A DNA stretch of 64,000 nucleotides. Origin: Thermoclostridium stercorarium subsp. stercorarium DSM 8532. Its GTDB lineage: Bacteria > Bacillota > Clostridia > DSM-8532. The stretch covers positions 744,001 to 808,000 of the forward strand of contig NC_020134.1 of the NCBI RefSeq assembly GCF_000331995.1, in the 5' to 3' direction. This document shows positions 1-64,000 of this stretch, piece by piece. A model generated the notes under the pieces. It saw nothing but the letters and a program-made list of their open reading frames with translations. It had not been told where the DNA came from and searched no databases. Made by a program: the position numbers and the translations under genes. Every line of letters begins with the position of its first letter. Within the stretch, counting starts at the first letter, position 1.

Positions 1-2027
1 GAAAAGATTCTGGGTAAAATTGATGACAACACTTTGCGCCGGGCATTGAGAGTTGCATATATAGAAGACAGGGAAAACGGTGTGTATGTGAGAAACGACG
101 GCCTGGCGGGCCTGCAGCTTAAACGTACACTCGAGGCCTTTGAAAAAGCAGGCTATACTGAAGAGGACCTGGCCTATGATCTGGCGGAACATGATTTGGC
201 TCAGGCTAAGCCAGCCCCCCGGTTGTTTTATGTTTCTCTGGAATACAGACTGGAAGAAGACAGCCTTGTTGTCAGGGTTCCGGTGGATGAAATCAGGTAT
301 CTCAGGGAATATCCCGTTCATGAAATAAGCGTTCTGAATTTCTTCGGGGCGGGTGACCGGATGAGGAAGGTGCGCTTTTTGTGCCGGACGGCTCAGGGGC
401 CTTGATATATTTTAACAACGGAAAATCAAATTATCCTCCTTATAGGCAGGAGATTTACGGTACGGATCTGGCGGTGGAACATACGGATGTTTTGGCATGG
501 TCTGAAAAAGCGAGGATGCCGGTTTTTGGAATAATAAAGAAAAACGGCGCAGTGCTTGGAATCATTGAGAAAGGTGCTGCGGTTGCCATAGTCAATGCCG
601 ATGTGAGTGGAAGGGAAAACAGTTACAATTATGTTTATCCGAGCTTTTATGTAATACACAAAGACGATGTTGTGCTGCAGGGCGAGGGACAAAAACGTTC
701 ATTTCCCCGTTATCAGGAAAGCCCAGTGAAGACTGACTTTGTTGTGAGGTATGTGTTTTTAAGCGGCGATGATGCGACATATGACGGAATGGCAGGATAT
801 TACAGGCAATACCTTATGGAGAATGACATGCTGAGAAAGAACATAACAGAAAAACCGGATGATAACATTCCTTTTTATCTTCAGCTTGTTGGAAGCATAC
901 CTACCCGCAAACATTTTGCGGGAGTGCCTTACAAGGCGCTGGAACCCTTAACCGCTTTTGAACAGACGGAAATAATTTTATCCGAGCTGGAAGAAGCGGG
1001 TGTGAGCAACATAAAGTTAAAATACAGCGGCTGGTTTAACGGAGGCGAACACCATAAGGTCCCCAAGTCGGTATCGGTGGATCGGGTCATAGGCGGAAAA
1101 AAAGGACTGACAGATTTCCTGAATTATATAAAAGGGAAAGATATTTCATTGTATCCGGATGTTGCTTTGTTGAGAGTTTATAATACGTCGAATTTCAATG
1201 AAACAAGAGAAGCCGCAAGAAGGCTGACGGCGCTGCCCGCAGCTGTTTACCCGGTTGATTTGGCGTTAAACCGCCATGACAGGAACCGGGATCCTTCATA
1301 TGTATTGTCTCCCCGTTATGTTAATGATTATGTCGAAAAGATGTTATCCGGTATGGAAAAGCTGGGCTTTGACGGTATATCCTTACGGGACCTTGCTGAT
1401 GAGCTGAACAGCGATTTCCGCAGGAATAATCAGATTGACAGGACGGTATCGGAGAGAATTTCCGTTCAGGCTTTGGATGAAATTTACCGGAACGGCTATA
1501 ACATTATGGCCAGAGGAGGCAATGCATATGCCTGGCGCTACGTTACCGACATTACTGATTTAGCTTTGGGAAACAGCAGGTATAAGATAGAAGATGAGGC
1601 AATTCCCTTTTATCAGATGGTTATCCGCGGGTTTATTGAATACACAGGGACGCCTTATAATTTATCAACTTACACGAATTACCGGCATTATGTGCTGAAG
1701 TGCCTTGAATACGGTTCAAATGTGTATTTTGTATGGAGTTATGAGCCAAGCAATAAAGTTAAAGATACCGATTTTGATTACCTTTATTCCGTTTATTACA
1801 AAGAGTGGCTGGACTTGGCCAAACAGGTTTATCAGCAGGTAAATGCGGTACTGAAACCGGTTAAAGGCCGGAAGATAATATCCCACCGGAAATTGATGGA
1901 CGGTGTTTTTGAAACGGTATACGAAAACGGCGTGCATGTGATAGTCAATTACAATCGTGAGGCAGTGGTCGTTGACGGTGTATTGATTGAAGCGGAGGAC
2001 TTTTATGTGGGTGGTGGTGCCGGGTGA
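1..2027 (+). pseudogene. DUF5696-type protein, 5' truncated by window, frameshifted
   Basis: The reading frame is open from base 1, stays in frame 1 to about 357, then continues in frame 3 to the stop at 2027. The join is clear: frame 1 gives FFGAGDR and frame 3 resumes as DEEGALFVPDGSGALIYF. One missing base near 358-360 explains the break. The PDGSGALI segment followed by a long region with barrel-like segments (GFDGISLRDLADEL) resembles large DUF5696-type proteins that often accompany sugar ABC transporters in Firmicutes; their biochemical role is not established. It overlaps the next permease by four bases, so it belongs to that transporter operon. Two downstream genes also carry lesions, which favours real decay over sequencing error. 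Family call from memory. Confidence 0.7.
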
Positions 2028-2954
2028 AAAGCGGATTTAACAAAGGACCAATAACCATGATGATAAAAAAGAAATTTGGGTCATATGAGGGTCAAAAATC
2101 ATTTTGGGGATTTATCTACGTTTTGCCGTGGCTTATAGGATTTGTTTCATTTTTCCTGATTCCTCTGTTTACCTCTCTGCGTTACAGTTTAAGCAAAGTG
2201 GATATGAAAGAGGACGGATTGGACATTGTATTTGTGGGATTTAAAAATTACATTGAGGCTTTTACTGTACATACCGGCTTCAACCGCACACTGGTAGAAT
2301 CAATATCCAATATGATTGTTAATGTGCCATTGATTGTAGTCTTTAGTCTGTTTATTGCCGTGATTCTTAACCAAAAATTCAAAGGCAGGGCTTTTGCGAG
2401 AGCTGTGTTTTTCCTGCCTGTGATTTTGGCTTCGGGAATTATTGCACCTGGAAAGCTCAAGCCTGATTGAAGCGGTTCAGGCCGAAAGGACGGGTTCGAG
2501 GTTTCTAAACATAATGACCAGTTTCGAACTGGAGCGGATGATGCTTGAAATGGGAGTTGATGAGACGATTGTTGTTTATTTGACGGGAGCGGTGAATCGG
2601 ATATATGAAATAATAAGCCAATCGGGAGTGCAAATTCTAATTTTCCTTGCGGGTATCCAGTCAATACCGTCGGCTATGTATGAGGTTGCAATAATAGAAG
2701 GGGCCACGGGGTATGAAGCGTTCTGGAAAATCACTTTTCCTTTGGTTAGTCCGCTTATTCTTGTCAATGTGGTTTATACGGTTATCGATCATTTTTCAAG
2801 CAATGCGATGATCGATTTAATCCGTGAAACCGCGTTAAGAAATTTTAACTTCGGTTTAAGCTCTGCCATGGCGTGGGTTTATTTTTTGGCGATTGGCATT
2901 ATTTTGATTGTTTGCTCACGTTTGATTTCCGGGAGAGTCTTTTATCAGGAATAG
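2024..2954 (+). pseudogene. Sugar ABC transporter permease (MalF/LplB type), frameshifted
   Basis: This encodes a membrane subunit of a CUT1-type carbohydrate importer. It starts at GTG 2024, overlapping the previous stop; ATG 2057 is an alternative. The first frame has hydrophobic segments (YVLPWLIGFVSFFLIPL) and runs to FFLPVILASGII, after which it leaves frame near 2444. The second frame resumes as HLESSSLIEAVQ and continues to 2954. It contains the EAA-like ATPase-docking loop (YEVAIIEGATGYEAFWKITF) and closing membrane segments. Combined, about 310 residues match a normal permease. The shift is +1, so one extra base or two lost bases would explain it. Without the frame repair, the docking loop would not be made on the same chain. 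Confidence 0.85.
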
Positions 2955-3002
2955 AAGAAATGCCCAAAGGGAGGTAAAAGCATTGATAAAGGAGAGAATA
3001 TC

Positions 3003-3938
3003 ATGTTTTTTAAGTCAGCGGGAAAATGGTTATGGCCTTTTGTTCGGTCGGTGTTGCTGGCCGGGTTGTCGTTTGTCATTTTGTATCCCATATTTAAAAA
3101 GATTTCCCTGGCGGTAAGAGCCAAATCGGACTTGTATTCACCGATTGTTGTATGGATCCCGCAGAATTTCAGTCTCGAGAATTTTGGTTACGCAATTGAG
3201 ATGATGGATTACTGGAGAACGTTGTTAAATACCGCTTTACTGTGCCTGCTAACGACGGTTTTGACCCTTGTTTCCTGCGGATTGGCAGGATATGGTTTCG
3301 CCAGGCTTAAATTTAAAGGAAGCAACCTGCTTTTCGCAGGTGTAATACTTACCATTCTTGTTCCGCCGACAACTGTATTTATCCCTGTTTATCTGAACCT
3401 GAAGGATTTTACGTTAATGGGTTTGATCCCTTTGATTGCGGGGAAACCGGTAAACCTTATGGACAGCTTTTGGCCGTTTGTCCTTACTTCAGTTACAGGA
3501 AATTCATTTAAAAGCGGGCTGTTTATTTTCATATTCAGGCAGTTTTTCAGGGGTATTCCCCGTGAGCTGGAGGAAGCCGCGTATGTGGACGGCGCAGGTG
3601 TTACAAGGACTTTTACAAGCATTATGCTTCCCAATGCGGTTCCGGCTATTGTAACTGTAAGCCTGTTCTCGTTTGTATGACAGTGGAATGACAGCTTTTA
3701 CACCACCATGTATCTGCCGTCGGCTAAAGTTATGGCCACACAGCTGGCATCATTGCCTTATAATTTGTCTATTAAGTTAACCTCAATACTCGGCGGAAGC
3801 GGTAAGGCAGATCCCTTTTACCTTAGCATGGTACAAGACACTGGTATTTTGCTTGCAATGTTACCCCTGATTATATTATACATATTCACTCAGCGTTATT
3901 TTGTGGAAAGCATTGAAAGGACAGGTATTGTCGGCTGA
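3003..3938 (+). pseudogene. Sugar ABC transporter permease (MalG type), internal TGA
   Basis: This is the partner permease of the same importer. Membrane segments and the EAA loop (ELEEAAYVDGAGVTRTF) lie before a TGA at 3678-3680. The frame then continues without a shift as QWNDSFYTTMYLPSAKVMA to 3938, giving a normal-length protein of about 311 residues. Homologues usually have F-W-Q-W-N or similar here, so the TGA most simply reflects TGG to TGA (Trp to stop). A truncated product would lose the last one or two membrane segments. The ATG at 3003 follows a spacer with GGAGAG. No ATPase gene is present, which is usual because CUT1 systems share an ATPase encoded elsewhere. Confidence 0.85.
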
Positions 3939-4006
3939 TTCCCGGACGATGGGCGGAAAAATGCATTTCTGCAGTAAAAAAACCGTCAGTCAAAGGAGTG
4001 AATTAA

Positions 4007-5170
4007 ATGAATAAATTCTTAAACAAAAAATGGAGCTTAATTTTAACCATGGGAGGTATTTTTCTGATGGCGACTTTATCATTGATTTTTGCAACGGGGA
4101 AAAAGGCCTTTAACGATCAAACTTCTGCTGAAGACATCCCATCGCTTGCTGAGGCTTTCAGAGACTATTTTCCGATTGGAGCGGCCATTGAGCCTGGGTA
4201 TACCACAGGCCAAATAGCCGAACTGTATAAGAAACACGTGAACATGCTCGTGGCGGAAAATGCAATGAAACCGGCGTCACTTCAGCCGACGGAAGGTAAT
4301 TTTCAGTGGGCAGACGCTGACAGAATTGTGCAGTTTGCGAAAGAAAACGGTATGGAACTGCGCTTCCACACTCTTGTGTGGCATAATCAGACGCCCGACT
4401 GGTTTTTCTTGGATAAAGAAGGAAAACCAATGGTGGAGGAGACTGATCCACAGAAGCGTGAAGAAAACAGGAAACTTCTGCTGCAACGGCTTGAGAATTA
4501 TATTCGTGCTGTGGTTTTACGCTACAAAGACGACATAAAGTCATGGGATGTGGTGAATGAGGTAATTGAACCCAATGATCCCGGCGGTATGAGAAACAGT
4601 CCTTGGTATCAGATTACCGGTACCGAGTACATCGAAGTGGCATTCCGTGCGGCAAGGGAAGCGGGAGGATCCGATATTAAGCTTTATATCAACGATTACA
4701 ATACAGATGACCCTGTCAAGAGAGATATACTGTATGAATTAGTGAAAAATTTGCTGGAGAAGGGTGTGCCGATTGACGGGGTGGGACATCAGACACATAT
4801 TGATATTTACAATCCGCCTGTCGAGCGAATAATAGAGTCTATAAAAAAATTTGCCGGACTGGGACTGGACAACATAATTACCGAACTGGACATGAGCATA
4901 TATTCATGGAATGACCGCAGCGATTACGGCGATAGTATACCCGATTATATCCTGACTTTACAGGCCAAACGTTATCAGGAACTGTTTGATGCGTTAAAGG
5001 AAAATAAGGACATTGTAAGCGCAGTGGTGTTTTGGGGCATTTCGGACAAATATTCCTGGTTGAACGGGTTTCCTGTAAAACGTACCAATGCCCCGCTGCT
5101 GTTCGACAGAAATTTCATGCCGAAACCAGCTTTCTGGGCGATAGTTGATCCTTCACGGTTGCGGGAATAA
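4007..5170 (+). CDS. Secreted GH10 endo-1,4-beta-xylanase
   Basis: A single GH10 module of about 340 residues hydrolyses internal beta-1,4 bonds of xylan with retention of configuration. The N-terminus has lysines followed by a hydrophobic stretch (residues about 9-31), so it is a signal peptide or membrane anchor. Family signatures include FHTLVWHNQTPDWF, WDVVNE with general acid/base E185, and ITELDMS with nucleophile E293. No carbohydrate-binding, dockerin or SLH module is visible. The start at 4007 has an AAAGGAGTG ribosome site. It sits between the broken sugar transporter and the GH43 gene, forming a xylan-degradation locus; 54 bases separate it from the GH43 start, so co-transcription is plausible. 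Confidence 0.95.
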   Translation: MNKFLNKKWSLILTMGGIFLMATLSLIFATGKKAFNDQTSAEDIPSLAEAFRDYFPIGAAIEPGYTTGQIAELYKKHVNMLVAENAMKPASLQPTEGNFQWADADRIVQFAKENGMELRFHTLVWHNQTPDWFFLDKEGKPMVEETDPQKREENRKLLLQRLENYIRAVVLRYKDDIKSWDVVNEVIEPNDPGGMRNSPWYQITGTEYIEVAFRAAREAGGSDIKLYINDYNTDDPVKRDILYELVKNLLEKGVPIDGVGHQTHIDIYNPPVERIIESIKKFAGLGLDNIITELDMSIYSWNDRSDYGDSIPDYILTLQAKRYQELFDALKENKDIVSAVVFWGISDKYSWLNGFPVKRTNAPLLFDRNFMPKPAFWAIVDPSRLRE

Positions 5171-5223
5171 ACCGATTGACGGCTTAATCAAGGGGGAACG
5201 CAAGGCACAAAGACAGGAGGGAA

Positions 5224-8200
5224 ATGATGAATACATTTTCCCGAAGAAATCTTTTGGTTGCAATAAGCGTGGCTGTTATTGCAATTCTTGTGATATTATC
5301 CGGCATTTTGGCGAATAAATACCGGGAAACATCCGGAAACGTTAAGGAGAAGGAAGCTGTGGTAACGGAGAAGGATTTCGGTATGGCGAAAAACCCCATA
5401 ATATGGGCGGATTTCCCTGATCCTGATGTGATCCGCATTGATGGCGAATATTATATGGTCAGCACTACAATGCATATGATGCCAGGAACACCGGTTTTAA
5501 GGTCCACAGACCTGGTCAACTGGGAAATCATCAGCTATACATATGAGCGCCTTGAAGAAAATGACGCCCACAACCTGCGAAACGGTTTGAATATTTACGG
5601 GAAAGGTGCCTGGGCTCCGTGTATAAGATACCATAACGGTAAGTTTTACGTGCTGTTTGCCGCGCTGGATACAGGCAAAACATATCTTTTCAGTGCGGAT
5701 AATCCCAAAGGCCCGTGGGAAAGGACGGAATTCAGGGAGTATTTTCATGACCCTTCGCTGCTGTTCGATGATGACGGGAAGGCGTATATAATTTACGGAC
5801 GAACCAACATCATGATTAAGGAGCTTACCTCTGATTACAAGGCTGTCAGTCCTTCAGGACTGAACAAAGTCATTATAGCTTCCGGTCAAGAAGGAATGGA
5901 AGGTTCACACGCATACAAAATCAACGGAAAGTACTACATCACCACGATTTGGTGGGAAAACGGAAATATAAGAAGACAATACGTTTACCGTGCCGATCAG
6001 ATTGACGGACCGTATGAAGGTCGTCTTGTATTGAGCGATACTATGGGCTATAAAGAGCATGGCGTGGCGCAAGGCGGGTTAGTGGATACTCCTGACGGCA
6101 AGTGGTATGCCATGCTCTTTCAGGATCACGATGCTGTAGGGCGTGTACCTGTGCTGGTGCCGGTGAGATGGGAAGATGGCTGGCCTGTTTATGGCGATGA
6201 AGAAGGAAAAGTCCCCATCCAATTTAATAAACCGGGAGACAGCTCTTTTGTGTCGCAGCTGATCGTCAGTGATGAATTTTACCAGGAAGACGCGGTTGAC
6301 GTGAATACGGGTTCTTTGGGTGCATATGACTATTCCGATGCGAAGGGTTCGGAGTTTGTGGCGAACAGCGGCTTTAATGATCTTATGAATGTCGATGACG
6401 TATCCGCTGAGGTAAATGCGCTTAACCGGGCTGAAAGGGACGAAGCGTTGCCGAACGGTTCTGTGCTCGGCCTGACGTGGCAATGGAATCACAACCCCGA
6501 AAATACTAAATGGTCTCTTACGGACAGGAAGGGATATCTGCGCCTGTGGACCTGTAATGAGGCTGAGAATATACTGCAGGCCAGAAATGTATTGACTCAA
6601 CGGACTCAGGGACCATACTGTTCGGGCTGGATTTTAATGGACGTAACCCATATGCTTGACGGTGATTATGCGGGATTGGCGGCTTTTCAGCAGGAATACG
6701 GCTTTATTGGGGTGACAAGGCAGGATAACGATTTTTATATAGTAATGGTGGATAAAGGCGTTGAAAAGGCGAGAACAAAACTTATGCAGAGACAGGTGTA
6801 CCTGAAAGTGGACTTCGATTTTACGGTTGATGAGGCCGCGTTTTTCTACAGTTATAACGGCAGAGACTGGAATATGTTCGGCGGCAAACTGGCGATGCGT
6901 TATACCATTCCGCATTTTATGGGTTACCGTTTTGCGATATTCAACTATGCTACAAAACAGACCGGCGGTTATGTGGATGTGGACTTTTTCAGGTTTGCCG
7001 ACAGACTGACTGGAACAGGTACTTCGGCAGATCTGAAAGCTTATCTGACGGAAAGTGAAATAGAGCTCAGCGGTGACCCAGAAACGGTATGTGAATTTGG
7101 AATACTTATAAATGAAGTACCGGGCAATGAAAGCATATACGGTATTCATGCGTCCTTGGTAATTCCGGAAGAACTGGCAGTAATAGGTGTGGACGTCCAC
7201 GAAAAAAATTTGAACGCGACAAAAGTGGAGCTTGAGCCCAAAGACGGGAGATATGACATGATGATATATAACACCGGCGGTCAGCCCATTAGTTTTATAA
7301 ACTACGGGCTGGATAAAGAACTTGTGTCCATAAAGTTCAGGCTGAGTAAAAAGATTCCGGAATCATTCAGTAAGGAAATTTTGGTTAAATCCGTTGAGTT
7401 TCTGAGAGTGAATAATCAAAAAACCAGTTACGATGTCGACAGTGCGATACTTAAGGTAACTTTTTCAGCTCCGTCAAACGCCGTAGGGAAAGTCCCGCCG
7501 AATGGGAACCCTCTGATTTCTCATAAGTTTGGGGCTGACCCGTGCGTATTGGTGTACAAGGATCGCGTTTATGTGTATATGACAAATGATATACTGGAAT
7601 ACGACGAAAAGGGGGAAGTAAAGGATAACACGTACGGAAGGATAAACAAGATATCGGTGATTTCTTCCGACGACCTTATGAACTGGACCGACCACGGCGA
7701 AATTCATGTGGCAGGCCCTCAGGGGGCGGCCAAATGGGCAAGCCAGTCGTGGGCACCTGCAATAGCGCATAAAGTAGTTAACGGAAAGGACAAATTCTTC
7801 CTGTACTTTTCCAACAATGCCAGCGGTATCGGCGTTCTCACCGGTGACAGTCCTGTCGGCCCATGGGAGGATCCTCTCGGAAGACCGCTAATATCCCGTT
7901 CCACTCCCGGTGTTAAGGGTGTGGTATGGCTGTTCGACCCTGCAGTATTAACAGATGATGACGGTAAAGCCTATATATATTTTGGAGGTGGGGTTCCTGA
8001 TGGACGGGAATCAATGCCTGACACTGCACGCGTAATGCAGCTTGGTGACGATATGATCAGCGTTGTGGGTGAAGCCGTTACAATACCCGTGCCGTTTATG
8101 TTTGAAGCTTCGGGAATTAACAAATACAAAGGCGTCTATTATTTTACCTATTGTGCCAATTTCTACAGCGGACCTCGTCCGGAAGGAAGTCCGCAGGCAG

Positions 8201-8892
8201 GCGTAATTGCATATATGACAAGTTCCGGACCGATGGGGCCGTGGAAATACGGCGGAACAGTTCTTAAGAACCCCGGGCACTTTTTCGGTGTGGGAGGCAA
8301 TAACCATCACTCGCTTTTCGAATTCAAAGGCAAATGGTATATTGTTTACCATGCACAAACCCTGGCTAAAGCGATGGGAATCCCGAAAGGCTATCGCTCT
8401 CCTCATTTAAATCAGGTTTTCTTTAATGACGACGGAACCATTCAGGAGGTTATTGCAAATAATAAAGGAGTACCGCAGGTTAAGTACCTTGATCCCTATA
8501 CCAGAGTTGAGGCGGAGACGTTTGCATGGAACGCTGGGGTTTCCACAAAAACGATTTCGGAAGGCAATCCTGCTCAAAGAGCACTGACAGATATTGACAA
8601 CGGAGACTGGATCGGACTGTCGAAGGTCGATTTCGGTAACAAAGGCGCGTCCACTTTTACGGCAATGGTTTCCAATGTCAGCGCCGACAGTATCATTGAG
8701 ATACATCTCGACAGCGTAGACGGCAAGCTGGTTGGAACCCTTGCCATTCCGGCAGGCGGTGGGAAACCGGAATGGAAGGAATATACAACTGAAGTTTCAG
8801 GAGTCCATGGAGTACATAATTTATATCTGGTATTTAAAGGGAAATCGGAGAAAAAACTGTTCGACTTTGATTACTGGTATTTCAGCGAATGA
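5224..8892 (+). CDS. Multidomain GH43/GH43/CBM6 xylan-side-chain enzyme
   Basis: A 1222-residue exported protein with an N-terminal hydrophobic anchor (about 9-29). Domain order: first GH43 five-bladed propeller (about 55-335), with base Asp in DFPDPDVI, modulating Asp in HDPSLLFDDDG and acid Glu in EGSHAYK; a GH43-type beta-sandwich (about 340-600); a further beta-sandwich resembling cohesin-type folds (about 603-750); second GH43 module (about 760-1085; ADPCVLV, FDPAVLTDDDG, EASGINKYKG); and a C-terminal CBM6-like domain (about 1090-1222; VEAETF to FDYWYF). Such enzymes act as beta-xylosidase or arabinofuranosidase on xylan and arabinoxylan. Exact specificities cannot be read from sequence. 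The start follows GGAGGGAA. Two catalytic modules suggest dual activity (inference). Confidence 0.93.
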   Translation: MMNTFSRRNLLVAISVAVIAILVILSGILANKYRETSGNVKEKEAVVTEKDFGMAKNPIIWADFPDPDVIRIDGEYYMVSTTMHMMPGTPVLRSTDLVNWEIISYTYERLEENDAHNLRNGLNIYGKGAWAPCIRYHNGKFYVLFAALDTGKTYLFSADNPKGPWERTEFREYFHDPSLLFDDDGKAYIIYGRTNIMIKELTSDYKAVSPSGLNKVIIASGQEGMEGSHAYKINGKYYITTIWWENGNIRRQYVYRADQIDGPYEGRLVLSDTMGYKEHGVAQGGLVDTPDGKWYAMLFQDHDAVGRVPVLVPVRWEDGWPVYGDEEGKVPIQFNKPGDSSFVSQLIVSDEFYQEDAVDVNTGSLGAYDYSDAKGSEFVANSGFNDLMNVDDVSAEVNALNRAERDEALPNGSVLGLTWQWNHNPENTKWSLTDRKGYLRLWTCNEAENILQARNVLTQRTQGPYCSGWILMDVTHMLDGDYAGLAAFQQEYGFIGVTRQDNDFYIVMVDKGVEKARTKLMQRQVYLKVDFDFTVDEAAFFYSYNGRDWNMFGGKLAMRYTIPHFMGYRFAIFNYATKQTGGYVDVDFFRFADRLTGTGTSADLKAYLTESEIELSGDPETVCEFGILINEVPGNESIYGIHASLVIPEELAVIGVDVHEKNLNATKVELEPKDGRYDMMIYNTGGQPISFINYGLDKELVSIKFRLSKKIPESFSKEILVKSVEFLRVNNQKTSYDVDSAILKVTFSAPSNAVGKVPPNGNPLISHKFGADPCVLVYKDRVYVYMTNDILEYDEKGEVKDNTYGRINKISVISSDDLMNWTDHGEIHVAGPQGAAKWASQSWAPAIAHKVVNGKDKFFLYFSNNASGIGVLTGDSPVGPWEDPLGRPLISRSTPGVKGVVWLFDPAVLTDDDGKAYIYFGGGVPDGRESMPDTARVMQLGDDMISVVGEAVTIPVPFMFEASGINKYKGVYYFTYCANFYSGPRPEGSPQAGVIAYMTSSGPMGPWKYGGTVLKNPGHFFGVGGNNHHSLFEFKGKWYIVYHAQTLAKAMGIPKGYRSPHLNQVFFNDDGTIQEVIANNKGVPQVKYLDPYTRVEAETFAWNAGVSTKTISEGNPAQRALTDIDNGDWIGLSKVDFGNKGASTFTAMVSNVSADSIIEIHLDSVDGKLVGTLAIPAGGGKPEWKEYTTEVSGVHGVHNLYLVFKGKSEKKLFDFDYWYFSE

Positions 8893-9089
8893 GCTGTAAA
8901 TTTTTAATGACTGATTTATTTTTTGTTTATTTTAATTGTATTGTTCAATAAAAACAGGTTTTATAAGATGCACACTTTTTTTTTATACTTGTCCTGTTAA
9001 AATTCACATATTAAATCGCCCGGACGGTATTCATTAATTACAGCCGCGTTGACTGACGGGTGTGATGACAAGCTTTTTGCGGTAAAAAA

Positions 9090-9653
9090 CTAATTTTTGT
9101 CCGATCTCAGTGTGAATCCAAAAACACCTCCGCAGATGCCGCCCGCAATGTGAGCAAACTGGGATATGTCATCGTTCGCCGTAAGACCTGCCATAATTTC
9201 CCTTCCGAGATAAAGGGAAGCGGTAAGGATAAGGGTAAGCGGAATACTGCCTTTTTTAATGTTTACAAACGAACTCAGAATTATAAGCATAAAAGCAACG
9301 CCGCTCGCTCCCAAAAGTGCGGTATCGAAAAAAATAATGTTTAATATGCCTGTTGTAAAAGCGGTAATTAAAATCATACGCAACATGTTTTTTGAGCCGT
9401 ATTTCATTTCCAGCATTGGTCCGACAAGAAGGATTATGAGAAAATTATTGACATAATGTTCCCAGTTTACATGTCCGAGAACATGGCCGAAAAGCCGCAG
9501 GTAAAAAAATATGTCGGCCGGATTGCTTCTGTAAACCGAAAAAAGAAGCCTTGTGGAATCCATATCGGTTATGTAGCCGATTACCAGCGCAGTCAGAGAC
9601 AAAAATGCATACGTGAGAATAACGGGAGAATTATAATGTATCCGCTTTAACAA
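9090..9653 (-). CDS. Rhomboid family intramembrane serine protease
   Basis: A 187-residue polytopic membrane protein cleaving transmembrane substrates within the bilayer. It has about six hydrophobic segments, the HxxxxxN element of membrane segment 2 (GHVNWEHYVNN), the nucleophile motif GASG with Ser117, and the catalytic His168 in FAHIAGG. Length fits a minimal six-helix rhomboid. The start is TTG at 9653, supported by a GGAGGAG ribosome site nine bases upstream; no better ATG is in frame. It is divergent from the ArsR-family regulator; no functional link is evident. Confidence 0.85.
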   Translation of the reverse strand: MLKRIHYNSPVILTYAFLSLTALVIGYITDMDSTRLLFSVYRSNPADIFFYLRLFGHVLGHVNWEHYVNNFLIILLVGPMLEMKYGSKNMLRMILITAFTTGILNIIFFDTALLGASGVAFMLIILSSFVNIKKGSIPLTLILTASLYLGREIMAGLTANDDISQFAHIAGGICGGVFGFTLRSDKN

Positions 9654-9855
9654 TTTGTTACACTCCTCCGGAAAACTTATATTCCGAACAGTTTAATTTT
9701 AATATTATTTCCCCGGTGTCTGCAACAGCGAAATGCAACGGGACGTAATACTTCTCTTTCGGTACTGATAATTCCCGCTGTAAGGCATATCGCCGGCCTG
9801 CACATGCCGGAAGAATGGTTAAAAATTTCGTTTCGGCTATGGCATTAGAAAAATA

Positions 9856-9884
9856 TTGAATTTTGCCATATAAAATGATATCAT
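9856..9884 (+). promoter_or_regulatory. Sigma-A-type promoter of the metal-resistance operon
   Basis: TTGAAT (9856-9861) and TATCAT (9879-9884) are separated by 17 bases. Position immediately upstream of the regulator gene and its palindromic operator supports function. Confidence 0.7.
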
Positions 9885-9887
9885 ATT

Positions 9888-9912
9888 CATATGAACAAAC
9901 GTTCAAGTGATA
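9888..9912 (+). promoter_or_regulatory. ArsR/SmtB-type operator
   Basis: A perfect palindrome TGAACAAACGTTCA (9892-9905), flanked by ATA-rich arms, lies just after the -10 box. It matches the TGAAC-N-GTTCA style operators of zinc/cadmium-sensing ArsR/SmtB repressors. Bound apo-repressor here would block initiation. Confidence 0.75.
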
Positions 9913-9925
9913 TGGGGTGGAATTT

Positions 9926-10303
9926 ATGGAGAGCATTAAAGATACAAATTTTGAGTCTGACAGGTGTGACTGCAATGTAATCCATGAAGAAACGGTGAGT
10001 TATGTAAGGTCAAGGATGCCTTCAGATGAGAATCTGTATGATTTGGCGGAACTTTTCAGGGTTTTTGGTGATACCACCAGAATTAAAATATTATGCGCAC
10101 TGGCTGAAAGCGAAATGTGTGTTTGCGACATAGCCGCCCTTCTGAACATGACACAGTCGTCCATATCCCACCAGCTTAGGATTTTGAAGCAGGCAAGGCT
10201 TGTCAGATACAGGCGTGAAGGGAAAGTGGTTTATTATGCCCTTGACGACGAACATGTAAAGCAGATTTTTGATCTGGGGTTGATACACCTGAATGAAAAG
10301 TAA
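9926..10303 (+). CDS. cadC: CadC/SmtB-like metal-sensing ArsR-family repressor
   Basis: A winged-helix repressor of about 125 residues that releases DNA when it binds metal. N-terminal Cys residues (DRCDC), the alpha-3 CVCD motif (EMCVCDIAALL) and the alpha-5 DxH...HxxE pattern (DDEHVKQIFDLGLIHLNE) are the ligand sets of CadC-type sensors, suggesting Cd/Pb/Zn response. The recognition helix is SSISHQLRILK. ATG 9926 was chosen over GTG 9917 because GGGGTGG sits six bases before it. The gene is 14 bases from the P-type ATPase and has its own operator, so autoregulation of the pair is expected. Confidence 0.88.
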   Translation: MESIKDTNFESDRCDCNVIHEETVSYVRSRMPSDENLYDLAELFRVFGDTTRIKILCALAESEMCVCDIAALLNMTQSSISHQLRILKQARLVRYRREGKVVYYALDDEHVKQIFDLGLIHLNEK

Positions 10304-10317
10304 AGTGAGGTTGTGTT

Positions 10318-12468
10318 ATGAAACAAAAAGAAGTATTATACCTTGAAAATTTAAACTGTTCCCACTGCGCAAATGAAATTGAAAGGGAAATTAACAATAT
10401 TGAAGGTGTGAAGGCTTCGCTTAATTTTATGACAAAGCTTCTTACCATAGAATATGACGGAAATAAGGCAGACATAATAAATCAGGCCGAAAAAATCATT
10501 CATGGGCATGAACCCGGTGTGAAAATTTCGAAATGGCAGGGGGAAGATTTTTCAAATAAAAAGGTTGAAAAGCCGTTTTCAATAAAAGAATTTTTGGGAG
10601 CCGAACACATAATTTTTTTCATAGGTACGGTAATATATATAACGGCAATGATATCGCCTCTGGACGGCATTTACAGGAAACTTGTGTTTCTTGCCGCATA
10701 TTTGCTGCTTGGCGGGGAAGTTATTTATGATGCGGCAAGGAATATCTTCAAGGGACAGGTGTTTGATGAAAACTTCCTAATGGCCATTGCAACAATAGGG
10801 GCAATGGCTATAGGCGAATATGCCGAAGGCGTGGCTGTGATGCTTTTTTACCAGATAGGCGAGTTTTTCCAGGAAATTTCACTTGAGCGCTCCAGAAGGT
10901 CTATCAGCGAACTTGTGGATATTCGACCGGATTACGCGAATCTGGTTTCAGAAAATTCGGTTGTAAAGGTTTCTCCGGATAAGGTGCAGACGGGTGATAT
11001 AATTATTGTAAAACCGGGAGAAAGAATTCCGCTGGATGGCACCGTAATAGAAGGAAGTTCCAGCCTTGATATGTCGTCGCTTACCGGAGAGTCCGTTCCC
11101 AAAACAGTGAAGGCCAATGATGAGGTTTATTCAGGATCGGTTAATATGGAAGGCCTGTTGAAAATTAAGGTAACAAAACCCTTCCATGAATCCACGGCTG
11201 TAAAAATACTGGATTTGGTTCAGAACTCGGCAACAAAGAAAGCCCCTACCGAAAAATTCATTACCAGGTTTGCAAAATGGTATACGCCTGCGGTTGTAAT
11301 AATAGCCATAGGCATCGCACTGTTTCCTCCTCTGATCACTGTGGCGGTAAACGGCGGAAATGGCGCTGTAAGTTTCGGCAGCCTTTTTTCAGACTGGTTT
11401 TACAGAGCCCTGATCTTTCTTGTCGCATCATGCCCGTGCGCACTGGTAATATCCATTCCCCTTGGATTTTTCGGCGGAATTGGGCTTGCCTCGAAAAACG
11501 GAATTCTTGTTAAGGGCGGAAACTATCTTGAAGCTCTTACGTTCCTTGAAACTGTTGTTTTTGATAAGACAGGAACTTTGACAAAAGGCGAGTTTGAGGT
11601 AATAAGAATTCTGCCTGCAGACGGCGTTGAAGAATTGAAACTTCTTCAGATAGCCGCTGCTGTTGAAAGGTATTCAAATCATCCTATTGCGAAGGCTATT
11701 GTCGAGGCATGTCCGGCAACCGATGAGGAAATAATCGTGGAGGATCATCGCGAATTACCGGGGTTTGGCGTCGTGGCCAGGTATAATGGTCAGGAAGTAA
11801 TGATTGGAAATAAAAATTTAATGGATACCGAGAAAATAGAGGTAATAATTCCCGATACCGTCGGATCCGTGGTGTATGTCGCGGTCGACAGGGTGTACGC
11901 GGGCTCAATTGTTGTGGCGGACATTGAAAAGCCGGATTCGAGGAAAACAATTGAAAGCCTCAAGAAAAAAGGAATAAAAACTGCTATGCTGACAGGTGAT
12001 TTAAAGGCAAATGCCGATGAAATGGCCGGGAAAATCGGTATTGACGAAGTATATTCGGAACTGCTTCCGCAGCATAAGGTAGAAATACTTGAAAAACTTA
12101 TGACTCAGAAGAATAAAAAGAAGAAAATTGCCTATGTGGGTGACGGAATGAATGACGCTCCTGTTCTTGCAAGGGCCGATGTCGGCATTGCAATGGGAGG
12201 TCTCGGAACAGATGCGGCTATAGAGGCTGCGGATATAGTGATAATGAACGATGAGCCGCTGAAACTTTTAACGGCGATAAACATCGCCCATGAAACCAGA
12301 AAAATTGTATATCAGAACATATTCGTAGCCTTTGCTGTAAAGTTTATAGTTCTTGCTATGGGGGCCGGCGGGCTGGCGACGATGTGGGAGGCGGTGTTTG
12401 CCGATGTCGGCGTGGCTCTTATAGCCGTAGTTAATGCGATGAGGCTGATAAACTTTCAGGTGGATTAG
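10318..12468 (+). CDS. cadA: Heavy-metal (Cd/Zn/Pb) translocating P1B-type ATPase
   Basis: A 716-residue inner-membrane efflux pump exporting divalent soft metals at the cost of ATP. Domains: N-terminal HMA metal-binding domain with C14xxC17 (NCSHCANE), membrane segments, actuator TGES (LTGESVP), ion-pathway CPC (C372-P-C374), phosphorylated Asp416 in DKTGTLT, and hinge GDGMNDAP. The CPC motif with a Cys-rich sensor upstream supports Cd/Zn/Pb rather than copper, though copper pumps also carry CPC. It is co-transcribed with the repressor and followed by a strong terminator. Confidence 0.93.
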   Translation: MKQKEVLYLENLNCSHCANEIEREINNIEGVKASLNFMTKLLTIEYDGNKADIINQAEKIIHGHEPGVKISKWQGEDFSNKKVEKPFSIKEFLGAEHIIFFIGTVIYITAMISPLDGIYRKLVFLAAYLLLGGEVIYDAARNIFKGQVFDENFLMAIATIGAMAIGEYAEGVAVMLFYQIGEFFQEISLERSRRSISELVDIRPDYANLVSENSVVKVSPDKVQTGDIIIVKPGERIPLDGTVIEGSSSLDMSSLTGESVPKTVKANDEVYSGSVNMEGLLKIKVTKPFHESTAVKILDLVQNSATKKAPTEKFITRFAKWYTPAVVIIAIGIALFPPLITVAVNGGNGAVSFGSLFSDWFYRALIFLVASCPCALVISIPLGFFGGIGLASKNGILVKGGNYLEALTFLETVVFDKTGTLTKGEFEVIRILPADGVEELKLLQIAAAVERYSNHPIAKAIVEACPATDEEIIVEDHRELPGFGVVARYNGQEVMIGNKNLMDTEKIEVIIPDTVGSVVYVAVDRVYAGSIVVADIEKPDSRKTIESLKKKGIKTAMLTGDLKANADEMAGKIGIDEVYSELLPQHKVEILEKLMTQKNKKKKIAYVGDGMNDAPVLARADVGIAMGGLGTDAAIEAADIVIMNDEPLKLLTAINIAHETRKIVYQNIFVAFAVKFIVLAMGAGGLATMWEAVFADVGVALIAVVNAMRLINFQVD

Positions 12469-12499
12469 GATGATTAGGATTGCATGAAATTAAAATAAA

Positions 12500-12526
12500 A
12501 CCCCCGCGTAGCGGGGGTTTGTTTTT
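12500..12526. terminator. Bidirectional intrinsic terminator
   Basis: Perfect stem CCCCCGC/GCGGGGG with a three-base loop (12501-12517), flanked by A-rich sequence on one side and T-rich on the other. It can end the cadCA transcript on the + strand and the small gene at 12555 on the - strand. Confidence 0.9.
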
Positions 12527-12554
12527 TGTATCCGTATTTTTATCTTTGGATTTT

Positions 12555-12662
12555 TTAGTAGTCGTACCTTCCGTTGTCATAGAATAAAAGCAGGAAGAGA
12601 ATTATGAAAAACAAAATTTCCGCATTGTCGCTGAAAAATCTTCTGAATCCTACATTGTCCAT
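12555..12662 (-). CDS. Small 35-residue membrane protein
   Basis: ATG at 12662 is preceded by a near-perfect ribosome site AAGGAGGT seven bases upstream; the frame runs 35 codons to TAA. The product starts MDNVGFRRFFSDN, then a single hydrophobic helix (EILFFIILFLLLF) and a short polar tail ending YDNGRYDY. Similar one-helix, Tyr/Gly-tailed microproteins are common in sporulating Firmicutes; their function is not known. It is convergent with the cadCA operon and shares its terminator. The strong Shine-Dalgarno and clean helix make a real gene likely. Confidence 0.72.
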   Translation of the reverse strand: MDNVGFRRFFSDNAEILFFIILFLLLFYDNGRYDY

Positions 12663-12825
12663 ATTTCTGACCTCCTTATGTTAATCTAATACCATTTTAT
12701 TGACGAGGTCTGTTTTTGGTGACAGGTAATTCTCTGTCGCATCTTGTTTAATCTTGAGAATTCCTGTAAAATAATATTGAATTAATTGTAACACAAATGA
12801 TAAATTTGAAATGCGGAGGAAAAGT

Positions 12826-14856
12826 ATGAAATATAAAAGTTTTGCCGTCGCTATATGGGGTGTGGTTATTTTACTTGTTATACTTGTTCCGCTGCCCACT
12901 GTATTAATGGACATTCTTTTTATATTGAATATAACTATTTCGCTTCTTGTTCTTCTGAATGCAATCTATGCCAAGGATGCGCTGTCAATGTCTTCTTTCC
13001 CGACCTTGCTGCTTTTTACAACATTATACCGGCTGGCACTGAATGTTGCGGCAACGAGGCTTATTATAGGCCAGGGTGATGCCGGCAAGGTTGTTGAAAG
13101 TTTCGGGGAATTTGTAGGCGGAAATAACATTGTGGTTGGCGCGATTATATTCCTTGTCATCATGCTGGTTCAGTTCCTCGTTATCACAAAAGGTGCTGAA
13201 CGTGTATCAGAAGTTGCGGCAAGATTTACGCTTGATGCAATGCCTGGAAAGCAGATGGCAGTGGACGCCGATTTGAATGCGGGGCTGATTAATGAAGCTC
13301 AGGCAAAGGAAAGGCGCAAAAACATACAAAGGGAAGCTGATTTTTACGGCGCCATGGACGGTGCCAGCAAATTTGTCAAAAACGACGCCATTTTTGGTTT
13401 CATAACCGTCATACTGAACATAATCGGCGGTTTTATAATGGGAATGATGCAAAACAGCGGTGCGTCGTGGAATGATATACTTGAAAAATATACAAAGCTG
13501 ACAATAGGTAACGGTTTGGCCGTTCAGATACCCGCTCTTTTGATTTCCGTTGCCACCGGTATTATCGTTACAAGAGCCGCATCAGATGAAGAGCTCAGTG
13601 AAGAGATCATTTCCCAGTTGTTCACAGGTCCAAAAACAATGTTCGTGGCCGCGGGCGCGTGCTTTTTGCTGACATTTATTATAGGACGATTTTTTATGAT
13701 AATAGTTGCCGCTTTCCTCGTATTCCTTGGAATTCGCATGCAGGATTCTGAGCAGGAGAAGATAAAGCAGGACGAAAAGGAAATGGAAGAGCGGACTGTG
13801 GAAGAAATACGCAAGCCGGAGAATGTTGTAACCCTTTTGCATGTGGATCCCATTGAACTGGAATTCGGTTACGGGCTTATTCCTCTGGCCGATGTAAACC
13901 AAGGCGGAGATCTTCTGGACAGGGTGGTAATGATCCGCCGGCAACTGGCTTTGGAACTGGGTATGATTGTACCTGTCATTCGTCTGCGTGACAATATACA
14001 GTTAAATCCCAATCAGTACGTTATAAAAATAAAGGGTGTAGAAGTGGCAGAAGGCGAACTTCTGCTTGACCATTTCCTTGCGATGAATCCGGGAACGGCG
14101 GAAGAAGAAATTGAAGGAATACCCACTACGGAACCTGCGTTTGGTCTGCCGGCTCTGTGGATTACCGAAAGCCAGCGGGATCGCGCTGAAATGCTGGGGT
14201 ATACTGTTGTTGATCCGCCTTCGGTTATTTCAACTCATATGACCGAAGTAATCAAACGGCATGCCCATGAGCTTCTCAGCCGTCAGGACGTTCAAACCCT
14301 TCTGGACAATGTAAAAAGCAGCTATCCTGCCATTGTTGAGGAACTGGTGCCAAAACAGCTCAGCCTTGGTGAAGTTCAGAAAGTTTTGTGCAATCTCCTG
14401 CGGGAGGGCGTTTCGATTCGGGATATGGTTACAATACTTGAGACCCTGGCTGATTATGCTCCTGTAACAAGGGATACCGATATGCTGACAGAATACGTCA
14501 GACAGGCTCTTGGAAGGGCGATAACAAAAACGTTCATAACACCGGATAACTCTGATGTTATTACGCTGGATCCTCAGGTGGAGCAGCTTATACTTGATTC
14601 GGTGCAAAAAACCGAGGCAGGCTCTTATATTGCCCTGGAACCGTCGGTATCAAACAAAATCATGCAGAATTTGTTAAAGCTTGTGGAAAAGGTTGCACAG
14701 CTTGGAAAGCAACCTATTGTGCTGGCGTCACCTGTAGTGCGTTTGTATTTTAAAAGACTGACAGAACAAACCATTCCCGGTCTTGTGGTTTTGTCGTATA
14801 ATGAGCTGGATCCGTCGGTGAAAGTGAGATCAATAGGAATGGTTACCTGTTCGTAG
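12826..14856 (+). CDS. flhA: Flagellar export apparatus protein FlhA
   Basis: A 676-residue protein forming the nonameric export gate of the flagellar type III secretion machine. The N-terminal half has about eight membrane helices and the conserved FHIPEP-type loop region (AARFTLDAMPGKQMAVDADLN). The C-terminal half is the cytoplasmic docking ring for chaperone-substrate complexes. ATG 12826 is preferred over 12811 because GCGGAGG lies ten bases upstream and overlaps the earlier ATG. It opens the flagellar/chemotaxis operon, yet flhB, fliP, fliQ and fliR do not precede it and must lie elsewhere. Confidence 0.95.
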   Translation: MKYKSFAVAIWGVVILLVILVPLPTVLMDILFILNITISLLVLLNAIYAKDALSMSSFPTLLLFTTLYRLALNVAATRLIIGQGDAGKVVESFGEFVGGNNIVVGAIIFLVIMLVQFLVITKGAERVSEVAARFTLDAMPGKQMAVDADLNAGLINEAQAKERRKNIQREADFYGAMDGASKFVKNDAIFGFITVILNIIGGFIMGMMQNSGASWNDILEKYTKLTIGNGLAVQIPALLISVATGIIVTRAASDEELSEEIISQLFTGPKTMFVAAGACFLLTFIIGRFFMIIVAAFLVFLGIRMQDSEQEKIKQDEKEMEERTVEEIRKPENVVTLLHVDPIELEFGYGLIPLADVNQGGDLLDRVVMIRRQLALELGMIVPVIRLRDNIQLNPNQYVIKIKGVEVAEGELLLDHFLAMNPGTAEEEIEGIPTTEPAFGLPALWITESQRDRAEMLGYTVVDPPSVISTHMTEVIKRHAHELLSRQDVQTLLDNVKSSYPAIVEELVPKQLSLGEVQKVLCNLLREGVSIRDMVTILETLADYAPVTRDTDMLTEYVRQALGRAITKTFITPDNSDVITLDPQVEQLILDSVQKTEAGSYIALEPSVSNKIMQNLLKLVEKVAQLGKQPIVLASPVVRLYFKRLTEQTIPGLVVLSYNELDPSVKVRSIGMVTCS

Positions 14857-14920
14857 ATAACAGGAATTTGGTTTTAAGTAAGAAGAAAAGAAAAAGAATG
14901 CAACAACTTTTGGAGGTACT

Positions 14921-16105
14921 ATGCGAATACGTCGGTATACTGGAAAAGATATCCAGGAAGCTATGCTAAAAGTAAAAATGGATTTGGGCAGTGATGCGGT
15001 TATTCTAAGCACGCGGAAAGTCCGCAAAAAGGGAATTAAGGGATTGTTTTCAAAACCAATGACCGAAATTCTGGCTGCCGTTGACGATGATATAATTTCC
15101 AGAAGAAGGAGTCCGGAACCCGAGAAAATAAAAAGTGCTGTAAGTGAAGACAAAACCAGGATAGATTTGCTTGAGAACCGTCTGAACAGAATAGAAACAA
15201 TGATAAAAAACATGTATGACGCACAGAAAAATGAGGCGCTGAGTGTTTCAGAAAGGGTATTGAAATACGAAAATCCTAAGATTGAAACTTCAAGAATTTC
15301 AGCGATAAACAGGTTAAATGCGAGGCCGTATGAAAATCCGTATATGTTATTCACCAAAAAATTGTCTGAAAGCGAAGTAGAGCCTGAAGTCATTAATGCG
15401 CTTGTAAATAATATAAGGCATTCCGTCGGCGATTCGGACAGTTATGAAGAAATTATGGCCGTAGCCGAAAAAAAGGTTAAGGAAATGTTGGGCCAGCCAC
15501 AGACTATCCGTCTGCGTGACGACGGCAAACCGACAGTGGTATTGTTTGTGGGGCCTACAGGTGTCGGCAAAACAACCACTCTTGCTAAATTAGCCGCAGA
15601 ATATACTTTAAACCAGCGTAAAAAAATTGCGTTTATTTCTGCAGATACATACAGGATAGCTGCTGTTGAACAACTAAAGACTTATGCCGAAATATTAAAT
15701 GTACCGGTATCTGTGATTTATACACCATCCGAAATCAGAGAGGCCATTGCGGAATTTCAGGACAAAGATCTTATTCTGGTGGATACAGCGGGTCGCAGCC
15801 ATAATAACGTAGCCCAGTTTGCAGAACTGAAGGCGCTTGTAAACAACGCTGAAGCCGACGAAATATATCTGTTGTTAAGTTGTGGTGTCAGTCGCAGTGC
15901 ATGCAGGGAAATTTTAAAACATTACAGCTTTTTGAAGGACTTTAAGCTGCTTTTTACAAAATACGATGAGGTTAATGTACCTGGTATAATTTTAAACGCC
16001 AGGTACGCAACGGGAAAACCGCTTTCGTATATAACCGTAGGACAAAGCGTTCCTGATGATATAGAGGTGGCAAATGTTGAAAATATTGCGAGAAGTATTC
16101 TCTGA
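14921..16105 (+). CDS. flhF: Flagellar biosynthesis GTPase FlhF
   Basis: A 394-residue SRP-family GTPase controlling where and how many flagella are assembled. It has an N-terminal basic B domain (MRIRRYTGKDIQEA), a helical N domain and a G domain with P-loop GPTGVGKT (211-218), the SADTYRIAAVEQL loop and DTAGR. Start has TTGGAGGT upstream. It lies between flhA and flhG, its usual partner, whose product activates GTP hydrolysis in homologues. Confidence 0.95.
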   Translation: MRIRRYTGKDIQEAMLKVKMDLGSDAVILSTRKVRKKGIKGLFSKPMTEILAAVDDDIISRRRSPEPEKIKSAVSEDKTRIDLLENRLNRIETMIKNMYDAQKNEALSVSERVLKYENPKIETSRISAINRLNARPYENPYMLFTKKLSESEVEPEVINALVNNIRHSVGDSDSYEEIMAVAEKKVKEMLGQPQTIRLRDDGKPTVVLFVGPTGVGKTTTLAKLAAEYTLNQRKKIAFISADTYRIAAVEQLKTYAEILNVPVSVIYTPSEIREAIAEFQDKDLILVDTAGRSHNNVAQFAELKALVNNAEADEIYLLLSCGVSRSACREILKHYSFLKDFKLLFTKYDEVNVPGIILNARYATGKPLSYITVGQSVPDDIEVANVENIARSIL

Positions 16106-16159
16106 AAAATATTTTTGTCGGTGCTGTTCATCTTTGCTTGAAAATCGGGGGTAATGCTA

Positions 16160-17068
16160 ATGGGAGACCAGGCTGACAAACTTAGAAAAATTGTTGGGAA
16201 TATCGGCTCGCCAGTGAATGCGGGCTTTAAGCAAAGAAAAGGCGTAGCGAGAGTAATAACCGTAACCAGCGGAAAAGGTGGTGTCGGAAAAACAAATATT
16301 ACCGTAAATCTTGCTATTGTATTAAGCAGAATGGGTCTTAGAGTGGCGATTCTTGATGTTGATTTTGGGTTTGCAAATGTGGATGTAATGCTGGGAATAT
16401 CCGCGAAATATACACTTTTGGAACTTATACGCGGTGAACGTAATATATTTGAGGTTTTAACCGACGGACCTGATAATATTCAGTTTTTATCCGGGGGTTC
16501 GGGTGTTGAAGAGCTAATACAGCTTGAGAAAGAACAGGTTGTGGAGTTTATTTCCAACATATCCCTGCTGGATAAAATTTTTGATGTAATACTTATTGAT
16601 ACCGGTGCAGGGCTTTCAAAGAACATTATGAGTTTTATTTTAGCCGCAGATGAAGTGCTTCTGGTAACAACTCCGGAACCAACGGCGATAACAGACGCCT
16701 ATGCTATGATAAAAATGATTTCAAAACAGGATAAACACAGAATTGTCAAGCTTGTTGTAAATAAAGCCGAAACATATAAGGAAGCAAATGAAATAATGGA
16801 TAAGCTTTTAATGGTTTCTGACAAATTTTTATCCTTTAAGCTGCAGAAAACAGGATACATATTGAGAGATGAATGCATACCGAAGGCAGTAAGGCAGCAG
16901 AAGCCGTTTTGCATAAGTTACCCGAAAAGCCAGGCTTCCCATCAGATAACCGAACTGGCTATGAATCTTCTTTACAATAACGAGGGTATAACCAATATGA
17001 ATTTGCATTCAAAAGGAATACGTGGATTTTTCAGCAGACTACTCAGCAGTTATGGCGTGCAGCACTGA
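16160..17068 (+). CDS. flhG: MinD-like ATPase FlhG (YlxH/FleN)
   Basis: A 302-residue ParA/MinD-type ATPase that restricts flagellar number and stimulates FlhF. Deviant Walker A SGKGGVGKT spans residues 37-45, followed by LDVDFGFANVD and the LIDTGAG motif. The start at 16160 is chosen over 16154 because GGGGGT ends seven bases upstream of it. An N-terminal DQADKLRKIV segment resembles the FlhF-activating motif of FlhG. A C-terminal amphipathic stretch (GIRGFFSRLLSSYG) could be the membrane-targeting helix. Confidence 0.92.
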   Translation: MGDQADKLRKIVGNIGSPVNAGFKQRKGVARVITVTSGKGGVGKTNITVNLAIVLSRMGLRVAILDVDFGFANVDVMLGISAKYTLLELIRGERNIFEVLTDGPDNIQFLSGGSGVEELIQLEKEQVVEFISNISLLDKIFDVILIDTGAGLSKNIMSFILAADEVLLVTTPEPTAITDAYAMIKMISKQDKHRIVKLVVNKAETYKEANEIMDKLLMVSDKFLSFKLQKTGYILRDECIPKAVRQQKPFCISYPKSQASHQITELAMNLLYNNEGITNMNLHSKGIRGFFSRLLSSYGVQH

Positions 17069-17100
17069 TAGTTATGTCGATGATTTAAGGAGAGGTTAAC

Positions 17101-17781
17101 ATGAAGTACCATCAGATAGCACTGGGAACAAAACTGGAACTGGAGCTGTTCGATGAAAAGGGGGAAAAAGTAACTTCCGGCCTGGTTAGTCAGTTTGAGT
17201 CATACGATGAGGACAGCAGCTTAATGAAGATACATAATCCTTTTACGCAGGGAAAAATCTATACCATCAATTCTGGTACGAAAGTAAAAGTTTACTTTTC
17301 AAGAGAAAATGACATATACGTGTTTGAAGCTGATGTAATAGAAGGAAAGGCGGCAGAGCCTGTGCCCATGATGCTGATAAGGCCCGTAAGCCCGATTGAG
17401 AAGATAGAAAGAAGATCTTTTTTCAGAATGGACTGTGAATTGCCGGTGGAGTATTGTGTTATCGATTCCGAAGATGAGATTAATGTGGAAAAGCCGTTGA
17501 TTAAGTGTTATACAAAAGATATCAGTGGCGGTGGAATTTGTATGATAACTGACGTTTTCCATGAGGCGGGGACTAATATTAAAGTTAATTTGAGGCTGGA
17601 CAGGGAAATCGTTTTTACCGGAATGGTTGTGCGTGCCACACAGATACGCGAAAAAGGAAAAATCAGATATGAAACGGGAGTTATATACAAACATATTAGA
17701 AACATGGATCGTGAAAAAATAATAAGTTTTGTTTTTGAAACTCAAAGAGAAAGAATCAGAAAAGGTTGGATGAAGATATAA
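17101..17781 (+). CDS. PilZ-domain flagellar brake protein (YcgR-like)
   Basis: A 226-residue cytoplasmic protein with an N-terminal YcgR-type beta domain (residues about 1-95) and a PilZ domain. The c-di-GMP-binding signature is complete: RRSFFR arginine motif followed by DISGGG. Homologues bind c-di-GMP and slow the flagellar motor. Its place between flhG and cheA, with an AAGGAGAGG ribosome site, supports a motility role. Confidence 0.9.
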   Translation: MKYHQIALGTKLELELFDEKGEKVTSGLVSQFESYDEDSSLMKIHNPFTQGKIYTINSGTKVKVYFSRENDIYVFEADVIEGKAAEPVPMMLIRPVSPIEKIERRSFFRMDCELPVEYCVIDSEDEINVEKPLIKCYTKDISGGGICMITDVFHEAGTNIKVNLRLDREIVFTGMVVRATQIREKGKIRYETGVIYKHIRNMDREKIISFVFETQRERIRKGWMKI

Positions 17782-17874
17782 ATGCTCGGTAAACTGAGCT
17801 GAAAACAGGAATACTCAAAAATATATAAAATTAATCCGATAATAAGAGTAAGCAGTTATGGGGGTGCGGAGAAA

Positions 17875-19926
17875 ATGGACATGAGTCAATATCTTGGCAT
17901 ATTTGTTGAAGAATCGAGAGAACATTTACAGGATCTTAATAACTCTTTGCTTGAACTGGAAAAGGACCCTGGCAATATTTCCATTTTAAACGAAATATTC
18001 AGGGTTGCCCATACATTAAAGGGTATGGCTGGTACAATGGGCTTTACAAATATGGCCAACCTGACTCATAAAATGGAAGATGTATTGGATGGTCTGAGAA
18101 ACGAAAGAATACAGGCCACCGGTGAAGTTGTGGATGTTTTGTTTAAATGCCTGGACGCGCTGGAAAACTATGTGGATACGGTGAGCAGCACAGGCAGCGA
18201 AGGCGATGAGGAATACAGCGAATTAGTTGAATTTCTCTCGGAATTTTCAACCGGAGGTAAGGCGGAAAAGAAACCGGAAAAGGACACCGGGCAGCATGAG
18301 AGTAAAAGTGGACAGGCGGAAAAGAGCGAAGGTTTGCGGGTGGATTTAAGCATATACGATAAAGATGTCATAGAAAAGGCTTTTCAACAGTCTTTAAAGG
18401 TATATGAAATATATGTGGAGCTGGATCAGAAATGTTTATTAAAGGCTGCCAGAGCTTTTATTGTCTTTCAGATTTTGGAAAAGAATTCGGATATTATTAA
18501 GTCTGTACCCCCGGTAAATGACATAGAGGATGAAAAATTTGATTATTATTTCACCGTGGTTGTAATTACGCAAAAAGACAAGGACTTTTTTGTCAGGGAA
18601 ATTAATTCTGTATCCGAAGTAAGAAAAGTTGAAGTTACCGAAATAACAGCAAAACATCTGGAAAACATTAACTCTGCCCAGGAAAAGGACACTGCAAAGC
18701 AGCAAACCGTAAAGGAAAGCAAACCGGAAAAGAAGGATGCTGCAGTACATAAAGCCAATGACAAAAAGGTAACTTCAAAGACCGTACGTGTTGACATAGA
18801 GCGGCTTGACGTGCTTATGAATCTCGTCAGTGAGCTTATCATTTTGAAAACAAGGCTTGACGGAATCATTTCCGCAGGTGAAAGGGACCGTGACATTGCA
18901 CAGACGCTGGAAAACCTTGAGCGTGTTACAACAAATCTGCATGATGCCGTGATGAAAGCGAGAATGGTTCCTGTCGAGACTGTTTTCAGCCGCTTCCCGA
19001 GAATGGTCAGGGATATTGCGAAAGAACTGGACAAGGATATTGTACTGCATATGTCCGGTGAAGATACCGAGCTTGACAGGACTGTTATAGATGAAATAGG
19101 CGAGCCGCTTGTTCATATAATTAGGAACTCTGCCGACCACGGTATTGAAAAGCCCGACGAACGTATTGCAAAAGGGAAGAGCAAAGAAGGAAACATATGG
19201 CTCAGGGCATATCAGGACGGCAATAATGTGGTTATTGAAGTGGAAGATGACGGGGCAGGAATAAATGTTGATAAAGTGCGTAAAAAAGTTCTCGAAAAAG
19301 GCCTGGAAAGCGAAGAAATACTGAACGGGATGACCGACGAGGAAATTATCCAGTTCTTGTTCATGCCCAACTTCAGTACGGCGGACAAGATTACAGATCT
19401 GTCCGGACGTGGTGTAGGTCTGGATGTGGTAAAAACAAAAATTGAGGCTCTTGGAGGAAATGTAGAGCTGATTTCAAGACGGGGACAGGGCAGCAAGACC
19501 ATTATCAGGCTGCCGCTGACACTGGCGATTATTCAGGCTTTGCTGGTTATGGTCGGAAATGAGAAATATGCAATCCCGCTGAATTCCATTCGTGAAATCT
19601 ATAACCTGAACCCGCAGGATATAAAGTATGTGCGCAACCAGGAGGTTACGGTATTAAGAGACACGGTTATTCCCATTATTCGCCTGCATAAAGTACTGGA
19701 TATAGAAGTTCCGGAGGATGACGCAAATAAGAAATATCTTACCTGCGTGGTTGTCAAAAAGGGTGAGAAATTGACCGGGCTTATAGTTGATTCACTGATA
19801 AATCAGCAGGAAATTGTTATAAAATCTCTGGGAAAACTGCTGTCAGGCATACGTTTCCTCGGGGGCGCCACTATTCTTGGCGATGGTAATGTGGCTTTAA
19901 TTCTTGATGTGAATGCGATAGTATAA
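17875..19926 (+). CDS. cheA: Chemotaxis histidine kinase CheA
   Basis: A 683-residue kinase phosphorylating CheY in response to chemoreceptors. Domains: P1 Hpt with phospho-accepting His46 (VAHTLKGMAG), a charged linker, P2, a second low-complexity linker rich in Lys/Glu (about 270-305), P3 dimerisation, P4 ATPase (N box RNSADHGIEKP, G boxes DDGAGI and GRGVGLDVV) and P5 CheW-like domain. All motifs needed for activity are visible. In many clostridial operons cheB lies directly before cheA; here there are only 93 bases between the PilZ gene and cheA and no cheB. Confidence 0.96.
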   Translation: MDMSQYLGIFVEESREHLQDLNNSLLELEKDPGNISILNEIFRVAHTLKGMAGTMGFTNMANLTHKMEDVLDGLRNERIQATGEVVDVLFKCLDALENYVDTVSSTGSEGDEEYSELVEFLSEFSTGGKAEKKPEKDTGQHESKSGQAEKSEGLRVDLSIYDKDVIEKAFQQSLKVYEIYVELDQKCLLKAARAFIVFQILEKNSDIIKSVPPVNDIEDEKFDYYFTVVVITQKDKDFFVREINSVSEVRKVEVTEITAKHLENINSAQEKDTAKQQTVKESKPEKKDAAVHKANDKKVTSKTVRVDIERLDVLMNLVSELIILKTRLDGIISAGERDRDIAQTLENLERVTTNLHDAVMKARMVPVETVFSRFPRMVRDIAKELDKDIVLHMSGEDTELDRTVIDEIGEPLVHIIRNSADHGIEKPDERIAKGKSKEGNIWLRAYQDGNNVVIEVEDDGAGINVDKVRKKVLEKGLESEEILNGMTDEEIIQFLFMPNFSTADKITDLSGRGVGLDVVKTKIEALGGNVELISRRGQGSKTIIRLPLTLAIIQALLVMVGNEKYAIPLNSIREIYNLNPQDIKYVRNQEVTVLRDTVIPIIRLHKVLDIEVPEDDANKKYLTCVVVKKGEKLTGLIVDSLINQQEIVIKSLGKLLSGIRFLGGATILGDGNVALILDVNAIV

Positions 19927-19952
19927 CCTGTTTTACAAAGGGGGACTTAACG

Positions 19953-20396
19953 GTGGCAGCCAATCAAAAACAATACGTTGTTTTCAGAATAGACAATGAT
20001 GAATACGGGGCTGATATAAATAAAGTTACGATAATAGAAAGAATGATGACAATTACGAGGGTTCCGAAAACCCCCCCGTATATAAAAGGGGTTATCAACC
20101 TTAGGGGTGAAGTTTTACCTGTAATGGATTTAAGAACGAGGTTCGGGCTTCCTGAAAAGGAGGCGGACGACAGTACCCGGATTGTTATGGTGGACATCGG
20201 CAACAACATAAGTTATGGTATTATAGTTGATGCCGTTGTTGAAGTGCTTCAGGTTGAAGATACTGCTATTGAAAGCGTTACAGGTTTTTCCGGCAACATT
20301 AATGTTGATTATATAAGCGGAGTCGCGAAAAGCGGTGAAAGGCTGATAACGCTTTTAAATCTCGAAAGACTGATATCCGAATTAATTCCGGCTTAA
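19953..20396 (+). CDS. cheW: Chemotaxis coupling protein CheW
   Basis: A 147-residue adaptor linking chemoreceptors to CheA. The SH3-like core signature KGVINLRGEVLPVMDLR is present. The start is GTG 19953 with AAGGGGG upstream; no closer ATG exists. It lies 26 bases after cheA. Confidence 0.94.
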   Translation: MAANQKQYVVFRIDNDEYGADINKVTIIERMMTITRVPKTPPYIKGVINLRGEVLPVMDLRTRFGLPEKEADDSTRIVMVDIGNNISYGIIVDAVVEVLQVEDTAIESVTGFSGNINVDYISGVAKSGERLITLLNLERLISELIPA

Positions 20397-20432
20397 ACGC
20401 CATGTAAAAATTGAACTGAAGGGTTATGGAGC

Positions 20433-21047
20433 ATGGATGAGATTTTTCTGAATTCATTCCATCTGGATATTTTAAAAGAAATCGGAAATATAGGTGCAGG
20501 AAACGCTGCAACGGCTCTTGCCAAAATGCTTGATAAAAAAGTGAATATGGAAGTGCCCCAGATAAAAATCATGGGATTTTCTGAAGTCAGTGAGGTTGTT
20601 GGAGGCGCTGAAACTCCGGTTGCCGGTATTCTTCTCGGAATCCGCGGCGATATTTCCGGCTACATACTTTTCGTCCTTGAAGAGGGTGCAGCTAAAAAGC
20701 TGATTAATATGCTCATGGGCAAAAACCCTGATGAGGAAGTGGAATATAACGAAATAACCCTGTCGGCATTAAAAGAAGTGGGAAACATACTTACCGGATC
20801 TTATCTGTCTGCTATATCTACCCTTACCGGACTTTCCATAAAACCTGATATCCCTGATATTGCAATTGACATGGCCGGTGCGATACTGAGTGTTCCGGCA
20901 ATTGAATTTGCAAAAACAACCGACAAAGTTTTGTATATTGAGACCGAATTTATTGAAGGAATGCACAGGGTTATCGGGGATTTCTTTCTTGTACCTGATA
21001 CAGATTCATACCTGAAACTTTTAAATTCATTAGGAGCAATATGCTGA
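20433..21047 (+). CDS. cheC: CheY-P phosphatase CheC
   Basis: A 204-residue phosphatase removing phosphate from CheY-P and serving the adaptation system with CheD. Two pseudo-symmetrical helices each carry the ExxN active-site pair: E16/N19 (KEIGNIGAGN) and E115/N118 (KEVGNILTGS), so both sites look intact. It overlaps cheD by seven bases, consistent with the CheC-CheD complex known from Bacillus and Thermotoga. Confidence 0.94.
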   Translation: MDEIFLNSFHLDILKEIGNIGAGNAATALAKMLDKKVNMEVPQIKIMGFSEVSEVVGGAETPVAGILLGIRGDISGYILFVLEEGAAKKLINMLMGKNPDEEVEYNEITLSALKEVGNILTGSYLSAISTLTGLSIKPDIPDIAIDMAGAILSVPAIEFAKTTDKVLYIETEFIEGMHRVIGDFFLVPDTDSYLKLLNSLGAIC

Positions 21048-21538
21048 TGGCTGAAAGTAATATCATAAAGGTGGGAATGGCAGACCTGAAACACACTTTT
21101 CATCCGGGAGTATTGGTGACGCTGGGGCTTGGTTCCTGTGTCGGAATTGCACTGTATGATACAAAGACAAAAATGATCGGGCTTGCACATATTATGCTTC
21201 CTTGGTCGGAACAGGCAAAGAATAAGGCCAACAAAGCAAAATTTGCGGACACGGGAATAAGATTGCTTCTGGAGAATATGCTGAAAGACGGTGCTGACAA
21301 AAAAAATATTGTTGCGAAAATTGCCGGAGGAGCGCAGATGTTTTCATATTCTTCCCTTTCAGATATGATCAGGGTTGGGGAGCGGAATGTGGAGGCAACA
21401 AAAAAAGTTTTGAAGGAATTGAATATTCCGCTGATTGCCGAAGATACGGGCGGAACTCACGGAAGGACCATCGAGTTTTATTCCGAAGACGGCCGTTTGA
21501 TGATTAAGACAATAGGTTTTGGAGTCACTTATATATAA
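21041..21538 (+). CDS. cheD: Chemoreceptor glutamine deamidase CheD
   Basis: A 165-residue enzyme deamidating glutamines on chemoreceptors. Catalytic Cys33 (LGSCVG) and His50 (GLAHIML) are visible, along with the conserved KIAGGAQMF segment. Start 21041 has AGGAG upstream; ATG 21047 is nearly equivalent. Translation is probably coupled to cheC. Confidence 0.94.
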   Translation: MLMAESNIIKVGMADLKHTFHPGVLVTLGLGSCVGIALYDTKTKMIGLAHIMLPWSEQAKNKANKAKFADTGIRLLLENMLKDGADKKNIVAKIAGGAQMFSYSSLSDMIRVGERNVEATKKVLKELNIPLIAEDTGGTHGRTIEFYSEDGRLMIKTIGFGVTYI

Positions 21539-21608
21539 TGACTGCTTTATTCATGTTTTACTTTGCTTAGAATATTATGAGTTAATCAGCGAATTATGGG
21601 AGGAAAAA

Positions 21609-21968
21609 ATGTATTATATTAAGAGACTTCCTCTGCTGCTTGCGTTATTTGCGACAATTATATCCGGTATAATAGGGCTTGTGCGTTCCATGACCAATGA
21701 CAAAATACTTCTTCAGATGATAGTAACGATGGTTGTATTTTATATCATTGGTTTTATTGCACGTCATAATCTGGAGACAGTTTACAACCAGGTTAAGGAA
21801 AAGAAAGAAAAAGAGAAAATTGAGGCATTGAAAGAAGAGGAAAAGCAGAAGGAGCAAAAACAGAAGGAGAAAATGTCGAAAGAAAAAAACGAAAATATAC
21901 TTGATGAGTTCGAGCCGTTAAAAGTCAGCAAAATTATCAGGGAGGAGCTGAAACAGTCGGAAAAGTAG
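21609..21968 (+). CDS. Unknown membrane protein with charged coiled-coil tail
   Basis: A 119-residue protein with two predicted membrane helices (about 8-24 and 30-50) followed by a highly charged Lys/Glu coiled coil and a C-terminal FEPLKVSKIIREEL segment. ATG 21609 was selected because GGGAGG lies six bases upstream; longer versions have no ribosome site. It sits between cheD and sigD, a slot often filled by an uncharacterised small membrane protein in clostridial motility operons. Function unknown. Confidence 0.75.
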   Translation: MYYIKRLPLLLALFATIISGIIGLVRSMTNDKILLQMIVTMVVFYIIGFIARHNLETVYNQVKEKKEKEKIEALKEEEKQKEQKQKEKMSKEKNENILDEFEPLKVSKIIREELKQSEK

Positions 21969-22044
21969 TGGTGGGTATTATGTCTATTCTGACTAAAATA
22001 TATATGGTATATTAGGTATAGGTGTAGAAAATGAATAAAAATGG

Positions 22045-22072
22045 TTGACATATGTCATCTGTAGGTTAAAAT
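22045..22072 (+). promoter_or_regulatory. Sigma-A-type promoter upstream of sigD
   Basis: TTGACA (22045-22050) and TAAAAT (22067-22072) with a 16-base spacer, about 110 bases upstream of the sigD start. It would allow expression of sigD separately from the long upstream operon. Confidence 0.55.
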
Positions 22073-22183
22073 AGTGATAAGAGGATAGATAATATTACCA
22101 GTTAAGCGTTTTATACTGCGGGGTAATTATTTTTATACAAAAGATAAGCCATAATGGCTGTCTAACAGAAATGGAGGGTATAT

Positions 22184-22960
22184 ATGTCTTCGGCCAATCA
22201 ACAAAGACAGCAGGAATTATGGAAAAAGTACTATGAAACCAGGGATCCTTCCATTAAGCAGCAATTAATACTCGAATATACTGATATTATTAAATATGTG
22301 GCAGGAAGATTGAGTATATACTTCGGTTCGAACGTTGAATATGACGATCTTGTAAGTTACGGCATTTTTGGTTTGATCGACGCTATTGACAAATTTGATA
22401 TAAATAAGGGAGTCAAATTTGAAACCTATGCTTCTTTAAGAATTCGGGGAGCGATTATTGACAGTATCCGTGAACTCGACTGGGCTCCGCGGTCGCTGCG
22501 GAAAAAAAGCAAAGACCTTGAAAAGGTATATGCCGAGCTGGAGAACGAATTAGGGCACGCGGCCACAGATGAACAGGTTGCATCAAGAATGGGAATATCG
22601 GTTGAGGAACTGAACAAAACACTTCAGGAAGTCAACATGTCGACAATGATTTCGTTGGAAGATTATCTTGAACAGAATTATGAAACCGGGCTTGACGCAA
22701 TCAATGAAAATGAAGATATTCTACCCGAAAAAAGAATTGAATTGATGGAGCTTAAGGATATATTGGCCGATTCAATAAACAAATTGCCGGAAAAGGAACG
22801 AATGGTGGTTTCACTATATTATTTTGAAGAACTTACATTAAAGGAAATAAGCGCAATTATGAAGGTATCGGAATCCCGCATATCCCAGCTTCACACTAAA
22901 GCAATTTTAAGAATGCGTGCAAAACTGGAACGACAGAAATATTTATTACTTGGATCATAA
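22184..22960 (+). CDS. sigD: Flagellar sigma factor sigma-28 (SigD/FliA)
   Basis: A 258-residue alternative sigma factor for late flagellar and chemotaxis genes. Region 2 is marked by DDLVSYGIFGLIDAIDKFD and FETYASLRIRGAIIDSIRE, region 3 by LRKKSKDLEKVYAELE, and region 4 helix-turn-helix by LTLKEISAIMKVSESRISQLH. No FlgM is encoded in the window. Start has GGAGGGT upstream. Its position after cheD mirrors the Bacillus fla/che operon. Confidence 0.95.
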   Translation: MSSANQQRQQELWKKYYETRDPSIKQQLILEYTDIIKYVAGRLSIYFGSNVEYDDLVSYGIFGLIDAIDKFDINKGVKFETYASLRIRGAIIDSIRELDWAPRSLRKKSKDLEKVYAELENELGHAATDEQVASRMGISVEELNKTLQEVNMSTMISLEDYLEQNYETGLDAINENEDILPEKRIELMELKDILADSINKLPEKERMVVSLYYFEELTLKEISAIMKVSESRISQLHTKAILRMRAKLERQKYLLLGS

Positions 22961-22984
22961 TGATTTGTATTGTGGGGGAAAATA

Positions 22985-24373
22985 ATGAGTTCCGCAGGAA
23001 TAGGTACCTCTGTAAAAGTTTCGGTCAGTCCCGACAGAATGAAAGCCTTTATTTTAATTAAAAAGTCGGAGCAGGGAGAAAATACGCCGGGGATAAATGA
23101 GCTTTTGGAAGAACTGGAGAAGAATGGGGTTGTTTATGGCATTAAAGAAGATGTGTTGAGGAAACTGGCTGAGAACCCGGTTTATGATCAGGACGTACTT
23201 ATAGCGGAAGGTTTGGCTCCTGTACATGGAGAAAACGGAAGAATCAATTTTTTGATTGATATTAACAAGGAAAAGAAACCCGTCATAATGGAAGACGGCA
23301 GTGTTAATTACAGGGATTTGGATTACATTGTCAGTGCACAGAAAGATCAGAAGATCTGTGAGGTTATTCCTCCCACTCCGGGAATAGACGGAATAAACGT
23401 AATGGGTTCGATAATAAAGGCTGTCAGCGGAAAACCGGCAAGGATAGTCAAAGGTTCCAATGTATATACGAGTGAAGACGGGTTAAGTTTTTATTCCGCC
23501 ATAAACGGACAGGTAAAGTATGAAAACGATAAGCTGAGTGTATTCGCAACTTACGAGGTGCCGGCAGACGTTGATAATTCAACCGGGAATATTAATTTTG
23601 TCGGAAGCGTTTTTATTCGCGGCAATGTTTTATCAGGCTTTACTGTTGAAGCAGGAGGAGACGTTGAAGTTTTTGGAGTGGTTGAAGCTGCTACAATCAA
23701 GGCCGGCGGCAATATAATCCTCAGACGGGGAATGACGGGAAACAATAAGGGTGTTTTAATTGCAGGAGGTAACATAGTAGCGAGGTATATTGAAAACAGT
23801 ATTGTAGAAGCGGCGAATGATCTGAAAGCCGAAGCGATCATGCATTCCGACGTCAAATGCGGTAACCGGCTTGAACTGGGTGGAAGAAAAGGCTTACTTG
23901 TAGGCGGAATCACGAGGGTAGGAAGGGAAATTGATGCAAAAGTAATAGGAAGCTACCTCGCAACAAATACCGTAATAGAAGTGGGCGTCGATCCCAATGT
24001 AAGAGAAAGATATAAAGTGGTTAAGGCCGAATTGTCAAATCTTGAGGAGAATATAAGAAAAACCGATCAGGTAATAATGCTGCTTCAGAAGCTTGAATCG
24101 ATAGGAAGGCTGACCGACGAGAAAAAGGAACTGCTGGAAAAAAGCCTGCGTTCAAAAGTTTTCTATGAGAACAAAATTAGCGAATACAGGGAAGAACTGG
24201 TAAAGCTTGAGGAGAAACTTCAGATGGAAGCTCAGGGACGTATAAGGGTGGAGAACTATTTGTACAGCGGAACGAAGATTTCGATTGGTTCGGCTACTAT
24301 GCATGTGAAAGAGACATTACAGCACTGTACATTATATAAAGAAGGTGCCGATATAAAGATTGGCGCATATTAA
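22985..24373 (+). CDS. FapA family (DUF342) polymer-forming protein
   Basis: A 462-residue protein with an N-terminal FapA domain, a central right-handed beta-helix of repeated short strands (GGDVEVFGVVEAATIKAGGNIILRR style, about 195-330), a coiled coil (about 335-415) and a short C-terminal beta domain. ATG 22985 was chosen because GGGGG precedes it. FapA-type proteins are often encoded in motility operons of Clostridia, but their molecular role is poorly defined. Confidence 0.85.
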   Translation: MSSAGIGTSVKVSVSPDRMKAFILIKKSEQGENTPGINELLEELEKNGVVYGIKEDVLRKLAENPVYDQDVLIAEGLAPVHGENGRINFLIDINKEKKPVIMEDGSVNYRDLDYIVSAQKDQKICEVIPPTPGIDGINVMGSIIKAVSGKPARIVKGSNVYTSEDGLSFYSAINGQVKYENDKLSVFATYEVPADVDNSTGNINFVGSVFIRGNVLSGFTVEAGGDVEVFGVVEAATIKAGGNIILRRGMTGNNKGVLIAGGNIVARYIENSIVEAANDLKAEAIMHSDVKCGNRLELGGRKGLLVGGITRVGREIDAKVIGSYLATNTVIEVGVDPNVRERYKVVKAELSNLEENIRKTDQVIMLLQKLESIGRLTDEKKELLEKSLRSKVFYENKISEYREELVKLEEKLQMEAQGRIRVENYLYSGTKISIGSATMHVKETLQHCTLYKEGADIKIGAY

Positions 24374-24399
24374 TGCGTTAAAAATCGGGAAGTGGTTTT

Positions 24400-24726
24400 A
24401 TGCCGATAAGACCTATTGATTTTCAGGTGATGATACCAAAAACCGTTGATGTGTCAAGAATACAGGCTAACGAGCAGCACAGCGTCCATGCTGCATTACA
24501 AAGTAAGCTTCAGTCCGTTGAGAAACAGTCGGAACAGAACATGAGGCAGGTAAACAACCAGAAGGAAGTCAGTGAAATTTATATCAGAGACAATAATGAA
24601 AGGAATAACAAAGAGCGGAAGCAGAACAGTGAAAATAGCAGGGAAAAACTGAATAAAGAAAAAAATAGCAAGTCAAAACCTTACGGAGGAAAAATGCCGG
24701 GCAGTACTATAGACATACGCCTGTAA
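24400..24726 (+). CDS. Unknown hydrophilic protein of the motility operon
   Basis: A 108-residue, strongly charged and Asn/Lys/Glu-rich protein without membrane segments. The first 25 residues (MPIRPIDFQVMIPKTVDVSR) are the most ordered part; the remainder is probably disordered or coiled. It lies 26 bases after fapA with GGGAAGTGG upstream, so it is co-transcribed. No family recognised. Confidence 0.7.
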   Translation: MPIRPIDFQVMIPKTVDVSRIQANEQHSVHAALQSKLQSVEKQSEQNMRQVNNQKEVSEIYIRDNNERNNKERKQNSENSREKLNKEKNSKSKPYGGKMPGSTIDIRL

Positions 24727-24775
24727 GCATTAACCCGGTTAATAATTACAAATGAAAAATGTAAGGGGTGCGGGA

Positions 24776-25309
24776 ATGGAGATTTTTTACATTTGCGTTA
24801 TTCTGGTAGGGATTTGTATAGTTTTTTTTGCTTTAATCTGGATGGCGGTTGAGAAAAAGAATGCGCGGGATTACCGTTTGGAACTTGATGAGCGGGAACA
24901 CGAGCTGCGGCAGGTGATTGAAGATGCTGAGCAATTGTTGAACGAACTGAATAATTTTTCGGGTTATATTGTTGATCGGCTTGAAGAAAAACAGAAAAGC
25001 ATTGAAGATTTACTGGCAAGAATTGATGAAAAAACCGGAAATTTAAGTAACGCTGAGATTATCCAACCCGCGAATAACGCGGTTGACGATATTAAAGAAC
25101 CGGATAAAACAGAGGGGGAAAATACCCCACGCTCTGAAGAAGCATACGCCGGTTTCCTTCAAGGAAAAAAGGGCAAGCTTATTTCATTGGACGAAAGAAA
25201 AAATGAAGTTATAAAGTTATACAAAAAAGGGATTAGCAGTACTGAAATCGCAAGAATGCTCAATATGGGAAAGGGCGAAATTGAACTTATTTCCCGCATG
25301 TGCAAGTAG
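24776..25309 (+). CDS. Membrane-anchored coiled-coil protein with C-terminal HTH
   Basis: A 177-residue protein with one N-terminal membrane helix (about 3-22), a coiled coil (about 25-85), a polar linker and a C-terminal segment (VIKLYKKGISSTEIARMLN) that reads as a helix-turn-helix of the resolvase/sigma-4 type. This arrangement resembles DUF6115/DUF2802-like proteins common in flagellar operons. ATG 24776 follows AAGGGG by seven bases and is preferred to ATG 24752. Function unknown. Confidence 0.78.
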   Translation: MEIFYICVILVGICIVFFALIWMAVEKKNARDYRLELDEREHELRQVIEDAEQLLNELNNFSGYIVDRLEEKQKSIEDLLARIDEKTGNLSNAEIIQPANNAVDDIKEPDKTEGENTPRSEEAYAGFLQGKKGKLISLDERKNEVIKLYKKGISSTEIARMLNMGKGEIELISRMCK

Positions 25310-25352
25310 GTTCACAAACGGGCTGATATCTGGTTAACGGGAAGGACAGGTT

Positions 25353-25451
25353 ATGGGAAAGATTCACGGTAAAAGTGTATTGTTGGGAATTGGAATAGGT
25401 ATAATTATTACGGCATTACTGGGACTTATTTATTCCATGGGTTACAAATAG
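25353..25451 (+). CDS. Single-helix small membrane protein
   Basis: A 32-residue frame opening MGKIHGKSVLLGIGIGIIIT, containing a glycine-rich hydrophobic helix with GxGxG spacing, and ending YSMGYK. GAAGGACAGG lies upstream. It is the last gene of the motility block, before tRNA-Leu. Similar glycine-rich one-helix proteins are frequent in Clostridia; function unknown. Confidence 0.62.
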   Translation: MGKIHGKSVLLGIGIGIIITALLGLIYSMGYK

Positions 25452-25502
25452 ACTTTCCTCTTGATTTCTGTCAAAGTATGTGTTAAGATAAAAAAGCGAC
25501 AC

Positions 25503-25591
25503 GCCGAAGTGGTGAAATTGGCAGACGCGCTGGACTCAAAATCCAGTGGAGCTCAAACTCCGTGTGGGTTCGAGTCCCACCTTCGGCACCA
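25503..25591 (+). tRNA. tRNA-Leu (CAA)
   Basis: Acceptor stem GCCGAAG pairs with CTTCGGC, followed by encoded ACCA. The anticodon loop CTCAAAA gives anticodon CAA. The long variable arm and GGTTCGAGTCC T-arm fit a class II leucine tRNA. Its last 27 bases recur at 34033-34059, bracketing the accessory island. Confidence 0.95.
25565..25591 (+). repeat. Putative left attachment site (tRNA-Leu 3' end)
   Basis: This 27-base segment of the tRNA matches 34033-34059 at 25 of 27 positions in the same orientation, as expected for integration at a tRNA 3' end. Confidence 0.65.
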
Positions 25592-25606
25592 GAAAACAAC
25601 GTGGTT

Positions 25607-25630
25607 CCCCTTTAAAAAGGGGATTTTTTT
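25607..25630 (+). terminator. Terminator after tRNA-Leu
   Basis: CCCCTTT/AAGGGG hairpin with an A-rich loop, followed by a seven-T run. Confidence 0.8.
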
Positions 25631-26229
25631 ATGGCGTCAATTAAGGTTTGACCGTTTATCTGTTCTGTTAAAAATGTTTATACAGGCACAATTCGTATTA
25701 TGTCGCCTCTTTAAACGTCCGATATAGTTATAATATAATTATGGCAATAATAAACCCCTCCGGAATGCCTGGCATCAGGATGGCTTTTCCATGATGCTGA
25801 GACTGCGTGCGGCGCTTCAAGACTATACGTCGTTTTCATTGATACAATACCGCCTTAAGCAAAGTATAAAGCTCACTTCAGATACTCTTACCCTTTCCAA
25901 ATCGGATAAACCCCGTCCGGTCTAACAATTAAGACTGGACTAATAAAAAGCAACTGTGTTAAAATTTAGGCAAAGGAACTGATAGGCATAACACTCCAGA
26001 CCGCAAAGCAAAAGAAAATACAAAAATACCTTAAAACAGCTAACTGTTAGGACGAAGCATTGCTCGTGCCGTGGGGTATCTCACACTACGGTCGGTAGGA
26101 TGAAGAACATTTTGCTGGTATTCGTCTTGACTACATTGAAGTATGAAAAGTGTGGTCAAGTTTCACGGAGACCAATAATTCCGTTGGTTTCATAGATTCA
26201 GCAAATCAGAATTAGCGGAGGTAGTATCT
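25631..26229. other. Gene-free stretch at left end of the island
   Basis: About 600 bases with no open frame supported by a ribosome site. Base composition is less AT-rich than the island genes. A structured-looking segment lies near 26060-26105 (CCGTGGGG/CTACGG), but no RNA family was recognised and no integrase remnant could be identified. Confidence 0.5.
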
Positions 26230-26630
26230 ATGTATGGAAAACAGCCGGCATTTTTCATTGTTTTTTTTTTGTAGTAATATTGATGTTGCTTTCAGGATGT
26301 AATGAAAAGACATTTTCCCTTGATTCAGGCAGGTATGTTCCTGACTATACCAAGGATGAGAAGGATATTAATATTGTGCCATATATCTTTATCGATAAAG
26401 ATAAATTTTCAATTATTCAGGACATTGCCGTGTCCTATCAGCCTTCAGGAACACTGATTAGAAAAGGTAATGAAGTTGTGATGGAAACAGTATTTGCGGA
26501 TGAAAGCTACAAATGGGTATTTACCTTGGTAGATAACAATAAATTGAAATTTGTTCTGAAAAAATCAGTTATTCCCAATAACCATTTTGAATGGGAAGAC
26601 GGAAGATTATTTTCTCTAACAGATGAATAG
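26230..26630 (+). pseudogene. Lipoprotein gene with frameshift in a T10 tract
   Basis: ATG 26230 has an ideal ribosome site (GCGGAGG, eight bases upstream) and starts MYGKQPAFFIVFF. A run of ten T (26261-26270) then puts it out of frame and it stops at 26272. The mature part lies in the next frame: VVILMLLSGC with lipobox LSGC, then a roughly 110-residue polar domain ending at 26630. Adding one T would restore a standard lipoprotein. So it is either a slippery, phase-variable gene, a decayed gene or a homopolymer sequencing error. No family recognised for the mature domain. Confidence 0.65.
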
Positions 26631-26795
26631 GCAAGGGTAGTTTCACACGAATATGTTAATAATCAATCATTATTAGTGACAGAGTCTTATTTTTATTAAA
26701 AGGTAAAGAAGGCTCCTTAAACGGTTCAAAATTTGACCTCTAAGCAAAATACAGCATTCAGTTAATAAATCGAGCAGAGGATGTGTTCATAATTA

Positions 26796-27275
26796 ATGAA
26801 TAGAATTAAAAAGATATTGCATCATAAAATCTACCTTGATTGTTTGCAAAAGCTTAAAGAGTTTGAAAAGGACAGAGAATTTTGCAAACATACATTAGAG
26901 CATTTTATTGATGTTGCAAGAATTATGTATATTATGGCCTTGGAAAATGATGATAATATTGATAAAGAGCTGATATATGCAGCAGGTTTGTTGCATGATG
27001 TGGGGAGAGTTAAAGAGTATGAAAACGGTACTCCTCATAATATAGCAGGACTGGACATTATTAGAAAAATAATGAACGATGCGGGTTTTTATGAAAATGA
27101 AATAAATCAGGTTTTAAATGCTGTTGAAAATCATAGAGATGAAAATGGCGGCAGAGATTTGTTGTCGAAATATTTGTATGAGGCTGATAAGAAATCGAGA
27201 AATTGTTTTTGTTGCATGGCTTACGATAAATGTAAGTGGAGTGAAGAAGAAAAGAATAGAAGCATTACAAAATGA
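26796..27275 (+). CDS. HD-domain phosphohydrolase
   Basis: A 159-residue metal-dependent HD hydrolase. Motifs: His in KHTLEHFIDVAR, the HD pair in LLHDVGR, and a later His in VENHRDE. The tail has a Cys cluster (NCFCCMAYDKCKW) that may bind metal. Similar HD proteins with a C-rich tail neighbour folate genes in other Clostridia as I recall. Here it precedes folPBKE but has its own transcription unit, since a strong promoter lies between. A role in removing phosphates from dihydroneopterin triphosphate is a reasonable guess but unproven. Confidence 0.8.
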   Translation: MNRIKKILHHKIYLDCLQKLKEFEKDREFCKHTLEHFIDVARIMYIMALENDDNIDKELIYAAGLLHDVGRVKEYENGTPHNIAGLDIIRKIMNDAGFYENEINQVLNAVENHRDENGGRDLLSKYLYEADKKSRNCFCCMAYDKCKWSEEEKNRSITK

Positions 27276-27401
27276 AGTTCATAAAATCTGCATATAATAA
27301 AAAAGTTGGTTTAAATTCTATATAAAGAAACATTTATGGAATATTAATATAAATTTGTAATTTGTATATTAATAAAGATAAAAATAGAAAAAATAAAACT
27401 A

Positions 27402-27430
27402 TTGACATATAATTTAATTTGAATTATAAT
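27402..27430 (+). promoter_or_regulatory. Full-consensus promoter of the fol operon
   Basis: TTGACA (27402-27407) and TATAAT (27425-27430) with the ideal 17-base spacer. It begins a leader of about 320 bases before folP. Confidence 0.85.
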
Positions 27431-27436
27431 GCAAGA

Positions 27437-27759
27437 TACAAACAAATTGTATTATTATACAGAAAATGGAAACTATAAAAGAACAATCCGGCGGATGTGT
27501 TAATATAGTGGATGTGTGGGTTTTATGAGTGCTGAAATACGCATAGATAGAGGAGAAGTCATGTCTACACCCCCGCACTTTTGGAAGGGTTTTATGGTAA
27601 TTCTTTAAGTTTTGATTATCAATTTAAATTATTCCGGGCTCAACTTCTCCAATAATGTCAGAAGATATATTAGATAATGGCAGGATCAGCTTGCCTCACT
27701 AATGCCGGTATTTTCGGCATTGTTTCAGCTATAGAAAAACAGGATGGTGTTAAGTAACC
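27437..27759 (+). promoter_or_regulatory. Long structured leader of folP (possible cis-regulatory RNA)
   Basis: The leader contains an 8-bp long-range stem GGAGAAGT (27552-27559)/ACTTCTCC (27643-27650), a possible GTGTGGG/CCCGCAC pairing across about 27515-27587 that would interlock with it, and a perfect hairpin AATGCCG/CGGCATT (27701-27721) shortly before the start codon. The hairpin lacks a good T run. It does not show the conserved cores of the tetrahydrofolate or ZTP riboswitches that I know. Function is inferred only from length and pairing. Confidence 0.45.
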
Positions 27760-28962
27760 ATGAAAAATGCATATGTTGTATACCCAAATGATTTAGAAGA
27801 AGTTGTTGCCGAAATTAAAAAAACCGGAGCCCATATTGATGAAATTAATATAATGAAGTGGAAAGCAAGGCATTTCCTTATAATGATAGAGAATGCATCT
27901 TCAGTGGCTGCAAATATCATTAAACAGGAAATGTTGTCTATGGGCGGAGAAGCCGCCATACATAAAGATATTTACTTTAACAAAATTGATTCTTCAAATG
28001 TTTTACTGATGGGAACAATATCTCAATACCGGAAGCTGCTTTCAAGATTGCGTATTCAGCCATATTTTTTGAAAGAAGAAACACAAGCACTTGAAAAGGT
28101 TATTCTTCAACTTCAGGAATCAAATAATTGCGTATTTCGTGCAGGTAAGTACTTGTTTCCTCTTAAACGCAAAGTGTATATTGTCGGTATTCTGAATGTC
28201 ACACCCGATTCATTTTTTGACGGCGGAAAATATATGAACTTAGAAGCTGCCATAAATCGTGCAAAAGAAATGGTAAGTCAGGGAGCAGATATTATTGAGG
28301 TAGGGGGTCAGTCTTTTGCTCCAGGATATACTGAGGTAAGCCAGGAGGAAGAATTAAACAGAGTTATTCCTGTAATAAAAGCTCTGGCAAAAGAAGTTGA
28401 TGTTCCTGTTTCTGTTGATACTGTTAAGCTTGCTGTAGCAGAAGAAGCCTTGAAAAACGGGTGTAGTATTGTTAACGATTCCTGTGGTCTTCAAAAATAT
28501 CCTGAAATTGCAGATTTAGTTGCAAAATACAATGCCGGCCTTGTTATTATGCATAATGCTACAAATAACCGTTACAATGATATAATTGGTGATATTATTA
28601 AGTTTTTACGTAACAGTGTAGACACAGCAATTAGAGCGGGTGTAAGTAAGGAAAATATTATCGTTGATCCGGGTATCGGAGCGACATTCGGAAAAAGTGC
28701 AGACCAACAGTTTGAAATACTTAAACGCTTTCGGGAATTAACAATCCTTGGCTTCCCGGTCATGTTGGCAATTTCAAGGAAATCATTTATAAAAAATTAT
28801 TTGAAAGCAGAATCCAGTGACGAAATTCTACCTGCTACTCTTGCTGCGACAGCATATGGCATTTCGCAAGGGGTTAAATTTGTACGAGCTCATGATATTA
28901 GTGAAACAATCCAAACAGTTAAAATTATAAATAGGATTCTGAATAACTATGTTGAAGATTAA
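27760..28962 (+). CDS. folP: Dihydropteroate synthase, long form with atypical loop 2
   Basis: A 400-residue protein. Residues 138-400 form the TIM-barrel that joins p-aminobenzoate to the pterin diphosphate (GILNVTPDSFFDGGK, PVSVDTVK, DPGIGATFGKS, ISRKSF). Residues 1-130 form the extra N-terminal domain (ANIIKQEMLSMGGEAA) found in the roughly 400-residue clostridial forms. The normally invariant loop GGESTRPG reads GGQSFAPGY (S185-F186-A187-P188-G189), MHMRGTP is IMHNATN, and DPGIGFGK carries two extra residues. These changes affect positions that normally contact substrates and sulfonamides. It overlaps folB by 14 bases. Confidence 0.85.
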   Translation: MKNAYVVYPNDLEEVVAEIKKTGAHIDEINIMKWKARHFLIMIENASSVAANIIKQEMLSMGGEAAIHKDIYFNKIDSSNVLLMGTISQYRKLLSRLRIQPYFLKEETQALEKVILQLQESNNCVFRAGKYLFPLKRKVYIVGILNVTPDSFFDGGKYMNLEAAINRAKEMVSQGADIIEVGGQSFAPGYTEVSQEEELNRVIPVIKALAKEVDVPVSVDTVKLAVAEEALKNGCSIVNDSCGLQKYPEIADLVAKYNAGLVIMHNATNNRYNDIIGDIIKFLRNSVDTAIRAGVSKENIIVDPGIGATFGKSADQQFEILKRFRELTILGFPVMLAISRKSFIKNYLKAESSDEILPATLAATAYGISQGVKFVRAHDISETIQTVKIINRILNNYVED

Positions 28963-29311
28963 ATTAAATAATATGCAATTTTATGGTTATCATGGCGTAT
29001 TACCCGAGGAAAAGAAATTAGGGCAGATTTTTCAGGTCGATGTGGTTGTATACATATCTGAAGAATGTATTAAGAACGATAATCTGGAAAATACGGTAAA
29101 TTATGTAGAAATATATAATATTGTTAAAAATGAAATTGAAAACCAAAGATATAATTTAATAGAGTTCCTTGCTGAACGTATAGCTGAAAAAATTCACAGT
29201 TTTTATTCAAAGCCAATAACGCGGATTATTGTGCGTATACGAAAACCCTCCGCGCCTATTAATGGTATTTTGGATTATGCAGAAGTTGAGGTTGATAAGA
29301 ACTATGGATGA
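28949..29311 (+). CDS. folB: Dihydroneopterin aldolase
   Basis: A 120-residue enzyme converting dihydroneopterin to 6-hydroxymethyl-dihydropterin. Family marks: FYGYHGVLPEEKKLGQ, the VNYVEIYNIV segment, LIEFLAERIA and the C-terminal RKPSAPI. Overlaps at both ends with folP and folK indicate translational coupling. Confidence 0.92.
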   Translation: MLKIKLNNMQFYGYHGVLPEEKKLGQIFQVDVVVYISEECIKNDNLENTVNYVEIYNIVKNEIENQRYNLIEFLAERIAEKIHSFYSKPITRIIVRIRKPSAPINGILDYAEVEVDKNYG

Positions 29312-29831
29312 CATTATATTGAGTTTGGGGTCAAATATAGGCGATAGGGAAAAGAACCTTAAGACTGCTTTATATCATATTATCCAGAATCCGTGTATTA
29401 GTCTTGTTGCAGTTTCAAACATTTATAATACGGAACCGGTTGGGTATGTGGATCAGGGGCCTTTTTTAAATTTATGTGTTTCAATACAGACAACTCTCAA
29501 TCCATATGAATTGTTATCGTCACTGCAAAATATTGAACGATTAATGCAACGGGAAAGAAATATTAGATGGGGACCGAGAAACATTGATATTGATATAATA
29601 TTTTATCGTGATGAGGTAATAAACGAAGAAAATCTAATTATTCCGCATCCAAGATACAAAGAAAGAAATTTTGTTATTATTCCGTTGTTGGACATTTGCG
29701 AAAAAGCGTTAATACCCAAGTTTAAGTCAATGATTCGTCAGGAAGGAAGAGTTGAGTTATATCGGAAATTCAATTTAAATGAATTATTAGAAGAAGTAAA
29801 AATAATACAAAATAGCAAAATATTTCTTTAA
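29304..29831 (+). CDS. folK: Hydroxymethyldihydropterin pyrophosphokinase
   Basis: A 175-residue HPPK. Motifs: LSLGSNIGDRE at the start, GPFLN, and the signature RWGPRNIDIDIIFY followed by PHPRYKERNFV. ATG 29304 overlaps the folB end and gives the proper N-terminus; longer frames do not. The C-terminal 25 residues are extra and Asn/Lys-rich. Confidence 0.93.
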   Translation: MDDIILSLGSNIGDREKNLKTALYHIIQNPCISLVAVSNIYNTEPVGYVDQGPFLNLCVSIQTTLNPYELLSSLQNIERLMQRERNIRWGPRNIDIDIIFYRDEVINEENLIIPHPRYKERNFVIIPLLDICEKALIPKFKSMIRQEGRVELYRKFNLNELLEEVKIIQNSKIFL

Positions 29832-29859
29832 CAACATATTGTTAAAGGGGTTGTAAAAC

Positions 29860-30420
29860 ATGAATACTGAAAAAATAAAATCATTAATTAGGGAGTTAAT
29901 AATAGAAATAGGGGATGATCCTGATAGAGAAGGTTTAATTGAAACCCCTTCTCGCGTAGCAGAGATGTTCAAGGAAATTTTTTCGGGTTATCAGGATATA
30001 CCGGAAAATACAGTTAAATTATTTAAAGAAACAAAACATGGTGATGGGATTATTATTAAAGACATTCCTTTTTATTCAATGTGTGAACACCATATTATGC
30101 CGTTTTTTGGAGTAATAGACGTAGCATATATTCCCAATAATGAATCTATATTAGGGTTAAGTAAATTTTCGCGAATAGTTGATTATTACAGCAAAAGGTT
30201 ACAACTACAGGAATGTCTGGGAGAGCAGATATGTGATTTTATCATGAAGGAAGTCAATGCCCGTGGTGCTATGGTAATAATAAAAGCAGAGCATTTATGC
30301 ATGTCGATGAGAGGAGTTAAGAAATCCGGAGTTAATACTATTACAAAAACTTCAAAAGGCGTGTTTAATGATAATTCTGAACTTAGAATGGAATATTTAT
30401 CTTTATTGTTGAATATGTAA
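29860..30420 (+). CDS. folE: GTP cyclohydrolase I
   Basis: A 186-residue enzyme opening folate/pterin synthesis from GTP. The zinc and catalytic motif CEHHIMPF, LSKFSRIVDYYSKRLQ and the second Cys in AEHLCMSMRG are present. A ribosome site AAAGGGG precedes the ATG. It completes a pterin set (folE, folB, folK, folP); folC and folA are absent from the window. Confidence 0.95.
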   Translation: MNTEKIKSLIRELIIEIGDDPDREGLIETPSRVAEMFKEIFSGYQDIPENTVKLFKETKHGDGIIIKDIPFYSMCEHHIMPFFGVIDVAYIPNNESILGLSKFSRIVDYYSKRLQLQECLGEQICDFIMKEVNARGAMVIIKAEHLCMSMRGVKKSGVNTITKTSKGVFNDNSELRMEYLSLLLNM

Positions 30421-30573
30421 AACAGTTAATAATTGAGTAAAATTTTGGCATATTATTTGTAAAATTTGACAACAGCTTTTTAAAATCTAAACCTTGTATA
30501 ATAAGTATTAGCACAATATAAAAAACACTTATACAAAAATTATGCTGTACAAACAACTAAGGAGATATTTTTA

Positions 30574-32319
30574 ATGTGGAAAAATTATAAAAAAATATTT
30601 TCATGGTTGTTTCAAATTGTTTTTCAATATAAAGAAAAACTATTTTTAATGATATTTTTACACTTGCTAATTTCAGGATGCAGCCTGGTTGTGCCTGTGT
30701 ATTTTAAATTATTTATTGATTTTATTATTCCAAGTAAAGATATTGTTTTGTTTATCATATTTTTAACCTTAGTGTTTGTTGTTATTTCTATTATTCCTTT
30801 GCTAAATAAAATGAAGGAAACATGTATCAGCACAGTCATCCTTAATTCAATAAAAAATGTTCAGTTACAGGTATTAAAAAAGCAAAGATATCTGGGGTTT
30901 GATTATTTTGAGAAGAATCCCGTAAGTGAACAACTATCTATTTATTCAGGTGATATTAATTATGTAAGCAATATTTATGATGCTTTATTTAGAACGGTTT
31001 TAGCAAAAATTTTTACCATATGTATCGCTGTAATCATAATATTGAATACAGATTATGTGATTTTTCTTTTTACTATATTGGTTATTGGCTTATATTTCGT
31101 AGCGGGATTGCCGTTTGAAAAAAGAAAGGCTGAAGCAGATGAAAGGATTACACAGTCACGAAAAGAATACCATACTGTAGCATATGAAACAATTTCATCG
31201 CTTCCAACCGTTTGTTCTTATAATAGTGAAGAATGGATCAAAAAAAGATTTACGAAATATCTTACATTATTTAACGATATTTTTGTTAAAGGTATTATGA
31301 TTGGTTTTTACACTGGGTCTGCAAGGCAACTTATTTTGCTGATTGGCAGAGTTTTTATATTGATAATTAGTTTTTTGCGTATAAGAAGCGGTGATATAGC
31401 TATATCTGATTTTATTTTGGTTAATACATATTACTTTTTATGTTTTTCTAATTTAACGGAAATGTCTTCCCGCATTGTTGATATGTTTTCATATTTACAT
31501 CATGCAAAGTTTATTATTGAATTTCTGGATATGGAAGTAACGGTTAAAGAACCTGAAAAGCCCGTAAATCATAAAATATCGGGCGAAATTGAATTTCGTA
31601 ATGTAAGTTTTCAGTATAATTCAGATAAACAAATACTGAAAAACATAAACCTTAAAATTAATAAAGGAGAACATATAGCGCTTGTTGGCAAAAGCGGAAG
31701 TGGAAAGTCCACAATTGCTAAACTGATTGCACGTTTTTATGACCCGTCATCAGGAGAAATATTAATTGACGGAATATCAAATAAACTTTATTCTTTTAAG
31801 GACTTGAGAGAATCAATTGGTTTTATATTTCAAGAGCCATTTATCTATTCAATGTCTGTTAAAGATAATATTCTGTTTGGCCGCCCGGAAGCGACATTAG
31901 ATGAGGTAATTGATGCTGCTAAAAAAGCTATGGCGCATGAATTTATTTTACAACTCAAAGATGGATATGATACTGTTTTAGGGAAGCAAGGACATGAGCT
32001 TTCCAGTGGGCAGAAGCAACGAATATCAATTGCGAGAATTATATTAAAAAATCCGAGTATTATTGTCTTAGATGAGGCTACTTCTAATCTTGATAACATT
32101 TCTGAAGCATACATCAAAAAAATGCTTGAAACATATTTTGCTGATAAAACATTAATTGTTATTTCACATAAGTTTTCTAATATTAAGGGGTTTAAAAAAA
32201 TCTTTGTTATTGATGATGGAAACATAGTGGAATGCGGCAGTTATGAAGATTTGATTAGAAAAAGGGGTAAATTTTTTAAACTGTATAAATATCAAACTGA
32301 TCGTACATGGGGGAGTTAG
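30574..32319 (+). CDS. ABC exporter half-transporter A
   Basis: A 581-residue fused membrane-ATPase subunit: six predicted helices (to about 320) and an ATPase with Walker A GKSGSGKST, Q-loop FQEPFIYSM, signature LSSGQ (a variant of LSGGQ), Walker B IIVLDEATSNLD and switch His in VISHKF. It is paired with the next gene one base away, so they probably form a heterodimer. The codons are very AT-rich compared with flanking chromosomal genes. Substrate is not predictable; proximity to the fol genes may be coincidental to island transfer. Confidence 0.88.
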   Translation: MWKNYKKIFSWLFQIVFQYKEKLFLMIFLHLLISGCSLVVPVYFKLFIDFIIPSKDIVLFIIFLTLVFVVISIIPLLNKMKETCISTVILNSIKNVQLQVLKKQRYLGFDYFEKNPVSEQLSIYSGDINYVSNIYDALFRTVLAKIFTICIAVIIILNTDYVIFLFTILVIGLYFVAGLPFEKRKAEADERITQSRKEYHTVAYETISSLPTVCSYNSEEWIKKRFTKYLTLFNDIFVKGIMIGFYTGSARQLILLIGRVFILIISFLRIRSGDIAISDFILVNTYYFLCFSNLTEMSSRIVDMFSYLHHAKFIIEFLDMEVTVKEPEKPVNHKISGEIEFRNVSFQYNSDKQILKNINLKINKGEHIALVGKSGSGKSTIAKLIARFYDPSSGEILIDGISNKLYSFKDLRESIGFIFQEPFIYSMSVKDNILFGRPEATLDEVIDAAKKAMAHEFILQLKDGYDTVLGKQGHELSSGQKQRISIARIILKNPSIIVLDEATSNLDNISEAYIKKMLETYFADKTLIVISHKFSNIKGFKKIFVIDDGNIVECGSYEDLIRKRGKFFKLYKYQTDRTWGS

Positions 32320-32320
32320 T

Positions 32321-34069
32321 TTGTTTAAGTTTATTTTTAAAATTATAAAATCTAAAGGGATTTATTTTTTTACAAGTTTATTATTGCTATTGGTTACAAA
32401 TATCTCATCACTGTTATTAATTAGTATGCAGAAAGTTCTTATAGACAATGTTTTTGTAAATTTTAGTACGGCATTATTCGTTAAAACACTTATAATTATA
32501 ATATTATTGACATTAATAAACATTTTTTTGTATTCCTTAAATCCATATATCATGTTAAAACATCAAATGATGTCACGGATTTCATTGTGTAGTGAAATTA
32601 TAAATAAAATTTATTCATTGCCATTAGATGTTTTTATGCGAAAAAAGACCGCAGATTTTACTAATTATATATTGCGGGATGCTGCCATATGCACTCATTT
32701 TGTTTCTTTTATTTTACCTCAATTTATAAATGTGGTAATATTGTTTATTGTTTATACAGTGTATCTTATTCACATTGATTACAAAATTATACTGTTCGTT
32801 GTTATTGGTTCAATTGCTATCATTATTTTGGAACGAAAAACGGGGGGATTGGTGAGGGACAATCGCAAAATTATTATGGAAAATGAAAATAAAATAATGG
32901 CATTTTTCGACGAGGCATTAACACATACAAGACAGGTTATTGCTTTTCATCGTGAAAAATGGGAAGCAGGTGTGTTCAATAAAATATTTAAGAATTACTT
33001 TGATAGTTGTCTTAAACAAATTAAAATTACTTCTAACATAACTCTATTGAAAGAATGGTGTAAATGGTTTCCGCAAGTTATTATTTTGGCTATTATTGGT
33101 TATAACGCAATTTTCAAGGAAATGTCCGTTGGAACTATGATTATTGCTTATGAGTTGTCCAGCAATGCGATGGATTATATTCTTTCTATTTTCAACTATG
33201 TTATAGAATTACAAAATGGAAAGCCATATTTAGTTAATATAAAAACATTGCTTAATGAAAAAGAAATAAAATACGGGCAGGAAGGATTTCCTCATGAATA
33301 TAAAGTTGTTGAATTGAAAAAAATAAATTTTTCATATAATTCAGATAAACTTATATTGAAAGATATATCTATGAAATTCTGCAAAAATGAAATAATTGCA
33401 ATTGTGGGAAAAAGCGGGAGTGGAAAATCAACAATTGGAAGACTGTTATCACGGAAATACGAGCCTGACTGTGGTGATATATTAATAGACGGTATACCAG
33501 TGAAAAAAATAAAACTTACAGAATGGAACAAGCATATTAAATTAGTTAATGAAGACTCTTTCATATTTGCTGATACGATAAAAAATAACATTTTATTGGG
33601 AAGGCGGGATATTACCGATGAACAGTTACATAATATTTGCATGATGGTCGAATTGCATGATTATATAATGAGACTGCCGCATCAGTATGATGAATTATTG
33701 GGTGAACAGGGCGTAACTTTATCTGGGGGGCAAAAAAGTCGTTTGCTGATAGCAAGAGCGCTCGTAAACAATCCTGATATTCTTATTCTTGATGAAACGT
33801 TTTCCTCTTTGGATGCTGAAACTGAATACATGATATATTCCAATATCAGATGGTACAGAGCAGATAAAATAACAATAATTGTGACACATAGGCTGTCAAG
33901 TATAACTAATGCGGATAGAATTTACGTTATAGACAATGGGGAAATAGTGGAAGCCGGAACTCATGAAGAATTAATCAATAAAAAATCTTTGTATTATGAG
34001 CTTTACAATTTTGATAAGAGGGAAAAGCCATATGGGTTCGAGTCCCGCTTTCGGCACCAAAAGGTATGA
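32321..34069 (+). CDS. ABC exporter half-transporter B
   Basis: A 582-residue partner of the preceding subunit with Walker A GKSGSGKST, canonical LSGGQ, LILDETFSSLD and switch motif THRL. The start is TTG 32321 after GGGGGAG. Its last 13 or so residues (YGFESRFRHQKV) are encoded by the tRNA-Leu 3'-end copy at 34033-34059, so the natural C-terminus was probably replaced when the island inserted. The core ATPase is unaffected. Confidence 0.86.
   Translation: MFKFIFKIIKSKGIYFFTSLLLLLVTNISSLLLISMQKVLIDNVFVNFSTALFVKTLIIIILLTLINIFLYSLNPYIMLKHQMMSRISLCSEIINKIYSLPLDVFMRKKTADFTNYILRDAAICTHFVSFILPQFINVVILFIVYTVYLIHIDYKIILFVVIGSIAIIILERKTGGLVRDNRKIIMENENKIMAFFDEALTHTRQVIAFHREKWEAGVFNKIFKNYFDSCLKQIKITSNITLLKEWCKWFPQVIILAIIGYNAIFKEMSVGTMIIAYELSSNAMDYILSIFNYVIELQNGKPYLVNIKTLLNEKEIKYGQEGFPHEYKVVELKKINFSYNSDKLILKDISMKFCKNEIIAIVGKSGSGKSTIGRLLSRKYEPDCGDILIDGIPVKKIKLTEWNKHIKLVNEDSFIFADTIKNNILLGRRDITDEQLHNICMMVELHDYIMRLPHQYDELLGEQGVTLSGGQKSRLLIARALVNNPDILILDETFSSLDAETEYMIYSNIRWYRADKITIIVTHRLSSITNADRIYVIDNGEIVEAGTHEELINKKSLYYELYNFDKREKPYGFESRFRHQKV
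34033..34059 (+). repeat. Putative right attachment site
   Basis: A 25/27 match to the 3' end of tRNA-Leu (25565-25591), direct orientation, ending in CGGCACCA. There is no acceptor or anticodon half upstream, so it is not a second tRNA gene. Confidence 0.7.
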
Positions 34070-34192
34070 TATCTGTATTTTTTTATTTTTCGCCATAAAT
34101 TTTTGATCAGATTGGTGTTATAAATCATCTTCAGTTTGAATAATTATGATATAGGATTAATACGTTTCAATAAGCTATGTTTTGGCAGGAGG

Positions 34193-34223
34193 AAAAAGAG
34201 GTGGTTCCTTACGGAACCACCTC
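34193..34223 (-). terminator. Terminator of the 34235 gene
   Basis: Perfect 11-bp stem GAGGTGGTTCC/GGAACCACCTC with a four-base loop; on the minus strand it is followed by TTTTTCC. Confidence 0.85.
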
Positions 34224-34234
34224 AGGAAATCCGC

Positions 34235-34540
34235 TCAGTCAACAAATTCAATTCTTCCTCCTGCCCGTTTTATTTCCTCGAAGAGCTCAGCAATGTCTTT
34301 ACCTGAGAAGAATCTCTTCAGGAAAGGAAGCCTTACGATTATGCAGATACCACCGGGTGAAGAAATTTCCAGCAGGTTTAACAGGTTGATTTCTGCCCCG
34401 GCGGGAATGAAAATCCTCAAAATTGTCCCTTCCTTTTGAGGACAAACGTTACGGGCAAGGGTGCGCTCTTCTTGTTCATCACGGCCTCTCACACGGCTGC
34501 CGGAACGTCTTGTAGCCTCCAGCGCTTCTCTGTAATCCAT
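34235..34540 (-). CDS. Unknown 101-residue protein
   Basis: The ATG at 34540 has a strong ribosome site (AAGGAGGTG, seven bases upstream) and the gene ends just before a clear terminator. The N-terminal third is Arg/Glu-rich and probably flexible (EALEATRRSGSRVRGRDEQ); the remainder alternates hydrophobic strands and a helix (GTILRIFIPAGAEINLL, IAELFEEIKRAGG). No membrane helix and no known family recognised. It is the first gene outside the island. Confidence 0.72.
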   Translation of the reverse strand: MDYREALEATRRSGSRVRGRDEQEERTLARNVCPQKEGTILRIFIPAGAEINLLNLLEISSPGGICIIVRLPFLKRFFSGKDIAELFEEIKRAGGRIEFVD

Positions 34541-34808
34541 ATTTCACACCTCCTTATTGTTTTCTACTTCATAATATGTACATGCCTATTAAATGTTTAC
34601 ATAAGTTTCCCTAATTAATTTAAAACAGTTATACTATGCTAATGGAAAAAATATCTTGCCATATTTATTAAGAGATAAGTTTAAAAAGGGGGCTGAAAAA
34701 AACGGATAAGTCAATAAGTTGAGCAAAAATTAAAAAATTCCCCCGCATTCTGTACGTGTCATTAATGCAGGGGAAAAGTTCGGAAAGTAAATTTAAAAAC
34801 TTAAAAAA

Positions 34809-35390
34809 TTAATATTTCTGATTTATATAATTGTCTGCCAGAGATTTTCTCTTTTCATCCGCAAAAACTCCCTCTTCTTTGAGACGTTTCAGAATGAAAG
34901 GGTTTGTGGAATGCAGTATGATATAATCAGACTCCATTCCGCCGTAGGGAGTTGATAAAGCATTAATTTCAAACAGTACGTCAGGATCCTTTATGACTAT
35001 TTCAAATAATTTGTTTTGGAGCTTTTTCGATTTTACCTTGACAAAATAAGCTTCGACATTGCGAAAATCCAGAAGCTTCAACAATGTCATCGTGACTTTG
35101 TCTTTTTCCCTGTAATAACTGTTTGACTGAGCTATTAAACTTGCTTTTTCCTTGCTGCCGTCGGGAAAATCCCTGGCCATGCTGTAATAAAATTTAGCCA
35201 GCACATTAAAATAATGGTAATTGTAAATGGCTTTTTTAACGTTATCTACCCTCTTAAAGGGCTCTATTCCCAGCCGCTCAATGGTGGCATAATTAGCCTC
35301 TATAAACTCGTTTTTTGTCAAATCTCCCATTTTATATTGTAACAGCAGGCTTTGCCGATGCTTAAGAAAACTGTTGAATTTATTGTCCAT
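34809..35390 (-). CDS. DUF6648-like clostridial protein
   Basis: A 193-residue soluble, mostly helical protein. The opening (NKFNSFLKHRQSLLLQYKMG) and the central YNYHYFNVLAKFYYSMA segment resemble a clostridial family I recall as DUF6648; the assignment is from memory. GCGGTGATAAA lies before the start. Monocistronic; function unknown. Confidence 0.7.
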   Translation of the reverse strand: MDNKFNSFLKHRQSLLLQYKMGDLTKNEFIEANYATIERLGIEPFKRVDNVKKAIYNYHYFNVLAKFYYSMARDFPDGSKEKASLIAQSNSYYREKDKVTMTLLKLLDFRNVEAYFVKVKSKKLQNKLFEIVIKDPDVLFEINALSTPYGGMESDYIILHSTNPFILKRLKEEGVFADEKRKSLADNYINQKY

Positions 35391-35802
35391 TTTATCACCG
35401 CCTGTATATTTATCTTAACGGAAAGGTGATAAAAAGTAAATCAAGAATAGTGGAATGCATTCGCCGTAAAAATATTCCGGTAAAATCCTTTAACCTGTTC
35501 TTTGTATATCAAAAAATTCAGCGGTGGCATTATTTATTACATTTTATCCAATGTGGTATTTTTTGCGTTCTGGGACTTTAATAAACATTATGTTTTTTAA
35601 TTGGATTTAGGCGAGTTTTAAGGGAATCAGCCCTTTTATTTATTTAAATTAATAAATTGAAAAATTATACCATTAATTATTGCCATAATGAAAATAATAT
35701 GTTATGATTTACTCGGAAATTTGGAACCAAACAAAATATTTAAACCATTTCGGCAAAAATGTCAGATAAATTTGCATGTATATGGTTGCAGGGTGGATAA
35801 AT
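35391..35802. other. AT-rich intergenic region
   Basis: Divergent promoter region between the DUF6648-like gene and the chromate transporter pair. It is very AT-rich with long T and A runs; no further gene or defined element was recognised. Confidence 0.5.
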
Positions 35803-36399
35803 ATGCGGAAAAAGTTAAAAAAATTAAAGGAAATTTTTTTTACTTTTTTTAAAATAGGTTTGTTTACCTTTGGAGGCGGGTATGCTATGATACCGCTTAT
35901 TGAAAGGGAAACGGCGGAAAAGAAAAAATGGGTGAAACAGGAGGAGATAACTGATATAATTGCAGTTTCTCAATCTGTTCCGGGCGCAGTTGCAATTAAT
36001 TTATCGACATTTATAGGATACAGAATAATGGGCAAAATTGGCGCAATTACAGCCGCTGCAGGGGTTATACTTCCTTCCTTTTTGGTTATTCTTGCAATAG
36101 CCATGTTTTTCAGCCGGTTTGGTAATAACCCGTTTGTAAAGGCTTTTTTCGCCGGGGTCCGGCCTGCAGTGGTTGCATTGATCATTATTGCGGCAATTAA
36201 CGTTGGAAAATCCGCAATTCGGGACAAAATTGGAACAGCAGTAACGATAATTACGGTAATTTTGGTTTCTTTTTTTAAAATACATCCGATTATTGCCATT
36301 TCAACGGGAGGAATTTTCGGATTTGCGGTATATAAGTTATGGCCGTCAAAAGTAAAAGAGATAACTGATAAAAAGGATGGTGGCAATGATTTATATTAA
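35803..36399 (+). CDS. Chromate transporter subunit (CHR, short form) 1
   Basis: A 198-residue half-size CHR-family membrane protein. The domain signature FKIGLFTFGGGYAMIPLIERE and SQSVPGAVAINLSTFIGYR is clear. Short CHR proteins occur as tandem pairs that act together. Homologues export chromate or related oxyanions, but the true substrate here is uncertain. Start 35803 follows AGGGTGG; a longer start at 35776 has no site. Confidence 0.88.
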   Translation: MRKKLKKLKEIFFTFFKIGLFTFGGGYAMIPLIERETAEKKKWVKQEEITDIIAVSQSVPGAVAINLSTFIGYRIMGKIGAITAAAGVILPSFLVILAIAMFFSRFGNNPFVKAFFAGVRPAVVALIIIAAINVGKSAIRDKIGTAVTIITVILVSFFKIHPIIAISTGGIFGFAVYKLWPSKVKEITDKKDGGNDLY

Positions 36400-36979
36400 A
36401 CTTTTTCTTGTTTTTATGAAAATCGGACTGTTTAGCTTCGGCGGAGGCTATGCGATGATTCCGATGATTCAGAAGGAAACCGAGTCCAACGGATGGATGA
36501 GCCCTTCCGATTTTGTTGATATTATCTCAATTTCTGAAATTACACCTGGGCCAATATCGGTAAATTCGGCGACTTACATAGGCTATAAAGTGGCAGGTAT
36601 TCCCGGGAGTTTTTCTTCTACCGTAGGAGTTTCTTTGCCCTCGCTGATTTTGATTATGATAGTCTCGCGCTTTTTTTTCAAATATTACGAAAAACCGGTC
36701 AATACTATGATTTTTTATGGAATTAGACCTGTAATTGCGGGACTGATTTGGTCTGCAGGCATATCTGTGGCCAAAACAAGTATTTTCAAAAGTGATTTGG
36801 TAACGGAGGTTTTTAATTATTCGTTTTCAATAGCGACAAGCGTAATTGATTTTCGGAGTGTTGGCATATTGGTTGTTGTATTGCTGATACTTGTTAAATA
36901 TAAGGTGCATCCTGTTTTGACAATTCTGGGAGCGGGAATGGCAGGTATAATCGTATACATATTTATTCCTTCGTTATAA
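36386..36979 (+). CDS. Chromate transporter subunit (CHR, short form) 2
   Basis: A 197-residue partner: FMKIGLFSFGGGYAMIPMIQKE and SEITPGPISVNSATYIGYK parallel the first subunit. It overlaps the upstream gene by 14 bases. ATG 36386 has AGGATGGTGG upstream; ATG 36377 is possible. Confidence 0.88.
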   Translation: MIYIKLFLVFMKIGLFSFGGGYAMIPMIQKETESNGWMSPSDFVDIISISEITPGPISVNSATYIGYKVAGIPGSFSSTVGVSLPSLILIMIVSRFFFKYYEKPVNTMIFYGIRPVIAGLIWSAGISVAKTSIFKSDLVTEVFNYSFSIATSVIDFRSVGILVVVLLILVKYKVHPVLTILGAGMAGIIVYIFIPSL

Positions 36980-37163
36980 CCGGCAATGGATAAAGGGACC
37001 CCAAAACAGCGAGGTGCTAAGTTTAATGTATTAACGAAATCGGGCTTTTACAGTTTCTTTGTAGTGCCTTAAATATTAACCTTTTTTGTTTGGAATGCTA
37101 TAATTCCTTTAGTGACAGAAAGCTTTTTACTACACCGGGAACTCAATATTGCCGGAGGAAATT

Positions 37164-38342
37164 ATGGTTAAAGAGTTTAAAAGTCCGTTGGGCAAACTGA
37201 GTAAGAACTGCAAACAGATATATCAGTATATTTACCGGTATGGAGCCGTAACAAGAAGTGAAATTGAGCGGCACACGGGTTTTCCGATGTCAACGCTTGT
37301 CAGGGCCATGAATAGCCTTGAAAGTAACGGGTTGATTTACGCGTCGGAGACGGGGGAATCGGAACTGGGCAGAAAACCCCGTATATACAGAATTTGCCCC
37401 GATGCAGGCTATATTATAGCTGTTGATATTACACGAACTTACACACAGGTTGCGCTTCTGGATTTGGAATTGAACATTTTGAATTCACGTACTTTTGGGA
37501 TGTATTCCAGCAATACGCCTGATGAAACAATCGGCAGAATAATTGAAATAATTAACGAATTCATATCCCCGCTTGACAAAGGCAAAATACTGGGGATAGG
37601 GCTTGGGGTTGTAGGGCCGGTTGACAAGGAAAATGGAGTGATTCTTAACCCTGAGCATTTTTCTGCTTCAGGCTGGAAGAACGTATCAATAAAAAAAATA
37701 CTCCAGGAGAAAACGGGTTTTCCCGTTTACATCGATGACGGCGCAAATGCGGCCGTTCTTGCAGAATTCCGCAAAGGGTGCGGGCGGCATCACCACAACA
37801 TAGCTTATCTGATTGCAGGCGTAGGTTTAAGGTTGGGGATTATAGTCAACGGGAAACTGCTGGAACGGCAGACTTACTTTGGGCATACTGTAATTGATAA
37901 AAACGGTAAAGACTGTATTTGCGGTAAAAAAGGATGCCTTGAGGAATATTTCTCCTTGAATGTCTTATTGGAGGAATTTATAGACGAAATTAAAAAAGGG
38001 AAATCATCAATAATACTTGAGAAAGTTGACTATGATTTAAGCTCTATTTCCTTTGATCATTTCTGTGAGGCCGCAAAATCGGGTGATGTGCTTGCAAATG
38101 ACATATTGCGTAAAGCAGCCGGAAACTTGGCTGTGGGGCTTGGTAATCTAATCTGTATTCTGAATCCCGAAATAATTGTCCTTGGCGGAACTGTCTTCAG
38201 AAAATGCCCACAGCTCAAAACGTACGTGGAAAGTGAGGTTTCAAAACACTGTCCTTCAACTGTTTTCAGCAACGGCGAGCTGGGCGAAAACGCCGTAATT
38301 ATCGGCGCGGGAAGCCTTGTTCTTGAGGATTATATCGAATAG
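37164..38342 (+). CDS. ROK-family transcriptional regulator
   Basis: A 392-residue protein with an N-terminal winged helix (about 15-75: GAVTRSEIERHTGFPMSTLVRAM) and an ROK sugar-kinase-like domain. It keeps the zinc motif CICGKKGC and DDGANAAVLAE, but the usual GEIGH sequence reads YFGHTVID. Such XylR/NagC-type regulators respond to sugars. No sugar gene lies next to it, so the target is unknown. ATG 37164 follows CGGAGGAA. Confidence 0.85.
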   Translation: MVKEFKSPLGKLSKNCKQIYQYIYRYGAVTRSEIERHTGFPMSTLVRAMNSLESNGLIYASETGESELGRKPRIYRICPDAGYIIAVDITRTYTQVALLDLELNILNSRTFGMYSSNTPDETIGRIIEIINEFISPLDKGKILGIGLGVVGPVDKENGVILNPEHFSASGWKNVSIKKILQEKTGFPVYIDDGANAAVLAEFRKGCGRHHHNIAYLIAGVGLRLGIIVNGKLLERQTYFGHTVIDKNGKDCICGKKGCLEEYFSLNVLLEEFIDEIKKGKSSIILEKVDYDLSSISFDHFCEAAKSGDVLANDILRKAAGNLAVGLGNLICILNPEIIVLGGTVFRKCPQLKTYVESEVSKHCPSTVFSNGELGENAVIIGAGSLVLEDYIE

Positions 38343-38505
38343 CAGAAGGATATTTCTATAAAAATCAAGTACCTGTATAAGGGTAAACCAATTTTAACAT
38401 ACAAATTTTTGCAAATATTTATTGATAAAAAGATGTTTATAGATGTTGACATATCGCTGTTTTATCTGTATAATTATATCCTGTCAGGCCGATTGAAGAA
38501 AATAT

Positions 38506-38581
38506 GCACCATTAGCTCAGCTGGTAGAGCACCTGACTCTTAATCAGGGTGTCCTGGGTTCGAGTCCCCGATGGTGCACCA
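38506..38581 (+). tRNA. tRNA-Lys (CTT)
   Basis: Acceptor GCACCAT pairs with ATGGTGC, followed by ACCA. Anticodon loop CTCTTAA gives CTT. D-arm AGCTCAGCTGGTAGAGC and T-arm GGTTCGAGTCC are canonical. Confidence 0.96.
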
Positions 38582-38586
38582 AGAAG

Positions 38587-38615
38587 CCCTTGGATAACCA
38601 AATCCAGGGGTTTTT
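38587..38615 (+). terminator. Terminator after tRNA-Lys
   Basis: Nine-pair stem CCCTTGGAT/ATCCAGGGG (one G-T pair) followed by TTTTT. Confidence 0.8.
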
Positions 38616-38639
38616 CATTTTAATTCATTATTCTGAAAA

Positions 38640-38908
38640 TGGACCGATAATAGAGCGGGGAATCCATTCTGAGCTGATGTGTTTAGACAGGAAGTATGGA
38701 ATCACAATATAGCGCTACCGTACTAAGTGGTCCGCAGTATACCGAACGGTACATACGGTGGCGTGGGAAGATGGCTATTCACAAATGAATAACCTTATGC
38801 TTTAGGTGCTTATACGACCGTAGTAAGGCTTCTGCTCAGGTATTAGGACATAACTCTGCATCAGTTCAGGATCGCAAGCAAATACCCCTGATAAATTAAG
38901 TAAAAGTG
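38640..38908. other. Gene-free stretch with a possible intron-end relic
   Basis: No open frame is supported. A 10-bp stem CGCTACCGTA (38713-38722)/TACGGTGGCG (38754-38763) followed by GTGGGAAGATGG and a small TATTCA/TGAATA hairpin resembles the domain V-VI end of bacterial group II introns. No reverse transcriptase is present. Confidence 0.35.
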
Positions 38909-38937
38909 TTGATTTATTATTAAAAAAAGTATATAAT
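38909..38937 (+). promoter_or_regulatory. Promoter upstream of smpB
   Basis: TTGATT (38909-38914) and TATAAT (38932-38937), 17-base spacer, about 60 bases before the smpB start. Confidence 0.65.
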
Positions 38938-39000
38938 TTATATCCACCCTTTAAGTTATCAATCTCCATAACAGAGAGCTAAAGGACTGGTAACGAGAAA

Positions 39001-39468
39001 ATGGATAAAGATTCAATCAGGATAGTAGCGCAGAATAAAAAGGCGAAGCACGATTATTTTATCGAGGAAACTTTCGAGGCCGGAATTGTACTTTCAGGAA
39101 CAGAGGTAAAGTCGGTACGGCAGGGAAAAGTTAACCTGAAGGACAGTTATGCTTATATTAAAAATTCCGAAGTTTTTGTAAGAGGAATGCATATCAGTCC
39201 GTATGAGCAAGGGAATATTTTTAATCAGGATCCCTTACGGGACAGAAAACTTTTGCTCCATAAAAGGGAGATTAACAAGCTGATAGGTTACACACAGCAA
39301 AAAGGGTTAACACTGATACCGACAAAATTATATTTTAAAAATAACTGGGCAAAGGTTGAACTGGCTGTAGCAAGGGGTAAAAAACTGTACGACAAACGAA
39401 GGGCCATGGCTGAACGTGATGCAAAGCGTGCGATAGATAAAAAAATGAAAGAGTACAACAGGCAATAA
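39001..39468 (+). CDS. smpB: SsrA-binding protein SmpB
   Basis: A 155-residue RNA-binding protein that escorts tmRNA to stalled ribosomes. Signatures: [35 protein letters not shown] and the basic tail [17 protein letters not shown]. It lies directly upstream of its tmRNA partner. Confidence 0.97.
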
Positions 39469-39533
39469 ATCGGTTTATTATATGGTACTTAATTTGGAAG
39501 TATGGTATAATATATAGTGATAGTGAATAATAT

Positions 39534-39895
39534 GGGGGCGTATTGGTTTCGACGGGATTATTGAAGCAAGAGTAGCGGGTAGAGGATTCTCGTTGGCCTC
39601 TTTAAAAAACGAGAGCTAAAAATAAACGCAAACAACGATAACTACGCTTTAGCTGCTGCGTAAGTAACACGCAGCCCGTCGGCCCCGGGGTTCCTGCGCC
39701 TCGGGATACCGGCGTCATCAAGGCAGGGAACCAGCCGGATCAGGCTTCAGGTCCGGTGGGATTTAATGAAGCTACCGACTTATAAAGCCTGTCTCTGGGC
39801 GTTATAAGAAGGGAATGTCAAAACAGAGACTGCACCCGGAGAAGCTCTTGTGGATATGGTTCCGGACACGAGTTCGATTCTCGTCGCCTCCACCA
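39534..39895 (+). ncRNA. ssrA: tmRNA (SsrA)
   Basis: The 5' end GGGGGCG pairs with CGCCTCC near the 3' end, which is followed by ACCA; the T-arm GTTCGATTC is present. The tag frame begins at GCA 39628 and encodes ANNDNYALAAA before TAA at 39661, a normal ClpXP-type degradation tag. Its 3' end served as an integration site for the element whose relic follows. Confidence 0.96.
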
Positions 39896-40431
39896 TCAAA
39901 AGTCACAATTTTATCTATTTCGATTTTATCTTCATACACAATTATTTTATTAACGTAATCCCGGATGATGCGTTTCTGCTCTTCCGGGCTTTTGTTTCTT
40001 ATATCAGCATCTTTCTGAAGGTATTTCCTTATCATATCTTCGGTAGGCGCATGTGTTTTGGCTTGCAATTTGGCTTCTTCTAATTTAAGCAAAAGGTTTG
40101 CTTCCTTTGTTTCAAGTTCATCCATTTTTTCCTTTATAGACGGATGGAACATCCCTGCTGCTATGACATTTACTATGTTGTTTATTTCAGTCTGAATACC
40201 AGCGAGTTGGTCAGTAAATATGTTTTTATATCACGATTTATTTCTTCGACCTGTGAAGCAGCATATTCAGATATTTTTGCAATAATCCTTTCTATAGCTT
40301 CAGGTGAAAATACGTTCTTCTCAGGATGTTCAATAACGAGGTTCTCTATATATCTTTATTGATAATCTTCATGACGCATTCTTTTGTTCTTTTTCTATTA
40401 GAGCATTCATACGTCACGTAAAAGTTTTATT
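39896..40431 (-). pseudogene. Serine recombinase C-terminal relic
   Basis: Minus-strand frames show, in order, a zinc-ribbon piece (YECSNRKRTKECVMKIINKD), then ENLVIEHPEKNVFSPEAIE, then after another shift TDQLAGIQTEINNIVNVI through the coiled coil to YVNKIIVYEDKIEID. These are the C-terminal features of large serine recombinases. At least two frameshifts separate them and the catalytic domain is gone. The final codons (GGGDENRTRV) run into the complement of the tmRNA 3' end, showing that the element abuts ssrA. It marks the left end of a decayed integrated element. Confidence 0.8.
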
Positions 40432-40574
40432 TCTACCAGTGGACAAGCTGCAGTTTCCTCGCGCCAGTATAAACCCACAAAGCCGGCATTATGACAGGAA
40501 CGGCAAGGGAAAAAAGTAACTGACAGCTCTAAAATTAAATCCTTCCTGTAGCGCTACCCCGGCTTCGTTCTGGG

Positions 40575-40773
40575 TTATTAATTTAATTTGCAAATTGGTA
40601 AAATATATGGTAATATTTATCAATAAATAATTCTGTCGATCTCCGGTAGCTTAAAAACCCCCGGGGATCGACAGATGTAAAAATCGAGCAATATCAGCTA
40701 TTTGCGGATTTTAATACTTAAAAACATGAAAGTTATGATTTTATAAAAGCGGCTTTTTACGAGGGTTTTACGG
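40575..40773 (+). promoter_or_regulatory. CRISPR array 1 leader
   Basis: An AT-rich leader with AATTTGCAAATTGGTAAAA, AATAATTCTGTCGAT and a CCCCCGGGGATCGACAG segment. It is nearly identical over about 190 bases to the leader of array 2 (44947-45139). Confidence 0.85.
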
Positions 40774-41974
40774 GTTTAAAGTTTACCTATAAGGAATTGA
40801 AACTCACCATCGCCTTTACTATACAAGTGTGTTCCTCGTTTAAAGTTTACCTATAAGGAATTGAAACATTTCGGTGATGCACCCCACGAGCATAAAATGC
40901 TCGGTTTAAAGTTTACCTATAAGGAATTGAAACGTTAGGTTTCTTTTTAGATTCTATGATACCTTTTAGTTTAAAGTTTACCTATAAGGAATTGAAACTC
41001 AAAAATCTATATCACTTTTTACTATATCCCTTGTGTTTAAAGTTTACCTATAAGGAATTGAAACATCGATAATGTCAATTCTACCTAAAGGGTAATAATC
41101 GTTTAAAGTTTACCTATAAGGAATTGAAACGTGTTTTTTAATATATTAAGTAATGTTTTATCATTTGTTTAAAGTTTACCTATAAGGAATTGAAACCGTT
41201 AATTAATTTTTCATTCTTCATGGTTTTAACCTGTTTAAAGTTTACCTATAAGGAATTGAAACTCCCCAACGCTCAGCAAGTTTAACCTCCGATGTGAGTT
41301 TAAAGTTTACCTATAAGGAATTGAAACTGAGCGCATCAGCGAACTCATGGAAGAAGAGCGCAGGTTTAAAGTTTACCTATAAGGAATTGAAACGCAGTAG
41401 TCCGTATGCTGGTAACATCCGGCCTCTCGTTTAAAGTTTACCTATAAGGAATTGAAACCATAAATAATTATTTAGAGGCGCCTCCTGAAAGGCGTTTAAA
41501 GTTTACCTATAAGGAATTGAAACTTACATGTTGCTCATACAGTGGAACAGGTACCGTAAGTTTAAAGTTTACCTATAAGGAATTGAAACCTTTAGCGTCA
41601 AACATTACATATATCCCTCTACGTTTAAAGTTTACCTATAAGGAATTGAAACCGAACACCAGGACCACAGCAAAGCGGTGCGTGATGGTTTAAAGTTTAC
41701 CTATAAGGAATTGAAACCCTCGACATTGGATATAGGCCCAAATTCACAAGAGTTTAAAGTTTACCTATAAGGAATTGAAACCCTTCTGAAAGGATAATAA
41801 AAATAGCCGTCGCAAGTTTAAAGTTTACCTATAAGGAATTGAAACATGATCGTTGTGGAAAACGAATACTTCGTTTCCACGTTTAAAGTTTACCTATAAG
41901 GAATTGAAACTTATTAAAAGCGTTTAATGCACCGTCTATTGTTAGTTTAAAGTTTACCTATAAGGAATTGAAAC
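40774..41974 (+). CRISPR. CRISPR array 1, 19 repeats
   Basis: Nineteen essentially identical 30-base repeats, starting GTTTAAAGTTTACC and ending AAGGAATTGAAAC, at a mean period of 65 bases. There are 18 spacers of about 33-38 bases. The 3' end GAATTGAAAC is typical of type I-B systems of Clostridia. The leader lies on the left. First repeat 40774-40803, last 41945-41974. No cas gene is in the window, so Cas proteins must come from elsewhere. Confidence 0.98.
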
Positions 41975-42116
41975 TATTTTCATTGTGGGAAACCTTCACA
42001 TCGAAGGTATTTCATACAATTTATATTGAAAAGGATAAAACTAATGGTATAATTTAAATAAACGTTTTGTCTGTCGATGTCTAATGAGTGTTAAATTGAC
42101 TTTATGAGGATTTTAC

Positions 42117-42336
42117 GGATTTGGAGTATACCTATGAGGAATTGAAACTATAGCTCTTTTAACTTTTTGACGCCCTTATTATCATTTTAAGTTTACCTAT
42201 AAGGAATTGAAACGAATATGTATAGCCCTTGTTGTTACCACACTCTTCGATTAAAGCCTTCCTGTGAGGAATTAAAACCCGTCAAGCCGTATGTTTCCAC
42301 CTGTTGTGGCGCTTTTGTCTACCTATAAGGATTTTT
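42117..42336 (+). CRISPR. Relic CRISPR array with degenerate repeats
   Basis: Four degenerate repeat copies near 42118-42147, 42185-42212, 42250-42279 and 42309-42335. They share fragments such as ACCTATGAGGAATTGAAAC and TTTACCTATAAGGAATTG, each with substitutions or truncation, spaced about 65 bases. The upstream segment (about 42040-42115) has vestiges of the leader. Mixed similarity to both intact arrays suggests an old third array. Confidence 0.8.
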
Positions 42337-42386
42337 CTCGTCTATAACCGAACGGATGTTTGTTATAATATCTATGGGTGAATTCT

Positions 42387-42515
42387 ATGAAAGCTCTCAT
42401 GCAACCCGTAGACATGATAAGCTGCACTTTAACGAAGTGGAGAGCTCCGCAGACTGTCAGGTTCATGGCAAAAGGTAAAGACGGTAAAAAGAACGAGAGT
42501 TTGAAGTCACGTTGA
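42387..42515 (+). CDS. Possible small gene or gene remnant
   Basis: A 42-codon frame (MKALMQPVDMISCTLTKWRA) preceded by GGGTG and a TATAAT at 42364. The first ten residues recall the start of a clostridial hypothetical family, but the rest does not continue as expected, so it is probably a truncated relic. Confidence 0.3.
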   Translation: MKALMQPVDMISCTLTKWRAPQTVRFMAKGKDGKKNESLKSR

Positions 42516-42768
42516 GTTGAATTCATGCAAAGGAGAAATGGCTGAAAATCATCGAGCATACGGTAACGGCTGTATGCAAACGGTATATTTGATTTTTAAT
42601 TTTAAGAGACGGGATTTATGTGACATGAAAACATTTTACAGTATGAGTTTGGAGACATCTGAAAAATAAAAAAATTAAAGAATAAAAGATGATTTTATCT
42701 TTTTTTGTAGAAATAAAACACTAATTGTAGAAATAAAACATTAATAATATGTGCCAAAGGGGGATACT

Positions 42769-43101
42769 ATGGATTTACTAAGGGATTATGACAATTATAT
42801 GATTAGGCAAATATTAAAAGAGAATGACGAAAAAATGGCTAATGAAATCAGAGAAAAAGAAAATATATTATCGGAGTTAAAAAAGAAATATTATAACATT
42901 GTTTTGGATAAAGAATTTGAGGAGTTTCTAAAGGAATTTGACAAGGATGCCGCACAGACTGAAAACACTCAGGAATCAGAGAATCTTGATGAGCTTGGCA
43001 GGCGGATTGAGGAACTGGAAAAGGAAATAGAAGTCTTAAAGATCAGATATCGCGGCTATCAACTGTTCAAGAAAAAAATAGAAGGTCAGTTTTACAAATA
43101 A
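42769..43101 (+). CDS. Unknown coiled-coil protein
   Basis: A 110-residue, highly charged helical protein with two coiled-coil stretches (KMANEIREKENILSELKKKY and LGRRIEELEKEIEVLKIR) and no membrane segment. ATG 42769 has AAAGGGGG six bases upstream. It is followed by a strong terminator, supporting a real monocistronic gene. It lies inside the element; phage origin is possible. Confidence 0.68.
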   Translation: MDLLRDYDNYMIRQILKENDEKMANEIREKENILSELKKKYYNIVLDKEFEEFLKEFDKDAAQTENTQESENLDELGRRIEELEKEIEVLKIRYRGYQLFKKKIEGQFYK

Positions 43102-43108
43102 AAAAATC

Positions 43109-43134
43109 AAGAGCCTTGAACAAGGCTCTTTTTT
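43109..43134 (+). terminator. Terminator of the coiled-coil gene
   Basis: Perfect 10-bp stem AAGAGCCTTG/CAAGGCTCTT with a two-base nominal loop and a T run. Confidence 0.9.
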
Positions 43135-43246
43135 GTTGGCATTGCAGAATTTTGGCGGCAAATGAGTTTTGCGCAGAAAACAAAAGCTTTTAATAATTGT
43201 ATGCTACCTAAAAATGTGAAATATAAAAAATACCATGGGAATGGTC

Positions 43247-43276
43247 AGGCACTTACTTTCGTAAGTGCCTTTATTT
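43247..43276 (+). terminator. Isolated intrinsic terminator
   Basis: Perfect stem AGGCACTTAC/GTAAGTGCCT, TTTC loop, followed by TTATTTAT. No gene directly precedes it, so the upstream transcription unit was probably lost. Confidence 0.75.
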
Positions 43277-43619
43277 ATACCCAGTCAAACATTTCCTGAC
43301 TGATACCTGACTGTTTGTTATGATTTTATGCCGTTTTTCGGTACCGTGAACATGAAAAGGGACGGCATTACCGGAGACAACCGGTTTAAAAAAGCAAAAA
43401 GAAAGGAGGAATGGATATGGGCTGTGGCTGAAGATTTCACGTAAGACGGAAGACTTCTGGCAGGACGGATGCATAAGTAATGCGGCTATTTTTTGGGAAA
43501 ACTGGTGAGGTGGAAATGTAAAAAAATAGTAATCAGTTGACCGGTTAACAAAATTTTGGGTAGGGTGCTCGGGCAAATAACGGAAAATTCATTGCAAGAG
43601 CGGGAAAGCAGGTGTTTAT
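43277..43619. other. Gene-poor stretch upstream of the lysis cassette
   Basis: Contains a GAAAGGAGG site before a very short frame at about 43420 that stops after four codons. Probably the decayed 3' part of a phage structural gene; nothing identifiable. Confidence 0.4.
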
Positions 43620-43850
43620 ATGCCAGGTGCGGAGATGGCGCAATACGGCATAGGATTTTTCGCCATCGCTGGGCTTATATATGTAATAACAAAGTTTTTA
43701 GACAAACGGAAAGATACGGAACTTACGGAAGTAATTGAGGATAATACAAAAGTTGTGGAAAAGGTGATTTCGGTACTTCAGGCTATTCAGCTGTCGCTTA
43801 CACGCCAGGAAGTCCAAATTGACGAATTATTGGATAGAGCAAGGAGATGA
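43620..43850 (+). CDS. BhlA/UviB-like holin
   Basis: A 76-residue protein with one N-terminal membrane helix (GIGFFAIAGLIYVITKFL) and a charged helical tail (VVEKVISVLQAIQLSL). This architecture fits the BhlA/UviB holin-like family. It lies six bases before the amidase gene, the usual holin-endolysin order. ATG 43635 is an alternative start. Confidence 0.75.
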   Translation: MPGAEMAQYGIGFFAIAGLIYVITKFLDKRKDTELTEVIEDNTKVVEKVISVLQAIQLSLTRQEVQIDELLDRARR

Positions 43851-43856
43851 TGGTAC

Positions 43857-44519
43857 ATGTTAAGTTATGTAACTGACCACATACCCAAAACTACGCCTTA
43901 CAACCGCCGTCCCGGGTATTCCATGACGCCGGAATATATCACAATACATTCTACCGGCAATCCGACCAGTACGGCAAGGAACGAACGCGCATGGTTAACT
44001 AACCCGAATAACAATGTCACGGCCAGCTGGCATATTGTAGTGGACGAAAAAGAGGCAATTGAAGCCATACCTTTAAACGAGGTCGCATGGCATGCCGGGG
44101 ACGGGGGGAACGGGACGGGAAACAGAAAAAGCATTGGTATTGAAATATGCGAAAGCGGAGACAGGCAAAAGACTTTGAAGAATGCTGCGGAACTGGTTGC
44201 AAAGCTTCTGAAAGAACGCGGATGGGGAGTGGATAGGCTGCGCCGGCATTATGACTGGAGCGGTAAAATATGCCCTCGGATTTTCTACGATAACGGCAAG
44301 TGGACAGGGTGGGAACAGTTTAAGGAAGCTGTTCAAAAGGAACTTTTCGGAGGTGATAACATGACACAGGATAAAAATCAGCCTTCCGACTGGGCGAAGG
44401 AGGCCTGGGAATGGGCTAAAAAGGAAGGTATTACAGACGGAACGGATCCGCAGAGAGTTGCCACACGTGAAGAAGTCATAACCATGCTTTACCGGTATTA
44501 TAAGAAGGATTCCAAATAA
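43857..44519 (+). CDS. Phage-type N-acetylmuramoyl-L-alanine amidase
   Basis: A 220-residue endolysin cleaving the amide bond between muramic acid and the peptide stem. The Amidase_2 domain spans about 5-160, with zinc ligands His31 (ITIHSTGN), His131 (RRHYDW) and Cys139 (KICPR). The last 50 residues (WAKEAWEWAKKEGITDGT, ATREEVITMLYRY) look like a partial SLH-type repeat used for wall attachment. It is the core of the lysis cassette lying between the CRISPR arrays. Confidence 0.9.
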   Translation: MLSYVTDHIPKTTPYNRRPGYSMTPEYITIHSTGNPTSTARNERAWLTNPNNNVTASWHIVVDEKEAIEAIPLNEVAWHAGDGGNGTGNRKSIGIEICESGDRQKTLKNAAELVAKLLKERGWGVDRLRRHYDWSGKICPRIFYDNGKWTGWEQFKEAVQKELFGGDNMTQDKNQPSDWAKEAWEWAKKEGITDGTDPQRVATREEVITMLYRYYKKDSK

Positions 44520-44693
44520 TGTGATATTGGTTATATTGCTTAATGCTGTCTTTACAGCAGCAGGACTGTTTATTGCCACCGGACCAAACGGATCCAATGG
44601 CTTTGATGATAGGCGCATGGTTCATCTTCACGACAGCTGAATGGTCCTTGGATTGAAAAAAGAAAAATGGGAGTGAAAGAGGAGTTGAAAGGG

Positions 44694-44900
44694 ATGAGTA
44701 ATCTCAAGCAAAAACTTACAAGCAGAAAGTTCTGGATAACCATTGCAACGGTTGTCTTTATTATCCTTTCTGAGGGATTAGGCTGAAATATTGACAATGA
44801 TTTGTACTGGAAAATTGTAACAATGACGCTCGGCTATATTTTTGGTGAAGCAGCCGCCAACATTGCAAGAGCGAAGAGTACTGACAGCGCAAATGCATAA
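44694..44900 (+). pseudogene. Second holin-like protein with internal TGA
   Basis: A 69-codon frame starting MSNLKQKLTSRKFWI with GGAGTTGAAAGGG upstream. Codon 31 is TGA (44784-44786), after ILSEGLG; translation would resume NIDNDLYWKIVTMTLGYIFG. Without the stop it would be a two-helix phage holin. Trp (TGG) is a plausible ancestral residue. It lies after the amidase and before a terminator. Confidence 0.7.
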
Positions 44901-44920
44901 ACATTATCTGTTACCTGCTT

Positions 44921-44946
44921 ACCCCGGCTTCGGCCGGGGGTTTTTT
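44921..44946 (+). terminator. Terminator of the lysis cassette
   Basis: CCCCGGC TTCG GCCGGGG hairpin with a six-T run. A decayed copy of the same hairpin (CCCCGGCTTCGTTCTGGG) lies at about 40556-40573 before the first leader. Confidence 0.9.
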
Positions 44947-45139
44947 ATTTAATTTGCAAATTGGTAAAATATATGGTAATATTTATCAGTAAATAATTCT
45001 GTCGATGTCCGGTAACTTAAAAAACCCCGGGGATCGACAGATCTTAAAACTGAGCAATATTAGCTATTTGAGGATTTTAATGCTTAAAAACTTGAAAGTT
45101 ATGATTTTATAAAAGTGGCTTTTTATCCGGTTTTTACGG
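44947..45139 (+). promoter_or_regulatory. CRISPR array 2 leader
   Basis: It starts ATTTAATTTGCAAATTGG and ends with GGCTTTTTAT... next to the first repeat. Near-identical to the array 1 leader, with about one change per ten bases. Confidence 0.85.
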
Positions 45140-45613
45140 GTTTGAAGTTTACCTATGAGGAATTGAAACGATAAAACAAGCTACCCCTGAAGTACTCCAT
45201 CGGTTTGAAGTTTACCTATGAGGAATTGAAACCAAATATTCTAAATCCAATCGCAAAAATTGATATTGTTTGAAGTTTACCTATGAGGAATTGAAACCGG
45301 GGAAACATTAACGTTATTAAATCAAACACAAAGTTTGAAGTTTACCTATGAGGAATTGAAACTAGTGAAAGCAGAAAACGCAACTTAGGCAAAACGAGTT
45401 TGAAGTTTACCTATGAGGAATTGAAACGAAGCCGGCACTAAATATGTTTCCCATGTGTCAAAAGTTTGAAGTTTACCTATGAGGAATTGAAACCGTTTTT
45501 TGACGTAGATAGGTTGCTTCGGTCGCCCGTTTGAAGTTTACCTATGAGGAATTGAAACGTGTTGGTATAACCCCCTCCACACAACCACATCGCGTTTGAA
45601 GTTTACCTATAAA
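45140..45613 (+). CRISPR. CRISPR array 2, 7 full repeats and a truncated eighth
   Basis: Repeats of 30 bases at 45140, 45203, 45268, 45333, 45398, 45464 and 45529; a final copy at 45594 is cut after about 20 bases. They differ from array 1 repeats at positions 5 (G for A) and 18 (G for A). Seven spacers of about 33-36 bases lie between them. The truncated end suggests a deletion removed the older part of the array. Confidence 0.97.
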
Positions 45614-45979
45614 GGGTTCTTTTTACTACCTCCAAAGCATTGAGCCAATGGAGAGCTTCAGCACTTTTCAGGATAAATGAAAAAAAGTACAATGCAGTGA
45701 GAAACATGTGTAGGGTTCTATGGCCGGTTTCAGCTCTTTTTTTATAATTTAGTTAAATGCTGATGTATTTTTTTGGAACAGGAATTTTTTGTTATATTGA
45801 ATTATTTCGCAGAAAGAGCTTGAACAAGCGATGAAAGACAAATGGCGGTTTGGCAATGAATAATACTGTTTTTTTAAAGAACAGAAAGATTTTTAAAACT
45901 TAAAAGAATTTGTATATTGAATTGAATATATGATATATAATGTAATTATGTATATTTAAAAGTTAAAAAGGGTGATAAA
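45614..45979. other. Gene-free stretch right of array 2
   Basis: One frame at about 45620-45745 reads as a protein-like fragment (KALSQWRASALFRINEKK) but has no start or ribosome site; it may be a relic joined to the array by deletion. A TATAAT at 45936 could serve msrA, but no good -35 was found. Confidence 0.4.
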
Positions 45980-46501
45980 ATGGCATCTGAAATATATTTA
46001 GCAGGCGGATGTTTTTGGGGAATGGAGAAATACCTCTCACTGATTAAGGGTGTTGAAGCGACGCAGGTGGGATACGCGAACGGAAAAACCCTGTTTCCCA
46101 CTTATGAGGAAGTCTGCCATAATAATACCGGTCATGCCGAAACGGTAAAAGTGGTATACAATCCGGAGGTAATATCACTTAAAGAGTTGCTGAAACTTTA
46201 TTTTGAAGCCATTGATCCCACTTCGCTTAACAGGCAGGGAGCGGATGTGGGTACCCAGTACAGGACGGGAATTTATTACATCAACGAAAGGGATCTTCCC
46301 GTTATCAGGGAAGCCATAGTGGAGCTTCAGAAAAAATATGACAAACCGGTGGTAATTGAAGTTGAACCCCTGAGAAATTACAGTCCTGCGGAGGAGTATC
46401 ATCAGAAATATCTGGATAAAAATCCCGGAGGATACTGTCATATCAGTCCCGAGCTTTTTAAAAAGGCTGCAAATGCCGTTCCTTCAGGTTTAAAGGAGTA
46501 A
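45980..46501 (+). CDS. msrA: Peptide-methionine (S)-S-oxide reductase
   Basis: A 173-residue repair enzyme reducing methionine-S-sulfoxide. The catalytic motif GGCFWGME with Cys11 and the conserved [14 protein letters not shown] and EEYHQKY segments are present. No MsrB domain is fused. It starts after AAAAAGGGTG. Confidence 0.95.
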
Positions 46502-46636
46502 TTTTTTCTGTTCCGGGAAATAACAGATTATTAAATGACATTCGGTTTTTATTCATAAAAATATTATAAGTTTCCGTGAGAAATTCCCATTGAAATTGCC
46601 AAGAAAATGCGAGAAGTGGAAGGGGGTATAGTTATA

Positions 46637-47884
46637 ATGGAAAATAAAACAGGCGGCCCGTACAGACATCGGATGGGAGAGAAAAAAATAACACTTTTGA
46701 CGAAAGACCGAAAGCCGCTTGCCAATACCGAGGTTACAGTAAAACAGACAAAGCATCGGTTCCTGTTTGGCTGCGGGGCTTTTGAATCCGTTCCGCTTGC
46801 GAACGGCGAGCTGGAAGGCGAGAAAAAAGAATTGGCCGAAGAGATATTTAACAAGTTTTTTAAAATTTTTAACTATTGCACACTTCCTTTTTACTGGGCC
46901 AGATTTGAACCCGTTCCGGGAAAACCTGACACACAAAGCCTGAAAAAAGCCGCGGAATGGCTGGTTTCAAAAGGTTGCACGCTGAAAGGGCATCCGCTGT
47001 GCTGGCACACATTAACTGCCCCATGGCTTCTTGATTATACAAACGCTGAAATTCTTCAGATGCAGCTTAACCGCATACGCAGGGATGTGGCAAATTTCGC
47101 AGGGGTAATTGATATTTGGGACGTCATAAACGAAGTTGTTATAATGCCCGTTTTCAACAAATATGACAACGGAATAACGAGAATATGCAGGGAACTGGGA
47201 AGAATACGGCTTGTACGAGAAGTCTTCCGCGCAGCAAAAAAGGCGAATCCGGATGCTGTTCTGCTGATAAATGATTTTGAAACCTCCGAATCCTATGAGA
47301 TTTTAATCGAAGGCTGTCTTGAAGCCGGTATTCCCATTGATGCAATAGGAATACAGTCGCATATGCATCAGGGATACTGGGGAGTTGAAAAAACCCTTGA
47401 GATACTCGAGCGTTTTTCGCGTTTTAAGCTACCCATTCATTTTACCGAAAACACGTTAGTATCTGGGCATCTGATGCCGCCGGAAATAGTTGATCTTAAC
47501 GACTATGTCGTGGATTCATGGCCTACAACTCCGGAGGGCGAGGAAAGACAGGCAAGGGAAATTGTGCTTCATTATAAGACTTTATTCACACATCCGGCGG
47601 TTGAATCCATAACATATTGGAATTTTGTCGACGGCGGATGGCTCGGTGCGCCTGCCGGCTTATTGCGGAAAGACGGTACGACCAAGCCGTCCTATGAAGA
47701 ACTCAGCAGGTTGATTAATGAAGAATGGTGGACACATGAAAAGACTTATGTCACTGATGAAAACGGCTCACTTATTGTTTCAGGTTTCCTCGGGGAGTAT
47801 GAGATATATGCGAAAGACGCATTAATCGGTGGTTTCCAGTTATCCCGCGATGACAGTGAGGAAAAAATAATTTTAAACAGTTAG
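46637..47884 (+). CDS. Intracellular GH10 glycoside hydrolase
   Basis: A 415-residue GH10 enzyme without a signal peptide. Features: small N-terminal beta segment (ITLLTKDRKPLANTEVTV), GHPLCWHT, acid/base E166 in WDVINE, and the nucleophile E271 in HFTENT rather than the usual TELD. Other conserved positions (IGIQSHMHQGYW, TYWNF) are kept. Cytoplasmic GH10 enzymes typically cut imported xylo-oligosaccharides. ATG 46637 follows GAAGGGGGT; the frame from 46607 has no site. The Opp-like importer lies downstream, a plausible partner. Confidence 0.88.
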   Translation: MENKTGGPYRHRMGEKKITLLTKDRKPLANTEVTVKQTKHRFLFGCGAFESVPLANGELEGEKKELAEEIFNKFFKIFNYCTLPFYWARFEPVPGKPDTQSLKKAAEWLVSKGCTLKGHPLCWHTLTAPWLLDYTNAEILQMQLNRIRRDVANFAGVIDIWDVINEVVIMPVFNKYDNGITRICRELGRIRLVREVFRAAKKANPDAVLLINDFETSESYEILIEGCLEAGIPIDAIGIQSHMHQGYWGVEKTLEILERFSRFKLPIHFTENTLVSGHLMPPEIVDLNDYVVDSWPTTPEGEERQAREIVLHYKTLFTHPAVESITYWNFVDGGWLGAPAGLLRKDGTTKPSYEELSRLINEEWWTHEKTYVTDENGSLIVSGFLGEYEIYAKDALIGGFQLSRDDSEEKIILNS

Positions 47885-47894
47885 GTGCGTACTG

Positions 47895-48440
47895 ATGAGA
47901 ACGGAGAAAAAATACAGGGACTTGTTCAGGGTTGAGACTGTCGAGTCCGGAAAAGGGACCAAAAAAAGAATAATATATACTGGAGATTACTATAAAAGCG
48001 ATATACCTCAGGAACAGGCGAAAAAATATAAAATGTGCCTTATTCTGATATCTGCGATTATGGCCGTGCTGTTTTTTTATATGGGGCTTTTGAACAATGA
48101 CGGTTCACGGGTTTTTTACGTTGTGCTGCCGTATGTATTGCAGTTCCTGCCGATAGCTTATACTGTAATGTCTTCCGTGTCGCTTTACCCTAAAGATATA
48201 CTGACGGTGGTACAGTATGAAAAATCATATGTCAGGATTAAAGCTTCAGGCACCTGGATATTGATACTGTCCATTGCAGGCAGCATAGGTGATATTATTT
48301 ATATTTTTGGGAAATACGGAAATAAAATTGAACTTGAACTGACTTTCTTAATTTGCAATTTTGCAATGGCCATTCTTGCAATTATAATTTTACGGATTCA
48401 CAACAGAATAAAATTTAAGATAATCACCAGAGACGGATAA
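47895..48440 (+). CDS. Unknown four-helix membrane protein
   Basis: A 181-residue protein with a basic, charged N-terminus (YRDLFRVETVESGKGTKKR) and four predicted helices arranged in two pairs (about 47-65, 75-92, 120-138, 148-165). It lies ten bases after the GH10 gene and probably shares its transcript. No family recognised; not a transporter by length. Confidence 0.72.
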   Translation: MRTEKKYRDLFRVETVESGKGTKKRIIYTGDYYKSDIPQEQAKKYKMCLILISAIMAVLFFYMGLLNNDGSRVFYVVLPYVLQFLPIAYTVMSSVSLYPKDILTVVQYEKSYVRIKASGTWILILSIAGSIGDIIYIFGKYGNKIELELTFLICNFAMAILAIIILRIHNRIKFKIITRDG

Positions 48441-48469
48441 TTAAAGGATTTTAGGCAAAAATTAAATAC

Positions 48470-48518
48470 TTTAGCATGCTAAATTAGCATTGACACAATA
48501 CAGGGATTTTGATAAATT
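48470..48518 (+). promoter_or_regulatory. Opp-operon promoter with palindromic operator
   Basis: TTGACA (48490-48495) and TAAATT (48513-48518), 17-base spacer. A perfect palindrome TTTAGCATGCTAAA (48470-48483) and another TTAGCAT half-site (48484-48490) abut the -35 box, suggesting control by an unknown regulator. Confidence 0.6.
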
Positions 48519-48586
48519 AAGAAACAAGGAATTTACAAATTGAATTTTCAGTAATATTCCGGTTTGAAAATTTAGGAGGGAAGGAT

Positions 48587-50968
48587 ATGAAGAACAAAAA
48601 GCTGGTAGCAATTATTGCAGCCGCTGTGGTAGTAGTAGCAGTTGTTCTGATAGCAATATTTGTTCCCAGGTCAAATGAGACAGGGAAAAATGATCTTGTA
48701 GATGCTACTCCGACACAAGCGCCTGCCACATCTACAGACACAACAACCGGACAGAGCGAGAAACCGCTGGTTGTTGGGTATCAACCTTTCAGTCAAAAAT
48801 TCAGCCCATTTTTTGCCCAGACTGGTTATGACCAGGATGTTGTGAGTTTGACTCATGTAGAGCTGCTTACCACCGACAGATCGGGCGGTATTGTGTACAA
48901 TGCAATTGAAGGGGAAACAAGGACATATAACGGAAACGAGCATTTTTACAATGGTATCGCGGATATTAAGGTTACATATGATGAAAAAGAGGATATAACC
49001 ACTTACTATATTAAAATCAGAGATGACGTAAAATTCAGTGACGGGCATGTAATGGATGCCGACGATATCATATTCACATATTATGTACTTGCGGATCCGA
49101 CTTATACAGGTTACACCACTTTGTATTCATATGATATTATAGGAATGAAAAACTACAGATTAAATAACTCAATGGCAGAACAGATTGATGTAACAGCCGA
49201 TGAAGTGAAGGCAGAACTGGCAAATCCCAGTGCTGAAACCACTGAAGCCATTAAACAGTTTGTCGCCGACACTCTTACATCGGAACTTGAATGGGTAAAA
49301 TCATTGTACGGAAATCCGAGCTATGCTGAATATACTGAAAAGTATCCGAACGCAAAGGATTTGTTTGCATATTTCTATAGCATAGATGAAAACTATGATT
49401 CGTCCGCAGTCGCAGATGAATCGCAGGTTCTTGCCGACATTATCGCACAGTACGGCGATGACTGGAAAGCTCTTGGCAACAACTACGGTGGAAGCGAAAC
49501 ATATTTCCAGGCTGATATTGAAAGCAAGGTAAAAGATGTATTACTCAACAAGAAACTTGCTGTATCAGGTGGTACAGAAGTTGACTATATTGAAGGTATC
49601 AAAAAGCTGAGCCAGACAGAAGTTGAAGTAAAATGCCGTGGTTTTGAAGCTCCTGCAGTATACACTATCTGCGGTATTTGGGTCGCTCCTCTGCATTACT
49701 ACGGCGATGAATCCATGTACGATTACGAGAATCACAAATTCGGTTTCCCGAAAGGCGATCTTTCAATAATTGAGTCCAAGACCACACAGCCGATGGGAGC
49801 CGGACCTTATAAGTTCATAAAATATGAAAACAAGGTTGTTTACCTTGAAGCTAATGAAAATTACTACAAGGGTGCGCCTAAGATCAAGTACCTGCAGCTG
49901 AAAGAAACAACTGATGGTGAAATGATCAACGGTGTGGCCACCGGTGTTATAGATCTGGCTAATCCGTCAGGTTCAGTTGCAAAGATGAATGAAATTAAGA
50001 AGATTAACTCCAACGGTCAGCTTACCGGTGACGTGATCACATCCAGCCTGGTTGACAACCTTGGTTACGGTTATATCGGTATTAATGCCGATAACGTTAA
50101 TGTTGGCGGCGATCCGGGTTCAGAAGCCAGCAAGAACCTGAGAAAGGCTTTTGCAACACTGTTTGCTGTTTACCGCGATGTCGCCATTGACAGTTACTAT
50201 GCTGATGCAGCAACGGTAATCAACTATCCGATTTCAAGTACATCATGGGCTGCTCCTCAGAAAACAGATGAAGGGTATGAGGTAGCATATTCCAAGGATG
50301 TAAACGGCAATCCTATTTATACTGCTGATATGGTCGCCGAGGATAAGTATGAAGCCGCGCTGCAGGCAGCAATAGGTTATTTCAAGGCGGCAGGGTATAC
50401 GTTCGATGAATCAACCGGTAAATTCGTAGCTGCTCCTGAAGGCGCGAAGATGAAGTATGAAGTGATGATTCCTGCTGATGGTGTAGGTGATCACCCGGCA
50501 TTTTCAATACTGAAAGATACACAGGCCGCACTTGAAAAGATTGGTATAACCCTTGAAATAAATGACCTGACAGACGCTAATGAACTGTGGGATTCAATTA
50601 ACGCAAACACCCACGAAATGTGGGCTGCTACATGGGGTGCTACAATAGATCCCGACATGTATCAGGTTTACCACAGCTCCAACCGCATCGGAAGAGGCGG
50701 TACTGACAGTAACAGTTATAACATAAACGATCCGGAACTTGACCAGATTATAATGGAAGCAAGAAGAAGCCCGGATCAGGCTTACAGAAAAGCGTTGTAT
50801 AAGAGAGCTTTGGATATTATACTTGACTGGGGCGTAGTAATACCGACATATCAGAGACAGAACTTGGTTATCTTCAGTACCCAGAGAATCAACACAGATA
50901 CAATTACACCTGATATTTCAACCTATTATGAGTGGTTTAGAGAAATTGAAAAAATGGAAATGAGATAA
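48587..50968 (+). CDS. OppA-like substrate-binding protein
   Basis: A 793-residue SBP_5-type binding protein, larger than usual OppA (about 540), with an insert around residues 180-330. The N-terminus has a hydrophobic helix (KLVAIIAAAVVVVAVVLIAI) followed by a Thr/Pro/Ser-rich linker but no lipobox Cys, so it may be anchored by an uncleaved helix. DDVKFSDGHVMDADDIIFTY and the FKAAGYTFDE region fit the family. Substrates may be peptides or, in some thermophiles, oligosaccharides. GGAGGGAAGG precedes the start. Confidence 0.9.
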   Translation: MKNKKLVAIIAAAVVVVAVVLIAIFVPRSNETGKNDLVDATPTQAPATSTDTTTGQSEKPLVVGYQPFSQKFSPFFAQTGYDQDVVSLTHVELLTTDRSGGIVYNAIEGETRTYNGNEHFYNGIADIKVTYDEKEDITTYYIKIRDDVKFSDGHVMDADDIIFTYYVLADPTYTGYTTLYSYDIIGMKNYRLNNSMAEQIDVTADEVKAELANPSAETTEAIKQFVADTLTSELEWVKSLYGNPSYAEYTEKYPNAKDLFAYFYSIDENYDSSAVADESQVLADIIAQYGDDWKALGNNYGGSETYFQADIESKVKDVLLNKKLAVSGGTEVDYIEGIKKLSQTEVEVKCRGFEAPAVYTICGIWVAPLHYYGDESMYDYENHKFGFPKGDLSIIESKTTQPMGAGPYKFIKYENKVVYLEANENYYKGAPKIKYLQLKETTDGEMINGVATGVIDLANPSGSVAKMNEIKKINSNGQLTGDVITSSLVDNLGYGYIGINADNVNVGGDPGSEASKNLRKAFATLFAVYRDVAIDSYYADAATVINYPISSTSWAAPQKTDEGYEVAYSKDVNGNPIYTADMVAEDKYEAALQAAIGYFKAAGYTFDESTGKFVAAPEGAKMKYEVMIPADGVGDHPAFSILKDTQAALEKIGITLEINDLTDANELWDSINANTHEMWAATWGATIDPDMYQVYHSSNRIGRGGTDSNSYNINDPELDQIIMEARRSPDQAYRKALYKRALDIILDWGVVIPTYQRQNLVIFSTQRINTDTITPDISTYYEWFREIEKMEMR

Positions 50969-50995
50969 AGGCTAAGGCTAATGAGTTGTTATCCG

Positions 50996-51015
50996 GAGCC
51001 CGCAACTGCGGGCTC
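50996..51015 (+). promoter_or_regulatory. Stem-loop between binding protein and permease genes
   Basis: Perfect GAGCCCGC/GCGGGCTC stem with an AACT loop just after the SBP stop and without a T run. Such stems commonly stabilise the upstream mRNA or attenuate so that the binding protein is made in excess. Confidence 0.65.
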
Positions 51016-51116
51016 TAAACTTATTAAGCCCGTTTGGAATTTATTTATAGTGGAATCATTTCATAAGTATATAAACATAAATCCGAAACGGGAAAATTGC
51101 AAAGAGGGGTCAACTG

Positions 51117-52103
51117 ATGGGTAAATATATTGTTAAAAGACTATTGCTTTGTTTACTTCTGCTGTTTTTTACTTCGCTGATAATATACACAATAATGCGC
51201 TGCCTTCCGTCTTCCTATGTTGAGAATATGGCGCGGGAACTTGCGACCAGACCGGGAGCCAAAAGCTATTCCGAATGGCTGGCCCAGTTGAATGCGAAAT
51301 ATGGGTTGGATGTCGGTATTTTAAAAGGTTACCTGTTCTGGCTTAAGAATGCCATCAGGGGAGACTTTGGAGATTCATGGCAGTTTACCGTGCCCGTAAC
51401 AAAGAAGTTTTCCGAGGTTATTTGGGACTCTTTTGCGTTGGGGGCAATCTCATTTATTCTTGAAATATTGATTGCAATCCCGTTGGGTATACTTGCGGCA
51501 AGAAAACAGTACAGCAGGATTGACTATGCCGTTACGGTATTCGCGCTTTTGGGAATTTCGTTGCCGACGTTTTTCTTTGCCACTGTGCTAAAACTTATTT
51601 TCTCTGTTAAGTTAGGATGGTTTGATCTTTACGGTAAAGTGGGAAGGTATCATGAACAGCTTGATGCGTTTGGCAAGTTTCTTGATATAGCATCCCACTA
51701 TGTTCTGCCGGTTGTAACGTTAACCATTGTTAATATAGGAAGCCTGATGCGTTACACCAGAACCAACATGCTGGAAGTTTTAAATTCCGATTATATAAGA
51801 ACAGCCCGTGCAAAGGGGTTGCCTGAAAGCAAGGTCATTAATAAGCATGCTTTCAGGAATACGCTTATTCCTCTTGTAACTATTCTGGGCGGTTCCCTTC
51901 CCGGTCTTTTTGCCGGAGCAATGGTTACGGAGACACTTTTCCAGATACCCGGAATAGGATATACATCTTATCTGGCAATCCGAAGCGGGGATATACCGTT
52001 TACAATGTTTTATATGACATTCATGGCATTGCTTACACTTCTTGGAGCGTTAATATCCGATATTTTGTATGCCGTAGTGGATCCGCGTGTAAGAATTAGC
52101 TGA
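51117..52103 (+). CDS. OppB-like permease
   Basis: A 328-residue membrane subunit with six helices and the EAA-like motif (YIRTARAKGLPESKVINKHAFRN). The N-terminal YIVKRLLLCLLLLFFTSLIIY is the typical first helix. GAGGGGTC precedes the ATG. It is 28 bases from the OppC gene. Confidence 0.92.
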   Translation: MGKYIVKRLLLCLLLLFFTSLIIYTIMRCLPSSYVENMARELATRPGAKSYSEWLAQLNAKYGLDVGILKGYLFWLKNAIRGDFGDSWQFTVPVTKKFSEVIWDSFALGAISFILEILIAIPLGILAARKQYSRIDYAVTVFALLGISLPTFFFATVLKLIFSVKLGWFDLYGKVGRYHEQLDAFGKFLDIASHYVLPVVTLTIVNIGSLMRYTRTNMLEVLNSDYIRTARAKGLPESKVINKHAFRNTLIPLVTILGGSLPGLFAGAMVTETLFQIPGIGYTSYLAIRSGDIPFTMFYMTFMALLTLLGALISDILYAVVDPRVRIS

Positions 52104-52130
52104 TGAATGAGATTTAGGGGGTAAATCATT

Positions 52131-53924
52131 GTGGGTAACAACTATATTGAGAGAAATGATAATCCTATAAAACCTGTGGACAACGCTGACAAATTTTTAG
52201 GCGAGCATTTAAGTACCTCTTTAAGGCTGGACGATGAGCAGAGGGTAAAGGTTTTATCCCCGGGAATGCTTGTATTCAAAAGGTTTGTTCGAAACAAGCT
52301 TGCTATTGCCGGTTTCTTTATCATCGTATTTATGTTTTTGTTTTCGTTTGTTGGCGGGCTTTTGAGTCCGTATAATGAAACACAGGTATTTACGCATGTA
52401 GGCATGATGCAGAAGGAATATGCCAGTGTAACACATAACAATCAGTTCAGATATACCGTTGCGGAAGGAAAACAGTACAACGATTCGGTCCATGCCCAGT
52501 TTATACTGGCAAAAAACCGGGGGGATTCTTTCTTTACCTTTAATGACACAGAGTATTTCATAGTTCAGGAAGCAGAAGATTTCTACCGGATAATGCAGGT
52601 TATGCCCGTTGCGGAAATCACAAATTTCAAAGGCATTTTTGCCGTACATCCTAAAGACGGTTTTGCGGTTTCGGAAGATTTAAAAGCAGCCATATTAGCC
52701 GCTATTGATTCCGGTGAAAGTAAATTTGAATTTGAAGGGGACTTATACACGGTAAAAAGTCAAAACAGGGGTTATGTTCTTGGAAAAGCTGAGAATGCTG
52801 CTTTAGAATCAATGCTTATAATAGATCCGGCGGAAAAGGATTTTGACATTGGTTTTGACTTTAAATACGCTGCGGAAAAGGCTATCCGTAGTACCGACTC
52901 AGGCACTTTTTCGGTACACGGGGAGAATTTCAAGATAGACGAGTATAACGAAATGTCGGTTGTATATCTGCTGAAACCATCGGGTGAAAAGGTCCCGTAT
53001 GCAATTGTATCCGAACTGGCTGTTCAGCCTTCTTCTCCGGAGATCTTTTTAACCATTGATTTTAAAGCAGCCATTCAGAAAGCGGTATTGAACGGTGAGA
53101 CTTCTTTCGTTTTTGAAGATGAAAGCGGAAGTAAGGAATATACGATAACAAAACTGAACAATGTTTATACAATAAAAACCGAATCGCCGACTCATTTAAT
53201 TTCCATGTACGAGCCGCCGTCAGAAAAACACTGGCTTGGAACCGACGGCCATGGAATGGACGTGTTGACGCGCCTGATGTATGGCGGCAGAGTGTCTCTG
53301 CTGATCGGTTTTATCGTCGTATTTCTTGAGACCCTTATCGGTATTATACTGGGCGGAATAGCAGGATATTTCGGCAAATGGGTGGACATGCTTATAATGC
53401 GTATAGTCGACGTATTTAACTGTATTCCGTTTTTACCGCTGGTTATGATTGTCGGTGCCGTAATGGATGCACAGGATGTGGAACCGCAGGTAAGAATATA
53501 TTATCTGATGTTAATTCTTGGCATAATGAGCTGGCCGGGTATAGCAAGAATGGTACGCGGTCAGATTCTTTCGTTAAGAGAGCAGGAATTTATGATTGCT
53601 ACCGAGGCGGTTGGATTAAGAACTTCCAAACGAATATTCAAACATCTGGTGCCCAATGTAATTCCTCAGATTATTGTTTTGGCAACACTGGGACTTGGAA
53701 ACATAATACTCTATGAATCTACTCTCAGTTACTTCGGGCTTGGAGTTAAGTTTCCATATGCTTCGTGGGGTAACATAATAAGTGCCGTATCAACGGCCTA
53801 TGAAATGACTAACTACTGGTTTGTATGGGTACCTGCAGGACTTTTGATATTACTTACTGTGTTGGGGTTCAATTTTGTCGGTGACGGCCTGCGAGATGCT
53901 TTTGACCCCAAGATGAAAAGGTAG
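52131..53924 (+). CDS. OppC-like permease with large extracytoplasmic insert
   Basis: A 597-residue permease, twice normal length (about 300). After the first helix (about 57-78) comes an insert to about 365, then the standard sequence HWLGTDGHGMDVL, five helices and the EAA loop (IATEAVGLRTSKRIFKHLVPN). The insert has four diverged tandem units of about 60-80 residues, each with a pattern like AI..GE..F.FEG..Y.I..N..Y.I. By topology it lies outside the membrane, where it could contact the binding protein or the wall. Start GTG 52131 follows GGGGG. Confidence 0.9.
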   Translation: MGNNYIERNDNPIKPVDNADKFLGEHLSTSLRLDDEQRVKVLSPGMLVFKRFVRNKLAIAGFFIIVFMFLFSFVGGLLSPYNETQVFTHVGMMQKEYASVTHNNQFRYTVAEGKQYNDSVHAQFILAKNRGDSFFTFNDTEYFIVQEAEDFYRIMQVMPVAEITNFKGIFAVHPKDGFAVSEDLKAAILAAIDSGESKFEFEGDLYTVKSQNRGYVLGKAENAALESMLIIDPAEKDFDIGFDFKYAAEKAIRSTDSGTFSVHGENFKIDEYNEMSVVYLLKPSGEKVPYAIVSELAVQPSSPEIFLTIDFKAAIQKAVLNGETSFVFEDESGSKEYTITKLNNVYTIKTESPTHLISMYEPPSEKHWLGTDGHGMDVLTRLMYGGRVSLLIGFIVVFLETLIGIILGGIAGYFGKWVDMLIMRIVDVFNCIPFLPLVMIVGAVMDAQDVEPQVRIYYLMLILGIMSWPGIARMVRGQILSLREQEFMIATEAVGLRTSKRIFKHLVPNVIPQIIVLATLGLGNIILYESTLSYFGLGVKFPYASWGNIISAVSTAYEMTNYWFVWVPAGLLILLTVLGFNFVGDGLRDAFDPKMKR

Positions 53925-53933
53925 GTGCTGGTG

Positions 53934-55136
53934 ATGGAGAACAAAAACAACGGAAACAGAAAACCGGGCATAATTACGGGAATAGCTTTAAAACGAAAGA
54001 TAAAAAAAGCCAATTATATATCTGCAAAGGAAGCAAGAAGAATTGCAAAAGAAAACAAAAAAATAATGATGGAGTATGAAAAACGCTATAACAGAAAGAA
54101 CGTACCCGAGGAAGAATTCAGAACCGTAATGCGTGATCCAAACAATGTTGTTGAAATAGATAATCTGCATACCTATTTCTTTACCGACATAGGAGTTGTC
54201 AAGGCTGTTAACGGCGTAAGCTTCGACATACCCAAAGGAAAGACGGTGGGTGTGGTAGGAGAATCCGGATGCGGAAAGTCGGTTACAAGCCTTGCAATAA
54301 TGCAGCTTCTTCAAAGACCGCTGGGGCAGATTGTGAGCGGTGAAATCAGGTTTGATGCAGGGGACTTTGTTTATGATATTGCCAAAACTCCCGCCGAAAG
54401 GATGCAGAAAATCAGAGGAAACAAGATAGCAATGATATTCCAGGAACCCATGACAAGCCTGAATCCGGTTTTCCGCATCGGGGATCAGCTTAATGAAGCC
54501 ATTGCCCTGCATAATCCTCATTTTTCAAAAGAAGAGGTAAAGGCCAGAACCATCCGGATGCTGGAAATGGTGGGTATAGCAAATTCTCACGGTGTTTACA
54601 GAATGTTCCCACATGAGCTGTCAGGAGGCATGCGCCAGAGGGTAATGATAGCAATGGCCCTTTCCTGTGAGCCGAGGCTGATTATAGCCGATGAGCCCAC
54701 TACAGCTTTGGACGTTACGATACAGGCGCAGATTCTGGACCTGCTTAGAAATCTTAAGGAAAAGATAAACAGCAGCATTATGCTTATAACACATGATTTG
54801 GGCGTAATCGCCGAAATGGCTGATTATGTTGTGGTCATGTATGCCGGGAAGGTAGTGGAAAAGGGCACTGCAAAAGATATATTCCATAACCCGGCTCATC
54901 CTTATACGATAGGGCTGATGAAGAGTAAGCCGGTAGTTAACAGAAGGGTGGACAGACTATACAGTATACCCGGCAATGTCCCGAACCCTGTAAACATGCC
55001 GAATTACTGCTATTTCAGGGACAGATGCGACAGATGCATCAAAGCTTGTGACGGGGAATATCCTCCGGAGATTCATTTAAACGATACCCATGTGGTAAGC
55101 TGCTATCTGTATTCACAGAAGGAGGCCCAGAAATGA
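53934..55136 (+). CDS. OppD-like ATPase
   Basis: A 400-residue ATPase with an N-terminal basic extension of about 65 residues before the ABC domain. Walker A GESGCGKS, Q-loop FQEPMTSLNP, signature LSGGM and Walker B LIIADEPTTALD are present. The C-terminal peptide-transporter region has the Cys cluster (YCYFRDRCDRCIKAC) that may bind an Fe-S cluster. ATG 53934 is preferred to GTG 53925 because AGGTGCTGG sits just upstream. Confidence 0.92.
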   Translation: MENKNNGNRKPGIITGIALKRKIKKANYISAKEARRIAKENKKIMMEYEKRYNRKNVPEEEFRTVMRDPNNVVEIDNLHTYFFTDIGVVKAVNGVSFDIPKGKTVGVVGESGCGKSVTSLAIMQLLQRPLGQIVSGEIRFDAGDFVYDIAKTPAERMQKIRGNKIAMIFQEPMTSLNPVFRIGDQLNEAIALHNPHFSKEEVKARTIRMLEMVGIANSHGVYRMFPHELSGGMRQRVMIAMALSCEPRLIIADEPTTALDVTIQAQILDLLRNLKEKINSSIMLITHDLGVIAEMADYVVVMYAGKVVEKGTAKDIFHNPAHPYTIGLMKSKPVVNRRVDRLYSIPGNVPNPVNMPNYCYFRDRCDRCIKACDGEYPPEIHLNDTHVVSCYLYSQKEAQK

Positions 55137-56167
55137 CTAAAACATTGGAAGATATCCAAGCAAATGTTAACAAAAACGCCGATAACGAAGATTATATATT
55201 GGTAGTTAAAAATCTGAAGAAATACTATCCGATTAAAAAAGGTTTGTTTTCAAGGACAAGCGGATATGTTAAAGCAATAGACGGAGTAAGCTTTAAGATA
55301 AAGCGCGGGACCACAATGGGCCTCGTAGGGGAATCGGGCTGTGGAAAGACCACCGTGGGAAAAACCATACTGAGGCTTACTGATAAAACCGATGGAGAAG
55401 TTTACTTCGACGGAATTCCGATTTTTGAACTGGACAGGAAACAACTCCGCAAACTGCGTCCGCGAATCCAGCTTATATTTCAGGACCCGTATTCCAGCCT
55501 GTCGCCAAGGTTACCTGTCGGCGAAATAATAGGTGAGGCGGTAAAGGACAATAATATTGTGCCGAAGGAAGAGTACGAGGATTATATTACTAAAATAATG
55601 CTTGACTGCGGGCTGCAGCCTTATCACAAAGACAGGTATCCCCATGAATTTTCGGGCGGGCAGAGGCAGAGAATCTGTATTGCCCGGGCAATCGCGCTGA
55701 AGCCTGAATTTATAGTGTGCGACGAGCCGGTTTCTGCGCTCGACGTGTCAATTCAGGCGCAGATAATCAATCTTCTTAAGGACTTGCAGGAGAAATATAA
55801 ACTGACATATTTGTTTATATCCCACGATTTGTCGGTTGTTGAACATATATCCGACACCGTAGGGGTAATGTATCTCGGAAACCTGGTTGAATTTGCAGAT
55901 AAGGAAACGATTTTCAAAAATCCGCTTCATCCTTATACAAGGGCGTTATTCAGCGCAATACCCATTCCCGATCCCGACGTAAAGATGAAACGGATAATAC
56001 TTGAGGGAAGCCTTCCCTCACCGGCAAATCCGCCAAGCGGATGCAAATTCCATACAAGGTGTTATGAATGTATGGAAATATGCAAAAAGGTACCTCCGCG
56101 GGAGATTGAAGTGGAAAAAGGACATACTGTTGTATGTCATTTATACGACAAGGAAGTTGTCAAGTGA
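55133..56167 (+). CDS. OppF-like ATPase
   Basis: A 344-residue partner ATPase overlapping the OppD gene by four bases (ATGA). Walker [27 protein letters not shown] signature, Walker [13 protein letters not shown]. The C-terminal [16 protein letters not shown] Cys motif parallels OppD. It completes the importer. Confidence 0.93.
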
Positions 56168-56202
56168 AAGATTACGGGACATAATATAAAAAGTGAGCTG
56201 TA

Positions 56203-56451
56203 ATGAGAAAAAAAATTTATGATGATGACGACGGAAGAGTTATTGCAAATATGAATATTGAGGGCACGCCGTGGTATGTGCCCGGAAAGCATGGCGAGGC
56301 CAATCCCGTGTCCGAAGAAAACATGCCCGGCAAAAAAGAGATGTTTCATATCATAATGGGCGCTCTTGCTGCCGGGCTGCTTATTGGCATTGTGTTTATC
56401 GCTGCCTTCTTTTTGTTCATACTCTTTTGTACCGAGGTTTGGTTTAAGTGA
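56203..56451 (+). CDS. Small one-helix membrane protein
   Basis: An 82-residue protein with a hydrophilic N-terminal half (YDDDDGRVIANMNIEGTPWY) and one long hydrophobic segment (about 50-78). It follows the Opp operon by 35 bases with GTGAGC near the start. Function unknown. Confidence 0.68.
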   Translation: MRKKIYDDDDGRVIANMNIEGTPWYVPGKHGEANPVSEENMPGKKEMFHIIMGALAAGLLIGIVFIAAFFLFILFCTEVWFK

Positions 56452-56513
56452 GTTTCGTACTGAAAGAATGAATTATTGAAAATTATGACAAAGGGTTAAC
56501 CAGGGTTAATGCC

Positions 56514-56759
56514 ATGGAAAAGAGTAAAAAAAACGAAAATGATAAACTTAAGGATTTCAGGCGATATCTGGAGCCTTGCCCGCATTGCGGCAGGGAAATT
56601 CTGTATCATATGACCCAGTGTCCTTTCTGCAAGAAGGAAGTAAATTTCAAATACTATAAGCCGATGGATCCTGAAAAGGCTAAAACAATTAAAGTGATAT
56701 TAGCCATAATAGGGTTTATTGTTGTCTTTATTTTGCTGTTTTATATGAACAGATCCTAA
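56514..56759 (+). CDS. Zinc-ribbon membrane protein
   Basis: An 81-residue protein with a CPHC...CPFC zinc ribbon (residues about 22-41) and a single C-terminal helix (KVILAIIGFIVVFILLFY). The ribbon is cytoplasmic if the positive-inside rule holds. Function unknown. Confidence 0.72.
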   Translation: MEKSKKNENDKLKDFRRYLEPCPHCGREILYHMTQCPFCKKEVNFKYYKPMDPEKAKTIKVILAIIGFIVVFILLFYMNRS

Positions 56760-56763
56760 AGCA

Positions 56764-56793
56764 CGCCTGACCGGCTAAAACGCGCCGGTCAGG
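56764..56793 (+). other. Stem-loop after the zinc-ribbon gene
   Basis: Perfect 10-bp stem CCTGACCGGC/GCCGGTCAGG, no T run; perhaps a weak terminator or mRNA stabiliser. Confidence 0.5.
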
Positions 56794-56821
56794 GCAAACT
56801 ACTTCAAAAGCGGGAGTGGGT

Positions 56822-58018
56822 ATGGATAGAAGAGTACCGTTGTCAGAGCTTCAAAACAGAATGCGGCGGTTCAGGGACGTGATGGATAAAATTAACCCTG
56901 ACTGGCGGCTGGCTGTGATTTTCAGTAAGGTTAACCAGTATTATTTTACCGGCACGATGCAGGATGGAATGATTTTAATACCCAGGGAACGCGATGCTGA
57001 ATACTGGGTCAGAAGAAGTTACGACAGGGCCGTGGATGAGTCCTTTTTTCCGAATATAAAGCCTATGAACAGCTTCAGGGATGCCGCTGCGGAGTATGGA
57101 AATGTCCCGCCTGAGATATATCTTGAAACAGAAATAGTTCCGCTGGCTCTAATTGAAAGGTTTAAGAAATATTTTCCTTTTGAGACTGTGAAACCTGCCG
57201 ATAAGGCCATAAACTTGGTCAGGGCGGTAAAAAGCGGATATGAACTTGAATTGATGAAGAAGGCCGGAAGTATTCACCGGAAAGTCCTGGAAGAAAAGGT
57301 GCCTGCAATTTTTGAAGAAGGTATGAGCGAGGCAGAGCTTGCATTAAAATTATACTTAATTATGGTTGAGGAAGGTCATGACGCCACCGTCCGATTCGGT
57401 ATGTTTGACACTCCTATGGTTATGGGACATATTGCTTTTGGCGAAAGTTCAGTCTACCCGACGTTTTTTGACGGCCCGGGTGGAAATTACGGAATGAGTC
57501 CGGCTGTACCTTCGTTTGGGAGCAGGGAGCGTAAACTCAGAACCGGGGATTTGGTATTCATTGACGCTGCCTGTGCCGTTGACGGATATCATACCGATAA
57601 AACAATGACCTACATGTTTCGCAAAACTTTGCCCGGGAATGTGATTGATATTCATAAAAGGTGCCTGGAGATACAGAACGAAGTGGCGTCAATGCTGAAA
57701 CCCGGAGCAATCCCGGCTGAAATATATAAATCTGTAATGAATAAACTAAGCCCTGATTTTGCTGACAATTTTATGGGGTTTGGAAAGCGGAGGGTTAAGT
57801 TTATCGGGCATGGAATTGGTCTGAATGTGGACGAATACCCTGTAATTGCCGACGGGTTTTATGAGCCGCTGCAGGAGGGAATGGTCATAGCAATTGAACC
57901 CAAAAAGGGAATTGAGGGCGTCGGAATGGTAGGAGTGGAAAATACGTTTATAGTCACTCCGGCCGGAGGCGTTTGCATAACAGGCGAAAGTCCGGGACTT
58001 ATACCGGTACAAGTTTGA
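56822..58018 (+). CDS. M24-family metallopeptidase (Xaa-Pro type)
   Basis: A 398-residue pita-bread-fold enzyme: N-terminal creatinase-like domain (to about 165) and catalytic domain. The five metal ligands are visible: Asp in [10 protein letters not shown], Asp in YHTDKT, His in GHGIGL, Glu in IEPKKG and Glu in GVENT. Probably a cytoplasmic prolyl aminopeptidase. ATG 56822 follows GGAGTGGG; GTG 56816 is less likely. Confidence 0.9.
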
Positions 58019-58033
58019 GCATGCAGCATGGGT

Positions 58034-58060
58034 GGACAGGTGAATGGCCTGTCCCTTTTT
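58034..58060 (+). terminator. Terminator of the M24 peptidase gene
   Basis: GGACAGG/CCTGTCC hairpin with a T run (CTTTTTG). Confidence 0.88.
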
Positions 58061-58249
58061 GTTTGCTAAATATTTATCCTGGTTATATTAATAGTTTTTT
58101 CTTATATTAAGTTTTTTTACTAATATTAAGTTTTTTCAAAAATTATATTCTCACGCTTGAAAATAAGGAAAAATTATGCTAAAAAGTTGTTATCGTGTAT
58201 AAATTAGATTTTACAGTCTTTTATATATAAAAAATAGTGAGGAGAAAAT

Positions 58250-59920
58250 ATGAACGAGCATTGCAACAGTTTTATGTCGTTGAAAAACGAATTAACGGAC
58301 ATAAACGCGATAGAACAGTACCTGCTGAACAGTCAGTTCGGAATTGCTGTTTACAGAGCCAGGGACATGGTTTTGGTTGAAGCGAATCAAGTATGGCTGA
58401 ACAGGCTGGACGAACCGTTTAACAATAAAAGTTTCTCTGTCGGAAAACCTGTTAATGAAATAATTACAGGCTGGAAAGGAAGCGCTTTTGAAAAAATCTG
58501 GAATATTGCCGTCCAGACAAAAAAAGGGGTTAACCTTCCTGAGTATCGATACAGCGGGATGAAAAAGGGGATCTCCTACTGGAATATATCATTAACACCG
58601 ATTTTGTATTGTGGTGAACCGTTATACATTGTAGAAACTTCTTTTGACGTCACCGAGACGGTAATAAACAGAAATCAGGAAAACAGCAGGAATGCCCAGC
58701 TTTCAAGGCAATACAGGAATTTTGAAACCGTCGTTGAAAATATGTCGGATGCCCTTTTTGTGGTTTATCCGGACTACAGTATAGTGGCGCTTAATCAGGA
58801 AGCACATATAGTAAAGCATTTTTTTAACAGTTTTAAATATAATTCGCCTCCGGTTAACATAAAGTATTACGACGCAAATGACAACGAAATACCATACAAT
58901 GATCTGCCGGTGTTTAAAATAATTAAAGGCGATATTTATGAGGCGTTCAGGGTAACGGTTGTTACCCGGGAAGACACTCATCATTACAGTATAAGCGGAA
59001 GGCCCGTATACGACAATTACAGCAATACATACTTTTCCATTATATCAATTCGGGATATTACCAGTCAGGTTAATAATGATTATTATCTGCTGAAACTTGA
59101 AAAAGAAAGGAAAGAATACCTGGAAAGGGTCATCAAGGTTAAAGATAATTTTCTTACACTAATCTCTCACGAGTTTAAAACCCCGTTAACGGTTATAATG
59201 ACAGCTATTCAGGCCATGGAGCTGTTTTGTGGAAATGAATTGAGCGATAAAGCCAAAAGATATATAAATACGATAAAACAGAATACTTTAAGACAATTCA
59301 GGCTTGTCAGAAATCTTCTGGATATTACAAGAGGAACTGCCGATCAGATCCGGCTTAATAACAGGAATATTGATATTGTTTCACTCACAAGGCTTATAAC
59401 CGAATCTGTCAGAATATATGCCCTTCAGAAAGAACTGAATGTATCGTTTTATTCCAATGTTTCGGAGAAAACGGTGTGTATTGATGACGAAAAATACGAA
59501 CGCATACTTCTTAATATTTTGTCAAATGCGATTAAATTTACACCAAAGGGTAAAAATGTTAAAGTTGTGCTCACGGTCAAAAACGGGTATATAAACCTGG
59601 CGGTTAAGGATGAAGGAATTGGGATTCCGGAAGATAAACTTGATGTGATATTTGAGCGTTTTGGCCAGGTGGATTCAAGCCTTTCCAGACAGGCTGAGGG
59701 AAGCGGGATAGGGCTTTATCTGGTTAAAATGTTTGTGGAAAAAATGGGCGGGACCATATCTGTTAAAAGTAAGCCCTTTCACGGAACCACCTTTTTGGTA
59801 AGGCTCCCTGACACATCTGAGACAGCCGATACTAATGATGTCAGATATGAGGAAGGTGAAAACAGGAAAATTGTGGATATGATGAATATTGAATTTTCCG
59901 ATATTTATTTCTCAAAATAA
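58250..59920 (+). CDS. Soluble PAS-domain sensor histidine kinase
   Basis: A 556-residue kinase without membrane helices. Two PAS-like domains (about 20-145 and 155-280) precede the dimerisation domain with phospho-acceptor His307 (LISHEFKTPL) and an ATPase domain with N box NILSNAIKF, G1 DEGIGIPEDKL and G2 GSGIGLYLV. Cytoplasmic PAS sensing implies an internal signal such as redox or a ligand. No response regulator is adjacent, so it is an orphan. GGAGAAAAT precedes the start. Confidence 0.92.
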   Translation: MNEHCNSFMSLKNELTDINAIEQYLLNSQFGIAVYRARDMVLVEANQVWLNRLDEPFNNKSFSVGKPVNEIITGWKGSAFEKIWNIAVQTKKGVNLPEYRYSGMKKGISYWNISLTPILYCGEPLYIVETSFDVTETVINRNQENSRNAQLSRQYRNFETVVENMSDALFVVYPDYSIVALNQEAHIVKHFFNSFKYNSPPVNIKYYDANDNEIPYNDLPVFKIIKGDIYEAFRVTVVTREDTHHYSISGRPVYDNYSNTYFSIISIRDITSQVNNDYYLLKLEKERKEYLERVIKVKDNFLTLISHEFKTPLTVIMTAIQAMELFCGNELSDKAKRYINTIKQNTLRQFRLVRNLLDITRGTADQIRLNNRNIDIVSLTRLITESVRIYALQKELNVSFYSNVSEKTVCIDDEKYERILLNILSNAIKFTPKGKNVKVVLTVKNGYINLAVKDEGIGIPEDKLDVIFERFGQVDSSLSRQAEGSGIGLYLVKMFVEKMGGTISVKSKPFHGTTFLVRLPDTSETADTNDVRYEEGENRKIVDMMNIEFSDIYFSK

Positions 59921-60024
59921 CTGCAAGTTTTACTTAAATCCTTTAAAATATTATTGTTTTCATTTATAATAGGACAAGGGGTTTATACTTTTTGCCCCGG
60001 AATATTTAACGGATACAGTGGGCT

Positions 60025-60795
60025 ATGGAAATGAAGAAAGGGAAAATATATCGGATCATACTGATTATAATCGGGGTTATAGGAATACTTGATACAATTG
60101 TCGTAAGGGATTTCGTTAATGGCATGGACCTTGGTGTTTTATTACCGTCGTTAATCGGTATCGCCTGTATTTTATGGTCGCTGAAACCAATGTATGAGAA
60201 ATATTTGAACAAGGTTAATCCTGTGTTGCGCCGTATTGTGTACTGGTGTTTCCTTCTTTTTTTATTTCTTTTTATAACCGTTGAAGGGGCAATAGTTTTA
60301 GGCGGAAAATATATACGGGATTATGATATTAAGCCTGATTACATATTGGTTCTGGGAGCAGGCATATATGCGGACGGGAACCCTACGCCTGCGCTTGAGG
60401 AAAGGCTTTTGCTGAGCATAGACTATGCAAATCGGTACCCTGAGGCGTATATTGTCGTATCGGGCGGACAGGGAAAGAATGAACCTGTACCTGAAGCCCA
60501 TGCGATGGCCCAATACCTGATAAGGAAAGGCATCAGCCCCGACAGGATTATTATTGAAGACAAGGCTACCAGTACTATGGAGAACTTCAAATTTACAAAG
60601 GAATTAATTGACAGCGGCAAAAAAATAGCCTTTATAACCAATGATTTTCACGTGCTTCGTTCCACAATGCTTGCCAGAAGAAACGGGCTGGACGCTTACG
60701 GATACGGCACTCCAACACCCGGGATCGTGCTTATAAACTGTTACCTGAGGGAATTTTTTGCAATGGTTAAGTCCTTTCTTTTTGATCATCCGTAA
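60025..60795 (+). CDS. YdcF/SanA-like DUF218 membrane protein
   Basis: A 256-residue protein with three hydrophobic helices in the first 95 residues and a DUF218 domain (ILVLGAGIYADGNPTPALEERLLL, VVSGGQGKNEPVPEAHAM, ATSTMENFKFTKEL, TNDFHVLRS). Homologues act at the cell envelope, e.g. in vancomycin tolerance, but the enzyme reaction is unknown. It converges on the DUF4364 gene, overlapping it by 29 bases. Confidence 0.88.
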   Translation: MEMKKGKIYRIILIIIGVIGILDTIVVRDFVNGMDLGVLLPSLIGIACILWSLKPMYEKYLNKVNPVLRRIVYWCFLLFLFLFITVEGAIVLGGKYIRDYDIKPDYILVLGAGIYADGNPTPALEERLLLSIDYANRYPEAYIVVSGGQGKNEPVPEAHAMAQYLIRKGISPDRIIIEDKATSTMENFKFTKELIDSGKKIAFITNDFHVLRSTMLARRNGLDAYGYGTPTPGIVLINCYLREFFAMVKSFLFDHP

Positions 60796-61342
60796 ATCCG
60801 GCGGGTGGGCTGCTCTTTTCCCTGTTTTTGATAATTGCATCCAGAATTTCCACGTAGATTTCTTGGGGGAATTCGGTCCAGTTCTTGCATATATTGCGGG
60901 CATCTTCCTTTGTTCCCGCCGCCAGTTTGATTTCGATTAACGAAAAATCATTTTCCCTGATCTTGCAGACTACAGTATATCCGTCGCCTTCGGGATAGTA
61001 GTCTGCCGTAATCATGGTTTCGGCATGAATTCTGTTTTTTATTTCGGATATGCTGTCTTTCAGAAGTTTCTTCAAACCGGCGGGCAGTATGGATTCAAAC
61101 ATGTTTAACACCCATAAGCCCTTGTCGGTGATTGTATAATATGAAATGCCTTCTTTTTTATCTACCGTCACCAGACCTTCTTCAATCAGTTCGCTTAAAT
61201 ATTGCTGCATGTAAAAATAGTTCATCAGTCTGTTTTCCTGCATTATTCTTACAAACTGCATGCTTCCTATGGGGATTTCAATGATTTTGAGGAAATAGAG
61301 GATCAGAATCTTTTTTTCAGCGATATCTGAGTATTCGGTCAT
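60767..61342 (-). CDS. DUF4364 family protein
   Basis: A 191-residue protein whose N-terminal 75 residues form a PadR-like winged helix (KKILILYFLKIIEIPIGSMQ, YMQQYLSELIEEGLVTV, YYTITDKG). A C-terminal domain of mixed strands follows. DUF4364 proteins are found in Clostridia; probably a transcription factor (inference). GGAGGTAAA lies upstream of its ATG. Confidence 0.85.
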   Translation of the reverse strand: MTEYSDIAEKKILILYFLKIIEIPIGSMQFVRIMQENRLMNYFYMQQYLSELIEEGLVTVDKKEGISYYTITDKGLWVLNMFESILPAGLKKLLKDSISEIKNRIHAETMITADYYPEGDGYTVVCKIRENDFSLIEIKLAAGTKEDARNICKNWTEFPQEIYVEILDAIIKNREKSSPPAGFTDDQKERT

Positions 61343-61599
61343 CGGTAGAAAATTTTACCTCCTTCAGCCATAAAAATAAGGGACCATAAATTTATTATAC
61401 ATACGTTGCAAAAGTTTAACAACGCCCTTGATTTCCGTAAGCATTTTACAGTGGATGGAATCTGCACCGGCAAGGATCATAGTCAGGCTCAGAATCAGTG
61501 CGGACGTGTGAGTCCTGTTATTGTTTCAGTACCGTAATGAATTTTCCATAATGACTTAATTGCATTTTTCAAAACGGTTCTGTACAGCTCTTTATTTAC

Positions 61600-61627
61600 T
61601 TGACATACAGACTTAATAATTTATAAT
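61600..61627 (+). promoter_or_regulatory. Promoter of acn-icd
   Basis: TTGACA (61600-61605) and TATAAT (61622-61627), 16-base spacer. Confidence 0.75.
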
Positions 61628-61706
61628 AAGGTTATAATAAATGGCTTAATGACAATTTATGAAAGTTTTGCTTGAAGAAAATTCATACGGAAAGCAGGTG
61701 TTTAGT

Positions 61707-63644
61707 ATGGCCGGCACAATCACCGAAAAAATACTTGACAGGCATATAATTGAAGGCGAGAAAAAGCCGGGTGCGGAAATTGCACTGCGTATAGACAATA
61801 CGCTTACTCAGGATGCGACAGGAACGATGGCCTATCTGCAGTTTGAGGCCATAGGCATAGATAGGGTAAGAACAGAGTTCAGCGTAAGTTTTGTTGATCA
61901 TAACATGCTTCAGACCGATTTTAAAAATGCGGATGACCACCGTTATCTTCAGTCGGTGGCGCAGCGATACGGCATTTATTTTTCCAAGCCCGGTAACGGT
62001 ATTTGCCACCAGGTATTCCTTGAACGTTTCGCAAAACCAGGAAATACATTGATAGGATCAGACAGCCATACTCCAACCGCCGGGGGTATAGGATGCTTTG
62101 CGATGGGGGCTGGTGGTCTGGACGTGGCATGTGCCATGGCAGGCGCGCCTTTCAGGATTAAATATCCCAAAATTGTCGGGATACACCTTACCGGAAAATT
62201 GCAGCCATGGGTATCAGCAAAGGACGTTATTCTTGAGATACTCCGCAGGCTGGATGTTAAAGGCGGGGTCGGAAAAGTTCTTGAATATTTCGGCGAAGGT
62301 GTGAAAACTTTAAGTGTAACCGACAGGGCCACAATCGCAAATATGGGAACGGAAACAGGAGCCACGACAAGTATATTCCCCAGTGATGAAATTACAAGGG
62401 AATTTCTGCGAAGCCAGGGCAGGGAAGACCAGTGGATAGAACTGTTGCCCGATGAAAACGCTGAATATGACGAAATTATTGAAATAGATTTGTCAGCCAT
62501 TGAGCCTATGGTGGCTTTGCCCCACAGCCCGGGAAATGTGGTTAAAGTCCGTGAAGCCGGAAAAATAAAGGTTGACCAGGTGGCGATAGGTTCATGCACA
62601 AATTCGTCATTAAGGGACCTGAAGGTTGTTGCGAACGTGTTGAAAGACAGAACGGTATGCAGTGATCTTCATGTAACTATAAGCCCTGGGTCACGACAGG
62701 TTGTTGAACACCTTATTGAAAGCGGTGAATACCGGTATCTGGTCAGAGCGGGAGTAAGGATTCTTGAGAATGCCTGCGGACCGTGTATAGGAATGGGCGC
62801 TGCTCCGAATTCGGGCGGTGTATCGGTAAGGACTTTTAACAGGAATTTTAAAGGCAGAACCGGAACCGCAGACGCGCAGGTTTATCTTGTGAGCCCTGAA
62901 ACTGCCGTTGCAACAGCTATTACCGGATACCTTACCGACCCTCGTGAGCTTGGCGAATTTCCGAAATTCACAATGCCGGAAAAGTTTTTCATTAATGACA
63001 ATATGATTCTTAAGCCGCTGCCCGAAGAGGAAGCCAGAAAAGTGCAGATTGTGAGAGGGCCGAATATTGCTCCGCTTCCTACTTTTGACCCGATAAGCGA
63101 TACGCTGACAGGTAAGGTTCTTATCAAGGTGGAAGATAATATTACAACCGATCATATTATGCCTGCAGGCGCAAAAGTATTACCTTTAAGGAGCAATATT
63201 CCCGAAATATCGAAATTTGTGTTTGAAAGCCTTGACGGAAACTTTTATCATAAAGCTAAGGAAAATAACGGCGGGTTTATTGTCGCCGGAGAGAACTACG
63301 GTCAGGGCTCGAGCAGGGAACATGCCGCCCTTGCACCGAAATACCTGGGAATCAAGGCAGTTATTGCGAAATCTTTTGCCCGGATTCATCAGGCAAACCT
63401 GATAAATTTCGGTATTGTCCCGCTGACCTTTGCAAATCCAGAAGATTATGACGGCATTGACGAGATGGATGAACTGGAAATTTACATAGGGGACTTGCAG
63501 GGTGAGTGCACACTTTATAACAGGACAAAGGAAAAGAAAATTAAGCTTACCCATTCACTGTCGCGCCTTGATGCGGAAATATTGAAAACCGGCGGAAAAC
63601 TTCCGTGGATTAAAAAGACTGCAGAGAAAGGAAATGCGAAATGA
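61707..63644 (+). CDS. acnA: Aconitate hydratase
   Basis: A 645-residue [4Fe-4S] enzyme interconverting citrate and isocitrate. Cluster-binding Cys residues lie in IGSCTNSS and NACGPCIG; the swivel domain has [13 protein letters not shown]. The size fits the shorter mitochondrial-like aconitases, not the 900-residue AcnA form. ATG 61707 has a weak site (AGCAGGTG); an upstream in-frame ATG at 61659 lacks any. It overlaps icd by four bases, forming an oxidative TCA branch leading to 2-oxoglutarate for glutamate. Confidence 0.93.
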
Positions 63645-64000
63645 GTAAGATTGTGATGAAGACACCCCTTGTGGAGATGGACGGGGACGAAATGACCCGG
63701 ATCATTTGGAGATATGTAAAGGACGAGCTCATACATCCTTTCATTGAGCTGAAGACCGAATATTATGATTTGGGGCTGGAATACCGTGACAAAACGGAGG
63801 ATCAGGTGACAGTTGATGCTGCCGAGGCAACTAAAAAATACGGCGTTGCGGTAAAATGTGCGACAATAACGCCGAACGCCGAAAGGGTTAAAGAATATAA
63901 CCTCAAAAAGATGTGGAAAAGTCCCAATGCTACCATCAGGGCAATACTGGACGGAACGGTGTTCAGGACCCCGATTGTTGTAAAAGGCATTGAGCCGTTT
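63641..64000 (+). CDS. icd: NADP-type isocitrate dehydrogenase (partial, runs off the window)
   Basis: The first 120 codons of a eukaryotic-like (type II) isocitrate dehydrogenase. Signature [11 protein letters not shown] near the N-terminus, [16 protein letters not shown] and [12 protein letters not shown] substrate-binding segment. Oxidises isocitrate to 2-oxoglutarate. The ATG overlaps the acnA stop (ATGA). The coenzyme cannot be fixed from this fragment. Confidence 0.92.

Follow-up and report, generated by a model that had tools for sequence, protein, structure and literature searches.

The window, a 64,000-nucleotide stretch of the Thermoclostridium stercorarium subsp. stercorarium DSM 8532 genome (NC_020134.1, positions 744,001–808,000), contains an intact tRNA-Leu(CAA) gene whose 3′ end is repeated downstream on the same strand. 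The two copies enclose a cluster with most of the folate biosynthesis genes and a two-gene ABC exporter. The features of the locus, in window coordinates, are:

24752–25309, plus strand: left-flank gene, found upstream of tRNA-Leu(CAA) family-wide
25503–25591, plus strand: tRNA-Leu(CAA), intact, the left boundary on the attL side (ARAGORN; Rfam RF00005, 56.7 bits)
25565–25591, plus strand: left repeat copy (27 nt), running from the T-arm to the CCA within the functional tRNA
25593–25635, plus strand: terminator-like hairpin and T run (TTCCCCTTTAAAAAGGGGATTTTTTT), directly 3′ of tRNA-Leu, recognized from the sequence
26230–26630, plus strand: small putative lipoprotein gene (frame with ribosome-binding site and ATG; lipobox LSGC in the other frame)
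26796–27275, plus strand: HD-domain hydrolase (PF01966, 1.4e-15)
27760–28962, plus strand: folP, dihydropteroate synthase with an N-terminal extension of ~120 aa (TIGR01496, 278 bits; PF00809)
28949–29311, plus strand: folB, dihydroneopterin aldolase (TIGR00525, 110 bits)
29304–29831, plus strand: folK, HPPK (TIGR01498, 150.6 bits)
29860–30420, plus strand: folE, GTP cyclohydrolase I (TIGR00063, 195.8 bits; NF006826, 245.9 bits; both above cut-off)
30574–32319, plus strand: ABC exporter subunit 1, an MsbA/SAV1866-like half transporter (PF00664 and PF00005)
32321–34069, plus strand: ABC exporter subunit 2, related to SAV1866/BmrA chains (PF00664 and PF00005)
34033–34059, plus strand: displaced tRNA-Leu 3′ fragment on the attR side, not a tRNA by ARAGORN
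34235–34540, minus strand: right-flank gene p101
34809–35390, minus strand: DUF6648 gene (PF20353), which marks the right flank of the tRNA-Leu locus throughout the family

The initial annotation had reported that the last 27 bases of tRNA-Leu recur at 34033–34059 with two differences and in the same orientation, and this is what we find (25/27 identical); when extended, the repeat spans 40 nt at 83% identity. A pattern of the 26-nt core with 3 mismatches allowed occurs at these two places only, against an expectation of 0 from shuffled sequences, and the next-closest match to the 27-nt repeat in the 64 kb, the 3′ end of a tRNA-Lys, has 6 mismatches. The displaced fragment includes the CCA and thus reaches the end of the tRNA gene. 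It is not a degenerate tRNA gene of its own, as ARAGORN detects no tRNA at this position and the Rfam match is confined to the left copy. The frame of ABC subunit 2 crosses the fragment, which falls in the C-terminal tail of the protein, and stops 10 nt past it; no conserved domain is overlapped, the ABC_tran domain reaching only to residue 494 of 582.

The 8.47 kb between the copies have a GC content of 0.32. Coding sequences of the island have a GC of 0.315 and a GC3 of 0.269, compared to 0.426 and 0.439 for the rest of the window (for GC3, its other 44 ORFs), and the island is where the 8.5-kb stretches of lowest GC in the 64 kb lie. The earlier description of an AT-rich segment of 8.5 kb is thus borne out, also at the codon level (GC3 of 0.27 versus 0.44).

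Profile matches recovered the HD hydrolase, folPBKE and ABC exporter that had been listed. The small gene listed as a lipoprotein matches no Pfam or NCBIfam family, and its lipobox LSGC makes a lipoprotein a plausible product. A GGAGG precedes its ATG; the ATG frame ends just past a T10 tract and the LSGC reading continues in another frame. The gene is frameshifted or mis-sequenced at this tract, through a true frameshift, slippage or a sequencing error in the homopolymer. The HD hydrolase shares 34% identity over 100 aa with an ORF adjoining folP in genome G005 (locus L030); since this relative lies beside folP, HD-folP-folB-folK is a recurring folate cluster, and the HD gene is no odd passenger. 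The two exporter subunits have the TMD plus NBD architecture of SAV1866/BmrA/MsbA-type half-transporters, and the adjacency of their genes suggests a heterodimer. They are only ~30–35% identical to the relatives found (~35% for the closest class relatives of subunit 1), a level from which the substrate is not inferable; that a pterin or folate is the molecule exported is speculative. No THF riboswitch or other RNA was found within the island.

The joint presence of FolK and FolP marks de novo folate synthesis (PMC1971073). Both are present in the island, which probably enables dihydropteroate synthesis. Among the 32 genomes of the family, folP is found in two and folK in two, this genome and G005 in each case, and the other 30 contain neither. 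FolT-family S-component matches occur in all 32 genomes (22 above cut-off), and the best ones are in this genus and in three genera related to it; this distribution is consistent with an ancestor that took up folate. The cargo deviates in composition and is patchily distributed, as expected of a horizontally acquired island.

The island FolP is an outlier: it shares 36–45% identity with the four FolPs to which it was compared, and these share 45–63% among themselves, G005 included. The FolPs of G025 and G039 match the G005 FolP at 56% identity, and the island FolP matches each of the three at 42–45%. These pairwise identities argue against shared vertical descent of the island FolP with that of G005. 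The order folP-folB-folK is common to the island and the folate clusters of other Clostridia (G005 L030, G039 L027 and G027 L029). Additionally, the HD gene adjoins folP in G005, and the FolPs of G039 and G027 carry an N-terminal extension, as in the island. However, folE precedes folP in G027, and the FolPs of these clusters are no more than 45% identical to the island FolP. The cargo had been called unusual; this does not hold for HD-folP-folB-folK as such, which recurs in G005 and in part in G039, but it does hold for a family that scavenges folate. A donor search in the genome contigs returned only three distant FolP loci, and plasmids yielded only distant FolPs and generic ABC exporters, all below 60% identity. 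No FolP was found on viral contigs, and no literature was found on folate genes within a tRNA-Leu island.

Comparison of the tRNA-Leu locus in related genomes revealed an empty site in G002, a member of the same genus, where tRNA-Leu(CAA) (L046:1333–1419) is followed 240 bp on by the 3′ end of the p101 ortholog. When joined without the island, the flanks of the window align through this junction with a score of 669, compared to 348 and 384 for the single flanks. G002 contains no folP or folK at all. The cargo genes and their junction are therefore not conserved in relatives, given the empty site of G002 and the 30 family genomes devoid of folP and folK. The order upstream gene, tRNA-Leu(CAA), DUF6648 gene recurs in the family, and the DNA between the tRNA and the DUF6648 gene is short or unrelated (~1 kb in G017; 1.4–2.6 kb in G020, G009, G018 and G004; other, longer DNA in G008 and G024). 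G002 provides the single clean empty site in the genus, as the site of G001 is occupied and that of G003 is rearranged and at a contig end. The crossover was placed by the repeat, and not by the alignment, because ~100 bp of intergenic DNA beside the CCA are poorly alignable.

The same tRNA gene has received other insertions, and tRNA-Leu(CAA) is an integration hotspot in the family. In G001, of the same genus, tRNA-Leu is interrupted after nucleotide 42, at the overlap of contigs C94 and C23. A full replacement tRNA-Leu(CAA) lies within 200 nt of the break and is followed by a 504-aa tyrosine integrase; the element further encodes an HTH_17 protein and a member of the EcoRI methylase family. 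This element (L153) resembles the island in its host gene, its genus and the restoration of tRNA function by the incoming DNA. It differs in its crossover in the anticodon region, its full replacement tRNA and the presence of a tyrosine integrase, and no folate genes were seen on its 3.5-kb contig. In G007, a displaced 58-nt tRNA-Leu 3′ fragment is found on the contig with the DUF6648 gene, and the intact tRNA lies next to the upstream gene on a different contig. The crossover sub-site is the anticodon in both G001 and G007, and the T-arm in the island of the window. The 26-nt core occurs in 30 stretches of viral contigs, many of which are ordinary tRNA genes. On phage contig L158, however, a tyrosine recombinase ends ~120 nt from a copy of the core that spans only T-arm to CCA, with no surrounding tRNA, and contigs L177, L162 and L179 also carry a tyrosine recombinase near a core copy. 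Thus, tyrosine integrases that use this tRNA-Leu core very probably exist. The left-end terminator pattern was not found in the viral contigs.

The hairpin directly 3′ of tRNA-Leu aligns at 40 of 43 positions with the hairpin following tRNA-Leu in the distant genome G022, and this near-identical terminator is a point against reading the segment as an island.

Islander-type islands (PMC4383910) are recognized by a same-strand downstream 3′ fragment that is not a full tRNA, at a length of 2–200 kb. The segment shares with them the intact tRNA, the downstream same-strand fragment reaching the CCA, a spacing of 8.5 kb between copies, a J-type (T-arm) core and a CDS overlap confined to the outside of conserved domains. 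Its layout, fragment end, length and sparing of conserved domains all agree with the Islander criteria, and the integrase ORF is missing. The segment thus differs from Islander-type islands in having no integrase gene inside, and it would fail the integrase filter of Islander (PMC4383910). It would count as a defective or in-trans island in Islander terms.

No integrase, excisionase or conjugation gene was found in the annotated frames of the island. A search for integrase remnants in the gaps at 25592–26290 (six frames) and 27270–27765 (two plus frames) gave no Pfam match even at E<1. The earlier statement that no integrase is present therefore stands for the annotated frames and the scanned gap readings. 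Tyrosine recombinases are the only ones known to target tRNA genes (PMC4383910), and the genome has four PF00589 matches, none of them tied to tRNA-Leu. Two were considered as a resident tRNA-Leu integrase and rejected: the match at 422.7 kb is in a prophage beside tRNA-Thr, and that at 1.955 Mb is 186 aa long with no tRNA within ~10 kb. We read the remaining two as XerC/D-like, based on their size and conservation. The initial annotation had left the island as fixed, decayed or mobilized in trans; with no tRNA-Leu-linked integrase among the four matches, a fixed or decayed island is favoured over mobilization in trans. Fixation after loss of the integrase is the simplest reading.

The tRNA 3′ end is duplicated, the composition is foreign, a congener has the empty site, the tRNA is a hotspot and the cargo is absent in kin. 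We consider it very likely that 25592–34059 was acquired horizontally, as an island that recombined site-specifically into the tRNA-Leu(CAA) 3′ end, has since lost its integrase and is now fixed. The recombinase would most likely have been a tyrosine integrase that used the T-arm/acceptor sub-site ("J" in Islander terms). The DNA that entered would have supplied a tRNA 3′ end of its own that restored tRNA-Leu, and pushed the original 3′ end of the host to 34033–34059, the two copies now differing at two positions. Less certainly, the host's own 3′ end would be the right copy, as in the standard model. The integrase may have been lost, or have been part of the same larger element and deleted, which would leave the island most likely fixed; this loss of mobility is also less certain. 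HD-folP-folB-folK-folE and the two-gene exporter would thereby have arrived in a lineage that otherwise apparently imports folate.

A still mobile, satellite-like element without an integrase, excised in trans by the tRNA-Leu-specific integrase of another element, is an unlikely alternative despite three points that suit it: both att copies are kept at 25/27, a congener has integrase elements using the same tRNA gene, and the frame of ABC subunit 2 would stay open over the junction of a circular form. Against it, the four PF00589 matches of the genome show no tie to tRNA-Leu, the island has no excisionase, packaging or transfer gene, and the elements of G001 and G007 use the anticodon sub-site and not the T-arm. 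Homologous recombination between the tRNA-Leu 3′ ends of donor and host would account for the lack of a recombinase gene in the island, and tRNA 3′ ends are conserved enough to offer short homology. Efficient RecA recombination, however, needs more than 27 nt with two mismatches. Moreover, the exact layout of a tRNA plus a 3′ fragment is an integrase signature (PMC4383910), and integrases do use tRNA-Leu in kin, and we regard this route as quite improbable. Finally, the segment could be ancestral, with fol genes passed down vertically and lost by the rest of the family; the tRNA fragment would then be left over from an older, unrelated insertion. G005, of the same family, does have HD-folP-folBK, and this tRNA has been used by other insertions. 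However, the repeat, the compositional change and the empty site share the same limits, 30 of the 32 family genomes are without folP and folK, and the G005 FolP is nearer to those of G025 and G039 (56%) than to that of the island (42%), which makes an ancestral segment very improbable.

The mechanism class of the acquired island is long known, and its cargo is mildly unusual for a folate-scavenging family, not categorically new. At this locus, a single insertion at a tRNA site has cleanly returned a core vitamin pathway to a member of a family that apparently depends on imported folate, and a congener shows the empty site. Folate prototrophy would have been gained through the island, although less certainly, and the prediction is that folate prototrophy and sulfonamide sensitivity are tied to it. 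A very doubtful extension of this reading sees in the island a cassette for vitamin prototrophy that can be transferred, is still mobilized in trans at tRNA-Leu and turns a scavenger into a producer, its linked exporter releasing pterin or folate as a shared good of the community. TIGR00553 (PabB) matches a protein of this genome at 273 bits, under the 328-bit cut-off; similar matches are found in all congeners, and the protein may be TrpE.

tRNA-Leu(CAA) is also an insertion site in two related genomes. In the same-genus genome G001 (contig C23, locus L153, positions 1–300), an element cuts the tRNA gene after base 42 and brings with it a complete replacement tRNA-Leu(CAA) and a tyrosine integrase. 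In the same-family genome G007 (contig C27, locus L154, positions 4592–4649), a 58-nt tRNA-Leu 3' fragment with 98% identity to the tRNA of the window shares its contig with the gene for DUF6648, the right-flank marker of this locus. This fragment marks another island at the same tRNA, whose content lies mostly off the contig.

If the island of the window were circular, positions 33900–34059 would be joined to 25592–25800. The frame of ABC subunit 2, the second exporter half-transporter, would remain open across this junction, with a C-terminal tail different from the present one. Near the left end of the island (26230–26290), a T10 tract is followed by a break in a lipoprotein ORF that has an RBS and ATG, and the lipobox carries on in a different frame from this start; the break may reflect a frameshift, a sequencing error or slippage. 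The terminator 3' of tRNA-Leu (25593–25635) is identical at 40 of 43 positions to that of the distant genome G022 (L057, 1910–1952), and other members of the latter's genus have differing sequences there.

The 3' end of the tmRNA is overlapped by a reverse-strand ORF (39802–40152), and no repeat of that 3' end was found within the window. The ORF had no match in a Pfam search, and we take it, as an impression only, to resemble a serine-recombinase C-terminus; beyond it lie 3 kb of AT-rich sequence with few genes.

In the same-genus genome G003 (L048, 1811–4527), two genes, one of them an AraC-like regulator, are located 5' of tRNA-Leu and separate it from the upstream genes. In the window, an ORF of ∼30 residues (25353–25450) downstream of the left-flank gene is apparently truncated relative to its orthologs in relatives, which are ∼130 residues long and presumably MltG/YceG-like.

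Follow-up and report, generated by a model that had tools for sequence, protein, structure and literature searches.

Sequence motifs used in spacer integration reportedly keep a set phase relative to the junction between CRISPR leader and first repeat. In type I-F systems, Cas2 is described as contacting inverted repeats in the leader (PMC12259127), while excerpts of another study describe a III-B system with I-F crRNAs in Marinomonas, as well as arrays where I-B and other systems co-occur (PMC12814883). For C. stercorarium DSM 8532, the published account lists 3 cas clusters along with 10 CRISPR loci, the smallest having 3 repeats and the largest 63 (PMC3593316). As far as the sections used here go, the cas clusters found in our analysis agree with this, and so does an array of 63 repeats.

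The window analysed here, a stretch of 64,000 nt from the genome of this strain whose numbering is used below, contains two CRISPR arrays (A and C) with their leaders, which were delimited by alignment with the other copies in the genome, and a decayed third unit:

40572-40773, + strand: leader A
40774-41974, + strand: CRISPR array A, 19 identical 30-nt repeats
about 41990-42278, + strand: relic third unit, a decayed leader and three decayed repeats at 42119, 42184 and 42249
44938-45139, + strand: leader C
45140-45616, + strand: CRISPR array C, seven identical repeats, then a truncated eighth

Within each array the direct repeats are identical and the spacers, all unique, vary little in length (33-36 nt); the repeats of the two arrays differ at two positions (GTTTAAAG..ATAAGG in A and GTTTGAAG..ATGAGG in C), as the initial annotation had stated. 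Their AT-rich leaders are conserved and their far ends decayed, the last repeat of C being truncated and a decayed unit following A. Across the 2.97 Mb genome eight dispersed copies of the leader were found, six of them besides those of A and C; the relic unit between A and C, overlooked previously, is a ninth. Both arrays are part of a family that is scattered through the genome with no cas genes beside its members. The earlier statement that no cas genes lie near them holds for the families searched, matches to Cas1, Cas6 and Cas7 all falling outside the window, and neither array is linked to an I-B cas operon; both, however, have a leader motif in common with I-B arrays that bear cas1-cas2.

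The suggested check for cas operons elsewhere in the genome revealed three clusters. One is an I-B operon, which encodes the sole Cas1 of the genome (I-B type, 7.9e-137); another is a further I-B effector, and the third is a III-D effector with neither an array nor Cas1. The III-D operon (346-356 kb) encodes Cas10, a Csx10-like Cas5, III-D Csm2 proteins, Csm3-like proteins, Cas6 and CARF-HEPN; an effector that could take its crRNAs from the dispersed arrays is present in the genome. The repeat core occurs in all four genomes of the order that have a relative of the III-D Cas10 and in 5 of 29 without one (Fisher p 0.003). Since five genomes thus have the repeat but no relative of that Cas10, III-D is not the sole possible use. 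Most likely, the III-D Cas6 would process crRNAs from the dispersed arrays, which the III-D complex would then use in trans.

Alternatively, the dispersed arrays may be dead remnants of a lost I-B system that now serve no effector, which we consider unlikely. The absence of a cognate effector beside them, the decay of several copies (419, 961, 1360 and 2319 kb) and the presence of orphan arrays in genus relatives without III-D Cas10 would suit such an origin, but the longest arrays have kept identical repeats and, at 205 kb, one repeat mutation is common to the 15 leader-proximal copies, so that spacers were added after the mutation arose. Some spacers of the dispersed arrays also overlap those of the I-B array: four of five strong overlaps link dispersed with I-B arrays, the crRNA strand being the same in every case (a reading that depends on the inferred orientation of the I-B array), and in two overlapping pairs the ends are identical over 35 nt. 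The 5' flanks read from overlapping spacers were CCG (R2322_11), CCT (A_2) and CCC (IB_10), too few (n=3) for a claim. Distant protospacer searches of a phage collection, in which array A and that of the I-B system served as queries, gave weak matches only, and six spacer-pattern scans of viral contigs gave none, or one 20-nt match that broke off at once; because no protospacers were found, no PAM can be read from targets. Spacers of A and C showed nothing above the 14-nt chance level in the resident prophage stretches examined.

The surroundings of the two leaders bear on the origin of the arrays:

39534-39895, + strand: tmRNA gene (ssrA), probably an old attachment site of a prophage (Rfam RF00023, 220 bits)
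39802-40152, - strand: phage-type integrase, C-terminal fragment, lying antisense to the 3' end of the tmRNA (phrog_95, 6.2e-07)
40482-40506, + strand: amidase-gene relic 5' of leader A (22/25 nt identical to 44242-44266)
40555-40579, + strand: decayed TTCG terminator 5' of leader A (pattern match; fold z -0.5)
43604-44874, + strand: phage lysis fragment (91.7% identity with the resident prophage at 451183-452446)
43857-44519, + strand: N-acetylmuramoyl-L-alanine amidase, endolysin (PF01510, 1.8e-22; phrog_3088, 1.6e-51)
44694-44901, + strand: holin-like ORF with an in-frame stop (intact prophage counterpart matches the phrog_9987 holin, 1.8e-10)
44920-44945, + strand: intact TTCG terminator 5' of leader C (folds at -10.1 kcal/mol, z -3.85)

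Alignment of 40572-40803 with 44938-45169 bore out the common leader described previously (91% over 232 nt; 90.6% for the leaders only), and a copy of the same terminator does precede both, the one at A being decayed, as claimed, and unfolded and the one at C folded. The TACCCCGGCTTCG.. hairpin occurs twice in the 64 kb (40555 and 44920), where none is expected by chance; since it is also found at the 2322.8 kb leader and is absent from the resident prophage, this terminator is part of the array unit. The 22 identities of the amidase relic were reached by 0 of 300 shuffles, and phage lysis DNA therefore stands 5' of both leaders. A single local event that duplicated terminator, leader and array together with phage lysis DNA, as the initial annotation proposed, would account for the terminator and leader common to A and C and for the amidase DNA in front of each, but it is quite unlikely to have produced the two arrays: there are eight leader copies, among which a grouping of A with C is without support (bootstrap 35-43), the 2322.8 kb leader has the same terminator and is equally close to C (90.0% identity, against 90.6% for leader A; leaders R205 and R2322 are 91.8% alike), and comparison of the spacers of A and C found none in common. 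The data thus support the proposal in part, in that duplication and the phage DNA 5' of both leaders are real, whereas a single A-C event is not upheld, A and C being unsupported as sisters.

The cassette of holin and amidase reported between the arrays was likewise confirmed for the amidase but not for the ORF upstream of it, whose 76-aa product had no holin-family match (weak hits to phrog_6191, 0.0048, and phrog_4372, 0.0089); the holin-like ORF lies downstream and is interrupted by a stop. Residues 6-90 of the integrase relic align to positions 487-578 of the 651 in the phrog_95 profile, with no match in Pfam; this relic beside the tmRNA gene and the amidase relic had both been overlooked. 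The lysis genes are best explained, and on the whole rather probably, as the remains of a prophage located at the tmRNA gene and not as a functional part.

Within each leader lies a 42-nt inverted repeat (hairpin), 99 nt from the first repeat in both A and C:

40633-40674, + strand: hairpin of leader A (models R1 and R2, E 8.3e-14 and 2.4e-15)
44999-45040, + strand: hairpin of leader C (model R1, E 7.1e-14)

It consists of 12-nt arms and a conserved loop (TA....AAAA), is oriented towards the array, and is present in each leader copy as well as in leaders whose arrays have another repeat, that of I-B; each of the 10 sites in the genome is at an array, and the arrays belong to two repeat families. 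Across the genus the exact pattern was found at six distinct sites, all in leaders, while the hairpin model matched 100 of 398 genomes of the phylum (72 of 271 genera) and the hairpin was also found in other phyla. In a scan of the collection, 67 of 88 distinct sites had an array start within 400 nt downstream, four had one upstream only and 17 had neither; among these remaining 21 sites, nine have a whole, decayed or contig-cut repeat downstream, five leave the contig within 116 nt and three have nothing. Loci found by the model had an array or repeat downstream in 26 of 29 cases, compared with 6 of 438 random positions, and I-B-like cas1/cas2 lie directly upstream of the hairpin at 20 of 73 sites. 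Arm covariation (0.178 vs 0.127 in shuffles; 0/500 shuffles as high) was no better than shuffles with 13 sequences and became significant once more sequences were added; four pairs show two-sided change, and every slid version scores lower. Rfam gave nothing for leader A at gathering thresholds, E-value-mode matches all falling far below them. No published description of the hairpin was found in the titles, abstract openings and passages that the literature searches covered.

The hairpin lies mostly 97-147 nt upstream of the first repeat (105 sites, with a repeat pattern that includes GGAAT repeats), and the distance takes discrete values some 11.6 nt apart. Among 45 de-duplicated leaders outside the genus, which formed the first set, R was 0.67 at 11.6 nt (0/3000 nulls); in a held-out set (n=22), from which L274 (core match not a repeat) and L264 (distance 9 nt) had been dropped before the test, R was 0.47 at the same period, fixed in advance (p 0.0097), and of 21 sites left after de-duplication 6 lay where the first set has gaps. 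For the 14 held-out leaders unlike the first set, p was 0.045 at 11.6 nt and 0.08 for the best period. The first set shows strong phasing to the repeat, the held-out sites a modest one. The fixed orientation and helical phasing seen in adaptation motifs are both found here, the latter more weakly in the held-out sites.

These observations suggest that the hairpin would be a DNA docking site for a Cas1-Cas2(-Cas4) integrase or for a protein helping it, and that the site would have to sit on a given helix face relative to the integration site, although the period of 11.6-12.3 exceeds the 10.5 bp of relaxed DNA and counts against such docking. The sole Cas1, of I-B type, may recognise the motif and so feed both the I-B array and the dispersed GTTT..GAAAC arrays. 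Taken as a whole, docking with a single Cas1 and use by III-D in trans seems to us reasonably probable.

An action of the hairpin as RNA, as a 5' structure of the pre-crRNA in stability, processing or elongation, is about as improbable as the single local duplication. The arms co-vary and the hairpin folds well, leader-repeat RNA hairpins of types II-A and VI-B are described as having such roles (PMC13187072), and a promoter-like sequence read 5' of the hairpin in this genome means that it may be transcribed here; in other lineages, however, the stretch from hairpin to array is enriched in promoters (29 of 63 leaders; 3.2 on average in shuffles) and the stretch upstream of the hairpin is not (7 of 63; 4.7 in shuffles), and the distance is phased to the repeat (n=18, R=0.78, p<1/2000) and not to the promoter (R=0.37, p 0.997). 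That a transcription regulator of the arrays or cas genes binds the inverted repeat, which does lie close to array promoters and cas2, is more doubtful still, given that promoter phasing is absent and the distance from hairpin to -10 varies from 25 to 126 nt.

Returning to docking, the hairpin, judged from sequence comparisons, probably helps one spacer-adding machine to recognise arrays of different immune systems. More tentatively, and with rather less than even confidence, the 42-bp phased inverted repeat may be an address for I-B family Cas1-Cas2 across several phyla, feeding any array that bears it whatever its repeat, such that one machine would supply both DNA-targeting I-B and RNA-targeting III-D from scattered arrays. 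The motif, being widespread and having a phase rule that can be measured, offers a direct test of how I-B and type III integrases find their arrays and of how a type III system without Cas1 gains spacers; it could also tell which orphan arrays still receive spacers, and would aid array orientation and leader marking in genomes.

The sections of the C. stercorarium account drawn on here are silent on leaders, sharing between arrays and the hairpin (PMC3593316). In its inverted symmetry and set phases, the hairpin resembles the leader inverted-repeat and IHF motifs which direct Cas1-Cas2/3 in I-F and I-E systems, but it differs in its 42-nt length, 12-nt arms and conserved AAAA loop, and in being found, in several phyla, at arrays that are I-B-like or orphan. 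With the leader-repeat RNA hairpins of types II-A and VI-B, as outlined in the source consulted (PMC13187072), it has in common a conserved hairpin involving the leader; there the leader pairs with the first repeat, whereas here the hairpin lies entirely within the leader. The proposed arrangement is also like that of type III effectors which, in the portions of PMC12814883 used here, draw on type I arrays or adaptation genes; in contrast to the Marinomonas-type cases, the link here is a leader motif across different repeats, with III-D as the presumed user.

The genome of strain DSM 8532 is a single contig of 2,974,379 bases, and the two arrays of the window (744001-808000 of that contig), A and C, lie in a region whose features follow one another in this order:

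Borders: tmRNA gene on one side, methionine sulfoxide reductase gene (PF01625) on the other
First half: integrase relic, amidase relic, decayed terminator, leader A, array A (40774-41974)
Second half: relic leader with three decayed repeats, phage lysis fragment, intact terminator, leader C, array C (45140-45616)

This agrees with the anatomy drawn in the initial annotation. The phage lysis fragment was 91.7% identical to a resident prophage, and the region looks like an old prophage site, located at the tmRNA gene, on which CRISPR units have been superimposed. The resident prophage carries an intact lysis module at 451183-452446 (L065), close kin of the window fragment, and its region runs on into a DNA methyltransferase gene and an AAA ATPase gene. 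Another repeated piece, some 115-135 bases long, was present at three places (window 42347-42485; contig 204930-205064 and 218197-218311; 74-84% identity), and one of its copies precedes a further dispersed leader by about 300 bases.

The proposal that the A and C units arose by a single duplication together with phage DNA proved too narrow, as leader A had seven further relatives in the genome (E < 1e-19), a ninth leader copy was the relic inside the A-C region, and leader C resembled the 2322.8 kb leader as closely as it did leader A. The leader tree supported no grouping of A with C; the terminator accompanied the A, C and 2322.8 kb units and was missing from the resident prophage. The A and C units are not a pair. 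The longer dispersed arrays each possessed their own nearly uniform repeat, and in the 205 kb array an altered last repeat base was common to the 15 leader-proximal copies, a pattern that fits copying of the first repeat with each new spacer once the mutation had arisen.

The absence of cas genes nearby was borne out for the cas families searched, none of the three cas clusters lying near the dispersed arrays. The sole Cas1 (1789.9 kb; typed I-B, TIGR03641, 7.9e-137) is encoded with Cas2, Cas4, Cas3 and Cas5b and adjoins a 63-copy array of a different repeat (the I-B array); a second I-B effector without Cas1 was located at about 2070.5-2077 kb, and a III-D effector (Cas6, Cas10 and a CARF-HEPN protein) at about 346-356 kb, with no array beside it in the 336-355 kb stretch. 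The 63-repeat array and the cas clusters agree with those published for Clostridium stercorarium DSM 8532 (PMC3593316). A small decayed array of yet another repeat (about 2074.5 kb; L091 12529-12861) separates cas5 from cas3 in the second I-B effector, and the model scan reported no hairpin match there.

A 42-nt inverted repeat was present in all eight dispersed leaders (decayed at 419 and 2319 kb), and likewise in the I-B array leader behind cas2 and at a small array with an I-B-like repeat at 1503.7 kb. The hairpin model matched 10 sites in the genome, all 10 at arrays. Hairpin-to-repeat distances of 99 (A, C), 134 (I-B) and 77 nt (1503 kb) each fell within one of the clusters described below. 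The 210.7 kb leader has lost 8 nt, placing it off phase at 91, and has one intact repeat; the 1360 kb leader is in phase, yet likewise has just one.

Across 75 sequences the hairpin arms showed covariation (score 0.178 versus 0.127 shuffled, reached in 0/500 shuffles, which ignore relatedness), with four pairs changed on both sides; this would also be expected of a palindrome read by a protein. A promoter lay between hairpin and array in 29 of 63 leaders (mean 3.2, maximum 7, after shuffling by two-base blocks) and upstream of the hairpin in 7 of 63 (shuffled mean 4.7). Hairpin and first repeat were separated by quantised distances, with clusters near 77, 98, 111, 122, 134 and 146: after de-duplication, the 45 leaders from outside the genus gave a phasing strength R of 0.67 at 11.6 nt (0/3000 nulls), and the gap positions (21 of 51), defined on those same data, held none of the 45. 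Where the promoter was clear (18 leaders), the hairpin-repeat distance was phased and the hairpin-promoter distance was not. Held-out sites (n=22) showed the same phase (R 0.47 at the preset period, p 0.0097), although 6 of 21 fell in gaps and held-out leaders dissimilar to all those in the first set gave only p 0.045. Because of the promoter position and the quantised hairpin-repeat distance, a DNA role is favoured over an RNA role.

Within the order, 7 of the 33 genomes had a model match. All ten matches inspected outside this genome led into arrays, apart from G003:C13, which had decayed repeats only, and G020:C4, whose contig ends 149 nt on. Scanning 84,980 species for the pattern returned at least 120 stretches against about 0.5 expected, with titles, among the matches listed, from Bacillota, Thermotoga relatives, Atribacteria, Chloroflexota, WOR-3, Ignavibacteria, Bacteroidales and others. 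Eighty of these stretches were obtained as loci and all were examined, yielding 88 distinct sites, of which a strict array finder placed an array downstream in 67, upstream only in 4 and neither in 17; among the 21 without a strict downstream array, nine had a whole, cut or decayed repeat (six found by pattern, three by eye), five a contig end and three nothing. In the phylum the hairpin occurred in 100 of 398 genomes, and the best 29 model-found loci had an array or repeat downstream in 26, upstream in one, a contig end at 33 nt in one and none in one, versus 6 of 438 random positions with either downstream. Of 40 further places, 33 had a plausibly spaced repeat core, confirmed as tandem in 30 of them.

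At five loci (L117, L133, L165, L170, L242), three of them titled Ignavibacteria, Bacteroidales or Prolixibacteraceae, the array lay 58-80 nt upstream of the hairpin and not downstream. Five others (L264, L272, L274, L275, L287) matched with no recognised repeat downstream, L274 and L275 having an altered 3' arm in common, and such hairpins may represent a variant element that has a different role. Loci of Paenibacillus, Paludifilum and Defluviitalea (L110, L093, L096, L103, L132) held several short arrays in a string, each with its own hairpin leader, and no relative of this genome's I-B Cas1 or III-D Cas10 was found within the same 8 kb.

Of five strong spacer overlaps, four linked the I-B array to a dispersed array and one linked A to the 2322.8 kb array. 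The crRNA strand agreed in all five, and in two pairs the 35-nt window was the same within diverged sequences, the outcome expected of a single machine choosing the spacers. The repeat core occurred in all four genomes of the order (four genera) with a relative of this Cas10, and also in 5 of 29 without one; use of the dispersed arrays in trans by III-D is therefore likely here but is not the sole fate of such arrays, and the wider result of the analysis is the leader motif.
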